The notes below the pieces were generated by a model, which saw only the letters and a list, made by a program, of their open reading frames with translations, was not told the DNA's origin and did not search any database. From NCBI GenBank assembly GCA_003193925.1, contig PSPG01000005.1:37174-101173 (forward strand): DNA of 64,000 nucleotides. Direction: 5' to 3'. This document shows positions 1 through 64,000 of the stretch, in pieces. The position numbers were made by a program, and so were the translations under genes. The stretch's first letter is position 1. Each line of letters starts with the position of its first letter. The DNA comes from Candidatus Thalassarchaeum betae. Its GTDB lineage: Archaea; Thermoplasmatota; Poseidoniia; Poseidoniales; Thalassarchaeaceae.

Positions 1-336
1 GCAGCGATGCTCCTGAGGCTCTCAGGCCGCAGGCATCGCGTGTGGTCCTCCACCGCCCTCCTGTACCCGCCGGACGGGCAGCGCGAGGGGACTGAGATGC
101 TGCACAGGGGCTGGAGCGCAGACGTCTGGACGGATTCCGCGCTGGTCGAGTTCGAGGAGCTGAGCGAGGACCAGCTGGTCGAGCTGGTTCGCAGTGAGTC
201 GTGGCTTGGCAAGGCGGGAGCGTACGACCTCGCGGGCCGAGCCAGCCAGCATGCCAGACTCATCGAGGGCTCCGAGGTAACTGTTCTCGGCTTCGCTACC
301 TCGGCGATGGACGCACTGCTCGGGTTGCTCGACTAG
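1..336 (+). CDS. maf: Maf family nucleotide pyrophosphatase, C-terminal part
   Basis: Partial gene whose start lies before the window; the frame is open from base 1 to the stop at 334-336. The visible 111 residues end like Maf/YhdE proteins: a segment reading SWLGKAGAYDLAG corresponds to the conserved GKAGAY block, followed by an I-x-G-S element and a hydrophobic C-terminus (VTVLGF...ALLGLLD). Maf proteins hydrolyse non-canonical or modified nucleoside triphosphates to monophosphates in the cytoplasm. The N-terminal catalytic signature is outside the window, so activity cannot be judged. It converges on the nfu gene on the other strand, with the two stops overlapping by a few bases. Confidence 0.7.
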   Translation, partial: AAMLLRLSGRRHRVWSSTALLYPPDGQREGTEMLHRGWSADVWTDSALVEFEELSEDQLVELVRSESWLGKAGAYDLAGRASQHARLIEGSEVTVLGFATSAMDALLGLLD

Positions 337-836
337 ACGAACACGACGCCGCCGTGCTTGAGCACGAAGTCGCGCTGGAGCTCGTCGAACCACTCCAGCA
401 TAGCCACGGTGAAGCGCACGGCGATGACCTCTTGGTCCATCAGAAGGTCGTCTTGGATCCCTTTGAGCGTGCCGGGGGCAGCGCCGCAGGACACGCAAGC
501 GCCATCCAAGTCTAGAATCAGCGACAGTGCCGAGCCCCCGCTGTGCATCTCCTCGATATCCGCCCCGGTGACCACCAGACCTCCGCCGTGGCCGTCCAGA
601 GCGGCCCTCACCGGACCTAGCCTGGCCATCAGTGCCGGCACCAAGTCGGAGTTGTCGCTCTCGACCAGTTCGACCAGAGAGAGCGCCTCGAGACGAGCGA
701 TCTCAACTGGGTCGTGAGCCTCGGTCACCCTCCTCTCGGCCTCCTTCTGCATCCCAGCCTTAATCTGAGCCCGATAGGTCTCCTCAAGGCTGTCAGACAG
801 GGGCTGGGAGCCATCTTCGCCTAACTTCATCACCAC
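333..836 (-). CDS. nfu: NifU-like C-terminal domain (Nfu) Fe-S scaffold protein
   Basis: 167 aa. An N-terminal helical region (about 1-65) precedes an Nfu domain (about 68-155) with the paired cysteines C114-V-S-C117 in the context GACVSCGAAPGTLKGI, the typical CxxC that binds a transient [4Fe-4S] cluster. Nfu proteins accept clusters from the Suf machinery and deliver them to apo-proteins. Divergent location next to sufCBD supports that role. The start is taken as the ATG at 836; an in-frame ATG two codons further in is also possible. A TAAAAT box on the minus strand (about 855-860) lies about 20-25 nt upstream, so the mRNA may have little or no leader. Confidence 0.85.
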   Translation of the reverse strand: MVMKLGEDGSQPLSDSLEETYRAQIKAGMQKEAERRVTEAHDPVEIARLEALSLVELVESDNSDLVPALMARLGPVRAALDGHGGGLVVTGADIEEMHSGGSALSLILDLDGACVSCGAAPGTLKGIQDDLLMDQEVIAVRFTVAMLEWFDELQRDFVLKHGGVVFV

Positions 837-855
837 GCCGAGGTGGTAATCTGAT

Positions 856-871
856 TTTAGGGTGACCTAAA
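856..871. promoter_or_regulatory. Perfect dyad TTTAGG-GTGA-CCTAAA in nfu/sufC promoter region
   Basis: Arms TTTAGG (856-861) and CCTAAA (866-871) are exact reverse complements around GTGA. The site lies 20-35 bp upstream of the nfu start, overlapping its AT-rich promoter element, and about 55-70 bp upstream of sufC. TTAGG...CCTAA dyads are typical of metal-dependent DtxR/IdeR-type repressors, and Fe-S assembly genes are common targets. That a DtxR-family regulator binds here is inference. Confidence 0.5.
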
Positions 872-926
872 CTCAAAGCAGACGTTCAAAAGGGACCTAG
901 TTTGGCTCAGTGACGAGGGACACAGT

Positions 927-1703
927 GTGAGTCGTGACGCTCCCCTACTGGAGATTCGAAACCTGCATGCTGGAATCGACGATACGCCGATTCTCAAGGG
1001 CGTCGACATCACGATAAATCCGGGTGAGATCCATGCCATAATGGGACGAAACGGGAGCGGCAAGACAACCGCCGCGAACATCATCATGGGGCACCCAGAC
1101 TACAAGGTCGAGAAGGGGGATGTGCTGCTCTCCGGAGAGGACCTGCTGGAGCTCGAGCCGTGGGAGAGAGCACGCAAGGGCGTATTCCTCTGCTTCCAGT
1201 ACCCACAGGCCGTCCCGGGACTGCAGGTCGGTAACTTCCTCAGGAAGTCCCTTGCCAGCATCAAGGGCGAGGAAGCCGCCAAGGGCACGAAGTTCAGAAA
1301 AACCCTGAAGGATGCCATGGAGGCTCTCGACATTCCTCGCAGCTTCCTCTCGAGGTACGTCAACGACGGTTTCAGCGGAGGTGAGAAGAAGCGCTTCGAG
1401 ATCCTCCAACTGCTCATCCTGCAACCGAAGCTGGCAGTGTTGGATGAGACCGACAGCGGCCTTGACATAGATGGCATCAGAATCGTCGCTGCCGGAATCA
1501 ATTCGGCCATCAGGGGGACTGACTCAGGAGCCCTGATCATCACCCACTACTCAAGAATCCTCGAATACGTCCAGCCGGACAAGGTCCACGTTCTGATGGG
1601 AGGTCGGATAGTTGCTACAGGAGGCCCTGAACTCGCCATAAAACTAGAAGAACGAGGATACGAGTGGTTGGACTCGAAGGCGGAGGCGGAGGGACTAGCA
1701 TGA
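927..1703 (+). CDS. sufC: SufC, Fe-S assembly ABC ATPase
   Basis: 258 aa, GTG start at 927. This is the soluble ABC-type ATPase of the SufBCD scaffold complex. Visible motifs: Walker [10 protein letters not shown], the SufC signature [13 protein letters not shown], Walker [15 protein letters not shown] and the switch histidine in IITHYSRIL. Length is normal for SufC (about 250 aa). The stop overlaps the sufB start as ATGA (1700-1703), indicating translational coupling. First gene of the sufC-sufB-sufD operon. ATP binding by SufC drives rearrangement of SufBD during cluster assembly in the cytoplasm. Confidence 0.97.
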
Positions 1704-3115
1704 TGCCATCCAACCAGGAAGCACGGGAGACCGTCGGGGACTACAAGGCCGGATGGCACGATCCGGAGGACTCCACCATCCGCTTCGACTTCGGGCTCTC
1801 CGAGCAGGTCGTCAGGGACATCTCGGCCATCAAGGAAGAGCCGCAGTGGATGACCGACATCCGCGTCAAGGCGTACCACCACTTCATGGAGCGCCCGATG
1901 CCCACATGGGGTTCCACCGAGTTGCTCAACTCGATCGAGTTCGACAAGATCTGCTACTTCCTGCGCTCGGGCGAGGGCACTGAGACGGACTGGGATGACG
2001 TTCCAGAGGACATCCGCAACACCTTCAACAGACTAGGCATACCCGAGGCCGAGCAGAAGTGGCTCTCGGGAGTGACAGCCCAGTACGAGTCGGAGGCCGT
2101 CTACCACAGCATCCGCGACGACCTCGAGGAGCAGGGTGTCATCTTCCTCGACATGGATAGCGGTCTGCGCGAGTACCCTGACATCGTGAAGAAATACTTC
2201 TGCAGCCTCATCCCATACCAGGACAACAAGTTCAGCGCGCTCAACACCGCCGTATGGTCGGGAGGCTCGTTCATCTACGTCCCCAAGGGGGTCCACGTCG
2301 AGATGCCGGTGCAGGCCTACTTCCGCATCAACGCCAAGAACATGGGTCAGTTCGAACGCACGCTTATCATCGCCGACGAAGACTCATCGATTCACTACGT
2401 CGAGGGCTGCACCGCCCCGACCTACTCAACCGATTCGCTGCACAGCGCCGTCGTTGAGCTATTCGCGCTGCCCGGCGCATACATCCGCTACACCACGATC
2501 CAGAACTGGTCGAACAACGTCTACAACCTAGTCACCAAGCGCGGCATCGCACACGAGAACTCGACCATCGAATGGGTCGACGGCAACATCGGATCGAAGT
2601 TGACGATGAAGTACCCCGCAGTGATCCTCAAGGGCGAAGGCTCGCACGCGGAAGTCATCTCTGTAGCCTACGCCGGCGAAGGAATGCGTCAGGACGCCGG
2701 AGCGAAGGTGCATCATCTGGCGTCGAACACCACCAGCAAGATCCTCTCCAAGAGCATCAGCAAGGACGGCGGCCGCGGAAGCTACCGGGGCATGGTGACG
2801 GTGAGCAAGAAGGCAGACAACTGCAAGGTGAGCGTCGTCTGTGACGCACTCATTCTCGACGGGCAAAGCCGCTCCGACACCTATCCCACGATGGAGATCA
2901 AGAACCCCTCGTGCCGCTGCGAACACGAAGCATCGGTCAGCAAGGTGAGCGACGACCAGTTGTTCTACCTGATGAGCCGCGGGCACACAGAAGACAAGGC
3001 GCTGGCACTGATCGTCAATGGATTCTTCGAGCCATTCGTCCGCGAACTGCCGATGGAATACGCCGTCGAGCTCAACCAGCTGATGGCCCTCGAGATGGAA
3101 GGCAGTATAGGCTGA
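1700..3115 (+). CDS. sufB: SufB, Fe-S cluster assembly scaffold
   Basis: 471 aa from the ATG at 1700, which overlaps the sufC stop (ATGA); the open frame extends upstream but that would overlap sufC more deeply and add non-conserved residues. SufB is the beta-helical scaffold on which clusters form with SufC and SufD. The C-terminal core shows typical family elements: [23 protein letters not shown], followed by the [13 protein letters not shown] block. Length matches archaeal and bacterial SufB (about 465-495 aa). Confidence 0.97.
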
Positions 3116-3130
3116 TGGCGGGGTGAGCCA

Positions 3131-4240
3131 TTGGACGCCGCCGCAGAGTACCTGTCCCTCGACGAGCCCGACAGGTCCAACCATCTCTGGAAGTACACGC
3201 CATGGCGCAGGGTTCATCCCACCGGTGACATCACCAGCATCCCGGACGGCATTGGATCGCCCCGACTCAGGCTCATCGGCCTAGACGGAGGCGATGCACC
3301 CGATGGCATCCGACTGCAGGAGGGAGTGTCTTCGGTCTCCGTACTGCCGCAGAGCGATGTCGTCACGAGTTCGTTCTTGCAGGCTGTTTCAGCAAGTTCG
3401 CAATGGACCCTACATGTCGAGCCAAACTTCTCCTCGCAACACCCTGTGATGCTCGACATCGATGCGGGTGACTCAACCTCCGTCCTGCATCTGGTACTAG
3501 ACGTGGGGCGCTTGTCCGAGTTGGAACTGATCACGCGGGTGAGTGGTTCCGGGGAGTGGTTCGGCTTCCTGCGTACAGGCGAGATCGGAGAGGGCAGTAT
3601 CCTCAACGACGTGGTAGTCTGCGTGCAGGACGGGGGGACCTTGCTCCGGGTCGATTCGATAGCAATCGGCAGGGACGCGCAGGTGCGCGCGGGAACTGTC
3701 TGTTCCGGCTCCGAGCGGACCAAAGCGGACCTGCGCTACCGGATGGGCGAGCCCGGAGGAAACCTCAGGATCCTGGGCTCGGTGCTCTCGTCTGATGGGA
3801 TGCATCTGGACCACCACTTGGAGATACACCACGATGCGCCCGAGACGTTCAGCCGGCTGGCCTGGAACTCCGCATGTGGGGGCAAGAGCAGGACTGTAGG
3901 GACGGGGATGCTCAGGGTCGCCGACGGCTCACGCGGGACGGATGCCGCTCAGCTCTTCCACAACCTGCTCCTCTCCAAGGACGCTGAGGCGGACTCGATC
4001 CCCGAGTTGGAGGTCCTCGAGCACGAGGTCGTCGGATGCGGTCATGGGACGGCCAACGGGCCCATCGACGAGGACCAACTGTTCTACCTCGAGACCAGGG
4101 GCTTCGACCCCTCCGACGCGAGGGGTTCCCTGATCGCCGCATTCCTGAACTCGACCCTGTCCGAGATGGGAAGCGAGGCCCTGCACGGCTGGCTGGTCAG
4201 GCTGCTGGCCTCTGAGTTGGAGTCACTGGGCGCCCCCTGA
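3131..4240 (+). CDS. sufD: SufD, Fe-S assembly scaffold partner
   Basis: 369 aa. Start is the TTG at 3131, preceded by GGGGTGA at 3120-3126 with good spacing; no ATG fits nearby. The N-terminal half is divergent (NHLWKYTPWRR recalls the SufD N-terminal F-KYT element). The C-terminal half carries the SufB/SufD core with a GCGHGTANGPIDEDQLFYL block, including the conserved histidine. SufD pairs with SufB on SufC2 to form the scaffold. It is 15 nt downstream of sufB and ends the operon. Confidence 0.93.
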   Translation: MDAAAEYLSLDEPDRSNHLWKYTPWRRVHPTGDITSIPDGIGSPRLRLIGLDGGDAPDGIRLQEGVSSVSVLPQSDVVTSSFLQAVSASSQWTLHVEPNFSSQHPVMLDIDAGDSTSVLHLVLDVGRLSELELITRVSGSGEWFGFLRTGEIGEGSILNDVVVCVQDGGTLLRVDSIAIGRDAQVRAGTVCSGSERTKADLRYRMGEPGGNLRILGSVLSSDGMHLDHHLEIHHDAPETFSRLAWNSACGGKSRTVGTGMLRVADGSRGTDAAQLFHNLLLSKDAEADSIPELEVLEHEVVGCGHGTANGPIDEDQLFYLETRGFDPSDARGSLIAAFLNSTLSEMGSEALHGWLVRLLASELESLGAP

Positions 4241-4252
4241 GGCAGCAAGCGA

Positions 4253-5038
4253 TTAGGCCGAGCGGTCCCTATAACTCGACAGAAGGGCTGTCATCAGAAG
4301 ACCGGCGGCTGCGCCGAACATCATTCCCTGTTCCTCCATCCCAGAGCCGGCCAAGTCCCGAAAGGCGAGTGTCATGGCCCCCGTCATCGGCACCACGAAG
4401 ACGACGAATCGCCCGAGCCACTCCTTTGGAGTAGGGGCCCTGCCCATTGGCCTGAGGGTGACTGAACTGGACTTCTGGATGACCTGCCATTCCGCCTTCT
4501 GGGCGTCAACCCTGAGCCTCTGCAGGACTGCGGGCCTGATTCCGGGGTCGGCCGAGCCCACGTGCAGCGTCTCGCCTCGGCCGGTCACCAGCTTCAGCCT
4601 GCCTAGGTCGGCCCTGCGCTCGAGAAGCCTCTCGGTCAGTGCCGCGGCAGAGGGCGCATCGAGGCCGTGCAGGTCGACCACCAGCACCCCTCTGTCTCGT
4701 CTGACCTGCTCCTCGACGGTCCAAGCCGTCCCCGAGCCACTCCTTGGAGCCCTCTCCTCGATTGGTGAGAGGATGGCTCGGACCTTGGTCACCTCCTGCT
4801 TCCTTTCGGCCTCGACGTTGCGGCCTGAGCGCGACGACTCGGCCATTCTGTAGTACGCGAATGTGGTGACGATGACCCCGCCGGCAAGGCCAGCCACGAT
4901 GCCAGAGCGCACAGACCCCATCACATCCGGACTGTCTAGGCCACTGAGGAAGATGGCGACGAAAGTGGCCATGACCGCGACCATCGAGCCTACTACCCCG
5001 CCGAGCCATGCAGCATCGCGGAACCCGAGGTCGGCCAT
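4253..5038 (-). CDS. Membrane protein with internal Smr domain
   Basis: 261 aa. Two predicted membrane helices (about 11-33 and 43-63), then a soluble segment 64-205, then two more hydrophobic segments (about 211-227 and 237-255). The soluble part looks like a Smr (small MutS-related) domain: VVDLHGLD at 120-127 matches the LDLHG motif, and VTGRGETLH at 151-159 matches the TGxGxHS motif, followed by the expected helix. Smr domains are nucleases or nucleic-acid binders, usually soluble. The final His-Ser of the motif is only partly kept, so catalysis is uncertain. Divergent from the DUF2085 gene. Confidence 0.6.
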   Translation of the reverse strand: MADLGFRDAAWLGGVVGSMVAVMATFVAIFLSGLDSPDVMGSVRSGIVAGLAGGVIVTTFAYYRMAESSRSGRNVEAERKQEVTKVRAILSPIEERAPRSGSGTAWTVEEQVRRDRGVLVVDLHGLDAPSAAALTERLLERRADLGRLKLVTGRGETLHVGSADPGIRPAVLQRLRVDAQKAEWQVIQKSSSVTLRPMGRAPTPKEWLGRFVVFVVPMTGAMTLAFRDLAGSGMEEQGMMFGAAAGLLMTALLSSYRDRSA

Positions 5039-5130
5039 GGTGGTCGGAGCACGGGGTTGCTCAAGAGTCCGAGGGTTGGAATCAGGGTTACCGAAGCAGC
5101 ATTCATCAGGGGCGAGCCGCTGGGAGAAAT

Positions 5131-5880
5131 GTGGGAGTTCTAGCTAATGGGCTCGGAGATCGGGTCAGGGAAGTCAAAGTCAGCAGAGTCCTGGTAGCCG
5201 CCGCTGGCGGATACCTGCTTCTGATGTTCATAGCGCCTCTGGCGATGCCCGAGGGAACGGTACCTGAGCTCTCCGGACGCGCCAACACATTCGACTACGC
5301 CACCGCGAGCGGGTGGGGGAACCAGGATAACGGCGAGGGTGCGAGTGTGGGGCACGACCAATCGGCTCACGGCGGGACATTCGCTTGGACGGAGTTAAAC
5401 CCGGTATGGGGATTCGTGTACGCCGTCGGTGACCTGAACTGCCACCAGAAGTACGAGCGCTCATGGAAGATCAACGGGAATCAGATGCCGATGTGCACCC
5501 GGGACGTTGGAATCATCTTCGGATTCGTGGTCGGTGCCGCCTTGTTCGGATGGCGCGGCCTCAACCGCTGGACGGTTCGCGACACCTTCCTCTCGATATT
5601 CCCGAACGAGAGGCTGGAGCCCGTTTACTTGAGCGACAGGAGGATGACGGCCATGCTCGCGATCATCGGACTGGGGCTGCTGCCGATGGCAGTTGACGGG
5701 TTCACCCAGATGTTGACCGACTACGAGTCCACCCACCTCATCAGGCTGGTCACCGGCTTCGCAGCCGGGCTGGTTGTCGGCTGGTGGTTCTCATCCTCGC
5801 TGTCCGCCCGGACCAAGTACTTCGGGGATGACCCACGCCTAGTGGTCCTGCCGGCCGACGCAAGACTAGTGACCAAGTGA
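5131..5880 (+). CDS. DUF2085 family membrane protein
   Basis: 249 aa from the GTG at 5131, chosen because GGGAG sits 4 nt upstream and the extra upstream residues look like shadow translation. One N-terminal membrane helix (about 18-38), an outward-facing segment, then at least three further helices. The DUF2085 core is clear: NCHQKYERSWKINGNQMPMC-TRD, with conserved Cys, His and a second Cys, followed by GIIFGFVVGA. Function of DUF2085 is unknown; the Cys/His pattern suggests metal binding or redox work at the membrane surface. Its stop abuts the stop of the convergent thymidylate kinase. Confidence 0.75.
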   Translation: MGVLANGLGDRVREVKVSRVLVAAAGGYLLLMFIAPLAMPEGTVPELSGRANTFDYATASGWGNQDNGEGASVGHDQSAHGGTFAWTELNPVWGFVYAVGDLNCHQKYERSWKINGNQMPMCTRDVGIIFGFVVGAALFGWRGLNRWTVRDTFLSIFPNERLEPVYLSDRRMTAMLAIIGLGLLPMAVDGFTQMLTDYESTHLIRLVTGFAAGLVVGWWFSSSLSARTKYFGDDPRLVVLPADARLVTK

Positions 5881-7233
5881 TCACACGGTCTTGCCCTGCC
5901 ACCAGGAAACCAGCCCGCTGGCCCCAGCGGGGTTCGAAGCTCCTTCTATGCCGCAGCCGAGCAACGCGATACGCTCCAGAGTGTCGCGCACGGCAGCCGG
6001 ATGCCGACCTGACCTGACTATCTGGCCCATGGCGAAGCGGAGATGGGTATCGGGATTGACTGCAATCCACTTCGAGATAGCTTCCCTGAGTGGCCAAATC
6101 GCCAGCACCAGCGTCCCCGCGGTGCGATATCGCTCCTTCAACTGCGAGCGGGGGGCATCGCGTCCGAGCAGGGCCCGGTGCTTGTGCACCCAGTCTGTGC
6201 GCTCGTGGAGGAACTTGACGAGCCTCTGCGTATGGCGCTCGGACACAGCCCTGACGGGGCCGAGCGCTCTACGCAGCTCCGCCACATCGGCGGATGGCAT
6301 CAGAGCGAGAGTGCCGCAGATGGCAGACATGGAATGCGAGAGGATGCTCTTGGGAACGTCGACCCTAGCATCCTCGCTGACGCGCTCCAACGCTGCGTCG
6401 TGCTCGTTCTGGGCCTCCTTGAGTGTCTTCCACGGCGCTCTGCCGTCCAACCATCCCTCTTTGGTGAGAGTCTGCTCGACGCCCAGTCCAATCAGTGTGG
6501 TCTGGCCCTTGGAGGCGTGGAGCAGTCGCCTCAGGAGGTGCCTCTCGACGACCTCGGTGTCGACATTCAAAGGAGCTGGTCTGGAGTGGACGAACTTCCG
6601 GATCCTGCTGATCAGAGCCCGGCGGAACTCGGCCTCGGTGCCCTCGTTCAGAACAGGTCCGATGACAGCCCCCATATCGAATGGAGTGGGCATCTCCAAC
6701 TCGCCTGACAGCAGCGAGGTGTAGCCCCGCCTGATGCGCTGCTGCAGCTCCGTCGTCTCGAAGTACTCCTCCTTCTCCGTCAGCGCCCTCAGGCTCCCTG
6801 TCTTGATCCTCTTCAATGCGACCTCGGGATCGCAGTCGACCCAGATGCAGAGGTCGGGAACAAGGGCCGCCGAGTTCATGTGGGCGACCCTGTCGACCCC
6901 GAGCCCGCCGACGACCCCCTGATAGACGAGTGAGGAGTGGATGTTCCGCTCGCTGACCACTGCCCTGCCCTCCTCGAGGCGAGGCAGTATCCAGCCGTGA
7001 GAGTGATCCACCCTGTCGGCTGCGAACAGGCCGGCCTCCTGCTCAGGGGTCATGGTCTGCCTTCGCACCGCGTCTATTGCGAGACGGCCGAGCGGATGCT
7101 CCCTCCTAGGCTCCCCGGTCGCCTCGACTGAGGTGAACGAGAACTCCTTGCTGAGGACCTCTGAAACGACCTTGGTCGCCACTCCCTTGCCGCTCCCATC
7201 ACCGCCCTCTATCGTTATCAGATACACGGGCAA
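5881..7233 (-). CDS. tmk: Thymidylate kinase with long C-terminal extension
   Basis: 450 aa, more than twice the usual length of about 200-215 aa. Residues 1-210 form a dTMP kinase: P-loop EGGDGSGKG (9-17), an ERNIHSSLVYQG segment equivalent to the DRY...YQG thymidine-binding motif, and an LID-like region RIKTGSLRALTEKEEYFE. dTMP kinase phosphorylates dTMP to dTDP. Residues about 215-450 are mostly helical, rich in Arg and Glu, and match no family I recognise. The canonical Arg of DRY is ERN here, a mild deviation. Confidence 0.8.
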   Translation of the reverse strand: MPVYLITIEGGDGSGKGVATKVVSEVLSKEFSFTSVEATGEPRREHPLGRLAIDAVRRQTMTPEQEAGLFAADRVDHSHGWILPRLEEGRAVVSERNIHSSLVYQGVVGGLGVDRVAHMNSAALVPDLCIWVDCDPEVALKRIKTGSLRALTEKEEYFETTELQQRIRRGYTSLLSGELEMPTPFDMGAVIGPVLNEGTEAEFRRALISRIRKFVHSRPAPLNVDTEVVERHLLRRLLHASKGQTTLIGLGVEQTLTKEGWLDGRAPWKTLKEAQNEHDAALERVSEDARVDVPKSILSHSMSAICGTLALMPSADVAELRRALGPVRAVSERHTQRLVKFLHERTDWVHKHRALLGRDAPRSQLKERYRTAGTLVLAIWPLREAISKWIAVNPDTHLRFAMGQIVRSGRHPAAVRDTLERIALLGCGIEGASNPAGASGLVSWWQGKTV

Positions 7234-7241
7234 ACCTCAAA

Positions 7242-7991
7242 CTAATCCTCTGTGTAGTCTGTGAACTGATCCCTAGCGAGATGCGTCATGCCCATGCCGA
7301 GGAGTATGAACAACGGACCTAGGAATAGCATGCCTCGACTCCACAGTCCGAAGAATGAGAGCCACCAGGTGCGTCGGTAGTGATCGCCGCGGTAGGCCTC
7401 CAGACCGCCCACCATCCCTGCGAGCCCGGCCAGCAGCGTCAATCCAGCGATGGTGGTTCCGATGAGCACCGACTCGCCGAGATGGCTCTCGCCGGTCATG
7501 TCGTACTCGTACAGCCCGTCTCCCGGAGTCAGAGTGACGGAAATCTGAGCGTGGTCCCCGGGAACCAGCAGTATCCGAACGGTAACGTTCCCGGGGTGGT
7601 CGACAAGCAGCGTCGAAGAGCGTCTGGGAACGTCCTCGACCGAGAAACGCCCGCCTGAGTCGGTGATGTCGTGGCCTATCTCCAGGTCGTCGAAATCGAG
7701 GACGCTCACCCTGACGCCCTCAACCGGGTCGCCGCCCGTGGTGTTGTCCTCCAACGCCGTGCTCACTATGCCATTGACATTGGCGACCCCATCGGAGCTG
7801 TCCAGTTGGCCACTCAGAATCTCGCCGACGTCGGCGGATATCAGAGCGACTCCAAGAATTGCTCCAAGCAGGCTGCCGACGAATATCATCAACGCCCCCG
7901 CCACCCTAGTGGCTGGGTCTATCGAGAGGTCATGCAGCCAGAGTTCCATGGCGCTGTAATCGTCGAACTCGTCGTCGCTCGAGTCGTTCAT
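7242..7991 (-). CDS. Membrane protein with carboxypeptidase-regulatory-like domain
   Basis: 249 aa. Short acidic N-terminus, one membrane helix (about 29-54), an extracellular beta domain (about 80-155) with the pattern PVEGVRVSVLD...TDSGGRFSVEDVP typical of carboxypeptidase-D regulatory-like folds, then two C-terminal membrane segments (about 170-195 and 210-235). Such domains mediate adhesion or carbohydrate or protein binding at the surface. The start overlaps the stop of the upstream glutaminyl cyclase gene (ATGA, 7988-7991), so the two are co-translated. Specific function unknown. Confidence 0.6.
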   Translation of the reverse strand: MNDSSDDEFDDYSAMELWLHDLSIDPATRVAGALMIFVGSLLGAILGVALISADVGEILSGQLDSSDGVANVNGIVSTALEDNTTGGDPVEGVRVSVLDFDDLEIGHDITDSGGRFSVEDVPRRSSTLLVDHPGNVTVRILLVPGDHAQISVTLTPGDGLYEYDMTGESHLGESVLIGTTIAGLTLLAGLAGMVGGLEAYRGDHYRRTWWLSFFGLWSRGMLFLGPLFILLGMGMTHLARDQFTDYTED

Positions 7992-9004
7992 CGGGCTTCA
8001 CCTGCCTCTTGCTCCCCCTCGCTGGGAGCTGGCGGCTGTTCAGTTTGCCGCCTGAGGAGGAGCAGCATCAGGAAGTGGATTATCGCGCCCAGCGCGCGCA
8101 TCGAGCTGAGGATGACGACCAGCGCCGCGATGAGCAGGACCGGCCAGATCGACGTGAGAATCCTCGAGACATCCGAATCGGTGATGTCATCCTCGACGAG
8201 CTCCTGGCCCGACTCGAAACTCACTAGGTGCATCGACGACCAGTTCTTCCCGGTGACCAGGAAGGCGTCCTGCTCGGAGACGTAAGCGATGCCGTTCAGG
8301 ACCTCGTTGGATCCGCCTGACTCTGATTCAGCCAACTGCGATGCGTCGACGGTGAACTCCACTGCTCCCGAAGTTGAGTTGATCGCCAGGATGGAGTCGC
8401 TGCCCAAGACATTGGCGTAGATCATCCCCCCGACGCACTCCAGCTCGTTGAGCAGGCTCGCCTCCTGACCGTCGAGAGTGACGAGGAGGGTGCTCTGGAC
8501 AGTGAAGTCGGACGGGTCCCTGAGGGCCAGCTCGGAAGTGCCGTTGGACATCACCAGGAACTCGCCATTGTAGCACAGTCCCCAGCCCTCGCCAGAGTAC
8601 GTGTGATTGCCGACGACTTCGAAAGTCTCGATGTCGAAGACCAGAGCGATCCCCTCCTTCCAAGTCAGCATCACGATGGTATCTCCGAGGATAGTGATCC
8701 CCTCTCCGAACAGACTCTGATCGAGTTGCGTCTGACGCAGCACCTCCCCGCTCGAGGGATCCACCTCCCTTAGGCTTGAATGGCCATACAGTCCGGTGCT
8801 CTCGTACAGGGAGCCACCGTGCATCTCGAATCCCTGAGTGAATGCCTCGTCGTCATGGGAATGTGACGAGATAACGTGTAACTCGGCCGCGTCTGAGCCA
8901 CCGGAAGCAGCAACCGGACTGGGCAGCAGAAGCAGTGCGACGAGCAGGCCCGGGGAGACACGCAGCGCCGTGCTAGGCCAAATCATGTACGAACGGCGCT
9001 CCAT
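7988..9004 (-). CDS. Secreted, anchored glutaminyl-peptide cyclotransferase-like protein
   Basis: 338 aa from the ATG at 9004; an ATG at 8986 is the alternative. A signal peptide (SPGLLVALLLLPSPVAASG) is followed by a five-bladed beta-propeller of the plant-type glutamine cyclotransferase family: FTQGFEMHGGSLYESTGLYGHSSLREVD, then FGEGITILGDTIVMLTWKEG and LNELECVGGMIYANV, all standard blocks. These enzymes cyclise N-terminal Gln to pyroglutamate on exported proteins. A C-terminal membrane helix (about 285-310) with a basic tail anchors it outside. Divergent from the large surface metalloprotease; a shared AT box at 9010-9017 lies between them. Confidence 0.8.
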   Translation of the reverse strand: MERRSYMIWPSTALRVSPGLLVALLLLPSPVAASGGSDAAELHVISSHSHDDEAFTQGFEMHGGSLYESTGLYGHSSLREVDPSSGEVLRQTQLDQSLFGEGITILGDTIVMLTWKEGIALVFDIETFEVVGNHTYSGEGWGLCYNGEFLVMSNGTSELALRDPSDFTVQSTLLVTLDGQEASLLNELECVGGMIYANVLGSDSILAINSTSGAVEFTVDASQLAESESGGSNEVLNGIAYVSEQDAFLVTGKNWSSMHLVSFESGQELVEDDITDSDVSRILTSIWPVLLIAALVVILSSMRALGAIIHFLMLLLLRRQTEQPPAPSEGEQEAGEAR

Positions 9005-9009
9005 CGATG

Positions 9010-9017
9010 TTAAAATA
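9010..9017. promoter_or_regulatory. AT-rich box between divergent envelope genes
   Basis: TTAAAATA is the only AT-rich element in the short intergenic region. On the plus strand it lies about 46-53 nt before the ATG at 9063. On the minus strand it lies 24-31 nt before the ATG at 8986, the spacing expected for a leaderless start. A bidirectional promoter is inferred from position only. Confidence 0.35.
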
Positions 9018-9062
9018 GGTCTTTGAGCGGATTGAACCTGAAAGCAACACGGAGTGTTGAAC

Positions 9063-12000
9063 ATGGCTGCAACTAGAACGGCGGCATCGCGGAGAGTACC
9101 TCTGCTGCTCATCGCCACCATGCTCCTGTCCCTCCTGACCCCAATGGCTCTAGCAGAGCCTGAGTCTGATGATTCGATGCTAGAAGTCATGTCGGGTGAC
9201 CTGACGGACTTTACTCCCTCTATTGAGGGCAAGCGGTACATGTTCACCGACGCTGCCGAGCCCGTCTTCTCGGCCACCAGCTTCCTCAAGATGGAGTGGA
9301 GGGACGCGGGCTACCCGGGACTCATCCTGCCTTTCTCGCCAGGCTACCTCAACTCAAGGTCCTCGACCCGCACTTGCGAGAACGCTTGGAGCCAGGGTGA
9401 ATCAGGCAACATCTCTACTGCTAGCGGGACGGTTGCCGTGACAGTGCAAAAGATCTCGGCGAACTCGGCCATACTGGTGGAGGACGGGCAGATCATTCCG
9501 TCGACCACCGTCAATGACATCGTCTCGACCTGGGAGTCGACCATCTACCCTACCGACACCTCGTACTTCGGCACCCCTCCGGACGTCGACAACAACTGCC
9601 AGATCGAAATCGTCCTGATCTCGATCGACGGCGCGGGGGGCACTGGGGGATACTACTCCCCCGGAATCTCATCCGTCAGGGAGTCGGTCTTCGTCGACGT
9701 CGATGACTTGAGTTGGAGGAACACCATTCTCGCGCACGAGTTCGAGCACCTACTACACAACGCTCGTGACCCCTACGAGTACCTGTGGATCGACGAGGGC
9801 GCGGCCGACATGGCTGTCTACCTCTGCTTCGGAGTCACGGGCACGCTGACCGGGCACGCCAACGCGTGGTCGCAAGACAGCAGCCTCAGTGTGAGGTGGT
9901 GGAACGGCAGAATTGCCGACTACGGTGCCGGCTTCATGTTCCTGATGTACCTCGCAGACAAGCTCGGTGGAGGGGCCGCGATACAGCGCCTCGTTGCCGA
10001 CACCGCCACCGGGGGGGTCGCTATCGAGAACCTCGCGCAGAGCCCCGAGACAGGCTCTACTGCCATCGGGACCACGATGAGCGAAATCTATGCCAACTTC
10101 AGCGCCGCCGTCTCTCTGGACAGCGCGCAGGGAGCCTTCGGGTTCTCGAACCTCGACCTGACCACAGGATGCATCGCCGCGTACATCTGCAAAGCCCAGA
10201 TGAGCGGTTACAACGACCAGTGGGTGGACGGCTGGAACAGCTCCAGCCAGACCATCGAGGGTTGGGGGATGAGGGCCTACAAGTTCACCCAAGGCTCCGG
10301 GGCTCCGCTCAATCTGATGGTGCAACCGACACAGTTCGGCTTCGACGGCGCCATCATGGCCAAGGATGCTGACACGGGTACATGGTCGATGAGCAGCCTG
10401 AGGATGGACTCGGGCACTGGAGCCGGGACGGGGCTCGTTCACGGCTTCGGCAACACCACCGACGAGGTGTGGCTGCTGACATGGTACGAGTCCATGGTCA
10501 GCGACTGCGACTACAACTACGCCAGTTGCGGCATCACCACCGGAACTTACCCCACCGCGTCGCTGACAGTCTACGCCGGTCTCATCACGGACCCGGCTGA
10601 GGTGTCGATCGATACCATCATGTCCTTTGACAGGGATGGCAACAACCTTGACGACAGCGTCCGGATCGACCTCGAGGTGGTCTCGAACGCGTTCTTCGAG
10701 ATACTCGAGGTCACAGTCGAAGCCTACGTCAACAACACGCTGACCGACTCTGTGGTGTTCGACATCACCGCCGGCAACAGCGTACCCTCTCCGAGGAGCG
10801 TCTGGTTCACGCCGCCCTCCTCGGGCGACTGGACCTTTGGAATCAGGGTCCGCGATATCACCGGAGAGGTCGTCGACCAAGCCTTCGCCCTGCCTATGAC
10901 TATTGCTAACATGGAGCCGATCGCCTCCGGTTCGATGTCCACCTCGATTACTCAAACGTGGCTCCCAGTGAGCATGTTCGGCTCGGGCTACGACTCATGG
11001 GGCTTCGGTCAGCTCAACGGTACTTTCAGCCACAACGAGACGCCCACTGGGTACGTCTGGGACCTCGGTGACAACAACTCCTCTGGACTGAAGAACCCCG
11101 TCCACTCATACCTCAATCCGGGGAACTACCAGATTGTGCTGGTCGTACAGGACCAAGGGGGCTACTACTCCGAGCCGCAGTCGTGGAACATCTCAGTCAG
11201 TGACATCTCCGACCCGGTCCCGGAGATCTCGGTAGACGGGGTGGTGATGATCGACGATCTGGTGCTGCTGACCGACCAGAGGGTGCAGTTCTCAGCCAGA
11301 GGGACCACGGACAACCTCCCACTGGAGCAACTCGATTTCACCTGGGACTGGGGCGATGGCCAGTCGGAGTACGGTCAAGGCCTGGCTGAGGCCGGGCACT
11401 CGTGGGTCGACGGCAGTGCCGATGGGATCATCTACACGCTCATCCTGACCGTTGATGACGGCAACCACATCGTCGAGCATTCGCTGTACATCAGAGTGCT
11501 GAACCGCCTGCCCAAGCAGGTCTTCGACGAGCCACTCCAAACCTACACACTGACACCGCTGACAATGCCTACCGTATTCGAGGACTCTGACGGGATGATC
11601 GTGGAGTACAACTGGTACTTCGAGGGCGGCGTCAACCTCGGTGGCTCGGGAATGAGTCTGACCTCCAACTTCTCCGCTACCGAGTCGGTGCTCCAGAACC
11701 CGAGCGTCGGATGGCTCGAGCCCGGCATGAAGAACGTCACCATCGAAGTCACAGATGACGATGGCAACTCCTCGATCGCCACCCTCTGGGTGCAGGTCCT
11801 GAACCAGCGGCCCGTGGCCGTCTTCTCGAGACCTGCGGACGGCACTGTCGACACCGTCTACACCTTCGAAAGCGCCTCCTTCGATCCGGACGGCGACACC
11901 ACCCTGCTTCAGACGATATGGGAGATCTCCGAGCTCGACGAACCGGTGCACAACGTCTCCTCGGTCAGCCACACCTTCCTCGAGCCCGGATTATACACTA

Positions 12001-13169
12001 TCAGCCTCACAGTCATCGACGACAGGGGCCTGTCGTCGGCCACCAAGTCATACTCAATCAGGATTGAGAACCCGCTGCCGGTGCCTGCGCTCACCTTCAG
12101 CTGCCCAAGCATCAACGGCACCGTGCTGGATGGCATCCCAGAGGACGAAGGAGTCGTCGTCTGGCAAATCCCGCACACCCCCGATGGCGGCGCATTCGTC
12201 GCACCCGGGGACCCGATCAGGTTCGACGGCTCGGGGAGCTACGACGCCGACCCCCTGTTCACCGGAAGGACATCCACCGACTCGAACGACCCCGAGTGGA
12301 ACGGCATCGTCTCGTGGATCTGGGACTTCGGCGACGCCAGTCCGTCGGCCCATGGCCCCGTGGTCTGGCATGCCTACGAGATACCGGGGGCCTACACAGT
12401 CACCCTGACCGTCGTCGACGGATTCGAGGGCGGCGAGACCAACACCACCTCGATGACCGTGTACGTCTCCAGGGCGCCTATCATCCTGACCAACGACCCG
12501 ATCTCAGCCGATTACGTCAGCATCGGCGATCTGGTCCTCCTGAATGCCAGCGCCACCGACGCCGACCTGACGGACGGCATAGAAGCCTGGCTCGATGTCG
12601 ATGCCTCAGACGACAGCGACGGCGACGGCGATCCCACCAACGACCAGGACAGGCCCCTCACCGGTATCCTGACCGTCAGATGGGACCTCAACGCCATGCA
12701 GGACGCCAATCTGGATGGCGACTTACGCAACGACTGGCTATGGGTCAATCAGACGTGGAACCAGGCCGGCGAGATCAGGATTGTGATGCAGGTCTGCGAT
12801 GGAGTCGCTGTCTGCTCTTCCAGAGACTACGTCATCACCGTGCTGGCCCTTCAGGAGGATGACCGTCCCAAGTCTCTGGCTGACCTGACGTGGAGGGACC
12901 TGGTCCCGAACAAGGCGAGTGCGGGCCTGCTGGCCCTCGTAGCGGCCGTCCTGATTCTCGGGTGGTTTGTCATGCGAGAGAAGGACGAGGACGAACTGGA
13001 CGCCGAGGGGATGCTTGAGACCTACGACGTCGCTGAGGTGGAGGCCGAAGGGGGGCTTCCGGGGATGGACCAGCACAAGCCCCCTCCCCAACCGAAGTAC
13101 CTGACGGTCGAAGAGCGAAGAGACAAGGAGTCCGGATACATCCGACCCATCCGGACGAGGAGGCGCTGA
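9063..13169 (+). CDS. Large surface metalloprotease with PKD repeats
   Basis: 1368 aa from the ATG at 9063 (GGAG at 9051-9054; a GTG at 9054 is in frame). Signal peptide about 1-31. The N-terminal domain carries a gluzincin-type zinc site: HEFEH at 225-229 with a third-ligand glutamate near 245 in WIDEGAADMA. From about residue 620 there are five or six PKD-like beta modules (WDLGD, WDWGDG and WDFGD motifs), the last containing an acidic D-x-D/N-rich loop (ASDDSDGDGDPTNDQD) that resembles a calcium site. A single C-terminal membrane helix (about 1290-1307) and a charged tail anchor it. Probably degrades or binds particulate protein at the cell surface; the substrate is unknown. Confidence 0.8.
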   Translation: MAATRTAASRRVPLLLIATMLLSLLTPMALAEPESDDSMLEVMSGDLTDFTPSIEGKRYMFTDAAEPVFSATSFLKMEWRDAGYPGLILPFSPGYLNSRSSTRTCENAWSQGESGNISTASGTVAVTVQKISANSAILVEDGQIIPSTTVNDIVSTWESTIYPTDTSYFGTPPDVDNNCQIEIVLISIDGAGGTGGYYSPGISSVRESVFVDVDDLSWRNTILAHEFEHLLHNARDPYEYLWIDEGAADMAVYLCFGVTGTLTGHANAWSQDSSLSVRWWNGRIADYGAGFMFLMYLADKLGGGAAIQRLVADTATGGVAIENLAQSPETGSTAIGTTMSEIYANFSAAVSLDSAQGAFGFSNLDLTTGCIAAYICKAQMSGYNDQWVDGWNSSSQTIEGWGMRAYKFTQGSGAPLNLMVQPTQFGFDGAIMAKDADTGTWSMSSLRMDSGTGAGTGLVHGFGNTTDEVWLLTWYESMVSDCDYNYASCGITTGTYPTASLTVYAGLITDPAEVSIDTIMSFDRDGNNLDDSVRIDLEVVSNAFFEILEVTVEAYVNNTLTDSVVFDITAGNSVPSPRSVWFTPPSSGDWTFGIRVRDITGEVVDQAFALPMTIANMEPIASGSMSTSITQTWLPVSMFGSGYDSWGFGQLNGTFSHNETPTGYVWDLGDNNSSGLKNPVHSYLNPGNYQIVLVVQDQGGYYSEPQSWNISVSDISDPVPEISVDGVVMIDDLVLLTDQRVQFSARGTTDNLPLEQLDFTWDWGDGQSEYGQGLAEAGHSWVDGSADGIIYTLILTVDDGNHIVEHSLYIRVLNRLPKQVFDEPLQTYTLTPLTMPTVFEDSDGMIVEYNWYFEGGVNLGGSGMSLTSNFSATESVLQNPSVGWLEPGMKNVTIEVTDDDGNSSIATLWVQVLNQRPVAVFSRPADGTVDTVYTFESASFDPDGDTTLLQTIWEISELDEPVHNVSSVSHTFLEPGLYTISLTVIDDRGLSSATKSYSIRIENPLPVPALTFSCPSINGTVLDGIPEDEGVVVWQIPHTPDGGAFVAPGDPIRFDGSGSYDADPLFTGRTSTDSNDPEWNGIVSWIWDFGDASPSAHGPVVWHAYEIPGAYTVTLTVVDGFEGGETNTTSMTVYVSRAPIILTNDPISADYVSIGDLVLLNASATDADLTDGIEAWLDVDASDDSDGDGDPTNDQDRPLTGILTVRWDLNAMQDANLDGDLRNDWLWVNQTWNQAGEIRIVMQVCDGVAVCSSRDYVITVLALQEDDRPKSLADLTWRDLVPNKASAGLLALVAAVLILGWFVMREKDEDELDAEGMLETYDVAEVEAEGGLPGMDQHKPPPQPKYLTVEERRDKESGYIRPIRTRRR

Positions 13170-13171
13170 GC

Positions 13172-14077
13172 GTGAGGAACAGCCCTAGGAAACTCATTGC
13201 GGCCCTGATCAACCTCTGCCTGCTCCTACCCACAGTCGCGGTGTTCACCGCCGTCATCGCGGCTCCGATCGCATCAGCAGAGGCTACCTGCGACGTACCG
13301 GCGAGCAACATCCCCGGAATCGACCGGTACTTCGACGAGCACAGCGTCGAGGATGGCGGAATATGGTGGTGGCATGAGGGTGGGGGCAATGACCTCAGGT
13401 CCCTCGATGTTGATTTCAGCACCGAGATGACGATTCAGAACGACAGCGCCAACGCCGTCAGCATGGAGCTGGTGCCGGGTTACCAGTACACGTTCTGCAT
13501 CTACCTGAGCCCGGACCAGGACTCTCCGCCCAACATGGGGGCGATCGGCGATGTCTACCTGATGACCGAGAGCAACTGGAACCGCTATGCCACCAGTTAC
13601 AATGATCGCGAGTGGACCGAACTCGAGGAGGACCTGGAAAACGTGCCAGTCGAATGGCGGGACCTATTCGTCTGGCTCCCATTCAGGGACGTGCACGCTT
13701 ACGAGAGCGTCTCCAGCGAGGTCTTCTCTGTGGCGATCGACTCCAGCGGCTCGCTGTGGTCGTCGGTCGACTGGTTCGAGAGCGGGGACGAGAAGTACTA
13801 CCTCGTCGTGGACGGCTGGGACAATGACAGGAGCACGGACAGAGGTGCGGCCGGAGGTACCATGAATGTCGAGATACTCGTCGATGTCGAGGAGAGAACG
13901 ACGCTGCCGAATTTCATCGCCTACATCCTCATCGCGGCTCTGCCTCTGGCTTGCATCATAGCCCCCATGGTCATACACAGCCGATACATGTCAACGGGAA
14001 TCAGCGAGGAAGATGGGGACCTCCGCCAAGTGCCCTACTTGGAAGACGAGAGCGATGAACGCGATGGCGAAGACTAA
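13172..14077 (+). CDS. Secreted, C-terminally anchored protein of unknown function
   Basis: 301 aa, GTG start at 13172, 2 nt after the stop of the metalloprotease gene, so clearly in its operon. Signal peptide about 1-36 (ending IASAEA), a beta-rich extracellular region with two early cysteines (C40 and one near 110), one membrane helix about 247-270 and an acidic cytoplasmic tail. The middle recalls pre-peptidase C-terminal type domains (YQYTFCIYL...YYLVVDGWDND), which often accompany secreted peptidases; this assignment is tentative. A role with the upstream protease is inferred from operon position. Confidence 0.55.
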   Translation: MRNSPRKLIAALINLCLLLPTVAVFTAVIAAPIASAEATCDVPASNIPGIDRYFDEHSVEDGGIWWWHEGGGNDLRSLDVDFSTEMTIQNDSANAVSMELVPGYQYTFCIYLSPDQDSPPNMGAIGDVYLMTESNWNRYATSYNDREWTELEEDLENVPVEWRDLFVWLPFRDVHAYESVSSEVFSVAIDSSGSLWSSVDWFESGDEKYYLVVDGWDNDRSTDRGAAGGTMNVEILVDVEERTTLPNFIAYILIAALPLACIIAPMVIHSRYMSTGISEEDGDLRQVPYLEDESDERDGED

Positions 14078-14895
14078 CCAGTCTCATACTCCAGTAACTG
14101 CCATGCGGTCTGCAAATCGGATGCGTTGATCCTCCCCTGCCTCGAAAGGTGCCATCCGGATTCCATAGTCGTGTAGACCATGGCCTGTCCCAGCAGGGGT
14201 GCGTGAATCCGAGTCCAGTCGCCCCCTGAGCCTGTCCCCATTATCGCGTTGGGGGTGCCTGAGCCATTGAGTTGCCAAGCAGCCTCGAAGAGGCGCAGGC
14301 CATCATGTCGGCCCAAGGTCCGGTAGCACATCTTCACCATCTCGCCGGCATCGGAGTTGTCCACCACGTCCTGGATGATCTCCGATGCCGATGGTGGCTG
14401 CTCCGAGGAGTGCTGGGAAGCGATGACTCGAGTCTTATCCCCGGCTGCATCGACCAGTGCCTTGCGTGGCTTGGACTCCATGTCCACCTCGAGATCGATC
14501 CAGCTCACGCCGCTCTCGATACCAGCCTTCAGGACCTCAATGCGCTGTCCCTCGTCGCCGGGATAATGCCCTCCCTGACGCTCTGGGCGGCATGTCAGCA
14601 CCACGGGTAGCTCGATGCCCTGCTTGAGGAAAGCAAGCGCTGTGTGGACGTCCACCGAGTCCAATGGCTGCGGTATCATCTCGGGCTCGACGAACTTGGG
14701 GCGCTCTCGCTCTCCCTTGCCGTTCCCCTTCTCTTTCTCGGAAGGATCGGGGTCGGGCATCTGCTCGACCACCCAGAGTTTGTCCAGACGGACCTCCACG
14801 AGATCAGCTCCGGCGGCCGTGGCCCTCGCGGCGTCCTTCAGCATCTCATCGACCGTGCACCCATTGAGTGTCACGCAGATGAGAGGTCGAGCCAT
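14074..14895 (-). CDS. aroD: 3-dehydroquinate dehydratase, type I
   Basis: 273 aa. Type I (Schiff-base) enzyme that converts 3-dehydroquinate to 3-dehydroshikimate in the shikimate pathway. Seen: LICVTLNG and AGADLVEVRLDKL at the N-terminus, VVLTCRPERQGG, SWIDLEVDME, the ASQHSS block with the catalytic histidine region, and the Schiff-base lysine in MVKMCYRTLG. A charged low-complexity insert (about 50-75, rich in Lys, Glu and Gly) interrupts the barrel near the N-terminus and is unusual. Converges with the preceding gene. Pathway partner aroA lies 5 kb away on the other strand. Confidence 0.92.
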   Translation of the reverse strand: MARPLICVTLNGCTVDEMLKDAARATAAGADLVEVRLDKLWVVEQMPDPDPSEKEKGNGKGERERPKFVEPEMIPQPLDSVDVHTALAFLKQGIELPVVLTCRPERQGGHYPGDEGQRIEVLKAGIESGVSWIDLEVDMESKPRKALVDAAGDKTRVIASQHSSEQPPSASEIIQDVVDNSDAGEMVKMCYRTLGRHDGLRLFEAAWQLNGSGTPNAIMGTGSGGDWTRIHAPLLGQAMVYTTMESGWHLSRQGRINASDLQTAWQLLEYETG

Positions 14896-14920
14896 TCGCC
14901 CGCCCCACCTTAGCGTTCTG

Positions 14921-14926
14921 TTTAAC
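14921..14926 (-). promoter_or_regulatory. AT box upstream of aroD
   Basis: GTTAAA on the minus strand lies 26-31 nt before the aroD ATG at 14895, and no Shine-Dalgarno-like sequence precedes that ATG. This is the layout of an archaeal TATA box driving a leaderless transcript. Inferred from spacing. Confidence 0.4.
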
Positions 14927-15010
14927 CGTGTCGTGAGGAGAAAGCAGGCCTAAGGCCTGAAATCGGTCGAATATCCCCATTTTTCGCTGTTTTTGAGGTC
15001 CCCAGAAGGA

Positions 15011-17046
<2,036 letters not shown>

Positions 17047-17054
17047 GTGGTAGA

Positions 17055-19751
<2,697 letters not shown>

Positions 19752-19797
19752 GGGAAACCGCTCGGCTTAAGCGATTAACGCGGGTGGCCAGAGCGCT

Positions 19798-19884
19798 GCG
19801 GCAGTCGCATAGCCTGGCCATTGCGCTGGATTGCTAATCCAGTGGTGTTTCACCTCGGGAGTTCGAATCTCCCCTGCCGCGCCA
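19798..19884 (+). tRNA. tRNA-Ser (anticodon GCT)
   Basis: 87 nt. Acceptor stem GCGGCAG (19798-19804) pairs with CTGCCGC (19874-19880), followed by discriminator G and an encoded CCA. Anticodon stem-loop CTGGA-TTGCTAA-TCCAG gives anticodon GCT (serine AGC/AGU codons). A long variable arm (GGTG-TTT-CACC), the class II hallmark of tRNA-Ser, precedes the T arm GGGAG-TTCGAAT-CTCCC. No intron. A TTAACGC element and AT-rich bases at 19768-19781 may be part of its promoter. Confidence 0.95.
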
Positions 19885-20020
19885 CCTCATTCATGGCAGT
19901 CTTCATGCGCTGAGCCGGCACACTCCCAGCGTGGACTGGGACGGTGAGTCGGACTACGGCAACTGGATCAGGGGCTAGTCGCATACGAGGTTTCAACCGA
20001 ACGCCGCCCATGGCGGTGGC

Positions 20021-21205
20021 ATGCTGAGCATCGAGCCGATGGATCTGCACGGCCCCATCGACTGGGCGCTGCCGCCATCGAAGAGCCACATGATGCGCTG
20101 GCTCGCCCTCGCCGCGCAGGCCGAGGGCGAGACCGTCCTGAGCTTCGACGGCGAGCCGGGCGAGGACGTGCTCTCGATGGCCGAGTGCCTGCGGCAACTG
20201 GGTGCCGGTATCGAACAGAGTGCCTCGCAGTGGAGCGTCACCGGCGTCGGTGCGGACGGATTCAGCGAGCCCGAGGGGGTGCTGGACTGCGGCAACTCCG
20301 GGACTGCCGCTCGCTTCCTGACCGCAATCGCGGCTGGACTGGCATCGGCTGTCGCGCTGGACGGTGACGCCTCCCTGAGGCGGCGCGATTTGTCGGCTCT
20401 GAACAGCGCACTTCGCGAGTTCGGGTGCGAGATCTCCTCGGATGCCGTGCCCCTGTCGGTGAATGGCCCGGCCCGTACGGGCAGAGCCTACCTCGAGGTC
20501 GGCTCGTCCAGCCAGCCCCTCTCCGCTCTCCTCCTCGCCTCTCCGGGGTACTCGGCGCGTCTCCATCTAGGTATGTCCGAGGGGTCTGTGAGCCGCGGCT
20601 ACTCCCGGCTCTCTTTCGAGCTGGCAGCGCTGTGCGGCTCTCCGAACAGGCTCGACGGCGACGTTGTGGTGATCGAGCCGTGGCGTGTCTCGACGCCCCC
20701 TGCTGTCAGCATCCCCGAGGAGGTAAGCCTGCTGCCGATGGCGATGCTGATGTCCGAGCTGCATGACGCCGAAGTGGAAGTGCGCGGCTCGGGCATCGAA
20801 CTCACGCCGGCACTGATGGCCTTGGCCGAACAAGAGAGCGAACTGGACCTGCGTGACGAGAGCGATGTCATCACCCCTGCGGCGGCGCTGCTCGCTCTGG
20901 GCCGAGGGGGTCGAATCACGGGCGCGGCCCACTCGAGGGGCAAGGAGTCGGACAGGATACTCGGGACGGTCGGGCTGCTGGCCGCCTTCGGCATGGCGTC
21001 CAGCGCGACGGGGGATGGCATCGAGGTCCCGGGCGGGCAGGTCCCGGCGAGGCCGGAGTCACCGGTCCAGACGCATGGTGACCATCGTATCGCAATGACG
21101 GCGATGGTGCTGGCCAGCAAGGTCGGAGGCAGCATCGTCAACCCGGAGATCAGCGCCGTCACCGACCCGGGTTTCATCGAGCGATTGACGGGATTGGGAG
21201 ACTAG
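20021..21205 (+). CDS. aroA: 5-enolpyruvylshikimate-3-phosphate synthase
   Basis: 394 aa, ATG start at 20021. Transfers enolpyruvate from PEP to shikimate-3-phosphate. Seen: LPPSKSHMMRWLALA (substrate-binding Lys), CGNSGTAARFLTAIAA (equivalent of the GNAGTAMRPL loop), SRGYSRLSFE, the SRGKESDRI block and THGDHRIAMTAMV near the C-terminus. Slightly shorter than the bacterial enzyme (about 427 aa) but all key blocks are present. The 136 nt between tRNA-Ser and aroA contain no gene I can support. Confidence 0.95.
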   Translation: MLSIEPMDLHGPIDWALPPSKSHMMRWLALAAQAEGETVLSFDGEPGEDVLSMAECLRQLGAGIEQSASQWSVTGVGADGFSEPEGVLDCGNSGTAARFLTAIAAGLASAVALDGDASLRRRDLSALNSALREFGCEISSDAVPLSVNGPARTGRAYLEVGSSSQPLSALLLASPGYSARLHLGMSEGSVSRGYSRLSFELAALCGSPNRLDGDVVVIEPWRVSTPPAVSIPEEVSLLPMAMLMSELHDAEVEVRGSGIELTPALMALAEQESELDLRDESDVITPAAALLALGRGGRITGAAHSRGKESDRILGTVGLLAAFGMASSATGDGIEVPGGQVPARPESPVQTHGDHRIAMTAMVLASKVGGSIVNPEISAVTDPGFIERLTGLGD

Positions 21206-21217
21206 TCGGGGAATAAC

Positions 21218-22186
21218 ATGTCGAAGAGCGGCGGCAACCTCGTAACCCACTTCCTCCTCTTGCTGGTGGTCATCATCTGGGGCTCCTCATGGGCCGTGGG
21301 AAGGATTCTCAGCAGCGGACTGGATTCAGAGAGACCGGCCACTCTGGACCCGGCGACGGCGGCATGGCTGAGGTACGCCGTGGTCGTGCTGATGTTCTTC
21401 GCATGGTGCGCCTACAAGTCGCTCACGGGTGATAGGGTCAGAGCCCTGCCGCCCGATCGCAACACTTGGAGGTCGGTGCTTTGGATAGGCTTCTTCGGAG
21501 TGATGATCTACCAGTTGCTGTTCATGCACGGGATGAAGTGGACGGCGGCGGGTGACGCCTCGCTGATCATCCCAATCAACCCGGTCTTCACCGTGCTGCT
21601 GGCGGCTCCGATGCTCGGCCAGCCCATATCGAGGAAGATGGCGCTGGGACTGTTCTTCGGAATCACCGGCGTGGCCGCGGTCGTGGGCTGGAGCCCCAAT
21701 GTGGACATCCCGTTCGAGCACCGCCTGCTCGGTGATGCGATGGTCGTCTTCGCGGCCCTGTCGTGGGCCACGACGACCAACCTGACCAAGCGCATCCTGC
21801 AGAGGCGGCGCGACGAGGCCGGGGCATCGGCCCTCGAGATAGTGATCTGGTACTCCTTCGCCGGCTGGGTCATGCTGACGCCGTGGATGCTGTACGAGCT
21901 GTGGGGCGCGCCGCTTCCTGCGCCCACAACTGTCGAATGGGCCTCGATTCTCTACCTCGGCTCGTTCTCCACCGTCCTCGCCTACGTCTGGTTCGCGATG
22001 GGCATAGACAGGCTCGGGCCGACGGCAGCGGCGTCGTACGTCTTCCTCGTGCCGGTCTTCGGCATACTCACCGGCTGGGCGCTGCTCGACGAAAGCATCG
22101 GAGTCTCGATGCTGGTCGGCTTCGTGCTCATCGTGGTCGGGGTCCGCGTAGTGCAGCGCGAAAGCGCGAGGCTGAGAACCGATTGA
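21218..22186 (+). CDS. DMT superfamily (EamA) transporter
   Basis: 322 aa. Ten predicted membrane helices arranged as two EamA repeats: the first begins LVTHFLLLLVVIIWGSSWAVGRIL, the second with LLGDAMVVFAALSWATTTNLTKRIL. Repeat ends show the typical SLIIPINPVFTVLLAAPMLGQPIS and AASYVFLVPVFGILTGWALLDESI pattern. The family exports or imports metabolites such as amino acids or nucleosides; substrate cannot be deduced. ATG start 13 nt after aroA, so possibly co-transcribed. Confidence 0.85.
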   Translation: MSKSGGNLVTHFLLLLVVIIWGSSWAVGRILSSGLDSERPATLDPATAAWLRYAVVVLMFFAWCAYKSLTGDRVRALPPDRNTWRSVLWIGFFGVMIYQLLFMHGMKWTAAGDASLIIPINPVFTVLLAAPMLGQPISRKMALGLFFGITGVAAVVGWSPNVDIPFEHRLLGDAMVVFAALSWATTTNLTKRILQRRRDEAGASALEIVIWYSFAGWVMLTPWMLYELWGAPLPAPTTVEWASILYLGSFSTVLAYVWFAMGIDRLGPTAAASYVFLVPVFGILTGWALLDESIGVSMLVGFVLIVVGVRVVQRESARLRTD

Positions 22187-22212
22187 GGGAACGCCTCCGG
22201 TGTTGCCTCATC

Positions 22213-22220
22213 ATTAAATA
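22213..22220 (+). promoter_or_regulatory. TATA box upstream of rpl10e
   Basis: ATTAAATA stands out in GC-rich surroundings, 35-42 nt before the ATG of the L10e gene. A start of transcription near 22242 would leave a short leader containing GAGGT at 22244-22248. Confidence 0.5.
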
Positions 22221-22254
22221 GAGGGGGTCGTTGGGCGGCCAACGAGGTAGGTAA

Positions 22255-22794
22255 ATGGCACGCATGCCAGGCAGTATGTATCGTCAGATCAAGGGTCAGG
22301 CGTACACCCGGAGAGAGTACTCCGGCGGAGTCCCGAACAATCGCATACTGCGCTACTTCATGGGTGACCGCAAGGCGGCGGAGGCAGGTCAGTTCGACAT
22401 CATCGTCGAGCTGTCCGCTGACAACGCATGCCAGGTTCGCGACACCGCTCTGGAGGCGACTCGACAAGTGGCCAACGCGACTATCAGGAAGGTTGCCGGA
22501 GACATGGGCTACGCCCTGCGCATGCACACCTACCCGCACCAGATCCTGCGCCAGAACAAGCAGGCCACCGGGGCCGGCGCGGACCGCGTCTCGCTGGGGA
22601 TGCGCCAGTCATACGGGAAGAACGTGGGCACTGCCGCGCGGGTCCGGCCGGGTCAGACGCTGGTCTCCATCCAGACCATCCCAGAGCACTACCTGGTGGC
22701 CCGGGACGCACTGCGAAAGGCACGCTGCAAGCTCCCTACGCCATGCACTATCAGGCTCGTCAAGGGCGCCGAGCATTTGCAGGGGCTAGTGTGA
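22255..22794 (+). CDS. rpl10e: Ribosomal protein L10e (uL16 family)
   Basis: 179 aa. Archaeal/eukaryotic L10e, the large-subunit protein near the peptidyl-transferase centre and the tRNA path. Starts MARMPGSMYRQIKGQAYTRREY and contains PNNRILRYFMGD, PHQILRQNKQATGAGADRVSLGMRQSYGK and GTAARVRPGQTLVSI, all typical. Length is standard. GAGGT lies 6 nt before the ATG. Followed 12 nt later by the hpt gene. Confidence 0.97.
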   Translation: MARMPGSMYRQIKGQAYTRREYSGGVPNNRILRYFMGDRKAAEAGQFDIIVELSADNACQVRDTALEATRQVANATIRKVAGDMGYALRMHTYPHQILRQNKQATGAGADRVSLGMRQSYGKNVGTAARVRPGQTLVSIQTIPEHYLVARDALRKARCKLPTPCTIRLVKGAEHLQGLV

Positions 22795-22806
22795 GGTTGA
22801 GGGGCC

Positions 22807-23385
22807 ATGTCGCCCTCTGACCCTCTGACCGTACTGCAGGACTCACTGCGTGGAGCGCCGATCATCTGGAAGGGCGAGTACCCGTACTTCATCCACCCGA
22901 TCTCCGATGGCATCCCGCGCATGGAGGCCGACGTGCTGCGCGCCACCTGCGACCTCATCGTCGAGATGGTAGACTGGTCCGAGATCGACCTCATCGTCAG
23001 CGTCGAGGCGATGGGGCTGCCCCTGCTCGCCGTGGTCGGGGACGCCACCGGCAAGCCCACCGTGGTGATCCGCAAGCGCTCGTACGGCATGGAGGGCGAG
23101 GTCCGCGTCGACGTCTCGACCGGCTACTCCCAGTCCACCGCCTACATCAACGACATCAAGTCAGGCGAGAGGCTCCTCATAGTCGACGACGTGATCTCCA
23201 CCGGCGGCACCCTAGAGCCACTGCTCGAGGCGCTCGAGGGGATGGGCGCCGTGCTGCAGGACGTCGTCGTGGCCATCGAGAAGGGCGAGGGCCGAGAGCG
23301 ATTGGCGCGAGAGCGCCCGGACTGGCCGATACGCACGCTCGCGCGCATCGACATCGTCGACGGCAGGGTCGAGATCCTAGGGTGA
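22807..23385 (+). CDS. hpt: Hypoxanthine/guanine phosphoribosyltransferase (archaeal type)
   Basis: 192 aa. PRPP-binding loop LLIVDDVISTGGTLEPLLEA is clear. The flanking blocks (SVEAMGLPLLAVVGDATGKPTVVIRKRSYGMEGEV, then STGYSQSTAYIND) match the archaeal Hpt group, which is closer in sequence to adenine phosphoribosyltransferases. It salvages purine bases to IMP/GMP using PRPP; base specificity is assigned from the family, not proven. ATG at 22807, 12 nt after rpl10e, so probably one transcript. Confidence 0.85.
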   Translation: MSPSDPLTVLQDSLRGAPIIWKGEYPYFIHPISDGIPRMEADVLRATCDLIVEMVDWSEIDLIVSVEAMGLPLLAVVGDATGKPTVVIRKRSYGMEGEVRVDVSTGYSQSTAYINDIKSGERLLIVDDVISTGGTLEPLLEALEGMGAVLQDVVVAIEKGEGRERLARERPDWPIRTLARIDIVDGRVEILG

Positions 23386-23436
23386 AGCGTCCTATCAGAT
23401 GAAATAGCGGCCGCCTGACCGCGGAGCGGGCGGAAT

Positions 23437-24546
23437 ATGGATCTGGAGCGTCACGACTTCCAGCTCGACGAGCTCGTCGAGAGAATCAAGGCGAACGACA
23501 ACAGGCTGGTGGCACTGCAGGTCCCCGAGGGCCTCAAGATGCAGGCCCTCGAGATGATGGACACCATCGAGGACGGATCGGGAGCGCAGGTCATCCTGGC
23601 CGCTGACCCGTGCTACGGCGCGTGTGACCTCGTCCACGACAAGATGCGGTCGATGGGCGTCGAGTTGGTGGCCCACATGGGTCACAGCCAGATGAACATC
23701 GACTCTGGCATGCCGACGCACTTCATCCCCGTCACCTACGACGGTGACCCGGAGTTGGCCCCGGCCCTCCCCTTCCTGGAGCGGCATCGGGCAATCGCCC
23801 GATCCCGACTGGACTCGGTAGCGCAGGAAGAGGAGTTGGATGATGCCGCTGCGAAGCAGCGCTTCCTCGATGCGGTCGGGCGCGTGGCCCCCCTGACGGG
23901 CACGAGGCTCGGACTGGTGGGCTCGATACAGCACCTCCACCTCCTGCCCGATTTCAAGGAGAGGCTCGAGAAGGCGGGCTTCGAGGTGGAGATACCGTCG
24001 GGGGGCGAGAGGCTCACTTTCCCCGGTCAGGTGCTCGGATGCAACTACTCGGGGGACGACCCCTCGATCGGTCACTACCTCTTCCTCGGCTCGGGCGACT
24101 TCCACCCCATCGGCCTGGTCCTCCACACCGGCAAGCCCCTCGCCATGCTGGACCCATACAGCGGGGATGCGACCGAGATGTCCTTCGAGCGCATCGAGCG
24201 CATCCTGCGCCAGCGCTTCGGTCTAATAATGGCCGTCGACGGGGCCAAGACGTTCGGCATCCTGATTGGTGAGAAACCGGGGCAGATGCGCCGCAACCTA
24301 GCCATCCGGATGAAGCGGCTTCTCGAGAAGCACGGTCGCAAGGGGTACCTGCTGGCGCTGGACCACATCAGCCCAGACCTCATCGACTTCTACCCGGTTG
24401 ACGCCTTCGTCAACACCGCCTGCCCGCGAATAGCGATCGACGACTCGGTGAAGTACGCCAAGCCGCTCATCACCCCGTACGAGCTCGAGGTCGCGCTCGG
24501 TGAGAAGGAATGGCAGAGCGGATACCAGTTCGACGAGATTCCTTGA
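23437..24546 (+). CDS. dph2: Diphthamide synthase subunit Dph2
   Basis: 369 aa. Radical-SAM-like enzyme that adds the 3-amino-3-carboxypropyl group to the target histidine of elongation factor 2. The three cluster cysteines of archaeal Dph2 are in place: C59 (DPCYGACD, with C63 nearby), C202 (LGCNYSGDD) and C329 (NTACPRIAIDD). The N-terminal motif VALQVPEGLK and the C-terminal PLITPYELEVALG are standard. Archaeal Dph2 works as a homodimer. The stop overlaps an imperfect palindrome ahead of orc1. Confidence 0.93.
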   Translation: MDLERHDFQLDELVERIKANDNRLVALQVPEGLKMQALEMMDTIEDGSGAQVILAADPCYGACDLVHDKMRSMGVELVAHMGHSQMNIDSGMPTHFIPVTYDGDPELAPALPFLERHRAIARSRLDSVAQEEELDDAAAKQRFLDAVGRVAPLTGTRLGLVGSIQHLHLLPDFKERLEKAGFEVEIPSGGERLTFPGQVLGCNYSGDDPSIGHYLFLGSGDFHPIGLVLHTGKPLAMLDPYSGDATEMSFERIERILRQRFGLIMAVDGAKTFGILIGEKPGQMRRNLAIRMKRLLEKHGRKGYLLALDHISPDLIDFYPVDAFVNTACPRIAIDDSVKYAKPLITPYELEVALGEKEWQSGYQFDEIP

Positions 24547-24588
24547 GCACGCGCGCGCAGCAGACGGGCGTATGCGTGCGCGCTGCTC
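24545..24588 (+). promoter_or_regulatory. Imperfect palindrome before orc1/cdc6
   Basis: GAGCACGCGCGCGCA (24545-24559) and TGCGTGCGCGCTGCTC (24573-24588) are near-perfect reverse complements separated by 13 nt. The left arm overlaps the dph2 stop codon and the right arm ends 5 nt before the orc1 ATG. It could be an initiator-binding site, an operator or a terminator hairpin. Confidence 0.35.
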
Positions 24589-24593
24589 CAAAT

Positions 24594-25796
24594 ATGTCTA
24601 ATAACGATGTGAGCACGAGTCGCATGATGGCCGACTACCTCGACAGAATCGGAGCGGGCAAGGTCCTGCTGGACAGAGCGCCGTTCTCGTTCGACTGGAC
24701 CCCGCCCGCTTTGGTCGGCCGCGATACCGAGCTGCGCGAGTTGGCCTCGATGTTCACCGGGATGGAGAGTCACGGGGTCAGCAGCAGGGCCGTGATCACC
24801 GGCCCAGTGGGCTCCGGGAAGACCGTGATGACGCGACGCTTCGGAGAGGACTTGCAGCGCATGCTCGACGGGCGCAGGAAGATCATCCTAGCGCACGTCA
24901 ACTGCCGCAACCACCCGAGCACCTCGCAGGTCCTGCAGCAGATCGTGCTCTCCCTCGACTCCGGTCACCCCGAGCGCGGCTTCAGCTCCGGCGAGATCAT
25001 CCAGTCCATCCGCCGCAACCTGAATGCGCACGACAGTCACCTGCTGCTGGTCCTCGACGAGGTCGATGCCCTGATCCGAAGGGAGAAATCCGACCTCATC
25101 TACAAACTGCTGAGGATCGACGAGGGGCGGGACCAACAGGGCTCCCTCTCGCTGATGCTGGTAAGCCAGGACGTCTCTATGCTGAAGTTGTTCGAGGCCG
25201 CCATCATCTCGCGCCTCGGGGAGAGCAACATCCTGAATCTGCAGCCCTACGACGCGCCTGCGCTGATGGGCATCGCCAGACAGCGCTACGAGGAGGCCTG
25301 CAAGCCTGGCTCAGTGGGCGATGACACTCTGGCCAAGATCGGCAGGTTCGCCGCTGACACCGGAGACGCGCGCCTCGCGATCGAGCTGCTGGAGGCGGCG
25401 ATTCGCCGTGCTGAGAAGGCGGGTAGGGGTGATGTCCTGGTCGAGGACGTGCGGCCCAGCACCCTGCGGGCGGCCTCGGTCGAGCCGAGTCAGGTCGACA
25501 ACCTGAGCAAGCACCAGAAGCTGGTCCTGCTCGGAATCTGCAGGCGCCTGAAGAAGGCCGACGAGATCTCCAGCGGCGACGCCCGGAAGCTGTACAACCT
25601 GGTTTGCGAGGAGTTCGAGGCTAGGCCTCGGAGCTACACCACGTTCTGGAAGCACCTCAAGGCGCTCGAGACCCAAGGGCTGATCGAGACGAGGACGGCG
25701 AACGCATCGGTGGGGAGGGGCAGGACCCAGCACATCACGATGACCAACACCGCACCCGCTGTCCTAGAGAGTCGGATTGAGAAGGAATTCCAATGA
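24594..25796 (+). CDS. cdc6: Orc1/Cdc6 replication initiator
   Basis: 400 aa from the ATG at 24594; ATGs at 24624/24627 are alternatives and would fit a leaderless message from the AAATAT at 24590. The AAA+ domain has Walker A GPVGSGKT, Walker B LLVLDEVDAL and the LVSQD/SRLGESN sensor region. The lid shows TGDARLAIELLEAAIRRAE. The C-terminal winged helix (about 305-395) includes LSKHQKLVLLGICRRLK and TTFWKHLKALETQGLIE. It binds origin repeats and loads MCM. Origins often lie next to orc1 genes, but I see no clear ORB repeats at this locus. Confidence 0.95.
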   Translation: MSNNDVSTSRMMADYLDRIGAGKVLLDRAPFSFDWTPPALVGRDTELRELASMFTGMESHGVSSRAVITGPVGSGKTVMTRRFGEDLQRMLDGRRKIILAHVNCRNHPSTSQVLQQIVLSLDSGHPERGFSSGEIIQSIRRNLNAHDSHLLLVLDEVDALIRREKSDLIYKLLRIDEGRDQQGSLSLMLVSQDVSMLKLFEAAIISRLGESNILNLQPYDAPALMGIARQRYEEACKPGSVGDDTLAKIGRFAADTGDARLAIELLEAAIRRAEKAGRGDVLVEDVRPSTLRAASVEPSQVDNLSKHQKLVLLGICRRLKKADEISSGDARKLYNLVCEEFEARPRSYTTFWKHLKALETQGLIETRTANASVGRGRTQHITMTNTAPAVLESRIEKEFQ

Positions 25797-25802
25797 TGCG
25801 AA

Positions 25803-25819
25803 AAGCGCCGTAGGCGCTT
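25803..25819 (+). terminator. Stem-loop after orc1/cdc6
   Basis: AAGCGCC (25803-25809), GTA, GGCGCTT (25813-25819) form a perfect 7-bp stem 7 nt after the orc1 stop. No T-run follows closely. It may end the orc1 transcript or act as an operator for the S6e gene, whose AT box TTATA lies just downstream at 25831-25835. Confidence 0.35.
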
Positions 25820-25872
25820 CCGAACCGCTCTTATAGGGGCCTTTTGTCGGGAGGCCGTCCGAGGTGACCGAA

Positions 25873-26370
25873 ATGGCAGCAGAGCAGGCCTTCAAGGCAG
25901 TGATCAACGACACTTCGCCATCGTCTGGCGGACGCGCCTTCGGCATCGACATCACCGGCTCGAACTACAATCACTTCCTCGGCAAGAGGATCGGCGACAC
26001 CGTCGACGGCATGTTCGTCGGCGAGGGGGACAAGTCACTCTCCGGCTACAAGCTGGAGATCACCGGCGGCTCTGACCTCACGGGCCGGCCCATGCGCCCC
26101 GAGCTCGCTGGCAGCGGCGTCAAGTCTGTGCTCATCACCGCTGGCATCGGATACAAGGGCAAGCGCTACGTCAAGAAGAGAGGCAAGATCTACCGGTACA
26201 AGTACGACGGTCTTCGCAGGCGACGAAACCTTCGCGGCAACGTGATCAGCCAAGACACCCGCCAGATCAACCTGAAAATCACCGAGGCGGGCAATCGCTC
26301 CCTCGACGCCATCTTCGGCCTCGTCGAGGAGGCCCCCCCTGTCGAGGAGCCCTCTGGAGAAGAGGAGTGA
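25873..26370 (+). CDS. rps6e: Ribosomal protein S6e
   Basis: 165 aa from the ATG at 25873 with GAGGTGA at 25860-25866; the GTG at 25864 lies inside that ribosome site. S6e is an archaeal/eukaryotic small-subunit protein. Seen: FKAVINDTSPSSGGRAF, SGYKLEITGGSDLTGRPMRPEL and RRRNLRGNVISQDTRQINLKI. An acidic tail (EEAPPVEEPSGEEE) extends the usual archaeal length of about 125-135 aa. Next to aIF2-gamma, a pairing common in euryarchaea. Confidence 0.95.
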   Translation: MAAEQAFKAVINDTSPSSGGRAFGIDITGSNYNHFLGKRIGDTVDGMFVGEGDKSLSGYKLEITGGSDLTGRPMRPELAGSGVKSVLITAGIGYKGKRYVKKRGKIYRYKYDGLRRRRNLRGNVISQDTRQINLKITEAGNRSLDAIFGLVEEAPPVEEPSGEEE

Positions 26371-26390
26371 ATCGGCGGGAGGGATGAGGA

Positions 26391-27632
26391 CTGGCACAGA
26401 GTCTCCCCCGACAGCCCGAAGTCAACATAGGCATGGTCGGTCACGTCGACCACGGCAAGACTACCCTGACCCAGGCCCTCTCAGGAGTCTGGACAGACAC
26501 TCACTCCGAGGAGAGAAAACGCGGCATAAGCATCAAGCTGGGATATGCGGACACGGCGTTCTACAAAACCGCTGACGGCAGGTTCTACGCCAAGGGCAAA
26601 CACCCCGACGGCAAGGACGACGACGAAGGCGAACTGCTCCGCGTGGTGTCCTTCGTCGACGCCCCGGGCCACGAGACTCTGATGGCAGTGATGATCTCCG
26701 GCGCCTCGATAATGGACGGTGCTATGCTGCTCATCGCGGCCACCGAGAAGTGCCCCCAGTCCCAGACCCGCGAGCATCTGGCAGCGTTGCAGATCGCCGG
26801 CATCGAGAACATCGTAGTGGTGCAGAACAAAATCGACATCGTGACCCGTGAGAGAGCCGTCGAGTCACACGGTGAAATCAAGGGATTCCTCGAGGGAACG
26901 ATAGCCGAAGGCGCTCCGATTATCCCAGTCTCAGCCCACCACGACGTCAACCTCGACATCCTGATCCAAGCCATCGAGGACAGCATCCCGACGCCAGACC
27001 GCTCCTTGGACGAGGGTGGGCTGATGTACGTCGCGCGCTCGTTCGACACCAACCGCCCTGGCTCTAGGCCCGACAAGCTGCAGGGCGGAATCATCGGGGG
27101 CAGCATAGTCGCGGGCTCGTTCAGCGTCGGTGACTCGATCCTGATTGCACCCGGGCGCAGGGTGCAAGGAGGCGGCAAGACCGATTGGGAGCCGATTCGC
27201 ACTACCATCGAGAGTGTCAGAGGGGGTGGACTCGCCCTCGAATCGGTCCACGCGGGAGGGCTTTGCGGCATCGCTACTCCGATGGACCCGGTCTCGACCA
27301 AGGCCGACGAGCTATCCGGCCAAGTGATGGCGCGCGAGGGCGAACTTCCTCCCGTCTGGGAGAAGTTGGACTTGGACCTGGAACTTCTGGAGAACATGGT
27401 CTCAGGGGGCGAGGGCGAGCCGGAGAAGGTCCGCCCGCTTCAGCCCAACGAGATGCTGATGGTCAACTCGGCCACGGCAACCAGCGTCGGAACCGTATCA
27501 TCGATCAAGGGCAGCAAGGCGACTCTGCAACTGCGTCTGCCGATATGCGCCAAGCCCGGCAGCAGAATCACCCTCTCACGACGTGTGGGCTCTCGCTGGA
27601 GACTTATCGGGCACGGCTCGATAGGGGGGTGA
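26391..27632 (+). CDS. eif2g: Translation initiation factor aIF2 gamma (CTG start inferred)
   Basis: About 413 aa. GTPase subunit of aIF2 that brings Met-tRNAi to the ribosome. G1 is GHVDHGKTT, G3 DAPGHE, G4 NKID and G5 SAHH. The EF-Tu-like domains 2 and 3 follow. The first ATG in frame (26433) falls inside the conserved VNIGMVGHVDHGK block, so the true start must be upstream. The in-frame stop at 26385 leaves only GGA CTG GCA CAG AGT before LPRQPEVNIG. CTG at 26391 lies 8 nt after GGAGG (26378-26382) and would give a normal N-terminus. A one-base error in the CCCCC run (26405-26409), joining an ATG at 26384, is the alternative. Confidence 0.85.
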   Translation: MAQSLPRQPEVNIGMVGHVDHGKTTLTQALSGVWTDTHSEERKRGISIKLGYADTAFYKTADGRFYAKGKHPDGKDDDEGELLRVVSFVDAPGHETLMAVMISGASIMDGAMLLIAATEKCPQSQTREHLAALQIAGIENIVVVQNKIDIVTRERAVESHGEIKGFLEGTIAEGAPIIPVSAHHDVNLDILIQAIEDSIPTPDRSLDEGGLMYVARSFDTNRPGSRPDKLQGGIIGGSIVAGSFSVGDSILIAPGRRVQGGGKTDWEPIRTTIESVRGGGLALESVHAGGLCGIATPMDPVSTKADELSGQVMAREGELPPVWEKLDLDLELLENMVSGGEGEPEKVRPLQPNEMLMVNSATATSVGTVSSIKGSKATLQLRLPICAKPGSRITLSRRVGSRWRLIGHGSIGG

Positions 27633-27636
27633 TTCG

Positions 27637-28005
27637 ATGGTTCGCGTCCTAGTCGACGCGTGCGGATGGGCCGCGATGACGGATGCAGGATTGAATCTGG
27701 ACGAGGGGATGAAGGACGTCGTCGGCGAGGCAGACCTCGTTGTCCTCGATAGCGTGCAGAGTGAGCTTGAGCTGCTGGTGCAGCAAAGGAGGAATCTCCT
27801 GCTCGAGCTCCTCGCAAGGCGCTCCGAGAGGATTCCAGACATCGAAGGAATGAGCCATCCGGACGAGATGCTGGTCCACTTGTCGAGTGCCAACGGCTGG
27901 CCGGTGCTGACGGTCGACCGTCGATTGAAAGAGAAGCTGGTGAACTCCGGGGGCTCGTACATCGAGGTCACCTCGGGTCGGGCCCTGCGGCTGGTCGGCC
28001 TTTAG
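27637..28005 (+). CDS. PIN-domain nuclease-like protein linked to aIF2 gamma
   Basis: 122 aa. PIN fold with acidic residues at the expected places: D8 in VLVDACGW, a glutamate in LDSVQSELELL and the aspartate in VLTVDRRLKEKL near the C-terminus. PIN domains cleave RNA. Proteins of this size next to aIF2-gamma in euryarchaea resemble the Fcf1/Utp24-like group suspected in rRNA processing, unlike VapC toxins; no antitoxin gene is present here. The ATG lies 4 nt after the aIF2-gamma stop, so the two are translationally coupled. Confidence 0.75.
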   Translation: MVRVLVDACGWAAMTDAGLNLDEGMKDVVGEADLVVLDSVQSELELLVQQRRNLLLELLARRSERIPDIEGMSHPDEMLVHLSSANGWPVLTVDRRLKEKLVNSGGSYIEVTSGRALRLVGL

Positions 28006-28295
28006 GGCAGAGTGAACAGCCGGTCGTCCCCATGACCGTCCAGAAGGCCGATTCTTACCGCGGCGTCGAGCCAAGCGTGGGAGTAGTTGATCGCGCCGAA
28101 GGCGCTGACCAAGTCCCCTGACTCCATGAAGTGGCGAGCGTCCGCTGCGTAGTCATCGCACATCCTCATCATCGAAGTCAGTCGCTGCTCGTCTTCAGCA
28201 CCCTGTGCGCATGGAGTGGCTTTGGCTCTAGCCTCGGCGGTGAGAGCAAGGTGCTCTTCGATCTTCTCCCGCGTCACAGTGGCACTGTCGGACAT
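28002..28295 (-). CDS. DUF357 family protein
   Basis: 97 aa, all helical. Matches the archaeal DUF357 family: CDDYAADARHFMESGDLVSAFGAINYSHAWLDAAVRIGLL corresponds to the family core YxxDAxxFxxxGDxvxAFxxxxYAHGxLDA. Function unknown; the gene often lies among archaeal information-processing genes. Its stop overlaps that of the convergent PIN gene by 4 nt, and it is 8 nt downstream of the AAA+/winged-helix gene, so probably in that operon. Confidence 0.75.
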   Translation of the reverse strand: MSDSATVTREKIEEHLALTAEARAKATPCAQGAEDEQRLTSMMRMCDDYAADARHFMESGDLVSAFGAINYSHAWLDAAVRIGLLDGHGDDRLFTLP

Positions 28296-28303
28296 TGGAG
28301 CAC

Positions 28304-30079
28304 CTAGGTCAATTCGAGTTCCAAGGATGCCGCATGACTGAGCTTGAACAGCCTCGTCCTGCCCTGCTTGCGCACCGAGAGCAAACCCGCCCTTCGCAAG
28401 CCGTTGTATATCTGCGACAATCGGGGGCGACCCACCTCGAGGAGCGCCTGCAACTCGGGGTCAGATGGCGAAACCTCACGCTTTCCTGCGGCTGCTAGGA
28501 CCGTGTGTTCCGAATCCGAGAGGCTGGCCGCGCGAGTGCGGTCCAGCGGCTCGTCATCGTCCCACCTGGGTCCCATGATGATCGGTATCTTGGGTGGCAC
28601 CGGGTCTGGCTCGGGCTCGACGAAGACCTCCTCGGGCTGGTCGTTCACCAGAGGCGGGGCCTGCTCGATGTCGAACACCGGCGCAGGAGGCGCCTGCGGC
28701 TCCGCATCCAAGTCGGGTAGCGATGAGCCTAGGCTGGGGTCCACCGTCCAAAGAGCGCCCTCGGCTGCCATCACAGGCTGCTCTTCGCTCGGGGCGACGG
28801 AGGTGTCTGGCTTGGCCTCGGTGACGAACGCAGGCTGTGGTTTCGGCTGCGAGGGAGCCTTGACGGGGATCGGAGTCAGTTGAGGGCGCCTCTCGGCATA
28901 GGTGATCGGAGTCTCGTCGAGGCCCTCTGGCATCGAATCGCTGACCCTGACTGACCTGTTGCGCAAGCCGCTGAATCCGCTGACACTCTGCGGCTGCTCG
29001 GGCGGCTCAGTGCCCTCTTCCATGAGCACGAACGAGTCTAGGGTCTCCTGTTCGCCATGAGTGGTGACGGTTTCTGCGGGAGCGGTCTCCTCGGCCTCGT
29101 CCTCCGAGTCCTCGTCCCAGACGTCTTCAGGGTCGGGGAACTCCTCGGTCTCCTCGTCCCACATGTCATCCGGCTCGACATCCCAGTCATCCTCCTCGGG
29201 TTCCGGCTCCGGCTCAGGCTCTGGGGTGTCGCCCTCTACCAGAAGCTCCTCCTCGGGTTCCTCCTCCACCGTGACGAGTGGTTTCTGCCACCCCACCAGT
29301 CGCTCCAGCGTACCCTGAGAGCCTGCGTCACGCCTCTCGTCGACGAGGTCACGGAGCAGGCGGACCACTTCACGGGGGTTGCCCCCTGTATTGCTGTGGA
29401 TGGCCCTGAGCAGATCCGGCTTGATGTTCCACCTCTCCCTTGCCTTCCTGCGCACCAGATTATCGCTCATTTTCTGTATCTGAGGCGCAGAAAGGCCCTC
29501 AAGACGCTCAGGGGGGTCGAAGATCTCGAGCACCTCCTCGTCTAGGGAAGTCAGTTGCGCGGGCGTGAGGGAGACCACCACCAGCGCCCTCAGACGCTGC
29601 AGAAGCGGTGCCATTCGGGTGAGGAAGTCGTTGATCTGGACGCTGGAGGGGTAGTCCAAGGCAATCAGCGGCAGGGGACCCGTGCCCTGCTCTAGAGTCT
29701 CGATCAACTGCTCGCAGAGCTGTCCGATGGAAGGAGGCACGTCGTATCCGACGAAGTTGATGGCAATCTCGTGCATGACGGAGTTCACCGGATCCTCTTC
29801 GGGCCAGTACTGGCCGACGAACTTCTTGTTCACCTGAGACGACAGGGCGTTGATCAGCGAAGTACGGCCACTGCCTCTCTCCCCGACCAAGAGTATCAAC
29901 CGGGGAGATTCAGAGATGACATGCTCGCGCAATCTGGTAAGAAGGGAATCTCGCCCCACTATGTCCTGAGCCCGCGTGGACTCAATAGGTCGGAGTTCGA
30001 AGGGGTTGCCCCTCAGAGGAGGTAGGTCGAGCAGAGAAACTGCTGCTCCATCCATTGCTCGAGCAGCGATTTTTCTCAT
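28304..30079 (-). CDS. AAA+ ATPase with acidic linker and C-terminal winged helix
   Basis: 591 aa (ATG at 30079; an ATG at 30055 fits a leaderless start below the TGAATATTAAGA box). Residues 35-270 form an AAA+/STAND-like ATPase resembling Orc1/Cdc6: VGRDSLLTRL, Walker A GERGSGRTS (66-74), a degenerate Walker B IALDYP and a lid with NTGGNPREVVRLLRDL. Residues about 275-365 are a very acidic Glu/Asp/Pro linker, followed by a Pro-rich region. The last 70 residues are a winged helix (VLAAAGKR...RPRLSQIYNGLRRAGLLSVRKQGRTRLFKLS). Probably a DNA-binding regulator or replication/segregation factor. The adjacent TTAACGC repeats are its obvious candidate sites. No exact family recognised. Confidence 0.65.
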   Translation of the reverse strand: MRKIAARAMDGAAVSLLDLPPLRGNPFELRPIESTRAQDIVGRDSLLTRLREHVISESPRLILLVGERGSGRTSLINALSSQVNKKFVGQYWPEEDPVNSVMHEIAINFVGYDVPPSIGQLCEQLIETLEQGTGPLPLIALDYPSSVQINDFLTRMAPLLQRLRALVVVSLTPAQLTSLDEEVLEIFDPPERLEGLSAPQIQKMSDNLVRRKARERWNIKPDLLRAIHSNTGGNPREVVRLLRDLVDERRDAGSQGTLERLVGWQKPLVTVEEEPEEELLVEGDTPEPEPEPEPEEDDWDVEPDDMWDEETEEFPDPEDVWDEDSEDEAEETAPAETVTTHGEQETLDSFVLMEEGTEPPEQPQSVSGFSGLRNRSVRVSDSMPEGLDETPITYAERRPQLTPIPVKAPSQPKPQPAFVTEAKPDTSVAPSEEQPVMAAEGALWTVDPSLGSSLPDLDAEPQAPPAPVFDIEQAPPLVNDQPEEVFVEPEPDPVPPKIPIIMGPRWDDDEPLDRTRAASLSDSEHTVLAAAGKREVSPSDPELQALLEVGRPRLSQIYNGLRRAGLLSVRKQGRTRLFKLSHAASLELELT

Positions 30080-30087
30080 TCTTAATA

Positions 30088-30261
30088 TTCACGCATTTTC
30101 ACGCTTCCCAGAGGGCGATTTAACGCATTAAAGCGATTTTCCGAGAGGTCTTGGTGATGCTACTGCCTCCAGTACATCGATTGAAAACAAGTCCGTTAAC
30201 GCTTTTCTAACGCTTTTTCGATGCGTTAACGATGCGTTAATGGCCAAATTAACGCTTTTTT
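30088..30261. repeat. Cluster of TTAACGC-type repeats in AT-rich intergenic region
   Basis: The 280-300 nt between the divergent AAA+ gene and HMG-CoA reductase holds no credible gene but many short repeats. TTAACGC occurs at 30120-30126, 30196-30202 and 30249-30255, with CTAACGC at 30207-30213. Inverted copies GCGTTAA are at 30223-30229 and 30234-30240. Looser TTCACGC copies are at 30088-30094 and 30098-30104. Several are followed by T-runs. Spacings of 10, 22, 11 and 11 bp between neighbouring same-strand copies put them on one face of the helix. The stretch is strikingly AT-rich for this genome. Origin, operator or partition site are all possible. Confidence 0.7.
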
Positions 30262-30360
30262 CGGAGTCGTCTCGCGACCTTCCAAGGGCCCTCATGAGGT
30301 GTTTAGGCATCATATCACAAAATGTTAGAAGCCGGGCTCACCGAGCCTCAACCGACACGC

Positions 30361-31656
30361 ATGCCAGTAGACAGCAGCCGCTTGGAGGGATTCTACAGGC
30401 TCTCGGTTTCTGAACGCCGGGAGAAGTTGGCGGAGATAGCCGGCCTCAGCCCGGAGCAGGTGGAAGCCTGGTCATCCACAGGAGAACTGTCCGAGGACGC
30501 TGCAGACAGGATGATCGAGAATGTCATCGGAACCTACTCCCTGCCGATTGGGGTTGCGACGAACTTCATCATCGACAATGAGCACTACCTGATCCCATTT
30601 GTTCTCGAGGAGCCGAGCGTCGTGGCAGCCGCCAGCAACATGGCGAAGCGCTGCCACGCCAAAGGAGGATTCACATCGAACAACGACGAGCCGGTGATGA
30701 TCGGGCAGATCCAGGTCGTCGGATGCGAGAATCCAGAGGATGCGAGGGACTCAATCATGGCCGCGAAGGCCGATTTAGTCGATTCTTGCAACGAAGTTGA
30801 CCCGATCCTGGTCAAATTCGGGGGCGGATGCAGGGATGTCCAAGCCAGAATCATAGAAACCGAGTCCGGACCCATGGTAATAGTGCACATTCTGGTGGAT
30901 TGCAGGGACGCTATGGGTGCGAATGCCGTCAACACGATGGCCGAGACGATAGCTCCGAAAGTGGAGGAAATCACCGGTGGGACGGTCATACTGCGAATAA
31001 TCAGCAACCTCGCTGTTCACAGGTTAGCGCGGGTGAGCGCGGTCTTCACACCAGCTGAGCTGGCGGACAAGGGCGACGCTAGTCAGGGCTCCGAAGTCAT
31101 AGAAGGGGTACTGCAAGCCTATCACTTCGCCAAGGCTGATCCGTTCCGCGCCACGACCCATAACAAGGGCATAATGAACGCGATATCACCCATAGCCATC
31201 GCATGCGGGCAGGACTGGAGGGCTGTCGAGTCCGGTGCCCACAGCTTCGCATCGCACGAGAGGACGTACGGCTCACTGACCCACTGGGAGAAGGACCCCG
31301 ATGGCAATCTGGTCGGCTCGATAGAGCTGCCCATGGCAGTGGGGCTGGTCGGCGGTGCCGTTCGGGTCCACCCAGCCGCACAGGCCAACGTAGCCCTGCT
31401 GGGCATCTCATCGGCCAACGACCTAGCGAAGGTCATGGCCGCAGCTGGACTGGCTCAGAACCTCGGTGCCCTGCGTGCCCTCGCTACCGTGGGCATCCAG
31501 GTCGGCCACATGAAGCTCCACGTGCGCAACATGGCCGTCACGGCCGGGGCCGAGGGCGGAGAGGTCGACATCGTGGCAGCCCGGATACGGGCGCACGGTG
31601 GCAGGATAACGCAGAAGGCGGTCGAAGAGGAGCTCGCGAAACTCAGGTCGGAGTAA
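30361..31656 (+). CDS. mvaA: HMG-CoA reductase, class II
   Basis: 431 aa from the ATG at 30361, which aligns with the N-terminus of class II enzymes (SRLEGFYRLSVSERREKLAEIAGL); the ATG at 30322 would add 13 residues. Makes mevalonate for archaeal isoprenoid lipids. Seen: ENVIGTYSLPIGVATNF, EEPSVVAAAS, CRDAMGANAVNTMAE, NKGIMNAISPIAIACGQDWRAVE and QVGHMKLHVRN with the catalytic histidine. The class II (Pseudomonas mevalonii-like) form is the bacterial type, found also in Archaeoglobus and Thermoplasmata. It probably shares a promoter region with the divergent AAA+ gene. Confidence 0.93.
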   Translation: MPVDSSRLEGFYRLSVSERREKLAEIAGLSPEQVEAWSSTGELSEDAADRMIENVIGTYSLPIGVATNFIIDNEHYLIPFVLEEPSVVAAASNMAKRCHAKGGFTSNNDEPVMIGQIQVVGCENPEDARDSIMAAKADLVDSCNEVDPILVKFGGGCRDVQARIIETESGPMVIVHILVDCRDAMGANAVNTMAETIAPKVEEITGGTVILRIISNLAVHRLARVSAVFTPAELADKGDASQGSEVIEGVLQAYHFAKADPFRATTHNKGIMNAISPIAIACGQDWRAVESGAHSFASHERTYGSLTHWEKDPDGNLVGSIELPMAVGLVGGAVRVHPAAQANVALLGISSANDLAKVMAAAGLAQNLGALRALATVGIQVGHMKLHVRNMAVTAGAEGGEVDIVAARIRAHGGRITQKAVEEELAKLRSE

Positions 31657-32280
31657 TCACTCCTCGACTTCGAGGGGTTCGCTCTCCACTTCTTCCTCCT
31701 CGGAGAATTCGCTGATGGTCAACTGCTCGTCGGGCGCCAGAGAAGCGGCCAATTGAGCGCTTGTCAGACCCATCTTGGCGGCCTCCTTCCTGAACCAGGT
31801 ACGGACCTTGCGATACTCGACTTCGGGGCAACCGAAGTACTCAGCGAAGCGGCGAGTGGTGGTCAGCCGGCGAGTCAGTCCGTCTCGCCGGCGGCCGATC
31901 AGCCCGGTGTTGGCCAAGTCGCGGACGTGGTCGTACGCCCTCTGTCCGAGCATGTCGACCAGCTGGGACTGCGCCATGGGCTGGTGGTAGGCTATCAGGG
32001 CGGCTGCTGGCAGCAGTCGCTGGGGGATGTCAGCCCGGAACGACTCGGGCAGGTGAGGGGAGAGGCTGGGCCGGACCTCGAAGATCCAGCGTCCGGCGAC
32101 CTCCGTCAGCTGAAGGGCGGAGTCGCGGCGCCGACGAATCGTCACTTGCAGGTCCTTCAGGGCGGATTGGACTTCTGCCTGTGGCCTCTCCAGCAACTCA
32201 GCCAGCTCTGCGACCGACATCGAGCGCCCGGCACCGAACAGTATGGCTTCGAGGACGGTGGAGAGGGATGTCTCAGACAC
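31657..32280 (-). CDS. scpB: Segregation and condensation protein ScpB
   Basis: 207 aa. Tandem winged-helix protein that binds the kleisin ScpA. Seen: LEAILFGAGRSMSVAELAELLERP, QLTEVAGRWIFEVRP (equivalent of the QLVTRPEY block), LPAAALIAYHQPMAQSQLVDMLGQRAYDHVRDLANTGLIGRRR and a TTRRFAEYFG end. An acidic tail extends it. Start overlaps the scpA stop by 8 nt. Last gene of smc-scpA-scpB. Confidence 0.88.
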   Translation of the reverse strand: MSETSLSTVLEAILFGAGRSMSVAELAELLERPQAEVQSALKDLQVTIRRRRDSALQLTEVAGRWIFEVRPSLSPHLPESFRADIPQRLLPAAALIAYHQPMAQSQLVDMLGQRAYDHVRDLANTGLIGRRRDGLTRRLTTTRRFAEYFGCPEVEYRKVRTWFRKEAAKMGLTSAQLAASLAPDEQLTISEFSEEEEVESEPLEVEE

Positions 32281-33283
32281 CGGTGAATCCCTCCATAACC
32301 GTCGTCTTGGGGTTGAGTCTATCTGTCAGAGCGACGAAGTCGTCCTCATCCTCCCAGAGGTCCTTCAGCATGATTCTTCCATTGCGGCCCTTCTCCTGAG
32401 TGAGGTCTGCGTAGCCGCGGTTCGTCAGGAACAGCGCCGAGACCAGAGCGGTCACTTGAGCCTCCGCCTCCGCCTCGTCATGCTTGACCCCGGCGTCGAT
32501 CGAGTTAGCCATCATCTCCTCTACAAGCGTACTCAGGTCCACAGGCTTGCCCCCTCCCTCTGAACGGGCCCTCAGGGCCTCCCAAGTCCTGCGTAGGTCT
32601 CCCTCGAGATCCTCGGCGTGGAGGCTGCCGCTGAATCTCGTCCTCGCACGAGCGAGGGCCTCGCGGCGCTCCTTGGCGATCTGCTCGCGCAGGCGCTGCT
32701 CCTCTGCCAGCCTGCCTGCGGCTTGGAGGCCCATGAGGAGCTCTCCTAAGGTCACAGGGCGGCTCTCGTCGCGGTGGATCCTGCCCTCGAACATCTGAGG
32801 CAGGACCTCATCAGCAGCCCCGGTGAGGACTCCCACGGAGAAGTTGTAGTCGGCGTCGTCGAAGTCGGTCTCCCAGCCGCCGTCGAAGTCCCAGACCTCC
32901 TCCTCTTCGTAACCGAAGGCTCGCTCCTGGCGCTCCATCAGTGTGAATGCCTGTCCGCGTAGTATGGACCATGCCATCCTGATGAGCCTGCCACAGGTCG
33001 GCAGGTCGATGTTCTCTGACTCCTTGATCCTCTCGTTGAACATCTCGAGGAAGCTCGAGAGGTCGACGTCCCATGGGTCGAGGTCGCTCGATTGGAAGAG
33101 TTGGAAGACCAGTGCCACCGAGCGGTCGAAGGGGTCGATGAGGAACTGGTGCTCGGCCTCCTCGAGAGTCGCGAGTTCCACGAGCCTGTCCAGGTAGCGG
33201 CTCGTCTCGAGGTCGGCCTCTCCGCCGAGCATCCTCACCACTATGTCGTCGCGCAAGGCCCGCCCGTCGAACACAGCCATCAC
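32273..33283 (-). CDS. scpA: Segregation and condensation protein ScpA (kleisin)
   Basis: 336 aa. Kleisin that bridges the SMC heads. N-terminal block FLIDPFDRSVALVFQLFQSSDLDPWDVDLSSFLEMFNERI matches the conserved ScpA N-terminal domain, followed by a helical middle with Glu-rich and Arg-rich stretches and a C-terminal winged helix (LVSALFLTNRGYADLTQEKGRNGRIML). Start overlaps the smc stop (ATGA at 33280-33283). Acts with SMC and ScpB in chromosome condensation and segregation. Confidence 0.88.
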   Translation of the reverse strand: MMAVFDGRALRDDIVVRMLGGEADLETSRYLDRLVELATLEEAEHQFLIDPFDRSVALVFQLFQSSDLDPWDVDLSSFLEMFNERIKESENIDLPTCGRLIRMAWSILRGQAFTLMERQERAFGYEEEEVWDFDGGWETDFDDADYNFSVGVLTGAADEVLPQMFEGRIHRDESRPVTLGELLMGLQAAGRLAEEQRLREQIAKERREALARARTRFSGSLHAEDLEGDLRRTWEALRARSEGGGKPVDLSTLVEEMMANSIDAGVKHDEAEAEAQVTALVSALFLTNRGYADLTQEKGRNGRIMLKDLWEDEDDFVALTDRLNPKTTVMEGFTGV

Positions 33284-36200
33284 TCGGCCTCCTTCTGCTC
33301 GGCCTCGGGCTCGGGCTCAGGATCATCCGGAGCCTGTTCGACGGCATCACGCTCGACGATGTCCTCAGTCCAATCCTCGGTTCGCTCACGAAGCGATTCA
33401 ATGGTGCCGCCCTCTGCCTCGATCTCCTCATGCGCATCGCCCTCGGTGACTTCCACTCCGGCCCGCTCGGCCAAGCCACCGAGACTCTTGGGGGCGCCTA
33501 GTGGCTCGGGAGCCCGGGGCATGTCCTCTGGGTCGGGTAGCTCGGGCATCTCTGCTCGCTCTGCCTCGGCCTCGGCCTGAGCCTTTCGCTCCGCCTCGAA
33601 CTCCTCGCTCATCTCAAGGGCTGCTGCCCTGTCGAAGTCGGTGATCAGGCGGCTGCGTCCGTCACCGGCGTGGGTGATCCCAATGTGGTGGTCGGCGAGG
33701 ATCAGGCTGACCTTTCGCAGAGTGACCATCATGAATTGGGCTCGCTGGCTGCGCATCCTGCACAGGGTCGCGATGCGCTCCGCGTTGAACGGGTCGAGGT
33801 TCTGGTCGACCTCGTCTAGGTAGTAGAACGGGCCCGGCTCGTAGTCCTGGATCGCGAAGATGAGAGCGAGGGCGGCCATCGACTTCTCGCCGCCCGAGAG
33901 CTGGCTCCTCCGGGTGTTCTTGCTTTTACCAGGAGGTACGCAGTCCATCTCCAAGCCGCCATCGAAGGGGTTCTTCGGGTTCTCCATACGGAGTTTGCCA
34001 CTGCCGTACGGCTGCAGTATCCCATAGACTCTCGAGAAGTTTTTGTTGACATGATCGAACACCGCCATCAGACGGGTCTTGCGCTCGTCCTCCAGCTGCT
34101 CCGCTATGGATACCAGCTGGTCGCGTCGGTCGCGCAGCAGCTTGCCGTCCTCTACGAGGCCGGCGATTCGCTCTACGGCGGTGTCGTACTGCTCGATGGC
34201 GAGCATGTTGACATCGCCGAGATGACCGAGGCGGCGCTCGAGCCCCTGCACGCTCTTCTCCGCCTCGGCCACAGTCGGCAGTTGCACATCCGGCGATGGG
34301 ATGCCGATCTCAGAGGCCTCTAACTCGGCCACGATCTCATCCACCGCTTCGTGCTTCTGCTGGATTTGTAGGTTCAGATCCTCTATGCGGGCTGTCAGGG
34401 TCTCTCTCTTCTGGGATAGTGTATCCACCGAGGCGCGCAGGCTGGCGCGCTCGTCGACGATCTCGTCTCGTCGCTCCTTGAGCGCGTTCTGCTCCTCGTT
34501 GAACTGGGATACCTGCTCCCCGAGGTCAACCAGTTTTTCCTCGGCTTCGGTGATGGCCTCATCGAGCTTGGTGATGGCTGCCTCAGCCTCGGCGGCGAGT
34601 TCCTTCTTCTTGTCGATCTGGCGCCGGAGGTCCTCCACTCGGTCAGCGAGTATCCTCAGACGCTCGTTGCCGTTGGATATCGCTGACTCGGAGGCGAGTC
34701 TCTCTCGCCCGGCCTCGGTCATGGTGCGCTCGGCATCACGCAGCTTCTGCGACAGGTGGTCGGGCGCGTGCTCCTGTAGGGTCTGTGCGGCCGCGGCCCG
34801 CTCGGACACGGCCTGCTCGTGGGCCTCTCTGGCCTCCTCTGCCTCTGTCCTCGAATCTGTGTGGGCGGACTCGCACCTCCGGAATTCCTTCATCGCCTCG
34901 ACGACCTTCTTGCGAACGTCTGCGACGGTTTTCTGCGCCCGCTCGAGGTCTGCCTTCCAATTGCGCAGGCGCAGGGAGTGGTCGCTGTCGTCGAGGCCGT
35001 GAATCCTATCTCTAAGGGTCTGCTGGTTGGTCCGCAGCTCCCTCAGCGCGGCCTCGACGGTGGAGTAGATCAGGTTGGCTTCTTCGACGGCGGCCTCGAG
35101 CCTGTCCAGGCTGGAGGAGACCGAGCCACCGCCGAAGGCATTGCGGTTGGTCCTGGATGCCGAGCCACCGGTCATGGCGCCCGAGCTCTCGATGACCGAG
35201 CCGTCGAGGGTGACCAGTCGGACACCGCCCATGTTGCGACGGGCGATGCCCATCGACTGGACGAGGAGGGTGTTGCGCCCTGCGTACCTGACCGCAGTCT
35301 CGACCTCTGAGTCGTAGTCGAGAAGGTCGTGGGCGAAGCCGATGACGCCGGGATTGTCGGCGACTATCAGCGAGCGCCCCTGGGGTCGGCTGACTCTGAG
35401 TTTGTTGAGGGGCAGGAAGGTTGCCCTGCCGCCGCCGTTCTTCCTCAGCCAGCCTATGCACTTGGCGGCGACGTCATCATCGGTTACGACGATGCTCCTC
35501 AAGCCGGCTCCGAGTGCGTTGGACAGAGCCCCCTCGTGAGCCGGGTCCCTTGGCGCTGTGAGTTCTCCGAGGGAACCCAGTATGCCATTTATCTCCCCGC
35601 TCTGGCGAAGTCTGGTGAGTGCTGCTAGAGTGACTGCCGAGCCTGGAGTGTTGGCCCGCTCCTCATGGCGGGCACGGGCCTTGTTCAGCTCCCTCTCTGC
35701 GTCTCGGACCTTGATCTCGGAGCGGTCACGGTCCTCGACCAGCGTCGCCTCCTGTCTCTGCAGTCTGCGCAACTCCTCGGCCAGGGAAGCCCGATCCGCC
35801 TCGGGCTCGTCGCTCTGCAGGTCCTCCCCTACAAGTTCGAGGTCGTCACGGACCATCGTGGCCTCCTCGAACTCCGCCTCGAAGTCGGCCAGTTTGGCCG
35901 AGGAGATCTGCGCCGTCTGCTCTGCCCGGTCAGCCTCGAGTCGAGCCTGAGCATGGCTAGCGTGGGCTGCGTCGACTGCCTCGGTGGCCTTACCGAGGAC
36001 GCGCGTCAGATCGCGACCGTGCTTGTCACCGGACTCGATGGCCTCGCGGGCGGCCGCCTCGTCCTCGGCGGCCTGTTTATGTGACTGGATGGCCGCCTCG
36101 AGCGCGCCACTGGCATCTTTGAGGGAGCCTTCGGCGTCTGTGCGTGCCGACTCGGCTCGCTCGAGCTCGTCCCCGAACTCCTCGGCTTCGCCTCCGGCAT

Positions 36201-37188
36201 CCTCGATGATCCTGCGCTGGTCGCCTTTCCTGTCGCCGCCGGTCTCGATCTCGATCTCGTACTGGCGAATCTGCTCCAGCAGTTTCCGGGCCTCGCCGCT
36301 CATGATCTCGTTGATGTCCGAGTCGACCTTGACGAGCTCCTCGTCGAATGCCAGGAGGCCCTTGTTGCCGTCGGTGATCCTCTCGCCGATCTCATCTATC
36401 TCATCGAGGTAGCGCGAGCGCTCCTCGCCCAGCAGTCGTACCTCGTCGAGGCGGTTTCTGTGCCTCGACTGGTGGAGAGTAATCCTAGAGGCGTCCAACT
36501 CGTCCTTCAGCTGCTTGAATTTCAGAGCATGCTCGCGCTCCTTGGCGAGGTCCCTCAGGCGCTTCTTCTGCTCGGCCTCGAACAGGTCGATGGTCCCGAT
36601 GTTATTCTCGACGTGCTTGCGCTGGGTGCTGGCGCGGCGGATCTCGTCGTCGTAAGCGGTGACGCCCGCGACCTCCTCGAGCACGCCGCGCCGCTTGTAC
36701 GGGGTCATCGTAGCGAGTTTCGTGACGTCGCCCTGCTGGACGATGTTGTAGCCTTCTGCGCGCAAGCCTGCTTCGGCCAAGATGCGTCGCATCTCGGTGG
36801 CCGTGGACGGATTGTCGTTGATTCTGTACGAGGAGATGGGGTCGCCCTTCCTACCGAGCCTGACAGAGCGGGTGAAGCTGACCTCGTCGGTGTCGACCAT
36901 CAGCCTCCTGCGACCGTCGAACTCCGGGGTGTTGGAGAAGACGAGAGTGGCGGACATGTGCTTGGCTGGCCTGCCACGCTTGCCGCCGTTGAATATCAAC
37001 TGGGTCACATTGGCGGCCCTGATCGACTTGGTGGACTTGGGTCCGAGCACGAATTGGATGGCATCGAGGGAGTTCGACTTGCCCGATCCGTTGGGCCCGG
37101 TTATGGCCGTGAATCCCTCTTCGAGTGGGATTGTGACTTCGCCTGCGAATGACTTGAAGTTCTCTAGTTCCATTCGCAATAGACGCAT
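33280..37188 (-). CDS. smc: Chromosome segregation protein SMC
   Basis: 1302 aa. N-terminal head with Walker A GPNGSGKSNSLDAIQFVLG and the FKSFAG start typical of SMC; long coiled coils; a hinge around residues 525-660 (GSLGELTAPRDPAHEGALSNALGAGLRSIVV); and a C-terminal head with signature LSGGEKSMAALALIFAIQ and Walker B YYLDEVDQNLD. After the second head comes an unusual acidic and Pro-rich tail of about 110 residues. Forms a loop-extruding dimer with ScpA/B. The gene-free 133 nt upstream (37189-37321) holds a GCCTATG/CATAGGC dyad with a 14-nt loop. Confidence 0.96.
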   Translation of the reverse strand: MRLLRMELENFKSFAGEVTIPLEEGFTAITGPNGSGKSNSLDAIQFVLGPKSTKSIRAANVTQLIFNGGKRGRPAKHMSATLVFSNTPEFDGRRRLMVDTDEVSFTRSVRLGRKGDPISSYRINDNPSTATEMRRILAEAGLRAEGYNIVQQGDVTKLATMTPYKRRGVLEEVAGVTAYDDEIRRASTQRKHVENNIGTIDLFEAEQKKRLRDLAKEREHALKFKQLKDELDASRITLHQSRHRNRLDEVRLLGEERSRYLDEIDEIGERITDGNKGLLAFDEELVKVDSDINEIMSGEARKLLEQIRQYEIEIETGGDRKGDQRRIIEDAGGEAEEFGDELERAESARTDAEGSLKDASGALEAAIQSHKQAAEDEAAAREAIESGDKHGRDLTRVLGKATEAVDAAHASHAQARLEADRAEQTAQISSAKLADFEAEFEEATMVRDDLELVGEDLQSDEPEADRASLAEELRRLQRQEATLVEDRDRSEIKVRDAERELNKARARHEERANTPGSAVTLAALTRLRQSGEINGILGSLGELTAPRDPAHEGALSNALGAGLRSIVVTDDDVAAKCIGWLRKNGGGRATFLPLNKLRVSRPQGRSLIVADNPGVIGFAHDLLDYDSEVETAVRYAGRNTLLVQSMGIARRNMGGVRLVTLDGSVIESSGAMTGGSASRTNRNAFGGGSVSSSLDRLEAAVEEANLIYSTVEAALRELRTNQQTLRDRIHGLDDSDHSLRLRNWKADLERAQKTVADVRKKVVEAMKEFRRCESAHTDSRTEAEEAREAHEQAVSERAAAAQTLQEHAPDHLSQKLRDAERTMTEAGRERLASESAISNGNERLRILADRVEDLRRQIDKKKELAAEAEAAITKLDEAITEAEEKLVDLGEQVSQFNEEQNALKERRDEIVDERASLRASVDTLSQKRETLTARIEDLNLQIQQKHEAVDEIVAELEASEIGIPSPDVQLPTVAEAEKSVQGLERRLGHLGDVNMLAIEQYDTAVERIAGLVEDGKLLRDRRDQLVSIAEQLEDERKTRLMAVFDHVNKNFSRVYGILQPYGSGKLRMENPKNPFDGGLEMDCVPPGKSKNTRRSQLSGGEKSMAALALIFAIQDYEPGPFYYLDEVDQNLDPFNAERIATLCRMRSQRAQFMMVTLRKVSLILADHHIGITHAGDGRSRLITDFDRAAALEMSEEFEAERKAQAEAEAERAEMPELPDPEDMPRAPEPLGAPKSLGGLAERAGVEVTEGDAHEEIEAEGGTIESLRERTEDWTEDIVERDAVEQAPDDPEPEPEAEQKEAE

Positions 37189-37249
37189 CCCATCACCCCT
37201 ACGTCGTACGAAACATCGCCGACGTCGTTCACGCGCTCCCTTCCTGTTC

Positions 37250-37277
37250 GCCTATGAATGTTGAGGCGTCCATAGGC
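37250..37277. promoter_or_regulatory. Dyad GCCTATG ... CATAGGC upstream of smc
   Basis: Seven-base arms at 37250-37256 and 37271-37277 are exact reverse complements with a 14-nt spacer, in the gap between the panE-like stop and the smc start. A regulator site or a terminator stem for the upstream gene are both possible. Seven bases could also arise by chance. Confidence 0.25.
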
Positions 37278-37321
37278 GCAGCACAACGGTTCCGAAAGGG
37301 ACGAAAAATCGCCGTGTCGCC

Positions 37322-38278
37322 TCAGTCAAGGTGGGGCGAAATCTGGATCCCCCTGACGAGAGCGTGTAGCATCGCGTTACGAGGCGTCGGGACGCCCACT
37401 GACTCGCCCTGCGAGACCACCGCTCCGCACAGTTCGTCAATCTCCGTCTTGCGCCCTGCCATCACATCCTGCAGCATCGAACACCGGTTCCCCGCGGTGG
37501 CTCCGGCGACCTGTCTGAGATAGTCCTCGATGACCAGGTCGCCGAGGTCCACCCCACTGGCTTCTGCGACCACAGCCGCCTCCTGCATCGCGGCCAGCGC
37601 CTGCTCCCAAAGATCGGGGACCTCCAGCAGCGCGCCGTTGCGCACGCCGGCAATCGAGCAGACCGGGTTTATCGCGACGTTGACGAGCAACTTGATCCAG
37701 ACGACGCGTTGCATGTCCTCGCTCCACACCGGTGCGAGGCCTGCGGCTTCTAGGGTGGCGAGCAGTTCGGTAGCCGCTCCTGAAGGGGCTCCGCCGTCGA
37801 GCCAGCCGAGCCTGATGGCGCCGCGGCCGGCCCAGTGGACCGAGCCCTCGCCGTCCCTCCACGCAGCGTGGGTGATCGAGCCTCCGAGCACCCTCGAGCG
37901 GCCCAGCCGATGCGCGAGCGCCTCGGCGTGGCCGAGTCCGTTCTGCACACTGATGGCAACCCCCTCGGGCGAGAGGACATCCTCTGCGAGTTGGACGAGC
38001 ACGGGGGTCGAGTCGGCCTTACCGCAGAGTATCGCAGCCGCGCAGGTCCCGTGGATGCTCTCGGGCACCGGTCCTGCGGCGCTGTCGAAGGAGGCGAAGT
38101 CCTCAGGCGGAACGACCTCGATCGAGCCCTCAGGCGTGTGCATCACGAGGCCTATCTCCGAGAGTTCGCTGGCGGTGGTTCCGCGGGCCACTGCCACCAT
38201 CTCGGCGTCGGTGTCGGCCAGGGCTCCCAGCAGGACGCCGCCGATAGAGCCGACGCCGAGAATGGCGATTCGCATCAT
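37322..38278 (-). CDS. panE: Ketopantoate reductase family oxidoreductase
   Basis: 318 aa from the ATG at 38278, which overlaps the stop of the upstream gene (ATGATG run); a longer frame exists but the fold starts here. Rossmann motif MRIAILGVGSIGGVLLGAL, then SVQNGLGHAEAL and the C-terminal ApbA block VWIKLLVNVAINPVCSIAGVRNGALLEVP with the conserved KLxxNxxxNP pattern, and AGRKTEIDELCGAVV. Family members reduce 2-dehydropantoate to pantoate with NADPH for CoA synthesis. Substrate is inferred from the family; other 2-oxoacid reductases share it. Confidence 0.82.
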   Translation of the reverse strand: MMRIAILGVGSIGGVLLGALADTDAEMVAVARGTTASELSEIGLVMHTPEGSIEVVPPEDFASFDSAAGPVPESIHGTCAAAILCGKADSTPVLVQLAEDVLSPEGVAISVQNGLGHAEALAHRLGRSRVLGGSITHAAWRDGEGSVHWAGRGAIRLGWLDGGAPSGAATELLATLEAAGLAPVWSEDMQRVVWIKLLVNVAINPVCSIAGVRNGALLEVPDLWEQALAAMQEAAVVAEASGVDLGDLVIEDYLRQVAGATAGNRCSMLQDVMAGRKTEIDELCGAVVSQGESVGVPTPRNAMLHALVRGIQISPHLD

Positions 38279-40686
38279 GCGCCCTCCATCGTGCGTGCCG
38301 CGAAGTGCAGGGTGATGCCATCCTCGTCGGCGGTCACCCACGCTGCCCACCAAGCGAAAGGCGAGCCGTGTACCGAGGCGTTGGCGGTAACCGAAGCCAT
38401 CGCATCCACTTCAGATGGCGCCCACGCCTCCCAATTGTCCCAAGCGACTGCGTCTCCCGTCCAATCGAGGGCGATGGGCATCGAGGCGTTCTCCCGGTTC
38501 ACGATGCTGAACTCCCCGTTCGGCATCCTCGACGCGAGGGTGCCGGGATCAACCATGACATCCGGCCCCTCGGCCACCCTGAAGGAAGCGAGCATGGCGG
38601 TGCCATCGCAGAGCGCCAGCCAGCCCGACTCGTCGAATCTGAGGTTCCCGTTGCCGGTCTCGCCTGCTGGCATGAGTATCGCGGAGCGGTCTGCGAGGTC
38701 CCTGTTCCAGTCGCCGCTGGCGTTGACCTCGGCAATCACATCAGTGGACGGGCAGAAGGCCGAGCCGGACTCACCACGGGCTATCACGTACTCGGAGTCC
38801 GACTCGAACCACTCGGGAATCCGCCACTCACCATCGGAGACCTGTAGCCTCGGCTGGGTCCCCTCGACGGCCATGAACAGGATGTCGTTGGACATGTTGG
38901 CGCGTGAGAGCGTGATCGTCGGACCTATCCTGCGGAACTGGTCATCCTGCATAGAGAGGGACTGAATGGCCCCCTGGTGGCCTCGCATGCATAGATCATG
39001 CACCCCGGGGCCCAGAGAGGTCTCGTTCTCGAAGGACCAGAACGGATTGTAGTTGCTCAGGTTGACGTAATCACCCTCGACGACCAGAAGCTCGACGCAG
39101 ATCCTCGGAGTATCGGTGTCCTCGACCATCACCCATAGCGGATCGATCGATGTGGTCCTCCCGAGTGGCTGTAGCACGATTCCGTGCTCGGTGACGTGGT
39201 TCGCGATATCGATCAGGATGACCAGTCTGAACGCTTGCAAGGTGCCGTCCTGGTTTCTTGCCAGATTGATGGTGACACTGCCTGGAGAGGCCTGAGTGAC
39301 CTCGTCGAACCTGCACACGCCCCTGTCGTCCAAGCACTCGGAATCAATCTGCCAGCCCCCCGTGGGGGGGCCCTCGATGCGCATCTGCAACCAGCCGGAG
39401 ACCGGCATGATTCCGGCTGGCTCGAGCGCCAGCTCGATCTCGGCCTGTCCGTCTTCGAAATCCATGAACGCTGGCCACGTATCCGTGGACAGGCCCTCGT
39501 CCCAGTCCTCCATCTCGTAGCTGGGCTCGAGGCCTGGGAAACCGAACACCAGTATGACCAGCAGAAGCGAGCCGATCTGCCTCATCGAGATATCGTCGAG
39601 TCCGGCGTACTCGTCGACGACGAAAGGGGACGGCATCTGCTCAGGGCTGAACCTGCGCCAAGCGGCTATGGCGGCCAATAGGAGCCATGGCCAGTACTCG
39701 GTGCTGAGGAAGATCAGGAGAGTGAAAGCGAGGGTGGAGATGAACAGTGAGGTCTGGTTGCTCTCGTGAGTCATGTTTTCCGGGCCGATGAGAGCGTGCA
39801 GTATCCTGTCCCCTGGGAATCCCGGTATAGGCAGCAGCAGGCCCCAACCGACTATGGACAGCCCGATGCCGGCGAGGCCAGTCGGGTGGATCCACTGCAG
39901 TTTCAGAGCCAGGTCGGGCTCGAGCCAGGCTGTGCTGAGGATCTCGATGAGGAAGTTCGTGCCCAGGGCTATCGGAGCTGCTTCGTAGGCCGGCGGCTGA
40001 TTGGCGGTCAGGCTGAGTCCCAACAGAGCCAGTGCGGTGCCACAGACGAACAGGACGGCCGGGACGACAAGTTCGATCAAGCCGAGGGAACGGCGGTCCG
40101 GCACCGGCTGCAGGTCTGGGCGCAACTGGCCGAGCGCGGCTACGAGGGCGAACGGCCAATCGGGGGATAGCAGCGGGAAGGCGAGTGGGATGAGATGCCC
40201 GGAGTCAATCTCGAATCGAGCGGCTAAGAACAGCCGGGCGTAACTCGCAAGCAGCACCGAGCCGATGACGGGCAGCGTGAAGGTGAGCAGGGTCGATTGG
40301 ATGACTGACGAATCCAGCGGGGAGCTGCCCGGTCCCAGATGGGTAGTCCAAAGGGCGCCTACCATGGTCACGAAGCCCGAGACCAGCGCCCAGACCAGCG
40401 CCTGCTGCCATGACGGCAATACCATCGGCAGGATGGGGAGGCGCCCGATGCTCAGCACCGGTGGGTCGCCCTCGTCGAGGACCCCGATCAGGCTCAGTTG
40501 CTTCAGATGGCGGTTCAGCGAGCGCAGGCAGGCGCTCGGCCCTCTGCCGTCCCTGCCGTTGACATGCCACGAGACCTCCAGCAGCCCCTCGTTGCCGAGG
40601 ACGAAGTACCTCGAGCAGATGACCTCGAGCAGTTCTCGCTGGCCCCATGTCTCTTTGTCGAGCAAGTACTCTTCTCCCCCGGACAT
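38275..40686 (-). CDS. Membrane protein resembling an inactive site-2 protease
   Basis: 803 aa. Residues 1-85 resemble the N-terminal domain of EGY1-like site-2 proteases. Residues 90-395 hold about seven membrane helices whose layout follows the S2P/EGY core, including PVPDRRSLGLIELVVPAVLF and IHPTGLAGIGLSIVGWGLLLPIPGFPGDRILHALIG. The zinc motifs are gone. The HExxH position reads ASYARLFLAARF (148-158), and the LDG motif reads GFPGDR (289-294). Residues about 395-803 are a beta-rich soluble domain with scattered cysteines. Probably a pseudoprotease binding membrane clients. The stop overlaps the panE-like start. Confidence 0.55.
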   Translation of the reverse strand: MSGGEEYLLDKETWGQRELLEVICSRYFVLGNEGLLEVSWHVNGRDGRGPSACLRSLNRHLKQLSLIGVLDEGDPPVLSIGRLPILPMVLPSWQQALVWALVSGFVTMVGALWTTHLGPGSSPLDSSVIQSTLLTFTLPVIGSVLLASYARLFLAARFEIDSGHLIPLAFPLLSPDWPFALVAALGQLRPDLQPVPDRRSLGLIELVVPAVLFVCGTALALLGLSLTANQPPAYEAAPIALGTNFLIEILSTAWLEPDLALKLQWIHPTGLAGIGLSIVGWGLLLPIPGFPGDRILHALIGPENMTHESNQTSLFISTLAFTLLIFLSTEYWPWLLLAAIAAWRRFSPEQMPSPFVVDEYAGLDDISMRQIGSLLLVILVFGFPGLEPSYEMEDWDEGLSTDTWPAFMDFEDGQAEIELALEPAGIMPVSGWLQMRIEGPPTGGWQIDSECLDDRGVCRFDEVTQASPGSVTINLARNQDGTLQAFRLVILIDIANHVTEHGIVLQPLGRTTSIDPLWVMVEDTDTPRICVELLVVEGDYVNLSNYNPFWSFENETSLGPGVHDLCMRGHQGAIQSLSMQDDQFRRIGPTITLSRANMSNDILFMAVEGTQPRLQVSDGEWRIPEWFESDSEYVIARGESGSAFCPSTDVIAEVNASGDWNRDLADRSAILMPAGETGNGNLRFDESGWLALCDGTAMLASFRVAEGPDVMVDPGTLASRMPNGEFSIVNRENASMPIALDWTGDAVAWDNWEAWAPSEVDAMASVTANASVHGSPFAWWAAWVTADEDGITLHFAARTMEGA

Positions 40687-40764
40687 CGTCGCACCGTGGT
40701 ATGCGGCCGGGGGAGGTCCGATTTGACCTCTCGCACGGGCGTGCGGCGAACTGCGTTCGCCGAA

Positions 40765-41382
40765 TCACTTGTTCTTGAAGCGCTTCAGACGGAAGGTCTC
40801 CTCGCGCTCCATCTCCTCGAGACGGAGCTGGATGAAGTTGCGAGCCTCCTCCATCTGGGGGATGACCACGTACTCGAGGGCGTTGACCCTGCGCTTGGTC
40901 GCCTCGATCTCGACGAGCAACCGCTTGAGGGTCGCCTCCATCTCCGCGGCCTTGACTATCTTCTCGACCAGGGTGGAATACGCGTCCGAGGCCTCGTCGA
41001 TGTACGCCGAGCCGCCAATCAGGACGGTTTCGCGCTCCTCGATGGTCGTAGTCAGATTGGTCCCAACTACGCTCGGCACGACGACGCCCATGATGTTGCG
41101 GCGGGTAACCGTGACCTCGGGGTGGCGCGAGATGGCGATGGCAGCGCTCTTGACGGCGAGGCCGCCCTCGATGGCGCTGGCAAGGCCGATCGACTGGACT
41201 GCGTCCCGGTAGGTCCCGACGAGTTGCTCCCTGGCTGCGATCATCTCGGATAGCAGGGTCCTGAACTCGTGGAACAGTCCGTCGCGCTTCATCTTCAGCA
41301 GGTTGTACCCGTTCTCGGTCTGCTTGATGCGCCGCTTGAGGTTGATCAGTTCGCTGCGGGTCGGCTTGATGTCGAGTGCCAT
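40765..41382 (-). CDS. atpD: A-type ATP synthase subunit D
   Basis: 205 aa. Central-stalk coiled-coil subunit of the A1 motor. Starts MALDIKPTRSELINLKRRI, typical of subunit D, with the long N- and C-terminal helices and a variable middle. The C-terminal block RRVNALEYVVIPQMEEARNFIQLRLEEMERE is standard. Last gene of the atp operon, 32 nt after atpB. Its rotation couples membrane ion flow to ATP synthesis in the A3B3 head. Confidence 0.95.
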   Translation of the reverse strand: MALDIKPTRSELINLKRRIKQTENGYNLLKMKRDGLFHEFRTLLSEMIAAREQLVGTYRDAVQSIGLASAIEGGLAVKSAAIAISRHPEVTVTRRNIMGVVVPSVVGTNLTTTIEERETVLIGGSAYIDEASDAYSTLVEKIVKAAEMEATLKRLLVEIEATKRRVNALEYVVIPQMEEARNFIQLRLEEMEREETFRLKRFKNK

Positions 41383-41414
41383 CTTGTCACCTCATCAGCG
41401 AAAACGCGTTATCC

Positions 41415-42797
41415 TCAGGACTTCTTCTCGGTCGGGTGGTACTTGTCGATCCACTTCTGGTCGAGGCGAACTAGGAACCGGGTGTCGATCTCCTGCAGTA
41501 ATTCCCAGCACATGTCCAGAGTCTCGGATATGGTGCGGTCCTCATCGCGGCCCTGGCGGAGGAACTCGTTCTCGAAGACGTCAGCGAACTTCAGCATCTG
41601 CAGGTCACGCTCGTTGAGCGCGTCCTCACCGACGATAGCGACGAGTCCCCTCAGCTCACGTCCCTGCGCATAGGCCGCGTACATCTGGTCGGAGACCGAC
41701 TTGTGATCCTCCCGGGTGTGCCCTTCCCCGATGCCAGCGTTCATCAGACGGGAGAGTGAGGGGAGCACGTTGATCGGAGGGTAGATTCCCTTCTGGTGCA
41801 ACTCGCGCGAGATGACGATCTGCCCCTCCGTGATGTAGCCTGACAAGTCGGGAATCGGGTGAGTGATGTCGTCACCCGGCATCGTCAGAATTGGGAACTG
41901 CGTGATGCTGCCGCTCCTGCCCTTCACTAGACCGGCCCGCTCGTAGAGCATGGCGAGATCGGTGTACATGTAGCCGGGGTAGCCACGCCGACCAGGCACC
42001 TCTTCGCGTGCGGCTCCGACTTGGCGCAGAGCTTCACAGTAGTTCGTCATGTCCGTGTAGATGACGAGCACGTGGTAGTCGTGCTCGAAAGCCAGATACT
42101 CCGCGGCGGTCAGTGCTAGTCTGGGCGTGATCAGCCGCTCGACTGCCGGGTCATCTGCTAGATTGACGAAGAGGACCGCCTTATCGAGCGCGCCCGTGCG
42201 TTCGAGGTCGGAAACGAAGAAGTTGTACTCCTCGGCGGTGATACCCATAGCGCAGAAGACGACGACGAACTCCTCCTCGGAGCCGAGGATGCGTGCCTGG
42301 CGGGCGATCTGCAGCGCGATGTCGTTGTGCGGAAGGCCAGAGGCCGAGAAGATGGGCAGTTTCTGTCCGCGCACCAGTGTGGTGCAGCAGTCGATGGCGC
42401 TGATGCCGGTCTGAATGAACTCAGCGGGACTGCGTCTACTGTACGGGTTGATGGCCGCACCTACGATGTCAGCATATCTCTCCGGCACGATGTCGGGGCC
42501 TCCGTCGCGCGGCTTGCCGTTGCCGGCGAGAATCCGCCCGATGAGGTCCTTGCTCACCGGCAGGCGGAACACGTCGCCGAGGAATCGCACCCCAGTCTGG
42601 CGATCGATGCCGCTCGTGCCCTCGAACACCTGCACGACGACCACGTCATCGCTGGTGTCGAGCACCTGGCCGTTCTTGGTGCTGCCATCGGTCAGCCTCA
42701 GGCTGACGATCTCCCCGAATGCCACGGGCTCGGTCTTGTTGAGGAAGACCAGTGGTCCCTTCACGTCCGTAATAGTCCTGTACTCCTTGTCCGCCAT
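41415..42797 (-). CDS. atpB: A-type ATP synthase subunit B
   Basis: 460 aa. Non-catalytic regulatory subunit of the A3B3 hexamer. Seen: [33 protein letters not shown]-like block [43 protein letters not shown] (lacking a real P-loop, as expected), and [45 protein letters not shown]. Length is standard. It lies 12 nt after atpA. Confidence 0.97.
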
Positions 42798-42809
42798 TCA
42801 TCATCCCCC

Positions 42810-44555
42810 CTATTCCGCGGCCTCCGCGGTGGCTGTAATCTCTGTAACCATGTCATTCACCAGTTTCTCGATGCGTTCCTCGAAGCCCTCTTCGAACCGC
42901 GAGCGCATCAGCAGGCTTCTCGACTCGACATTGACCACGTCCTCGAGTGTGGCGCCAGCGGCCATGGCCTTCTTGGCTGCCTCCTCGAAGGAGAGGATGG
43001 CTCTGATCATCGCATACTGCAGCGGCAGCGCAGTGTATGTGTCGACCGGGTGGAATGCGTTCTGCTGGAGGAAGAACTCGCGAATCATGCGAGCGACCTC
43101 AAGTGTGAGCTGCTGGTCCATCGGCAGCGCGTCCGAGCCGACCAGCTGCACGATCTCCTGCAACTCCGCCTCGACCTGCAGCAGCGTCGATATCTTAGTG
43201 CGCACGTCGGGGAAATCCGAGGCGACGTTGTCTCGGTACCACGGGTCGAGGGCCCGAGGGTAGAGGCTGTACGAAGTCAGCCAGTTTATCGCGGGGAAAT
43301 GGCGCTGCCATGCGAGTTGGGCGTCGAGGCTCCAGAACACCTTCACGATGCGAAGCGTTCCCTGGCTGACGGGCTCCGAGATGTCACCGCCGGGTGGTGA
43401 GACCGCCCCAATGACTGAGATGGAGCCGTCATCGCCTCCCAGCGTCTGGACGCGCCCTGCACGCTCGTAGAACTCGGCGAGCCGGCTCGACAGATAGGCA
43501 GGGTAGCCCTCCTCGCCCGGCATCTCCTCGAGGCGGCTGGAGATCTCTCTCATCGCCTCGGCCCAGCGACTCGTGGAATCAGCCATCAGAGCCACGTCGT
43601 AGCCCATGTCGCGGAAGTACTCGGCAATCGTGATGCCGGTGTACACCGAGGCCTCGCGTGCGGCCACCGGCATGTTCGACGTGTTGGCTATCATCGAAGT
43701 CCGATTCATCAGTGGTTGTCCCGTGTTGGGGTCGATGAGGTGAGGGAACTCGGTCAGAACCTCGGTCATCTCGTTGCCACGCTCGCCGCAACCGATGTAC
43801 ACGACGACCTGTGCGTCAGCCCACTTCGCCAACGCCTGCTGGATCACCGTCTTGCCGCTACCGAAGGGGCCGGGGATACCGGCGGTGCCCCCCTTTGCCA
43901 CGGGGAACAGGAAGTCGAGGATGCGCGTGCCCGTCACGAGCGGGATGTCGGGGGCATACTTCTGCGTGAAGGGACGTGGGAGGCGCACTGGCCAGTTCTG
44001 CATCATCTGCAACTCCGTGCCGTCCTCGAGCGTGCACACGGTCTCGGTGACCGTGAATTCCCCGCCCTTGATCGACTTCACGACACCCCCCCTGCCAGGC
44101 GGGACCATCACGCGATGCTCGATGGTCTCGTTCTCCTGCACGGTGCCGATCGTCTGACCTTCGGAGACCTCGTCCGACATCTCGACCGTTGGGACGAACT
44201 CCCATTTCTTCTTCAGGTCCAACCCATCTGCGTCTACACCACGTGAGATGAAGACCCCCATCCTCTCCTCAAGGATTTTCAGAGGGCGCTGGATGCCGTC
44301 ATATATCTGAGTCAGGAGTCCCGGTCCCAGTTGCACGGAGAGTGATTGGCCGGTTCTCACAACTGGCTCACCGGGCCGTATGCCGCTGGTGTCCTCATAC
44401 ACCTGAATGACCGACTGATCCCCGTGCAATTCGATTACTTCTCCCATTAGTCCCTCGTCTCCGATTCGTACCACTTCGTACATTCTCGGGTTGATACCCA
44501 CTGCGGTAACAACTGGTCCGGAGATTCTGTAAATCGCGCCACTTTCTTCACTCAT
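42810..44555 (-). CDS. atpA: A-type ATP synthase catalytic subunit A
   Basis: 581 aa. Catalytic subunit with P-loop [12 protein letters not shown] at 229-240, the archaeal A-type form, and [31 protein letters not shown]. The insert region typical of subunit A (about 110-200) is present. No intein. Start ATG at 44555 gives [20 protein letters not shown], as in relatives. Preceded by atpF with a 29-nt gap. Confidence 0.98.
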
Positions 44556-44584
44556 TTCTTCACTTCCTCTCCTCTATTGATGAA

Positions 44585-44884
44585 TCACTTCCAAAGGTCG
44601 ACGCCGATCGCCGACTTTATGGACTCTCGGAGGGTGTTGTCCTCCTCGGTCCCGATGCCCAGAACTGTGGGCGAAATGCTGTCGGACAGCCGCTGACGCA
44701 GTCTCTCCGACAGACGGCTGAGATCGGCGGCGTCGATGACGATGATGCCGACCTCGTTCTCCTCGAGCATCGAGCGTAGGATCGTGCCTGTCTCCTCGTC
44801 GCTCTCAGGGTTGTGCAGGCGTGTGATGCCCGCGAGTTCGAAACCGAGGGTGAACTCGGGAGTGCCTACTATTGCAATCTCCAT
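44585..44884 (-). CDS. atpF: A-type ATP synthase subunit F
   Basis: 99 aa. Small central-stalk subunit with a CheY-like fold: MEIAIVGTPEFTLGFELAGI at the start and GIIVIDAADLSRLSERLRQRLSDSISPTVLGIG in the middle are diagnostic. Lies between atpC and atpA, as in other archaeal operons. Confidence 0.94.
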   Translation of the reverse strand: MEIAIVGTPEFTLGFELAGITRLHNPESDEETGTILRSMLEENEVGIIVIDAADLSRLSERLRQRLSDSISPTVLGIGTEEDNTLRESIKSAIGVDLWK

Positions 44885-44897
44885 TCCTGATTCCTCC

Positions 44898-45956
44898 TCA
44901 TAGTCCCAAATGCGCCTCGATGACGTCGTCGGGAAGGCCCACCGCCTTCCCCCGCACGAGCAAGCGCAGATTCTGCACCTCGAGCACTTTGCTCTCGATG
45001 TAGTAGATTAGGGGGAACGCCGACAGCGGGTTGAGCATATTCATCCGATTCAGCAGATTCAGTCTCTGACTGGTTAGGAGATTCACTATCGGGTCGAGAG
45101 TCCCTCTCTCCCTAGACTCAATCAGCGCCTCGTCGAAGCCGCTGTCATCGAATCCAGGGGCCCGTCTGAGTATTTCGAGCAGCGCCTCTTCATTCTCAGC
45201 CTCCGCCGCTTGGCGCAGGAACGTCGATGTGATCGCCTTGCCGCCCGGGATCATCAACTCGCTGCGCTTCTCGGCTGGCATTTTCTGCCTGAGAGCGCGA
45301 AACAGGTTGATTACGTTCCGATGGTCGATCTCAGTGCGCAGGTAGCGAAGAAGCATCGGGTGGCGAGTCGTGCCTCCACGCAGCTTCTTGATGGCAGATG
45401 AGTAGTAGTGGCGGTCGAGAGCATTCTCGAAAGCCATCAGCTCGTCGTTCCCGTCGAGATTGGCGAGTGCGCGCTCGAACTGCGTTCCATCGAGCGCCGA
45501 AACGGCGTCCTGCAGCGTTTCCGAGCTGTTGACCAGCTCCAGCCACGGCAGGTTCGCCTCGTTCTGCTCAGGCAGGACCTGACTGGCCACGACCTCCAGC
45601 GAAACGCCGCTGTGGATCGCTCTGAGAGCGGTCTTCAACTTCTGATAGGTGAATCTCTCGACATAGATGGATACCAAGCCCTTCAGGTGCCCCTGGCAGA
45701 AACCGAGCACCTGATTCAGGTCTCGGTCCATATTGTGGTTCAATGCGGCCTCGACTAGGTCGACCCCGCTCAACTTGTCGGCATACTCGTCGAGTTCGTC
45801 CCTGTAGCCGAACTCGGCGATGCTGGCAGCGATCGAGTCCGGGGACTGTTGCAGCAACTGGCGCATGCGGGTGGCATCGATGAGCCCGGCCTTTCGGGCC
45901 TTGCCACGCGCTGATGCGTTGGCCCAATTGGACTGTCCCGTCGCTACTGTCGCCAT
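44898..45956 (-). CDS. atpC: A-type ATP synthase subunit C
   Basis: 352 aa from the ATG at 45956, chosen because GGTGAGG precedes it with good spacing; the ATG at 45965 is the other option. Helical V-type subunit C/d family protein linking the central stalk to the membrane ring. Seen: LNHNMDRDLNQVLGFCQGHLKGLVSIYVERFTYQKLKTALRAI and the C-terminal block SAFPLIYYIESKVLEVQNLRLLVRGKAVGLPDDVIEAHLGL. Length is typical. Confidence 0.95.
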   Translation of the reverse strand: MATVATGQSNWANASARGKARKAGLIDATRMRQLLQQSPDSIAASIAEFGYRDELDEYADKLSGVDLVEAALNHNMDRDLNQVLGFCQGHLKGLVSIYVERFTYQKLKTALRAIHSGVSLEVVASQVLPEQNEANLPWLELVNSSETLQDAVSALDGTQFERALANLDGNDELMAFENALDRHYYSSAIKKLRGGTTRHPMLLRYLRTEIDHRNVINLFRALRQKMPAEKRSELMIPGGKAITSTFLRQAAEAENEEALLEILRRAPGFDDSGFDEALIESRERGTLDPIVNLLTSQRLNLLNRMNMLNPLSAFPLIYYIESKVLEVQNLRLLVRGKAVGLPDDVIEAHLGL

Positions 45957-45972
45957 GTTCCTCACCCCTTGC

Positions 45973-46542
45973 TTACTTCTCTCCGAACAGTACCGATGTC
46001 ACTCTGGGGAGAGCCGTGATCCACGACTTCTCCAATCGGCCGTCGAAGCGGTAGTCGAGGAGGACCGAACCATCCGGTGCCTCCAGAACGAAGCCGCCCA
46101 GGCCATCGATGTCGTCACCGAATTCAAAGTCGCTTCCAGCGCTCTCCAGTGCTGGACGATCGATGCCGACAGGCCTCAGGATCATCCCCGCTTCCGCATC
46201 TCTCATTGCTTCACCGATGAGCGACTGAAGCAGGCCGGAACGACCCTTCAGGTTGGTCGATCCGATCATCTCCCTCACTGACTCCCTGGTCGCATCGAGT
46301 TCCTCTCTGCGCGCGATGAGCATCGACTTCTGATTGGCCTGTCTGGCCGAAGCGACAGTCTCGGTCATGATCTGAGAGCACTCTCTCATGGCCCTGGAGG
46401 ATATCTCGCTGCGTAACGATTTGAGCTCCTTCCTGGCTTCGGCGATGGTTGCCTTGGCCTTCGCCTTGGCAGCGTCGGTGATGGCTTTCGCCTCTTCCTC
46501 AGCCGCAGCGTCAATATCACTGGCCAGTGCATCCAACGTCAT
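45973..46542 (-). CDS. atpE: A-type ATP synthase subunit E
   Basis: 189 aa from the ATG at 46542, preceded by AGGAGGAG; the longer frame to 46578 would run into atpK. Peripheral-stalk subunit: long Ala/Lys/Glu-rich N-terminal helix (ASDIDAAAEEEAKAITDAAKAKAKATIAEARKE) followed by a compact C-terminal domain ending GGFVLEAPDGSVLLDYRFDGRLEKSWITALPRVTSVLFGEK, matching subunit E. Pairs with subunit H. Confidence 0.93.
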   Translation of the reverse strand: MTLDALASDIDAAAEEEAKAITDAAKAKAKATIAEARKELKSLRSEISSRAMRECSQIMTETVASARQANQKSMLIARREELDATRESVREMIGSTNLKGRSGLLQSLIGEAMRDAEAGMILRPVGIDRPALESAGSDFEFGDDIDGLGGFVLEAPDGSVLLDYRFDGRLEKSWITALPRVTSVLFGEK

Positions 46543-46574
46543 GTGTGTCTCCTCCTGTTCTTCATCCCGAACGT

Positions 46575-46889
46575 TCACAGCAGGAACATCGCGATGAATC
46601 CGAACATCAGGATGGTCTCAGGCAGCACGGTGAACATCAGGGCAAGCCCCAACTTCGAGCCGTCTTCAGCTACCCAACCGACAGCTGCTGCACCGATCTG
46701 TCCCTGTCCAAGGCCAGTTCCGATGCCGCAGCCAGCGAGGGCAATGCCCGCGCCAAGCTTGGCCATGGTGTCCTTCTCAGCCAGTTCTTCCGCGCTCAAC
46801 TGCGCGCTTACCACACCGGCTATCAGAGTCAGTCCCCACAGTACCAGCAACAGCCGCAAACTCAATCTCGTCAACTTTATTTTCTTCAT
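46575..46889 (-). CDS. atpK: A-type ATP synthase rotor subunit K (proteolipid)
   Basis: 104 aa from the ATG at 46889 behind an AGGAG-like site. A signal-peptide-like N-terminus (1-29, ending VVSA) is followed by a single two-helix hairpin. Helix 1 contains GAGIALAG...GTGLGQGQIGAA with Q62 and Q64; helix 2 contains LPETILMFG with the ion-binding E91 next to T92. The Gln plus Glu-Thr pairing resembles sodium-binding rings (see findings). One hairpin per gene gives a ring with one carboxylate per subunit. Confidence 0.93.
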   Translation of the reverse strand: MKKIKLTRLSLRLLLVLWGLTLIAGVVSAQLSAEELAEKDTMAKLGAGIALAGCGIGTGLGQGQIGAAAVGWVAEDGSKLGLALMFTVLPETILMFGFIAMFLL

Positions 46890-46938
46890 TTTCTCATTCT
46901 CCTTTTCTCCATGCATAGCATTGGAATCTGATGTGTGA

Positions 46939-49407
46939 TCACTCTACCTCCACGACTCGGGCAGTGAACCCGAATGGCTCGAACTCTTCACCGACGGCCT
47001 CGTAGAACTGCTTCATCCACTCGACGAGGTGCAGTCGAGCGGTGTGGATGTTGGGGCTGAAGAGGCCGAGGATCCATGCGAAGACCTGGACGCCGAGCCA
47101 AGCGAATGCCAGCGTGACGACCATGTAGACGCCGCCGACCAGGGCAAGCCCGGTGAACCATGCGGCCAACTCCGCCAGTCTGACTTGTCCATAGATCGTT
47201 GTATTGATCATCCCAATATATCCCAGGCCCTGCAAGAGCGCGGGGACGATGAGCAGCGGTGAGAGGACCATCGCCATCGTATGAGGCTCGACGCCTGCAA
47301 GCACCATACCGAGGATGCCGCTCGCAGTCATCCCGTGAAGCAGGCCGAACTGGGAGGTCCCTGCCGGCAGGCGCTTGGAGAACAGCTTGATTGCGATCGC
47401 TGCCAGCACCGGCGCCACCGCCACGAACAGCAGCAGTCCCTCGACGCCAGCTACCCCCAACCCATCCACCGCGTTCAGCATGCCGGCTCCTTCTACATGG
47501 TGTGCTGGGTCAGGGCTATTCCCGTAGAGCATGTCGTTGCCCGTCTCGGCTATCTTGACTCCAGCCACGCCCACAGCGAACAGCCGCACGTAGGAGATGA
47601 CAGTCGGCATAATGCCGACCCCCTCGATGGGTCCCATCATCACGGCGATCAGTATCGGCATCCCGTGATACCTGTAACTGGCATAGATGAGCATCAATAT
47701 GCCGACAGCGACGAGGATGGCGCCGTAGTTCTGCATCATGGTCAATAGTTCGTCACCGGGGGTGTTCTTCAGCCCCAGGAAGCCATAGGAGGCAAGGAAG
47801 CCACCGAAGAGGATAGTTATCCACGAGCCACGATCGAAAATCGCGACGATCGGGCCGGCGTTGCCATGGCTGTCACCGTGAAGCCAGATGTCTCGGAAGC
47901 CAATCAGAAGCCCGAGCAGGACATGGACGGCGCCCATGTAGATAGTGAGAAGTATCAAATCCTCGAGGTTGCCCCCTGCCGAGGTAGGGACCACCCTGTG
48001 GAAGGGGTAAGCGAGGACCAGGCCGAAGGGCCCGGACCACTGCCAATGGATCATTCCACCTTTCGGATACAATGCCGCCAACCAAGACGCCCATGCTGGG
48101 GCGTGACTGTCGACCCAATCGCCATCTACCCTGTGCGGTAATATCTCGTAGCCGGCGAATTCGCCGTAGATGTAGCCGAAGACCACGGCGGAGAAGCCGA
48201 TGTAGACGATGAACTTGGAGGCGAGCAGCCCGGTCTCGGTGTGACCGATCCTCCTGTAGAGAAAGTAACCGAATCCCATCGTGGCGGCGCCGTAGACGAT
48301 GTCGCCGAGAATGAGCCCGAAGAACAGGGGGTAGGTGAAGAACATGAACAGGGTTGGGTCGACCTTGCCGTAGCGAGGCCGTCCCATCAGATCGGTGATC
48401 AGCTCCATCGGTTTGCTCGCGTCGCGATCGGCGAACTTGATCGGCGGTAGTTTGAGTTCGGGTCCGTGGTGACCATGTCCGCCGCCACCGGGCACCACCT
48501 TGTACGGCTCGATGTTGACGACTCGACAGGTCTCTGAAAGCACTGCGCTGACCTCCTCTGAGCGAGAGGTCTCGATCCATCCGTCAATCACGAAAGCGTG
48601 GCCGCTGACCGCGACTCTTATCGGGCCGAGAGCCAGTGCCATATCTCGCTCCAGAAGTTCGATTCCACCGAGCAGGGCCGCTCCGTTGGCTTCGGCCCAG
48701 CCGTCCAACTCGCCCTGCAGCGTCGAGCGCTCGGCCAGCAACTCCTCTCGCCTCGCGGCGAGCTCCTCCAGACGAGCCTCTATCGGACCCTCGCCATCAG
48801 GAGCCGAGATAGCGGCGAATCCCGCCTCTGCCAACTCCGACTGGACTGCGGATGAGGAGGCGTTCTCGCAGAACAGCGCAATCACGGCGGGCTTGACGCC
48901 CTCGATTACGACCAAGCCACCGGAGGCGGCCGCCTCTGCTCGGGCGGCATCTTTCACGGTGCCGACGAAGACAGTCAGCGATCCGTAGCCCGAAAGCACG
49001 TCGAGATCGAGGTCCAGCGGTTGCAGCACTTCCAGAGAATCACTCTCTTCCCCACTGCTGGAGAGTTCGCTGTCGATGAGATCAATGCGGTCCAAGTGGC
49101 CGAGCATCATCTCGATGCGAGAAGGGAGATCTCCGCCCAGCTGGTCGCGAATTGGTTCAGACTCCATCGGGATCTTCGGGTCGATGAGGTCCAGTTGGGA
49201 AGAAGCGCTGCGGTAGCGATTGAGGTCGCGACCGATCTCCTCGGATTCGTCGGTGGGACTGCCGAGGTCGAAGCCCTCCTCGTCCCCGGGATAATCCAGG
49301 AGGTGGACCGCCTTCAGATCAGCGAGTGACTGGACCGCGTCATCGACATTGGAGAGAGAGCCAGCAGCGGTCAGACGGGACATCGCTTGGGTGGTTAGAC
49401 TGCCCAT
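46939..49407 (-). CDS. atpI: A-type ATP synthase subunit I (a-subunit)
   Basis: 822 aa, longer than the common 620-700 aa. Cytoplasmic N-terminal half (about 1-340) with two coiled-coil arms, then about eight membrane helices from near 350 (FFTYPLFFGLILGDIVYGA). Conserved stretches GVGIMPTVISYVRLFAVGVAGVKIAET, including the essential arginine that faces the rotor, and ATG start at 49407. Forms the ion half-channels against subunit K. Lies between atpH and atpK. Confidence 0.95.
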   Translation of the reverse strand: MGSLTTQAMSRLTAAGSLSNVDDAVQSLADLKAVHLLDYPGDEEGFDLGSPTDESEEIGRDLNRYRSASSQLDLIDPKIPMESEPIRDQLGGDLPSRIEMMLGHLDRIDLIDSELSSSGEESDSLEVLQPLDLDLDVLSGYGSLTVFVGTVKDAARAEAAASGGLVVIEGVKPAVIALFCENASSSAVQSELAEAGFAAISAPDGEGPIEARLEELAARREELLAERSTLQGELDGWAEANGAALLGGIELLERDMALALGPIRVAVSGHAFVIDGWIETSRSEEVSAVLSETCRVVNIEPYKVVPGGGGHGHHGPELKLPPIKFADRDASKPMELITDLMGRPRYGKVDPTLFMFFTYPLFFGLILGDIVYGAATMGFGYFLYRRIGHTETGLLASKFIVYIGFSAVVFGYIYGEFAGYEILPHRVDGDWVDSHAPAWASWLAALYPKGGMIHWQWSGPFGLVLAYPFHRVVPTSAGGNLEDLILLTIYMGAVHVLLGLLIGFRDIWLHGDSHGNAGPIVAIFDRGSWITILFGGFLASYGFLGLKNTPGDELLTMMQNYGAILVAVGILMLIYASYRYHGMPILIAVMMGPIEGVGIMPTVISYVRLFAVGVAGVKIAETGNDMLYGNSPDPAHHVEGAGMLNAVDGLGVAGVEGLLLFVAVAPVLAAIAIKLFSKRLPAGTSQFGLLHGMTASGILGMVLAGVEPHTMAMVLSPLLIVPALLQGLGYIGMINTTIYGQVRLAELAAWFTGLALVGGVYMVVTLAFAWLGVQVFAWILGLFSPNIHTARLHLVEWMKQFYEAVGEEFEPFGFTARVVEVE

Positions 49408-49446
49408 TCACTCGACTCCGATTATATCAATCAACACGTGGGGGAT

Positions 49447-49764
49447 CTACGATTGGAGGAACGCGTCGAGCACCGAGTCGACCGCGGACGAGCGGTTCTT
49501 CTCGCCGTGCTCGTGAATCGCCGCCAGAGCAGCCTCGCCATCGGTTCGGATGGAGTTCGCCTTCTTGCCCGCAGCGGCCCTCGTATCATCGATCATCGAC
49601 TGCGCCTCTGCATCCGCATCCTGTAGTCCGGAAGAAAGAGTGTCGGCCGCCTTAGCACGAGCTTTGCTGGTAATGTCCAATGCCTCCGAGCGAGCCTTCT
49701 CCAACTTGATGGTGGTCTTCCCCTCTGCCTCCTTGATAGACCTCAGAACTTCATCCCTAGCCAC
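49447..49764 (-). CDS. atpH: A-type ATP synthase subunit H
   Basis: 105 aa from the GTG at 49764 (MARDEVLRSIKEAE), selected because GAGGGTGA lies about 6 nt upstream; the in-frame GTG at 49773 falls within that ribosome site. Single long Ala/Lys/Asp-rich helix (TTIKLEKARSEALDITSKARAKAADTLSSG) typical of peripheral-stalk subunit H. First gene of the operon, 39 nt before atpI. Confidence 0.88.
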   Translation of the reverse strand: MARDEVLRSIKEAEGKTTIKLEKARSEALDITSKARAKAADTLSSGLQDADAEAQSMIDDTRAAAGKKANSIRTDGEAALAAIHEHGEKNRSSAVDSVLDAFLQS

Positions 49765-49767
49765 GAT

Positions 49768-49786
49768 GTTCACCCTCTGGGTGAAC
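49768..49786 (-). promoter_or_regulatory. Stem-loop that includes the atpH ribosome-binding site
   Basis: On the minus strand GTTCACCC-AGA-GGGTGAAC is a perfect 8-bp stem with a 3-nt loop, ending 3 nt before the GTG start of atpH. The right arm contains the GGGTGA Shine-Dalgarno, so folding would hide it. An AT box (49804-49813) lies 25-30 nt upstream, placing the transcript start near the left arm. Translational control of the ATP synthase operon, or a dyad operator, is inferred. Confidence 0.5.
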
Positions 49787-49890
49787 CGCGGAAAGTTGGC
49801 GAGTTTATCATATTGACCGTTTCGCTCCTTCGTGGGCTCTGAGGCTGGTCACGGGATTCAACCAAATAGAGGATGTAAGGAGGAGTCGGC

Positions 49891-50601
49891 ATGGATGCCG
49901 AACGCATCGGTGCCGAGGATTGGAACGAGCTCCAGCGCAATCTCGAGGCGAGCATCCCTGTGTATGATAAAATCAACAGATTCGCCACTCTCGGACAGGT
50001 CTCCAAGTGGCGCAGGATGGTACAGGACAGACTGCCTGCGCAGGGGCGGGTCCTCGAGGTCGGATGCGGTCCCGGGAGCTTCGCCGAGGAGGTCGTGGGC
50101 AGGGACTTGGTATGCCTCGACCCCATTTCGGAGATGCTGCGTGCAGCACAGTCTCGTGTCGACCCGAAGAGGGAGGCTCGCGGGGACTCGGCCGTCGAGT
50201 TCGTCGAGGGCACGGCGGAAGACCTGCCCTTCGATGACGACTCGTTCGACGCGGTATGCTCGCTGTTCTCGTTCAGGGACTGGTACGACAAGCGCGCTGG
50301 TCTGGCCGAGGCGCTCAGGGTGCTGAAGCCCGGGGGGGTACTGGTAATCGTCGACCCAGCTAAGATCAACCGGCTCCACGGAGCACTCGGTTGGCTTTGG
50401 ATGAGGGTCTGGGTCGGTACCTACGCCAGACTCGTCTACAGGAAGAGCGATCACCCCTGGAGGTGGCTGACGAGGACATACTCGAGCTTCGGTACCACGC
50501 GCGTCTACGTGCGCATGCTGGAAGAGGTAGGATTCTCTGATGTCCGAGCCAAGGTCGTCTTCCCTGGCATGGCCACCATCTGGCAGGGCACCTCACCCTA
50601 G
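49891..50601 (+). CDS. UbiE-like class I methyltransferase
   Basis: 236 aa; ATG at 49891 behind AAGGAGGAG. SAM-binding motif I is LEVGCGPGSFAEEV, motif II/III region DLPFDDDSFDAVCSLFSFRDWYDKR and LRVLKPGGVLVIVDPAK, the pattern of UbiE/MenG-type quinone methyltransferases. The C-terminus (about 160-236) is basic and hydrophobic. Being opposite isoprenoid genes makes a quinone or lipid substrate plausible, but that is inference. Divergent from the atp operon. Confidence 0.72.
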   Translation: MDAERIGAEDWNELQRNLEASIPVYDKINRFATLGQVSKWRRMVQDRLPAQGRVLEVGCGPGSFAEEVVGRDLVCLDPISEMLRAAQSRVDPKREARGDSAVEFVEGTAEDLPFDDDSFDAVCSLFSFRDWYDKRAGLAEALRVLKPGGVLVIVDPAKINRLHGALGWLWMRVWVGTYARLVYRKSDHPWRWLTRTYSSFGTTRVYVRMLEEVGFSDVRAKVVFPGMATIWQGTSP

Positions 50602-51696
50602 GCCGAGCAGGGGGCGGCAGGTCACTGCCCGCCAGATGAACCGCTTGGTCAGCCTGTTGAAAGCAATGTTGAGCAGCCAGTCGGGGGCGCGGAACAGCAG
50701 GCTGCCGAGCCTGAAGGCCCGCTTTGAGTTGCGCATCACCTTGCCCATCTGTGTATTCCACCTTCGCTCGTACTCACTGAGTGGAGTACCGTCCCTCAGG
50801 TGCTCTGCGACCACCTGTCCTGCGATGCGCCCGCCGATCATCGCGATTGTGATACCGGCCCCGTTGGAGGGCAGGACCATGCCGGCAGCATCGCCGACGA
50901 GGAGATGGTTGCCCTTGACGAGGGAGCGGATGGAGCCTGACATCGGGAGGGAGCCGGCTCCGCTGTAGGTGACTTGGCCGCCGTACCTCGAGATGAAGTC
51001 CTCGGCGTAATTGTTCAGGCTCTTGCCCTTGGCCAGGCTCCTCTGGATGCCGAGTCCGATGTTAGCTCCGCCGTCCTTCGGGAACATCCAGGCGTAACCG
51101 CCCGGCGCCACCGAGCCGAAGTGCAGTTCCACCGCGTCGGTGAACTCTCCGGACATGAGCACGAACTTCACCGGGATGTTGAGCGACTCCTCCTGCCACT
51201 GCGTCTTGCGGACGGGGTCGTTGTGACCAGCGGCCCCGACGATGACCCTGGCCGTGTACTCTGAACCGTCCCTCAGGTAGACCGTCTCGTCCTCGACTCG
51301 CTCGACGCGACTGTCGACGAGGTACTCGGCTCCCTTTGACTTGGCCAAGTCTACCAAAGCCTCGTCATGAGCTACGCGATTGAGTACCAGTCCATCGAAA
51401 TCGTATCTCAGCGGCTTGCCGGAAGGAGGGACCAGGCGCATCTCTCCGGTCCTCTTCGATATGGCTTCCTCAGGTGTCTGCAGAAGGTCGTCCACGTCTG
51501 GGACGTCGGGACAGAGCCTACGCATCTCGTCGTTGCTGGGAACTAGTTCGCCGCACTGCAGCGGCGAGCCGATGGGGTCCCTTCCGTCGATGACCAGTAC
51601 GTCTGCCCCGCCCTCGGCGATGTAGCGGGCCGCAGTGCTGCCTGCAGGACCGCCTCCGACGACTATCGCGTCCCAGTCGGTGCGAATCTCGGGCAT
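50593..51696 (-). CDS. Geranylgeranyl reductase family flavoprotein
   Basis: 367 aa from the ATG at 51696 (MPEIRTDWDAIVVGGGPAGSTAARYIAEGG), 4 nt after the idsA stop. FAD-binding GxGxxG motif at the N-terminus, CGELVPSN with the active-site cysteine region, and GGYAWMFPKDGGANIGLGI, the YxWxFP motif of digeranylgeranylglycerophospholipid reductases. These saturate the double bonds of archaeal lipid chains at the membrane. The C-terminal helix region is rich in Arg. Its end overlaps the methyltransferase end. Confidence 0.9.
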   Translation of the reverse strand: MPEIRTDWDAIVVGGGPAGSTAARYIAEGGADVLVIDGRDPIGSPLQCGELVPSNDEMRRLCPDVPDVDDLLQTPEEAISKRTGEMRLVPPSGKPLRYDFDGLVLNRVAHDEALVDLAKSKGAEYLVDSRVERVEDETVYLRDGSEYTARVIVGAAGHNDPVRKTQWQEESLNIPVKFVLMSGEFTDAVELHFGSVAPGGYAWMFPKDGGANIGLGIQRSLAKGKSLNNYAEDFISRYGGQVTYSGAGSLPMSGSIRSLVKGNHLLVGDAAGMVLPSNGAGITIAMIGGRIAGQVVAEHLRDGTPLSEYERRWNTQMGKVMRNSKRAFRLGSLLFRAPDWLLNIAFNRLTKRFIWRAVTCRPLLGLG

Positions 51697-51700
51697 GTCC

Positions 51701-52681
51701 TCAGGTCCGGCGCGACTGGGAGAGTCTGGCGACCTCTGACATGAGGTCGCGCGCCGCGCTCGGGGGAAGCGAGTCAATCTCTGCCAGAGCGCGGTCGAGG
51801 TGGTTCTCGATGAGTTGGAGCGCGTAGTCGAACGAGCCTGCCTCCTCGAGCAGGTAAGTCAGCTCCTCCCAACGGTCGTCGCTGAAGTTCCGCAGGACGT
51901 CGGCCAGTTGCTCGCGCTCGACGCCGTGCAGCATGGTGAGCGCGTGGATGATGGGCAGCGTCATCTTACCCTCGTGGACGTCGGTGCCTCTCGGCTTGCC
52001 CATTGAAGCCTCACCAGTCAGATCCAGCATGTCGTCGACTAGCTGGAATGCGCGACCGACCTCCATTCCGAAGCCATCCAAGGCCTCGACAGTGGAGTCT
52101 GGGGCGTTGGCGACGATGGCTGCACACGAGCAGGCGGTGGCGAAGGCGCCGGCGGTCTTGCCATCGATGATGGCGTAGTAGTCCTCTGGCGTCGTAGCCA
52201 AGTCGTCGATGTGCTCGAACTGCAGAAGCTCACCCGTGGCTATGCCCGCGCAAGTGCGAGCCATCCGCTCGACGATCCGAGCCTCGTAGCGACCGCCGAG
52301 CTCGAAGCCGAGCACGAAGAGGTAGTCGCCGGCGATGATGCCGTGGGCTATGCCGTGCGAGGCGTGCAGCGTCGGCTTGCCTCGGCGGGTCTTGGATTGG
52401 TCGTAGATGTCATCGTGAACGAGAGTGGCGGTGTGAATCAGCTCGGCGGATAGTGCGAGGTCCATGACCTCATTCGGGTCCCCGCCGCCGGCCGCCTCGA
52501 ATGCGAGCAAAGCGAGAACCGGGCGGTACCTCTTGCCGCCGGCCAGCAGGACGTCGCGTGCCAGGGACATCGCGGGCGCTTCCGAGCCGGTCATCCGCTC
52601 CTGTACGAAGGCCTCCAACGCCTCGTCCACGACGTTGCGCCGATTGGCGAGTCTCTCGTTAGCCGAGCGCATTGAGACCAT
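51701..52681 (-). CDS. idsA: Geranylgeranyl diphosphate synthase
   Basis: 326 aa. trans-Prenyltransferase with the first Asp motif LVHDDIYD followed by RRGKPT, and the second FQLVDDMLDLTG, plus GGKRYRP near the N-terminus. Condenses IPP with allylic diphosphates to C15/C20 chains for lipids. The residues before the first Asp motif (AELIHTATLVHDD) have no bulky aromatic at -5/-6, consistent with a C20 product, but this is an inference. TATAT at 52713-52717 lies about 32 nt upstream. Operon with the reductase that saturates its product. Confidence 0.93.
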   Translation of the reverse strand: MVSMRSANERLANRRNVVDEALEAFVQERMTGSEAPAMSLARDVLLAGGKRYRPVLALLAFEAAGGGDPNEVMDLALSAELIHTATLVHDDIYDQSKTRRGKPTLHASHGIAHGIIAGDYLFVLGFELGGRYEARIVERMARTCAGIATGELLQFEHIDDLATTPEDYYAIIDGKTAGAFATACSCAAIVANAPDSTVEALDGFGMEVGRAFQLVDDMLDLTGEASMGKPRGTDVHEGKMTLPIIHALTMLHGVEREQLADVLRNFSDDRWEELTYLLEEAGSFDYALQLIENHLDRALAEIDSLPPSAARDLMSEVARLSQSRRT

Positions 52682-52712
52682 GCTGATTCGCCCCTTCTTG
52701 GCAGGGGTCGCC

Positions 52713-52717
52713 TATAT
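52713..52717 (-). promoter_or_regulatory. TATA box upstream of idsA
   Basis: TATAT within CCTATATCAA is the only AT-rich element in the 98-nt divergent region, 32-36 nt before the idsA ATG. A GGGCAC/GTGCCC dyad (52743-52759) closer to the other gene may be its control element. Confidence 0.4.
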
Positions 52718-52779
52718 CAACAGGTGTTTGCGCCGCTGGAGCGGGCACAAGGCGTGCCCCCTCCCTTGAGGTGGATGCG

Positions 52780-53850
52780 ATGATGGACCGACTTACGCTC
52801 GCGACCATAGACGCACCCGACTGTCCCGTATCAAAGCACATGGCAATCTTCTCCGACTCCGGCGATGCTCCTGAACTCGCAATCGACAGCCGCGAAGTGA
52901 GCGGATTCACCGAGGGTCTGACCCTGCTGCGGGAAGGCGAGGTGGACATGCTCGCCATACCAGCGCGGCTGCTGCACGGGAGGCAGCTGGAGATGCTAGA
53001 CGAGGGGTGCGAGGTAATAGGCGCGAGGACCCCTCGCCGACCGAACCTGGTGCTGGTGTCGGAGAACAAGGTCTACTACCAGCCGAAGTTGGCGGTGATT
53101 CTGTCCGATTACAAGCTGGTCCGCAGGCAGCTGCGCCGAGCCAGGCGCGGACTGCGCATCCTGGGGCCGGATGCCTTCGCATCAATCAACGAGCTGGGCG
53201 AGGTCCCGGCGGGCCCTCTGGCCAAGGCGGAGTGGATGGAGTCGTTGAGGCAGAGCGGGGAGATCGACGGTTACATCACCTCTCGCCCCGTGTACGACGA
53301 GCTCGGGTTGAACACCCGCAGGCACGCCCTGCTTCCAGACCCCAAAGACAGGGGAGGCCCCCACTTCCTCCCTCTGCCATACGCCGACCTCGTCGTGCTC
53401 CTCGCGAGAAGGAGGTTTCCCCCCAGCATATCCGGGCAGATCTCCGAGCCCGAGGGCAGTACGGCCTGGTGGGTCCAGAACCACCTGATCGCGGGCCTTG
53501 GCGAGGAGATGCTGGAGAGGACTGGGATCCTCGTCAGGCACAGGCAGGTCCGCTCCCTGATGAAGCAGGCCGAGGAGTACAAGGACATCACCTTGCAGCA
53601 GTCCTGTCAGAACACCGAGGGCGAGGTGCTCGATGACGACGTACACGTCGAAATCAGGCTGGAGGTCATCTCCAAGAACGGCCACAAGACGCTGGGTCTG
53701 GAACGGGTCATCACGTACTCCAAGTACCAGCATGCCACCATCTCCCTGTTGCGGGACTGGGAGGCTCTCGTCCTCGAGGTCTCGAGGGAGGTCCCCAAGG
53801 ACTTCTACACCGACGTCGAGGCCCCGGCGTACATCGACCTGATTGAGTGA
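52780..53850 (+). CDS. Porphobilinogen-deaminase-like protein, function uncertain
   Basis: 356 aa from the ATG at 52780 (GAGGTG at 52768-52773; a GTG at 52771 is in frame). The order of elements recalls hydroxymethylbilane synthase: an early LTLATID strand, LREGEVDMLAIPARLL where HemC has DvAVHSlKD, RTPRRPNLVLVS where HemC has R-x-dprD-alv, a Gly-rich loop, and a C-terminal domain with a single cysteine in QQSCQN. The catalytic SLKDVP and the RR sulphate-binding motifs are not evident. No other heme genes lie nearby. It may be a repurposed periplasmic-binding-type fold. Confidence 0.45.
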   Translation: MMDRLTLATIDAPDCPVSKHMAIFSDSGDAPELAIDSREVSGFTEGLTLLREGEVDMLAIPARLLHGRQLEMLDEGCEVIGARTPRRPNLVLVSENKVYYQPKLAVILSDYKLVRRQLRRARRGLRILGPDAFASINELGEVPAGPLAKAEWMESLRQSGEIDGYITSRPVYDELGLNTRRHALLPDPKDRGGPHFLPLPYADLVVLLARRRFPPSISGQISEPEGSTAWWVQNHLIAGLGEEMLERTGILVRHRQVRSLMKQAEEYKDITLQQSCQNTEGEVLDDDVHVEIRLEVISKNGHKTLGLERVITYSKYQHATISLLRDWEALVLEVSREVPKDFYTDVEAPAYIDLIE

Positions 53851-53951
53851 ACGGCGTTCCCCATAACGGCCGCTAACGCCGCCACGGCACCTGTGGTACT
53901 GCGTAAGCGATATGACGGACGGGGGCGGGGGCGCTTTGGAGGGTGCTGGGA

Positions 53952-54932
53952 TTGAAGGTCGACAGAGTGCTGCTGGACGCCCTGTACAGGGGCCGGCTGG
54001 TCGGGCTTCGGACCAGGGCGGAGGAGGCCGGTCTGAGTAAGAGCGGTTCGGTCGAGGTGGTGCGGGCCAGGCTCATCCAACACCACATCCTAGGTGACAG
54101 CGATCTTTCCTGGGAGGGCATCCAGTCGATGTCCCACAAGGAGATCGGCGAGGTCCTCAAGGTCTTCGGGATCAAGTCATCCGGCTCACACAAGGAGAGG
54201 CGGCAGAGACTGTGGCTTCACCTAAACTTCGACTCACGCAGAATGACCGTGGAGCGACTGGTCGAGGTGGATCGCGATCGTCTCCACAAACTCTGCCGGA
54301 GGCTGGAATTGGAACGAACAGGCAACCGGATGGTACTGGTGGGCAGGGTCGCGGGCGTCCTGACCAGTCAGGCCAACGGCTGGGGCAGAATCAAGCGCAG
54401 TCTGTGGCGCTCAGGCATCCCCGACCTCCCTATGGGCGAAATCGAGGCAGGGGCCGAGGATGTAGTCGAGGAGGTCGAAATCGGATTAGAGGAGATGCCC
54501 GCTGAGCCTAAGGAGGAGCCTGACTTCCAACAGTCGACGTCCGACGCGGTGCTGGAGGATGCCAGCGACGCGCTGGTGTTCGAGCTCGACAAGGTCGAGT
54601 CGTCAGTCCAAGGGGCGCTGCTGACCATCCAAGCCCGGGTCGAGGACCTCGAGAGGATGGTCGGAACCATCCTGAGGGGCCACGGAGGCAGATGGGGCGA
54701 GGAGGAGGAGGCCCTTCTCATCAGACTGGCGGAGCGGAGAGGCTGGCCGCTGGAGAGCGACGAGGTGCGCTCGAGGGTGACGAGCGTAGCCACCAACATC
54801 GCCGAGATCAAGGGCGCCTCCCTCGGAGATGGCGGACCGCGCGGCAGGATTGACTCCAGCGCGGCGCTGGAGCGGATCAGAGAGAAGATGAGACACGCTG
54901 AGACGCTGCTCTCGAAGGGCCCCGAGGACTGA
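53952..54932 (+). CDS. Protein with tandem SAP-like DNA-binding motifs
   Basis: 326 aa from the TTG at 53952, with GGAGGG 8 nt upstream; the GTG at 53943 is the other option. Three SAP-like helix-loop-helix units: LVGLRTRAEEAGLSKSGSVEVVRARL (about 12-45), IGEVLKVFGIKSSGSHKERRQRLWLHL (about 60-95) and DRLHKLCRRLELERTGNRMVLVGRVAGVL (about 105-135). Then comes an acidic linker and a helical C-terminal half. SAP motifs bind AT-rich or structured DNA. It converges on the RPA gene pair, hinting at a role in DNA maintenance, but no family name can be given. Confidence 0.55.
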   Translation: MKVDRVLLDALYRGRLVGLRTRAEEAGLSKSGSVEVVRARLIQHHILGDSDLSWEGIQSMSHKEIGEVLKVFGIKSSGSHKERRQRLWLHLNFDSRRMTVERLVEVDRDRLHKLCRRLELERTGNRMVLVGRVAGVLTSQANGWGRIKRSLWRSGIPDLPMGEIEAGAEDVVEEVEIGLEEMPAEPKEEPDFQQSTSDAVLEDASDALVFELDKVESSVQGALLTIQARVEDLERMVGTILRGHGGRWGEEEEALLIRLAERRGWPLESDEVRSRVTSVATNIAEIKGASLGDGGPRGRIDSSAALERIREKMRHAETLLSKGPED

Positions 54933-55886
54933 TTACTCGGGAACTATCTGGAAGTACCCGAAGCGAGGCTCCATCACCTCGCCTTGGTCACGGGCGTCGT
55001 CTATCGCATCCTCGGCGGACTCGCGAGAGTGGCCTGACTGGACGAGAGCGTGGACGACGTTGCCGTACTCGACCCCCTCTCCGGCGTCCTGCGAGCGTAT
55101 GGTATCGAGAATGAGGGGCAGAGCGTCGCCGGGAGGGTCGGAAGGCGACGGCTGGGGCTCCTGTGTATGCGATACCGCCTCATCCAGCGTCGGAGGGGGA
55201 ACTGTTAGCTCCGACTCCTCCATGACAGCGGTCCTGCCTGTCGCCATCGAGAGAGCCTGCAAGACCCCGAGCCGGTAGTTCTCCGGGTCGAACTCGCCGT
55301 AGTGGCCTCGGGCGAGTATCAGGCCATCGACGAGGTCGCTCGGCACGCCAGCGGCCTCGAGGGCCGCAGGAGTAAGATCGCTCTCCAGCGAGGCCGAGTG
55401 CGCGTCGATGCGTCGCAGGGTCGCCTCGGCCGTCTCGACCAGCCAACTGGTGTAGCACTCTCGATCGATGACAGTGAATTCCTCGGCGCGCAGAGAGGTG
55501 AAGACGCCGCCGTCATCGGTCTCGAACCAGCGGGCCTTACCCACTAGGGCCAGCAGGAACCTGTCGCCGGATTCGAAGCGAGCCATCAGCTCCTCGAAGT
55601 CAGGATGCATTTCGGGTTGGAATGATGCGACGTTGAACAGGTAGCTCCCAGTCGGGTCTCTGATGTGGCCCGAGTAGTTGGGGCCACTGTCGCCTTCTCG
55701 GCGCTCCATCCTGTCGATGACGCCGCAGACGAGCGCCCGGTTGATCTTGGCGCCCAGTTTGGTGATGACGAAGGACGGGTCGTACTCGCCGGAGCCCTCC
55801 TCCAGCAGTGAGGCCTCTTGGTACTCCTGGGCGAATATGCGCAAGGCGGTCTGGCGGGTAAATCGACGTGTTGGCTCCTGCATCAC
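54933..55886 (-). CDS. RPA-associated OB-fold protein (COG3390 type)
   Basis: 317 aa. N-terminal OB fold with NRALVCGVIDRMERREGDSGPNYSGHIRDPTGSYLFNVASFQPE, the hallmark of the euryarchaeal RPA-associated proteins encoded beside RPA, followed by a helical middle, a Pro-rich linker, and a C-terminal winged-helix-like domain (EYGNVVHALVQSGHSRESAEDAIDDARDQGEVMEPRFGYFQI). It probably forms part of the single-strand DNA-binding complex. Start overlaps the rpa stop (ATGA, 55883-55886). Confidence 0.85.
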   Translation of the reverse strand: MMQEPTRRFTRQTALRIFAQEYQEASLLEEGSGEYDPSFVITKLGAKINRALVCGVIDRMERREGDSGPNYSGHIRDPTGSYLFNVASFQPEMHPDFEELMARFESGDRFLLALVGKARWFETDDGGVFTSLRAEEFTVIDRECYTSWLVETAEATLRRIDAHSASLESDLTPAALEAAGVPSDLVDGLILARGHYGEFDPENYRLGVLQALSMATGRTAVMEESELTVPPPTLDEAVSHTQEPQPSPSDPPGDALPLILDTIRSQDAGEGVEYGNVVHALVQSGHSRESAEDAIDDARDQGEVMEPRFGYFQIVPE

Positions 55887-57571
55887 AGTATCACCCCCCA
55901 GCGCTGCATGACCTCATTTGCGGCGTCAGTCGAGGCGGTCTGGTCAAGCTCGACCTCGTCGGCGAGCACCATGGCACCCTGGTCATCGATGATCGATCGG
56001 CCCTTGACGCTCATCCTGCGAGCGAGCACCCGCTCGCGCAGGGAAGCGACGAATCCCTCTTGGCCGTCCTTGGCCACCTGTTCCTTGACGGCCTCCTGAT
56101 CCATCCCAAGGAAGGTCTCCGAGGGGTCCTTGGACAACAGCAGGGATACGTTGGAGATGCCGTCGTCGATGACAAACCTGAGTCGGAGGTCCTCGACGCC
56201 GCGCTGGGGGCCGTGGTCGATGCAGGCGCCGTCCCTCAGGACGCGCCTGCACTCGGGGCATCGCTCGATGATGCCCGAGTCCCTGCGTACGGCTACTACG
56301 GTGCCGCTGGTGCTTATGCCCCGGCGTGAGCCGCCGCTCACCACAGTCGTTAGGTCAGCGTCGACCCAGTGCTGCTCGGGGTCTATCGAATCCCAAGGTG
56401 GGTCGGACAGGTCGGTCACCTGCGCGGCATCGTCCACGACGAGGTCGGGGGAGCCTTGCCAGTACTGGACTCTGGAGCCGGTCAGATGCAGGAAGTCGCC
56501 CGGCTTGGGGTCGACCTCGCACCAGGCGGTGAGCCGGCAGAGGCCGCTGGGGTCGATGACGTCGCCGCTGCGGACGACGCGCTCGGTGCCGTCATCGGAG
56601 GTGAAGGAGCGCTGGTTCCACGATTCGACCTGGACTGTGATCTCGATGTCGCGCATGCCGTTGCGCAACTCGGCGATGCTGACCTTGTTGGCCTGCGAGA
56701 GGTCCTCCATGCTGGCGAAGGCAGTGTCGTGGTAGACCTCGACCCTGGTCCGGTCGCCGATGTTGATCTCAGGAGTCTCCCGGAACTTCCTGACCGACGC
56801 CCCGTCTATCTTGAGCAGGGTTCCCGGCTCGTGCTCGAGCGGGACCCATGACAGGAAACCGATGCTGCCGCTGGAGTCGGACAGCCTTCCGCGGACCACG
56901 TCCAGCTGGCCGCTGCCGTCGCGCTTCACGATGACGTCGGGCTTGGAGGATATCAGACGCGCGACGAGGTTCACGTAGCCCTCGTTCTCCGAGGCCGTCG
57001 CTATGCTGACGGGTTCGTCGTTGACCTGCAACACCGGGGAGCCGCCCTCGCGCAGCACGGTCACGCGGGTGGTGCGGTTGATATTGAGAGAGCGCTTGTC
57101 GTTCCACTCGTTGACCGATGCGCCCTCGAGTCTCACGACGGAGCCCGGCGCGAGGTTCTCGCCCTGCTCGCCCCAGTCCTTGTAGTCCCAGCGCTCGCGC
57201 CGGTCGCTGTTCTCCCAGGGATTGTCCTCGATCCAGCCAAACGCGACCTGTCGCTCCTCGCCCCGAACCATTTGGATGCGTGGCGTGTAGGTTATCACTG
57301 CGACCTCGAGGGTCACGTTGCGGTCGTCGGCATCGAGCTCGGAGAAGCGATTTACCTTCTTCTCGGCCTTAGCCGGGGAGGACATCTTGGTGACCTCCAT
57401 CCCAGCGGCCGTCTGGAACTTGCGTACCACCGAGCGCAGAGCGTCCTCAGGGGGGATGAGGAACTCCACCTCGTAGCGTTTGAACTCGCCTTCTATCTCT
57501 TTCTCGTCCGCGTCCGGGCATTCCTGTTTGACTACAGTGACCTGTGCTGCATATCTTCCATCTTCCGTCAT
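55883..57571 (-). CDS. rpa: Replication protein A (ssDNA-binding)
   Basis: 562 aa. At least three OB-type beta domains in a row; repeated GSVVRLEGASVNEWN and GTLLKIDGASVRKF style strands are typical. A zinc-finger motif CPEC...C-I-D-H (about 455-470) lies in the C-terminal OB fold, as in euryarchaeal RPA41-type proteins. Binds single-stranded DNA in replication and repair. Longer than Pyrococcus RPA41 (about 360 aa), closer to multi-OB methanogen and halophile forms. Upstream region 57572-57809 holds no supported gene. Confidence 0.88.
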   Translation of the reverse strand: MTEDGRYAAQVTVVKQECPDADEKEIEGEFKRYEVEFLIPPEDALRSVVRKFQTAAGMEVTKMSSPAKAEKKVNRFSELDADDRNVTLEVAVITYTPRIQMVRGEERQVAFGWIEDNPWENSDRRERWDYKDWGEQGENLAPGSVVRLEGASVNEWNDKRSLNINRTTRVTVLREGGSPVLQVNDEPVSIATASENEGYVNLVARLISSKPDVIVKRDGSGQLDVVRGRLSDSSGSIGFLSWVPLEHEPGTLLKIDGASVRKFRETPEINIGDRTRVEVYHDTAFASMEDLSQANKVSIAELRNGMRDIEITVQVESWNQRSFTSDDGTERVVRSGDVIDPSGLCRLTAWCEVDPKPGDFLHLTGSRVQYWQGSPDLVVDDAAQVTDLSDPPWDSIDPEQHWVDADLTTVVSGGSRRGISTSGTVVAVRRDSGIIERCPECRRVLRDGACIDHGPQRGVEDLRLRFVIDDGISNVSLLLSKDPSETFLGMDQEAVKEQVAKDGQEGFVASLRERVLARRMSVKGRSIIDDQGAMVLADEVELDQTASTDAANEVMQRWGVIL

Positions 57572-57809
57572 GTGCTCACCTGCGTCAGTGAATGAGGTCT
57601 GAGCCTACATAAACCACTGATGCGGGGGCCTCCGAAGAAGCAGCGGGCAGCGATGCTGGGGCAACGTTAGTTCGTGCGTGTTGGGGTAGACTCAGCACTT
57701 CATCACCTCCGGGACCACGCGTTTCACTCGGCGGTCTTTGAAGATGTGCATTCCAATGGGTGCTGACCAAGCGACTGCGTTTATCCACAGTACCTCTTGT
57801 CGTGATGCA
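57572..57809. other. Gene-free region between rpa and mogA
   Basis: 238 nt separating divergent genes. It should hold both promoters. TTTAT at 57780-57784 lies 26-30 nt before the mogA ATG, fitting a leaderless start, and TACATAAACC at 57606-57615 lies about 35-44 nt before the rpa start. The rest shows no tRNA, repeat array or convincing reading frame. Confidence 0.4.
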
Positions 57810-58361
57810 ATGGCACCCGTAGAATTGTGCAGATTCGGGGTGCTGACAGCCTCCGACAGGGCCAGCACCGGAGGCTACGAGGACCTCAGTGGCCCTGCCA
57901 TTGAGCAGTTCCTGAGCGAGGCGGTGACCTCGCCCTGGGAGGTGGTTCGCCGCCTCGTTCCTGACGAGCAGGAGCTGATCGAGGCGGCGCTGGTGGAACT
58001 GATCGACGCCGAGGGCTGCTCGGTGATCGTGACCACAGGAGGAACTGGGCCCGCGCCCCGCGACGTCACCCCGGAGGCCACCGAGGCGGTGTGCGAGCGG
58101 ATGCTGCCCGGGTTCGGTGAGCAGATGCGAGCCATCTCGCTGCGTCACGTCGCTACAGCGGTGCTGTCTCGGCAGACTGCCGGTATCCGCGGCTCGGCCC
58201 TGATCCTCAACCTGCCCGGCTCGCCTCGCTCGATCCGCGAGATACTCGACGAGGTCTTCGCCGCTGTCCCGTACTGCGTCGACCTCGTCGGGGGGCCTTA
58301 CATCACAACCGATTCTGTGGTCGTCGACGCCTTCCGCCCGCCTCACGCCCGACGCGAATGA
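57810..58361 (+). CDS. moaB: Molybdopterin adenylyltransferase (MogA/MoaB)
   Basis: 183 aa from the ATG at 57810 (a TTG at 57738 would add 24 unlike residues). Molybdenum-cofactor protein that adenylates molybdopterin. Seen: FGVLTASDRASTGGYEDLSGPAI, VIVTTGGTGPAPRDVTPEAT with the conserved TTGGTG nucleotide loop, and LILNLPGSPRSIREIL. Length is normal. The end overlaps the RNase PH frame (ATGA). Confidence 0.9.
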   Translation: MAPVELCRFGVLTASDRASTGGYEDLSGPAIEQFLSEAVTSPWEVVRRLVPDEQELIEAALVELIDAEGCSVIVTTGGTGPAPRDVTPEATEAVCERMLPGFGEQMRAISLRHVATAVLSRQTAGIRGSALILNLPGSPRSIREILDEVFAAVPYCVDLVGGPYITTDSVVVDAFRPPHARRE

Positions 58362-59218
58362 TTCATGCGGGAATCGCCGCTCGGGGTGCCATGGCGAAGA
58401 TGAAGTCGGGCGATTCTAGCAGTGACAGGGGTGCCGACGAGCTTCGCGGCATCCAAGTCACGCTCGACTTCACTCCCAACGCCCTGGCCTCGCTGATGTT
58501 CCGCCAAGGCGACACTATGGTCCTCGCCTGCGCGACGAAGGCTGACAGACTGCCGCGCTGGTTCCCCAGGGACGCTAAGCGCGGCTGGGTCCACGCCGAG
58601 TACGCGCTGCTGCCGGGCTCCACCGACACCAGGTTCCGCCGCGAGCGCAACGGCGCGAAGGGGCGGACTCAGGAGATCGAGCGACTGGTCGCCCGCTCGC
58701 TGCGTGGGGCAGTCAATCTCGAGGAGCTCGGTCCGATTGCGCTGACGGTCGACTGCGACGTGCTGAACGCCGACGGTGGTACCAGATGCGCATCGGTAAC
58801 CGCCGCCTCGATCGCCCTCAGACTGGCGATCCGCCGACTGATAGCGTCAGGTGAGTGCCTGCCGAAGGAGATGCGCCTCTCCAGAGAGGATGTCCGCAAC
58901 GGCGTCGAGCCGCCATCGCTCAGTGCCGAGGAGAGGGCTGCTCACGAGGCGGCTGTCATGCCGAACGACGTTGGTGCAATCAGCGTGGGGATGGTCGACG
59001 GCGAGGTCAGGACCGACCTCGACTACGTCCTAGACAGCAATGCCGACGTCGACATGAACGTCGTGATGACCAGCGACGGCGGTTTCGTCGAGGTCCAGGG
59101 GACCGGCGAGGAATCGACTTACACCCGTGAGGAGCTCGATGCCCTGATTGACGCCGCGACAGCGGGCATCACCAAGCTACACGCACTCCAAGCCAGCATC
59201 CTGGCAAATGAAAGATGA
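58358..59218 (+). CDS. rph: Ribonuclease PH
   Basis: 286 aa if started at 58358 (ATGA overlap with mogA); 275 aa from the ATG at 58391, equally likely. Phosphorolytic 3'-5' exoribonuclease fold: YALLPGSTDTRFRRERNGAKGRTQEIERLVARSLRGAVNLEELGPIALTVDCDVLNADGGTRCASVTAAS matches bacterial RNase PH closely, including the GRTQEI and the phosphate-binding region. The N-terminal R-x-DGR region is altered (SDRGADELR). A 50-aa insert-like stretch (about 178-205) is not typical. Trims tRNA 3' ends in bacteria; the role beside an archaeal exosome is unknown. Confidence 0.85.
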   Translation: MIHAGIAARGAMAKMKSGDSSSDRGADELRGIQVTLDFTPNALASLMFRQGDTMVLACATKADRLPRWFPRDAKRGWVHAEYALLPGSTDTRFRRERNGAKGRTQEIERLVARSLRGAVNLEELGPIALTVDCDVLNADGGTRCASVTAASIALRLAIRRLIASGECLPKEMRLSREDVRNGVEPPSLSAEERAAHEAAVMPNDVGAISVGMVDGEVRTDLDYVLDSNADVDMNVVMTSDGGFVEVQGTGEESTYTREELDALIDAATAGITKLHALQASILANER

Positions 59219-59269
59219 TTCCGGCGCAGCCCCTCTCGGCCAGGCCCTCTACGATGAGAAACGCGAGTA

Positions 59270-59345
59270 TGGTGGGACTGGCCGGACTTGAACCAGCGGC
59301 CTCCGCATCTTCAGTGCGGCGCTCTCCCAGCTGAGCTACAGTCCC
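59270..59345 (-). tRNA. tRNA-Phe (anticodon GAA)
   Basis: 76 nt on the minus strand. Acceptor stem GGGACTG pairs with CAGTCCC, discriminator A, encoded CCA. D arm AGCTC..GAGC, anticodon arm CCGCA-CTGAAGA-TGCGG with anticodon GAA, T arm GCCGG/CTGGT-TTCAAG type loop. No intron. Confidence 0.95.
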
Positions 59346-59399
59346 GTAGCGCCCTCGCCAGAATGATTCCGACTTCAAGCCTTCCGAGCGCGAAATCAC

Positions 59400-60539
59400 C
59401 TAAAGGACATCTTTCTCGTCCTTTTTCTCATCGAATGACATCATCTTGCCCTTGCCTCCAGCAGCAGCCTTGGCGGCGGGCTTCTTCGCCTTCTTCCCGG
59501 CATCGGAGGGGGCCTTCTCCGCATCACCGTCAGTACCCGCCTTGCGCGCCTGAGCGGCCTCCTTCTCGCGGAGTTCCAACTCCTCAGGTGACATCCCGGT
59601 CTCGAGCGCGAGTTTGATCCGGCGCTCGTCGCGGGCGCGGATCTCGAGGAGCCTCTGCCTCGCCTTGTCGTAGTGCTGGAGCATGTACATGGCATCGTGC
59701 TCGAGCAGAGGCGAGTCGGAGATGATGGTGATGTCTAGCCAGTCGCCTTCCTCAGCGAGGAACTCGGCGAAGGGCTCGAACTTCAGGTCGGACTTCTTGA
59801 TCTGGGTGTAGTGCAGGGCGTTGCCCATCCGGTGCTCGATTCCGGCGAAGTGGCAGTAGAACTTCTTGCCGCCGTAGTCCTTGCGAACCTGCTCGAACAA
59901 CTCTGAGTAGTCCTCGCTGGTCCTCATCCTGCCGTGACCGCGGGCGTGGATGTGGGCCATGTTGAGCACGGGCACGGTGCCCTCGACGTGATTGCAGACC
60001 TCAATGACCTCCTCGACAGTCCCCCACAGCTCCTGGCGCCCTGAGGTCTCGATGCCTACCAGCGAGGGCTTGTCCTTGTGGACCCAGGGGAAGGCGGCGT
60101 AGTCATCCTCTTCCGACTCTACGCCCCATATCTGCTGGACTCGATCGACCACGCCGGCGAAGATGTTGGCGACCTGCTCGTTGGTCTCGGAGCCGGGCTC
60201 GTACTCGCCGTAGGGTCCGACGTGGTAAACCAGGTGTCTCGCGTTGACGATCTTGCCGGCCTGCATGCTGGCCTCCATCTTGGTGAGGGTACGGTTGCGC
60301 TCCCTGCGTGAGCCGAGCAGCTCCGCGTAGTAGGGCCCGTGGAGGTTCATCTCAAGGTCTGACTTCCACGAGAGGACTCCAGCCTGCCAGTACTGGTCGA
60401 AGTGCTTGGGCTGGACCGTTCGCACTGTCTGGATCTCCATCGCATCGAGCCCGAGCGAGGTGATGTCGTCCATTCCCTCGACTATCGTCCGTCCCTTGCA
60501 GGACAGTGGAACTCCGGCTGGACCTAGTCTGAGTGGTAT
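59400..60539 (-). CDS. nfo: Endonuclease IV-type AP endonuclease (start codon unclear)
   Basis: About 379 aa if begun at 60539. TIM-barrel endonuclease IV/sugar-isomerase-like fold: LHGPYYAELLGSRRERNR, ARHLVYHVGPYGEYEPG, GIETSGRQELWGTVEEVIEVC, HIHARGHG and ISDSPLLEHDAMYM, with His/Glu/Asp metal ligands in order. The family's N-terminal block continues upstream of the first ATG (60473): codons 60474-60536 read PLRLGPAGVPLSCKGRTIVEG. No ATG, GTG or TTG occurs before the stop at 60579-60581; ATA at 60539 sits where the start should be. A Lys/Ala-rich tail of about 70 residues is unusual. It incises DNA at abasic sites. Confidence 0.8.
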   Translation of the reverse strand: MPLRLGPAGVPLSCKGRTIVEGMDDITSLGLDAMEIQTVRTVQPKHFDQYWQAGVLSWKSDLEMNLHGPYYAELLGSRRERNRTLTKMEASMQAGKIVNARHLVYHVGPYGEYEPGSETNEQVANIFAGVVDRVQQIWGVESEEDDYAAFPWVHKDKPSLVGIETSGRQELWGTVEEVIEVCNHVEGTVPVLNMAHIHARGHGRMRTSEDYSELFEQVRKDYGGKKFYCHFAGIEHRMGNALHYTQIKKSDLKFEPFAEFLAEEGDWLDITIISDSPLLEHDAMYMLQHYDKARQRLLEIRARDERRIKLALETGMSPEELELREKEAAQARKAGTDGDAEKAPSDAGKKAKKPAAKAAAGGKGKMMSFDEKKDEKDVL

Positions 60540-60573
60540 GCTCGCGCCCCCCGCGGGTCGGGCCGAATTGGTG

Positions 60574-60588
60574 CCCCTTCAAAAGGGG
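60574..60588. promoter_or_regulatory. Dyad CCCCTT-CAA-AAGGGG upstream of nfo
   Basis: Six-base arms at 60574-60579 and 60583-60588, exact reverse complements, 35-50 nt before the inferred nfo start and just after the preceding gene. Might be an operator or a transcript-end hairpin; there is no adjacent T-run. Confidence 0.3.
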
Positions 60589-60627
60589 TCTCCGGTAATG
60601 GTGGGAAATGCCGGTCGAAACCGGGTT

Positions 60628-61281
60628 TCAGCTCCCACCGGCTGCGCGTTCGACGCCAGCCTGCCCGGGGCCTGCTGAGGGAAGCCCGCAGAGGAATCCG
60701 GCCAGCCACTCCAGAGGCTGAGTGACTGCCGTCAACTGCAGATTGACCGAGCCCAAGGAGTGCTCGACGAGCGCCGTCCGCTCGTTCGGCAGGTAAGTGC
60801 AGACGTGCGGGACCAAACCGCGGTGGCGGACCCGCTGCAGGAGCTCTGCGGCGCTGACCTCCTCGAGAGCAGACAGGGCGTCGATGGCATCGGGTGCGAT
60901 GAACAGGACGTGGACCTGCCTGATCCTCTCTATCACAGCTCCCCATGACTCGGCCAGTCTGAGGGGGTTCGATGGCATGTCGACGATCATCACTGTGCGG
61001 GCGCCCTCGAGCTCTCCGAAGGTCATCCCCGCCCCCCATGCGTAGCGCGGTGATGCACCGTCGAGCGCGGTGGATGCTGAGGACACCAGCCAGTGGGCGC
61101 TGTCGAGGGTGCTCCTCCAGTCAATGGCGCCGTGGTCCATCGTTGCGAAGTCCTCGCCTGGCGCCGAGGTCACGAGTCTTGTCCTAGCACCTCGCTCCGC
61201 CGCTGCGGACAGCACGGCTGACGCGGCATCGTCACGCTCTGGCCTGCCGAAGGCGACGATGCGGACTTCACTCGCAGCCAT
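60628..61281 (-). CDS. Short PfkB-like sugar kinase relative, uncertain
   Basis: 217 aa. Parts recall the PfkB/ribokinase fold seen in 2-keto-3-deoxygluconate kinases: VRIVAFGRPERDDA near the start, DSAHWLVSSASTALDG, ARTVMIVDMPSNPLRLAESWGAVIERI (where kinases have D-x-N-x-R-x-x-L-W) and VHVLFIAPDAIDALS. It lacks the N-terminal lid and the catalytic GAGD-F motif, and it is about 100 aa shorter than the family. Probably a degenerate or specialised relative without kinase activity. Lies between pelota and nfo on the same strand. Confidence 0.4.
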   Translation of the reverse strand: MAASEVRIVAFGRPERDDAASAVLSAAAERGARTRLVTSAPGEDFATMDHGAIDWRSTLDSAHWLVSSASTALDGASPRYAWGAGMTFGELEGARTVMIVDMPSNPLRLAESWGAVIERIRQVHVLFIAPDAIDALSALEEVSAAELLQRVRHRGLVPHVCTYLPNERTALVEHSLGSVNLQLTAVTQPLEWLAGFLCGLPSAGPGQAGVERAAGGS

Positions 61282-61316
61282 GCCTGCCGCTGATGCGCCG
61301 CGGTGATGAGCCTTGC

Positions 61317-62375
61317 CTACTCGGTCTTCCAGCGCAGCAAGGCGATAGCCCCTCCGAAGCCCAGCAGCTGCTGGCCGGAGTCATGGTCGACCGAGGCTTG
61401 GATGATGCTGCCTCCCGAGCCCTCCACGCTGGCGGCTGTCCTCTCCCAGCGCTCGCGGGCCTCGTCCTCGCCGCTGCGCAGCATGGAGGCCTCGATGATC
61501 AGGGTCTCGACGGCGCCCTGCTCGGCGGCTTCGGCTATGGCAGCGGGGCCGTAGGAGACCGCTCCGCCGGTGGAGATCCGCTTCAGCCCCTCCTCGATGG
61601 CTCGCACCTGCTGAATCAGCGAGTGCTCGCCGAGAACCGAGTCTGCTAGGCCCTCAGCGAGAACCTCGTTGGCCGCGGACCGCCCTCCTATCGAAGTCGC
61701 CGTATTGAGGATCTGGTTCTGGGCGCCTTGCCCCCTGAGGTGGGCCTCGAACTGCTCACGGGCCATTCCCGGCCCGCAGATGACCAGCGGCATGTGGTCC
61801 TTGAAGACGAGTCGCGTCTCCTTGGCGACGCGCTCGAAGAAGCCCCGGCGCACGCTGGTGGAGTCGTCGGCCTTCTTGCCGCCGCCCCTCATGGTGAATT
61901 GCGAGACGTCGCGAATCCCGTGTGCTGCGACCTGGAAGACGAGGATCTCGTCCGACTCGACCACCAGGAGTCCGCACTTGGCGCGCCGGCCTGCCGAGAG
62001 GGCTTCCCTCAGCAGTGCCCTGTCGGCAGCGGGCAGGCCACCCTCGCGGGTCAGCTCCAGCACGGAGCCGGGGCTCATGACGTGCGTGTGGTGGCTGCCG
62101 ATGTCGATCTTGGCCTCTGTAATCACTCCGTGGACGCGGAGGTTGTCGGTGAAGGGCTGGAATGCCGTCTCTTGGACCTCGAGAACTATCCACATCGGCT
62201 TGCGCTCGGCGCTCTTCGCCCTGCTGTCAGACTGGGTTCCGGTGGCCGAGTCCCTGCGGTGGGACAGCATCCCCACGTTCGTTCCGGGCCTGCACAACTG
62301 CGAGACGGTCCACAGGTCGTCCTCGTCGTCGACCCTCAGTCGGACTCCCTCGTCCAGTCGCTTGATTCTGCGCAC
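61317..62375 (-). CDS. pelA: Pelota, mRNA surveillance and ribosome rescue factor
   Basis: 352 aa, GTG start at 62375 with GGTGAGG upstream, overlapping the end region of fhs. Archaeal pelota (Dom34): N-terminal Sm-like domain with DEDDLWTVSQLCRPGTNVGML, central eRF1 domain 2 (KCGLLVVESDEILVFQVAAHG, then RGFFERVAKETRL) and C-terminal eRF1 domain 3 (GAVETLIIEASML...QASVDHDSGQQLLGFGGAIALLRWK). Releases stalled ribosomes with aEF1A. The conserved GGQ is absent, as expected for pelota. Confidence 0.94.
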   Translation of the reverse strand: MRRIKRLDEGVRLRVDDEDDLWTVSQLCRPGTNVGMLSHRRDSATGTQSDSRAKSAERKPMWIVLEVQETAFQPFTDNLRVHGVITEAKIDIGSHHTHVMSPGSVLELTREGGLPAADRALLREALSAGRRAKCGLLVVESDEILVFQVAAHGIRDVSQFTMRGGGKKADDSTSVRRGFFERVAKETRLVFKDHMPLVICGPGMAREQFEAHLRGQGAQNQILNTATSIGGRSAANEVLAEGLADSVLGEHSLIQQVRAIEEGLKRISTGGAVSYGPAAIAEAAEQGAVETLIIEASMLRSGEDEARERWERTAASVEGSGGSIIQASVDHDSGQQLLGFGGAIALLRWKTE

Positions 62376-62387
62376 GCGACCACAACC

Positions 62388-64000
62388 TCACCTGAAGACG
62401 CCTGTCAGCCTTCCGTCCTCGTCCATGTCCATGTCGAGCGCGGCCGGTCTTGTAGGTAGCCCGGGCATCGTCATCATCGAGCCGCAAACGGCGACCACGA
62501 AACCGGCGCCGGCGTTGACGCGGATCTCGCGTATGGGGAGGGTGAAACCGCTGGGTGCGCCGAGCACCTTGGGCTCGTGGCTGAACGAGTACTGGGTCTT
62601 GGCCATGCAGACTGGCAACGAGCCCACTCCCCAGCCCTTGAGCGTCTCGATGGCGCTCTGGGCGGTATCGCTGAAATCGACCGTGTGGGCACCGTAGATG
62701 TTGGTGGCGACCCTCAGGATGGTCTCCTCGATGGTCATGCCCTGCTCGACTGTGGGAGTGTAGGGCCGTCCTGCCTCGTCATGGGCCGCGCAAGCGGCCA
62801 CGACTGCGTCTGCCAGATCCAGTGCACCCTCGCCGCCCCTAGCGTGGCACTCGTTCAGCACCACCTGTCGCGCGCCGGCCTTGACTGCCTCGTCCCTGAT
62901 GGCCTCGATCTCGGCCTCGGTGTCGTGTGCGAAGCGGTTTATCGAGACGATGACCGGGATGCTGTTCTCGATGAGGTTCCTGACGTGGCGGCGCAGGTTG
63001 GTGGCCGCGCCGGCCCTCGTCGCCTCGACGTTCTCGGTCTCAAGCTCCTCGGGAGTCGGCCTGCGCCCGCCCCCGGAGGCAAAACCTCCGCCGTGCATCT
63101 TCATGGCACGTACGGTGGCGTTGAGAATCAGGCAGTCGGGGACGACCCCGGATGCTGGGGCCTTGATGTGCAGCGCCTTCTCGGCGCCCATCTCGGCGCC
63201 GAAGCCCGCCTCGGTGATGACGTAGTCAGAGCATGCGAGAGCGATGTCGTCAGCGATGATCGACGAGTTGCCGTGAGCGATGTTGGCGAACGGGCCGCAG
63301 TGGATGAAGGCGGGGTTGCCCTCGAGGGTCTGGACGAGGTTCGGCATCAGCGCCTCTCGCATCAGCAGAGCCATGGCACCTGCAGCGCCGATGTCGTCGG
63401 CGGTGATCGGCTCGTAGGCGTTCGACTTGGCGATGATGATGCGCCCGACGCGGGCGCGCAGGTCCACGTAGTCCTTCGCCAGCGCCAGTATGGCCATCAC
63501 CTCGCTGGCAGCGGTGATGTCGAAGCGGTCGGTGCGGACGACGCCGTTGGCAGCCCCGCCCAGACCGATGGTGACCTGCCTCAGACTGCGGTCGTTCATG
63601 TCGATGGTGCGAGGCCAGTAGATGCGGTTGATGTCGATGTCGAGCTCGTTGCCCCTGTGGAGGTGGTTGTCGATGATCGCAGAGCACAGGTTGTGGGCCG
63701 CGGTGACCGCGTGCAAATCACCGGTGAGGTGCAGGTTGATCTGCTCCATCGGCAGGACCTGCGAGTAGCCGCCACCGGCAGCGCCGCCCTTGATGCCGAA
63801 GACCGGCCCCATGGAGGGCTCGCGAATCACGCAGCACGCGTTGTGCCCGCGCGCGTTGAGGGCCTGGTTGAGGCCGATGGTGGTCAGGGTCTTGCCCTCT
63901 CCGAAGGCAGTCGGGCTCACGCTGGTGACCAGAACGAGGTGGCCCCTGTCCCCGTTTCGCTTGGCCTTGATGGTCTCCCAGTTGACCTTGGCGACGTGCG
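62388..64000 (-). CDS. fhs: Formate-tetrahydrofolate ligase, N-terminus outside window
   Basis: Partial, 536 codons visible; the frame continues past base 64000, so the V (GTG) at 63920 is not the start. ATP-dependent formation of 10-formyl-THF. P-loop-like PTAFGEGKTLTTIGLNQAL, then REPSMGPVFGIKGGAAGGGYSQVLPM and LHLTGD, plus ENLRRHVRN-type block NLRRHVRNLIENSIPVIVSINRF and the monovalent-cation region. The C-terminal part has the YGAHTVDFS-SGI/G-like end. Upstream residues HVAKVNWETIKAKRNGDRGHLVLVTSVSP fit the family. A bacterial-type C1 enzyme in an archaeon. Confidence 0.95.
   Translation of the reverse strand, partial: HVAKVNWETIKAKRNGDRGHLVLVTSVSPTAFGEGKTLTTIGLNQALNARGHNACCVIREPSMGPVFGIKGGAAGGGYSQVLPMEQINLHLTGDLHAVTAAHNLCSAIIDNHLHRGNELDIDINRIYWPRTIDMNDRSLRQVTIGLGGAANGVVRTDRFDITAASEVMAILALAKDYVDLRARVGRIIIAKSNAYEPITADDIGAAGAMALLMREALMPNLVQTLEGNPAFIHCGPFANIAHGNSSIIADDIALACSDYVITEAGFGAEMGAEKALHIKAPASGVVPDCLILNATVRAMKMHGGGFASGGGRRPTPEELETENVEATRAGAATNLRRHVRNLIENSIPVIVSINRFAHDTEAEIEAIRDEAVKAGARQVVLNECHARGGEGALDLADAVVAACAAHDEAGRPYTPTVEQGMTIEETILRVATNIYGAHTVDFSDTAQSAIETLKGWGVGSLPVCMAKTQYSFSHEPKVLGAPSGFTLPIREIRVNAGAGFVVAVCGSMMTMPGLPTRPAALDMDMDEDGRLTGVFR

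Follow-up and report, generated by a model that had tools for sequence, protein, structure and literature searches.

A conserved array of phased TTAACGC sites upstream of an AAA+/winged-helix gene in Marine Group II archaea

Autoregulatory operators of the iteron or DnaA-box type adjoin the gene of their own AAA+ or winged-helix protein. The locus described here, from Candidatus Thalassarchaeum betae, resembles these operators in having short non-palindromic repeats that keep a helical register, occur in both orientations, and lie in the promoter of the presumed binder. It differs in its presumed binder, a degenerate, order-specific AAA+ protein carrying a long acidic linker and an unrelated winged helix-turn-helix (wHTH), and in showing no sign of replication initiation. 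Archaeal Orc1/Cdc6-ORB origins likewise contain AT-rich intergenic repeats near Orc1-type genes, whereas the motif of this array is not ORB-like, is tiled at 11 bp, and has no skew switch. ParB-parS and archaeal SegAB loci are alike in having one cis cluster beside the gene of a DNA-binding protein, near SMC-ScpAB genes; unlike in those systems, the protein here is AAA+ plus wHTH, and no recognised ParA, ParB, or SegAB gene was seen beside the array. A literature search, which was not complete, found no paper on the array element, its protein, or the motif, and nothing specific on Marine Group II origins.

The window, defined here as the whole 64,000-nucleotide stretch analysed, contains the array at 30088-30255, in the intergenic gap between a divergent AAA+/wHTH gene and HMG-CoA reductase (HMGR) gene. 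Direct reading and search identify eight 7-mers on both strands, of which five are exact TTAACGC and three are one-base variants. The plus strand has three TTAACGC, one CTAACGC, and two TTCACGC copies; the minus strand has two TTAACGC copies. The parts of the array are listed below with the conservation of each site in 11 representative genomes of the same family.

30088-30094, plus strand: site 1, TTCACGC (variant), immediately next to the TATA-like box of the AAA+ gene, at the place where its BRE would be; conserved 0.88
30098-30104, plus strand: site 2, TTCACGC (variant); conserved 0.73
30120-30126, plus strand: site 3, TTAACGC; conserved 0.85
30127-30195, no strand: spacer between sites 3 and 4, variable in sequence except for a CAGTA element near 30168-30176
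30196-30202, plus strand: site 4, TTAACGC; conserved 0.97
30207-30213, plus strand: site 5, CTAACGC, 11 bp past site 4; conserved 0.91
30223-30229, minus strand: site 6, TTAACGC reversed; conserved 0.93
30234-30240, minus strand: site 7, TTAACGC reversed, 11 bp past site 6; conserved 0.97
30249-30255, plus strand: site 8, TTAACGC followed by a T-run; conserved 0.97

Same-strand steps in the array are 10, 22, 11, and 11 bp. The fuller consensus of the site is RTTAACGCwT, which is about 10 bp long and non-palindromic. An earlier note, made from the letters of this DNA, had described about eight copies of TTAACGC, CTAACGC, or TTCACGC in 170 bp, in both orientations and with same-strand steps of 10, 11, and 22 bp; this description holds, and all eight positions are kept in the 11 genomes. 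The lone TTAACGC that it placed before tRNA-Ser (19775) is also real, and is within chance expectation. The window as a whole has 6 copies of TTAACGC against 1.33 expected, a count never reached in 100 shuffles. The 1.48-Mb assembly, in 23 contigs, has 21 copies, with 5 of them inside 136 bp at the array. An Rfam scan of the array gap gave no structured RNA match.

The array is present in both families (f1 and f2) of the order Marine Group II. At least four [CT]TAACG sites occur in 53 of 55 intergenic regions between the AAA+ and HMGR genes in these families, with a mean of 6.15 sites per region compared to 0.23 after shuffling (n = 55), and 11 bp is the dominant same-strand step among them. 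The array is thus not absent from the orthologous gap of close relatives, the absence that the earlier note had named as evidence against its reading. Within the 11 genomes of the same family, pairwise identity is 0.90 in site columns and 0.47 in spacers (p about 3e-17). The only other conservation peaks there are the TATA-like box and the CAGTA element, which is conserved inside a spacer that is otherwise variable in sequence and fixed in length. In family f1 genomes that retain both sites, the start-to-start distance from site 3 to site 4 is 75-77 bp. This conservation is unlikely to reflect mere shared ancestry of unconstrained DNA, judging from the sequences, since the AAA+ protein is only about 22-35% identical between the two families. 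Chance was rejected as the origin of the array on the basis of the shuffles, the count in the assembly, and the conservation in relatives.

The array is essentially confined to one locus per genome. The 11-bp pair pattern TTAACG-n5-TTAACG was searched for in 60 and then in 145 genomes, and the matches listed adjoin the upstream side of the AAA+ gene, with about five exceptions (G029:C44, G046:C5, G117:C125, genome G079 of the sister family f3, and G107:C26, the last at a contig end). The G079 match is isolated and is the only one among 21 f3 genomes. No second cluster of at least three sites was found in the 101-kb contig of this genome or in a 354-kb contig of genome G022. In genome G037, of which 1.63 Mb was scanned, there is one further cluster, which is weak, consists of three sites at 1809754, and is apparently coding. 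In the sequence scanned, clusters are not equally common in unrelated intergenic regions, the other outcome named as adverse in the earlier note. A dispersed genome-wide motif was rejected, as the motif is rare in the assembly and the pair is essentially confined to the AAA+ locus. TTAACGC copies outside the array fall 15 on the forward and 1 on the reverse strand in the whole assembly, whose contigs are arbitrarily oriented; the reversed control pattern is balanced between strands (28/32).

The genes and promoter elements surrounding the array are as follows.

24510-25796, plus strand: Orc1-B, a genuine Orc1/Cdc6 paralogue, syntenic with the array across the order
28002-28295, minus strand: DUF357 gene, immediately downstream of AAA+ and conserved with it
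28304-30055, minus strand: AAA+ protein with acidic linker and wHTH (583 aa), the candidate binder of the array
30081-30087, minus strand: TATA-like element, putatively the TATA box of the AAA+ gene (TATTAAG in the sense direction), some 29 bp before the inferred ATG, recognised by eye and by conservation
30361-31656, plus strand: HMG-CoA reductase of the TIGR00532 type, transcribed away from the AAA+ gene, with a conserved start MPVDSSRLEG at 30361, not 30322
31657-32280, minus strand: ScpB, a condensin gene
32273-33283, minus strand: protein at the ScpA position, with no Pfam or NCBIfam match
33280-37188, minus strand: SMC, a condensin gene

The outer neighbours are thus Orc1-B, eIF2-gamma, and DUF357 on the AAA+ side and ScpB, the ScpA-position protein, and SMC on the HMGR side. 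The protein between ScpB and SMC is probably a divergent ScpA. SMC, ScpB, and Orc1-B are syntenic with the array across the order. In genera g2 and g5 an inversion has turned the block with Orc1-B and eIF2-gamma around with respect to the AAA+ gene and array, and the unit DUF357-AAA+-array-HMGR stays together in both. Wherever a genome yielded both the AAA+ and the HMGR gene, the two are divergent, and between 130 and 495 bp separate them. Across the 55 intergenic regions, the sites lie at a constant distance from the AAA+ start and are scattered relative to the HMGR start.

A search of 60 close relatives found the AAA+ gene in 59, and the gene has a strong match in 123 of 124 genomes of families f1 and f2. 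The only named relative found carries the name Candidatus Thalassarchaeum betae as well, and its AAA+ protein is 78% identical. A sample of 194 genomes across the phylum gave no match outside the two families at E<=1e-6, and a full-length match is present in 0 of 21 genomes of f3. That family has an HMGR of the same type, with neither the AAA+ neighbour nor the array at the 11 loci read. Orc1-B also has no close orthologue seen in f3, where the best match is 28% identical. Because Orc1-B tracks the locus in this way, co-occurrence alone cannot separate the AAA+ protein from Orc1-B as the binder.

The open reading frame of the AAA+ gene opens at 30079, and its orthologues align from the ATG at 30055. 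The orthologues and the TATA-like element at 30081-30087 point to this ATG as the start, giving a protein of 583 aa in place of the 591 aa first reported. The distance from the putative TATA box to the ATG would fit a leaderless promoter, going by the usual layout of archaeal promoters. Residues 1-255 match the AAA+ and lid domains of Orc1/Cdc6 (hhalign against an Orc1 alignment, probability 96.4%, E 1.3e-9, 224 columns). In 37 of 38 orthologues, position 64 holds arginine in place of the Walker A lysine; the Walker B Asp134 is invariant and lacks the following glutamate. Orc1 proteins of the same order keep K104 and D183-E184 intact in their alignment. Low hydrolytic activity would be expected from these motifs. 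An acidic linker of about 175-340 residues, with a net charge of -22 to -79, is found in all orthologues. The wHTH is the best conserved part, with a mean identity of 53%, compared to 35% for the AAA+ domain and 21% for the linker.

The Cdc6_C winged helix (PF09079) has no match in the 583-aa protein or its 37 orthologues. A PDB profile search with the protein returned weak, generic AAA and wHTH matches only, and a structure predicted from two sequences is of low quality (pLDDT 43). By its sequence, the protein is an order-specific, degenerate Orc1-type AAA+ domain joined by an acidic linker to a wHTH, and it has the appearance of a replication initiator that has become a DNA-binding regulator. 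The label "Orc1-like" in the earlier note is apt for the AAA+ module only: the Walker A lysine is replaced and the Cdc6_C domain is missing; the genuine Orc1/Cdc6 proteins of this genome are encoded by two other genes.

We consider it moderately likely that the array is where the adjacent AAA+/wHTH protein binds and that it serves chiefly as the operator of that protein's own gene. The sites lie in the promoter region of the AAA+ gene and in fixed register with it, the array and the gene co-occur in f1 and f2 and are both missing from f3, and the wHTH is the best conserved part of the protein. This evidence lends indirect support to the earlier note, which had assigned the array to the neighbouring protein. 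In such an operator, each non-palindromic RTTAACGCwT site would be bound by a single wHTH domain, and sites 11 bp apart, sharing a helix face, would allow the AAA+ domains of neighbouring protomers to associate. With its degenerate catalytic motifs, the AAA+ domain may act more in assembly or sensing than in hydrolysis. Assembly of the complex would start at the consensus sites 4-8, which lie about 110-170 bp upstream of the AAA+ TATA box; the variant TTCACGC sites 1-2 beside the TATA/BRE would be occupied last, silencing the AAA+ promoter. Negative autoregulation is the probable outcome in the family of this genome, where the variant sites abut the TATA/BRE. The same complex may influence the divergent HMGR promoter, about 70 bp beyond site 8, and an effect of this kind is possible. 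In family f2 most sites lie clear of the AAA+ TATA box; steric repression in its simple form would then not account for all members, and activation is equally possible there. Also counting against the operator reading, eight sites with a length-conserved 76-bp spacing are elaborate for plain autoregulation, and Orc1-B likewise tracks the locus.

The earlier note had named an operator, a second origin, and a segregation site as possible roles, and among these the operator is favoured and the second origin disfavoured. A second origin with Orc1-B or the Orc1-like AAA+ protein as its recognition factor would agree with the AT-rich intergenic repeats, the Orc1-type AAA+ module of the neighbouring protein, and the position of Orc1-B, which does not flank the array and lies about 3-6 kb from it across the order (about 5 kb in this genome). 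All 60 relatives carry at least one Orc1 gene and at most two; as a rule Orc1-A lies elsewhere and Orc1-B close to the array. A step of 11 bp is, however, tight spacing for Orc1-type sites. The ORB consensus tabulated in PMC4153887, TTCCANTGGAAACnnnGGGGT, has no match in the window at up to 4 mismatches, and its best match on the 20-kb array locus of G037 has 4 mismatches. The best canonical ORB of that complete genome is instead near Orc1-A: a near-canonical copy, TTCCAATGGAAACAGAGGGGGGT, with 1 mismatch, lies about 5 kb from this gene (G037:C1, about 1824164) and is a candidate for the Orc1-A origin. A weaker match is present in G022:C8 at about 239352.

Strand skew, a check that the earlier note had suggested in the form of GC skew, does not switch at the array in G037 or on the G022 contig. 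Gene-corrected fourfold AT skew in G037 has no switch at the array (0.695 Mb) or at Orc1-A (1.83 Mb). A sharp negative-to-positive switch occurs in this genome at about 1.22-1.25 Mb, with a mixed zone at 0-0.6 Mb, and neither Orc1-A nor Orc1-B is at the switch. The 354-kb contig of G022 (G022:C8, 1-353735), which carries both Orc1 loci, has no switch anywhere; its gene-corrected AT4 is uniform at about +0.13 and its GC4 skew is mostly positive. The profile of the 101-kb contig of this genome is noisy. With no ORB at the array and no skew switch there in G037 or on the G022 contig, a long-standing main bidirectional origin is disfavoured. This skew test is weaker than it appears: Orc1-A shows no switch either, so skew may mark origins poorly in this order, and a weak or recent second origin would leave no skew. 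A second origin at the array is, on balance, very unlikely.

A centromere-like or SMC-loading site is also unlikely, if less so. The AAA+/wHTH protein would mark one place on the chromosome and recruit SMC-ScpAB through its linker or AAA+ domain, with autoregulation secondary, as in Par systems. The single locus per genome, the synteny of SMC, ScpB, and Orc1-B with the array, the dense phased sites, the long acidic linker, and the order-wide retention all agree with this role. The link to SMC is one of gene neighbourhood, however, and the register of the sites is tied to the AAA+ promoter. Among the ten window genes scanned with Pfam, none is of the ParA/SegA type. That an order-specific pseudo-Orc1 on a single phased array beside smc-scpAB forms a condensin-loading or centromere-like site, as a ParB/parS analogue evolved from initiator-type parts, seems quite unlikely. 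It is distinctly unlikely that the array is primarily an operator of HMGR, bound by an unlinked transcription factor with the AAA+ gene as a mere neighbour. In favour of it, every genome in which both genes were found has the array upstream of HMGR, and HMGR is an attractive step at which to control lipid synthesis. Against this, the register of the sites follows the AAA+ gene and not HMGR, f3 genomes keep HMGR without the array, and no second target cluster was found, which would be unusual for an unlinked regulator.

Surface seawater harbours abundant Marine Group II archaea. A cis element fixed across the order, with one likely partner protein, offers a concrete protein-DNA pair to test. 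The locus also holds Orc1-B and SMC-ScpAB, and it thus bears on the control of replication, segregation, or lipid synthesis in these archaea.
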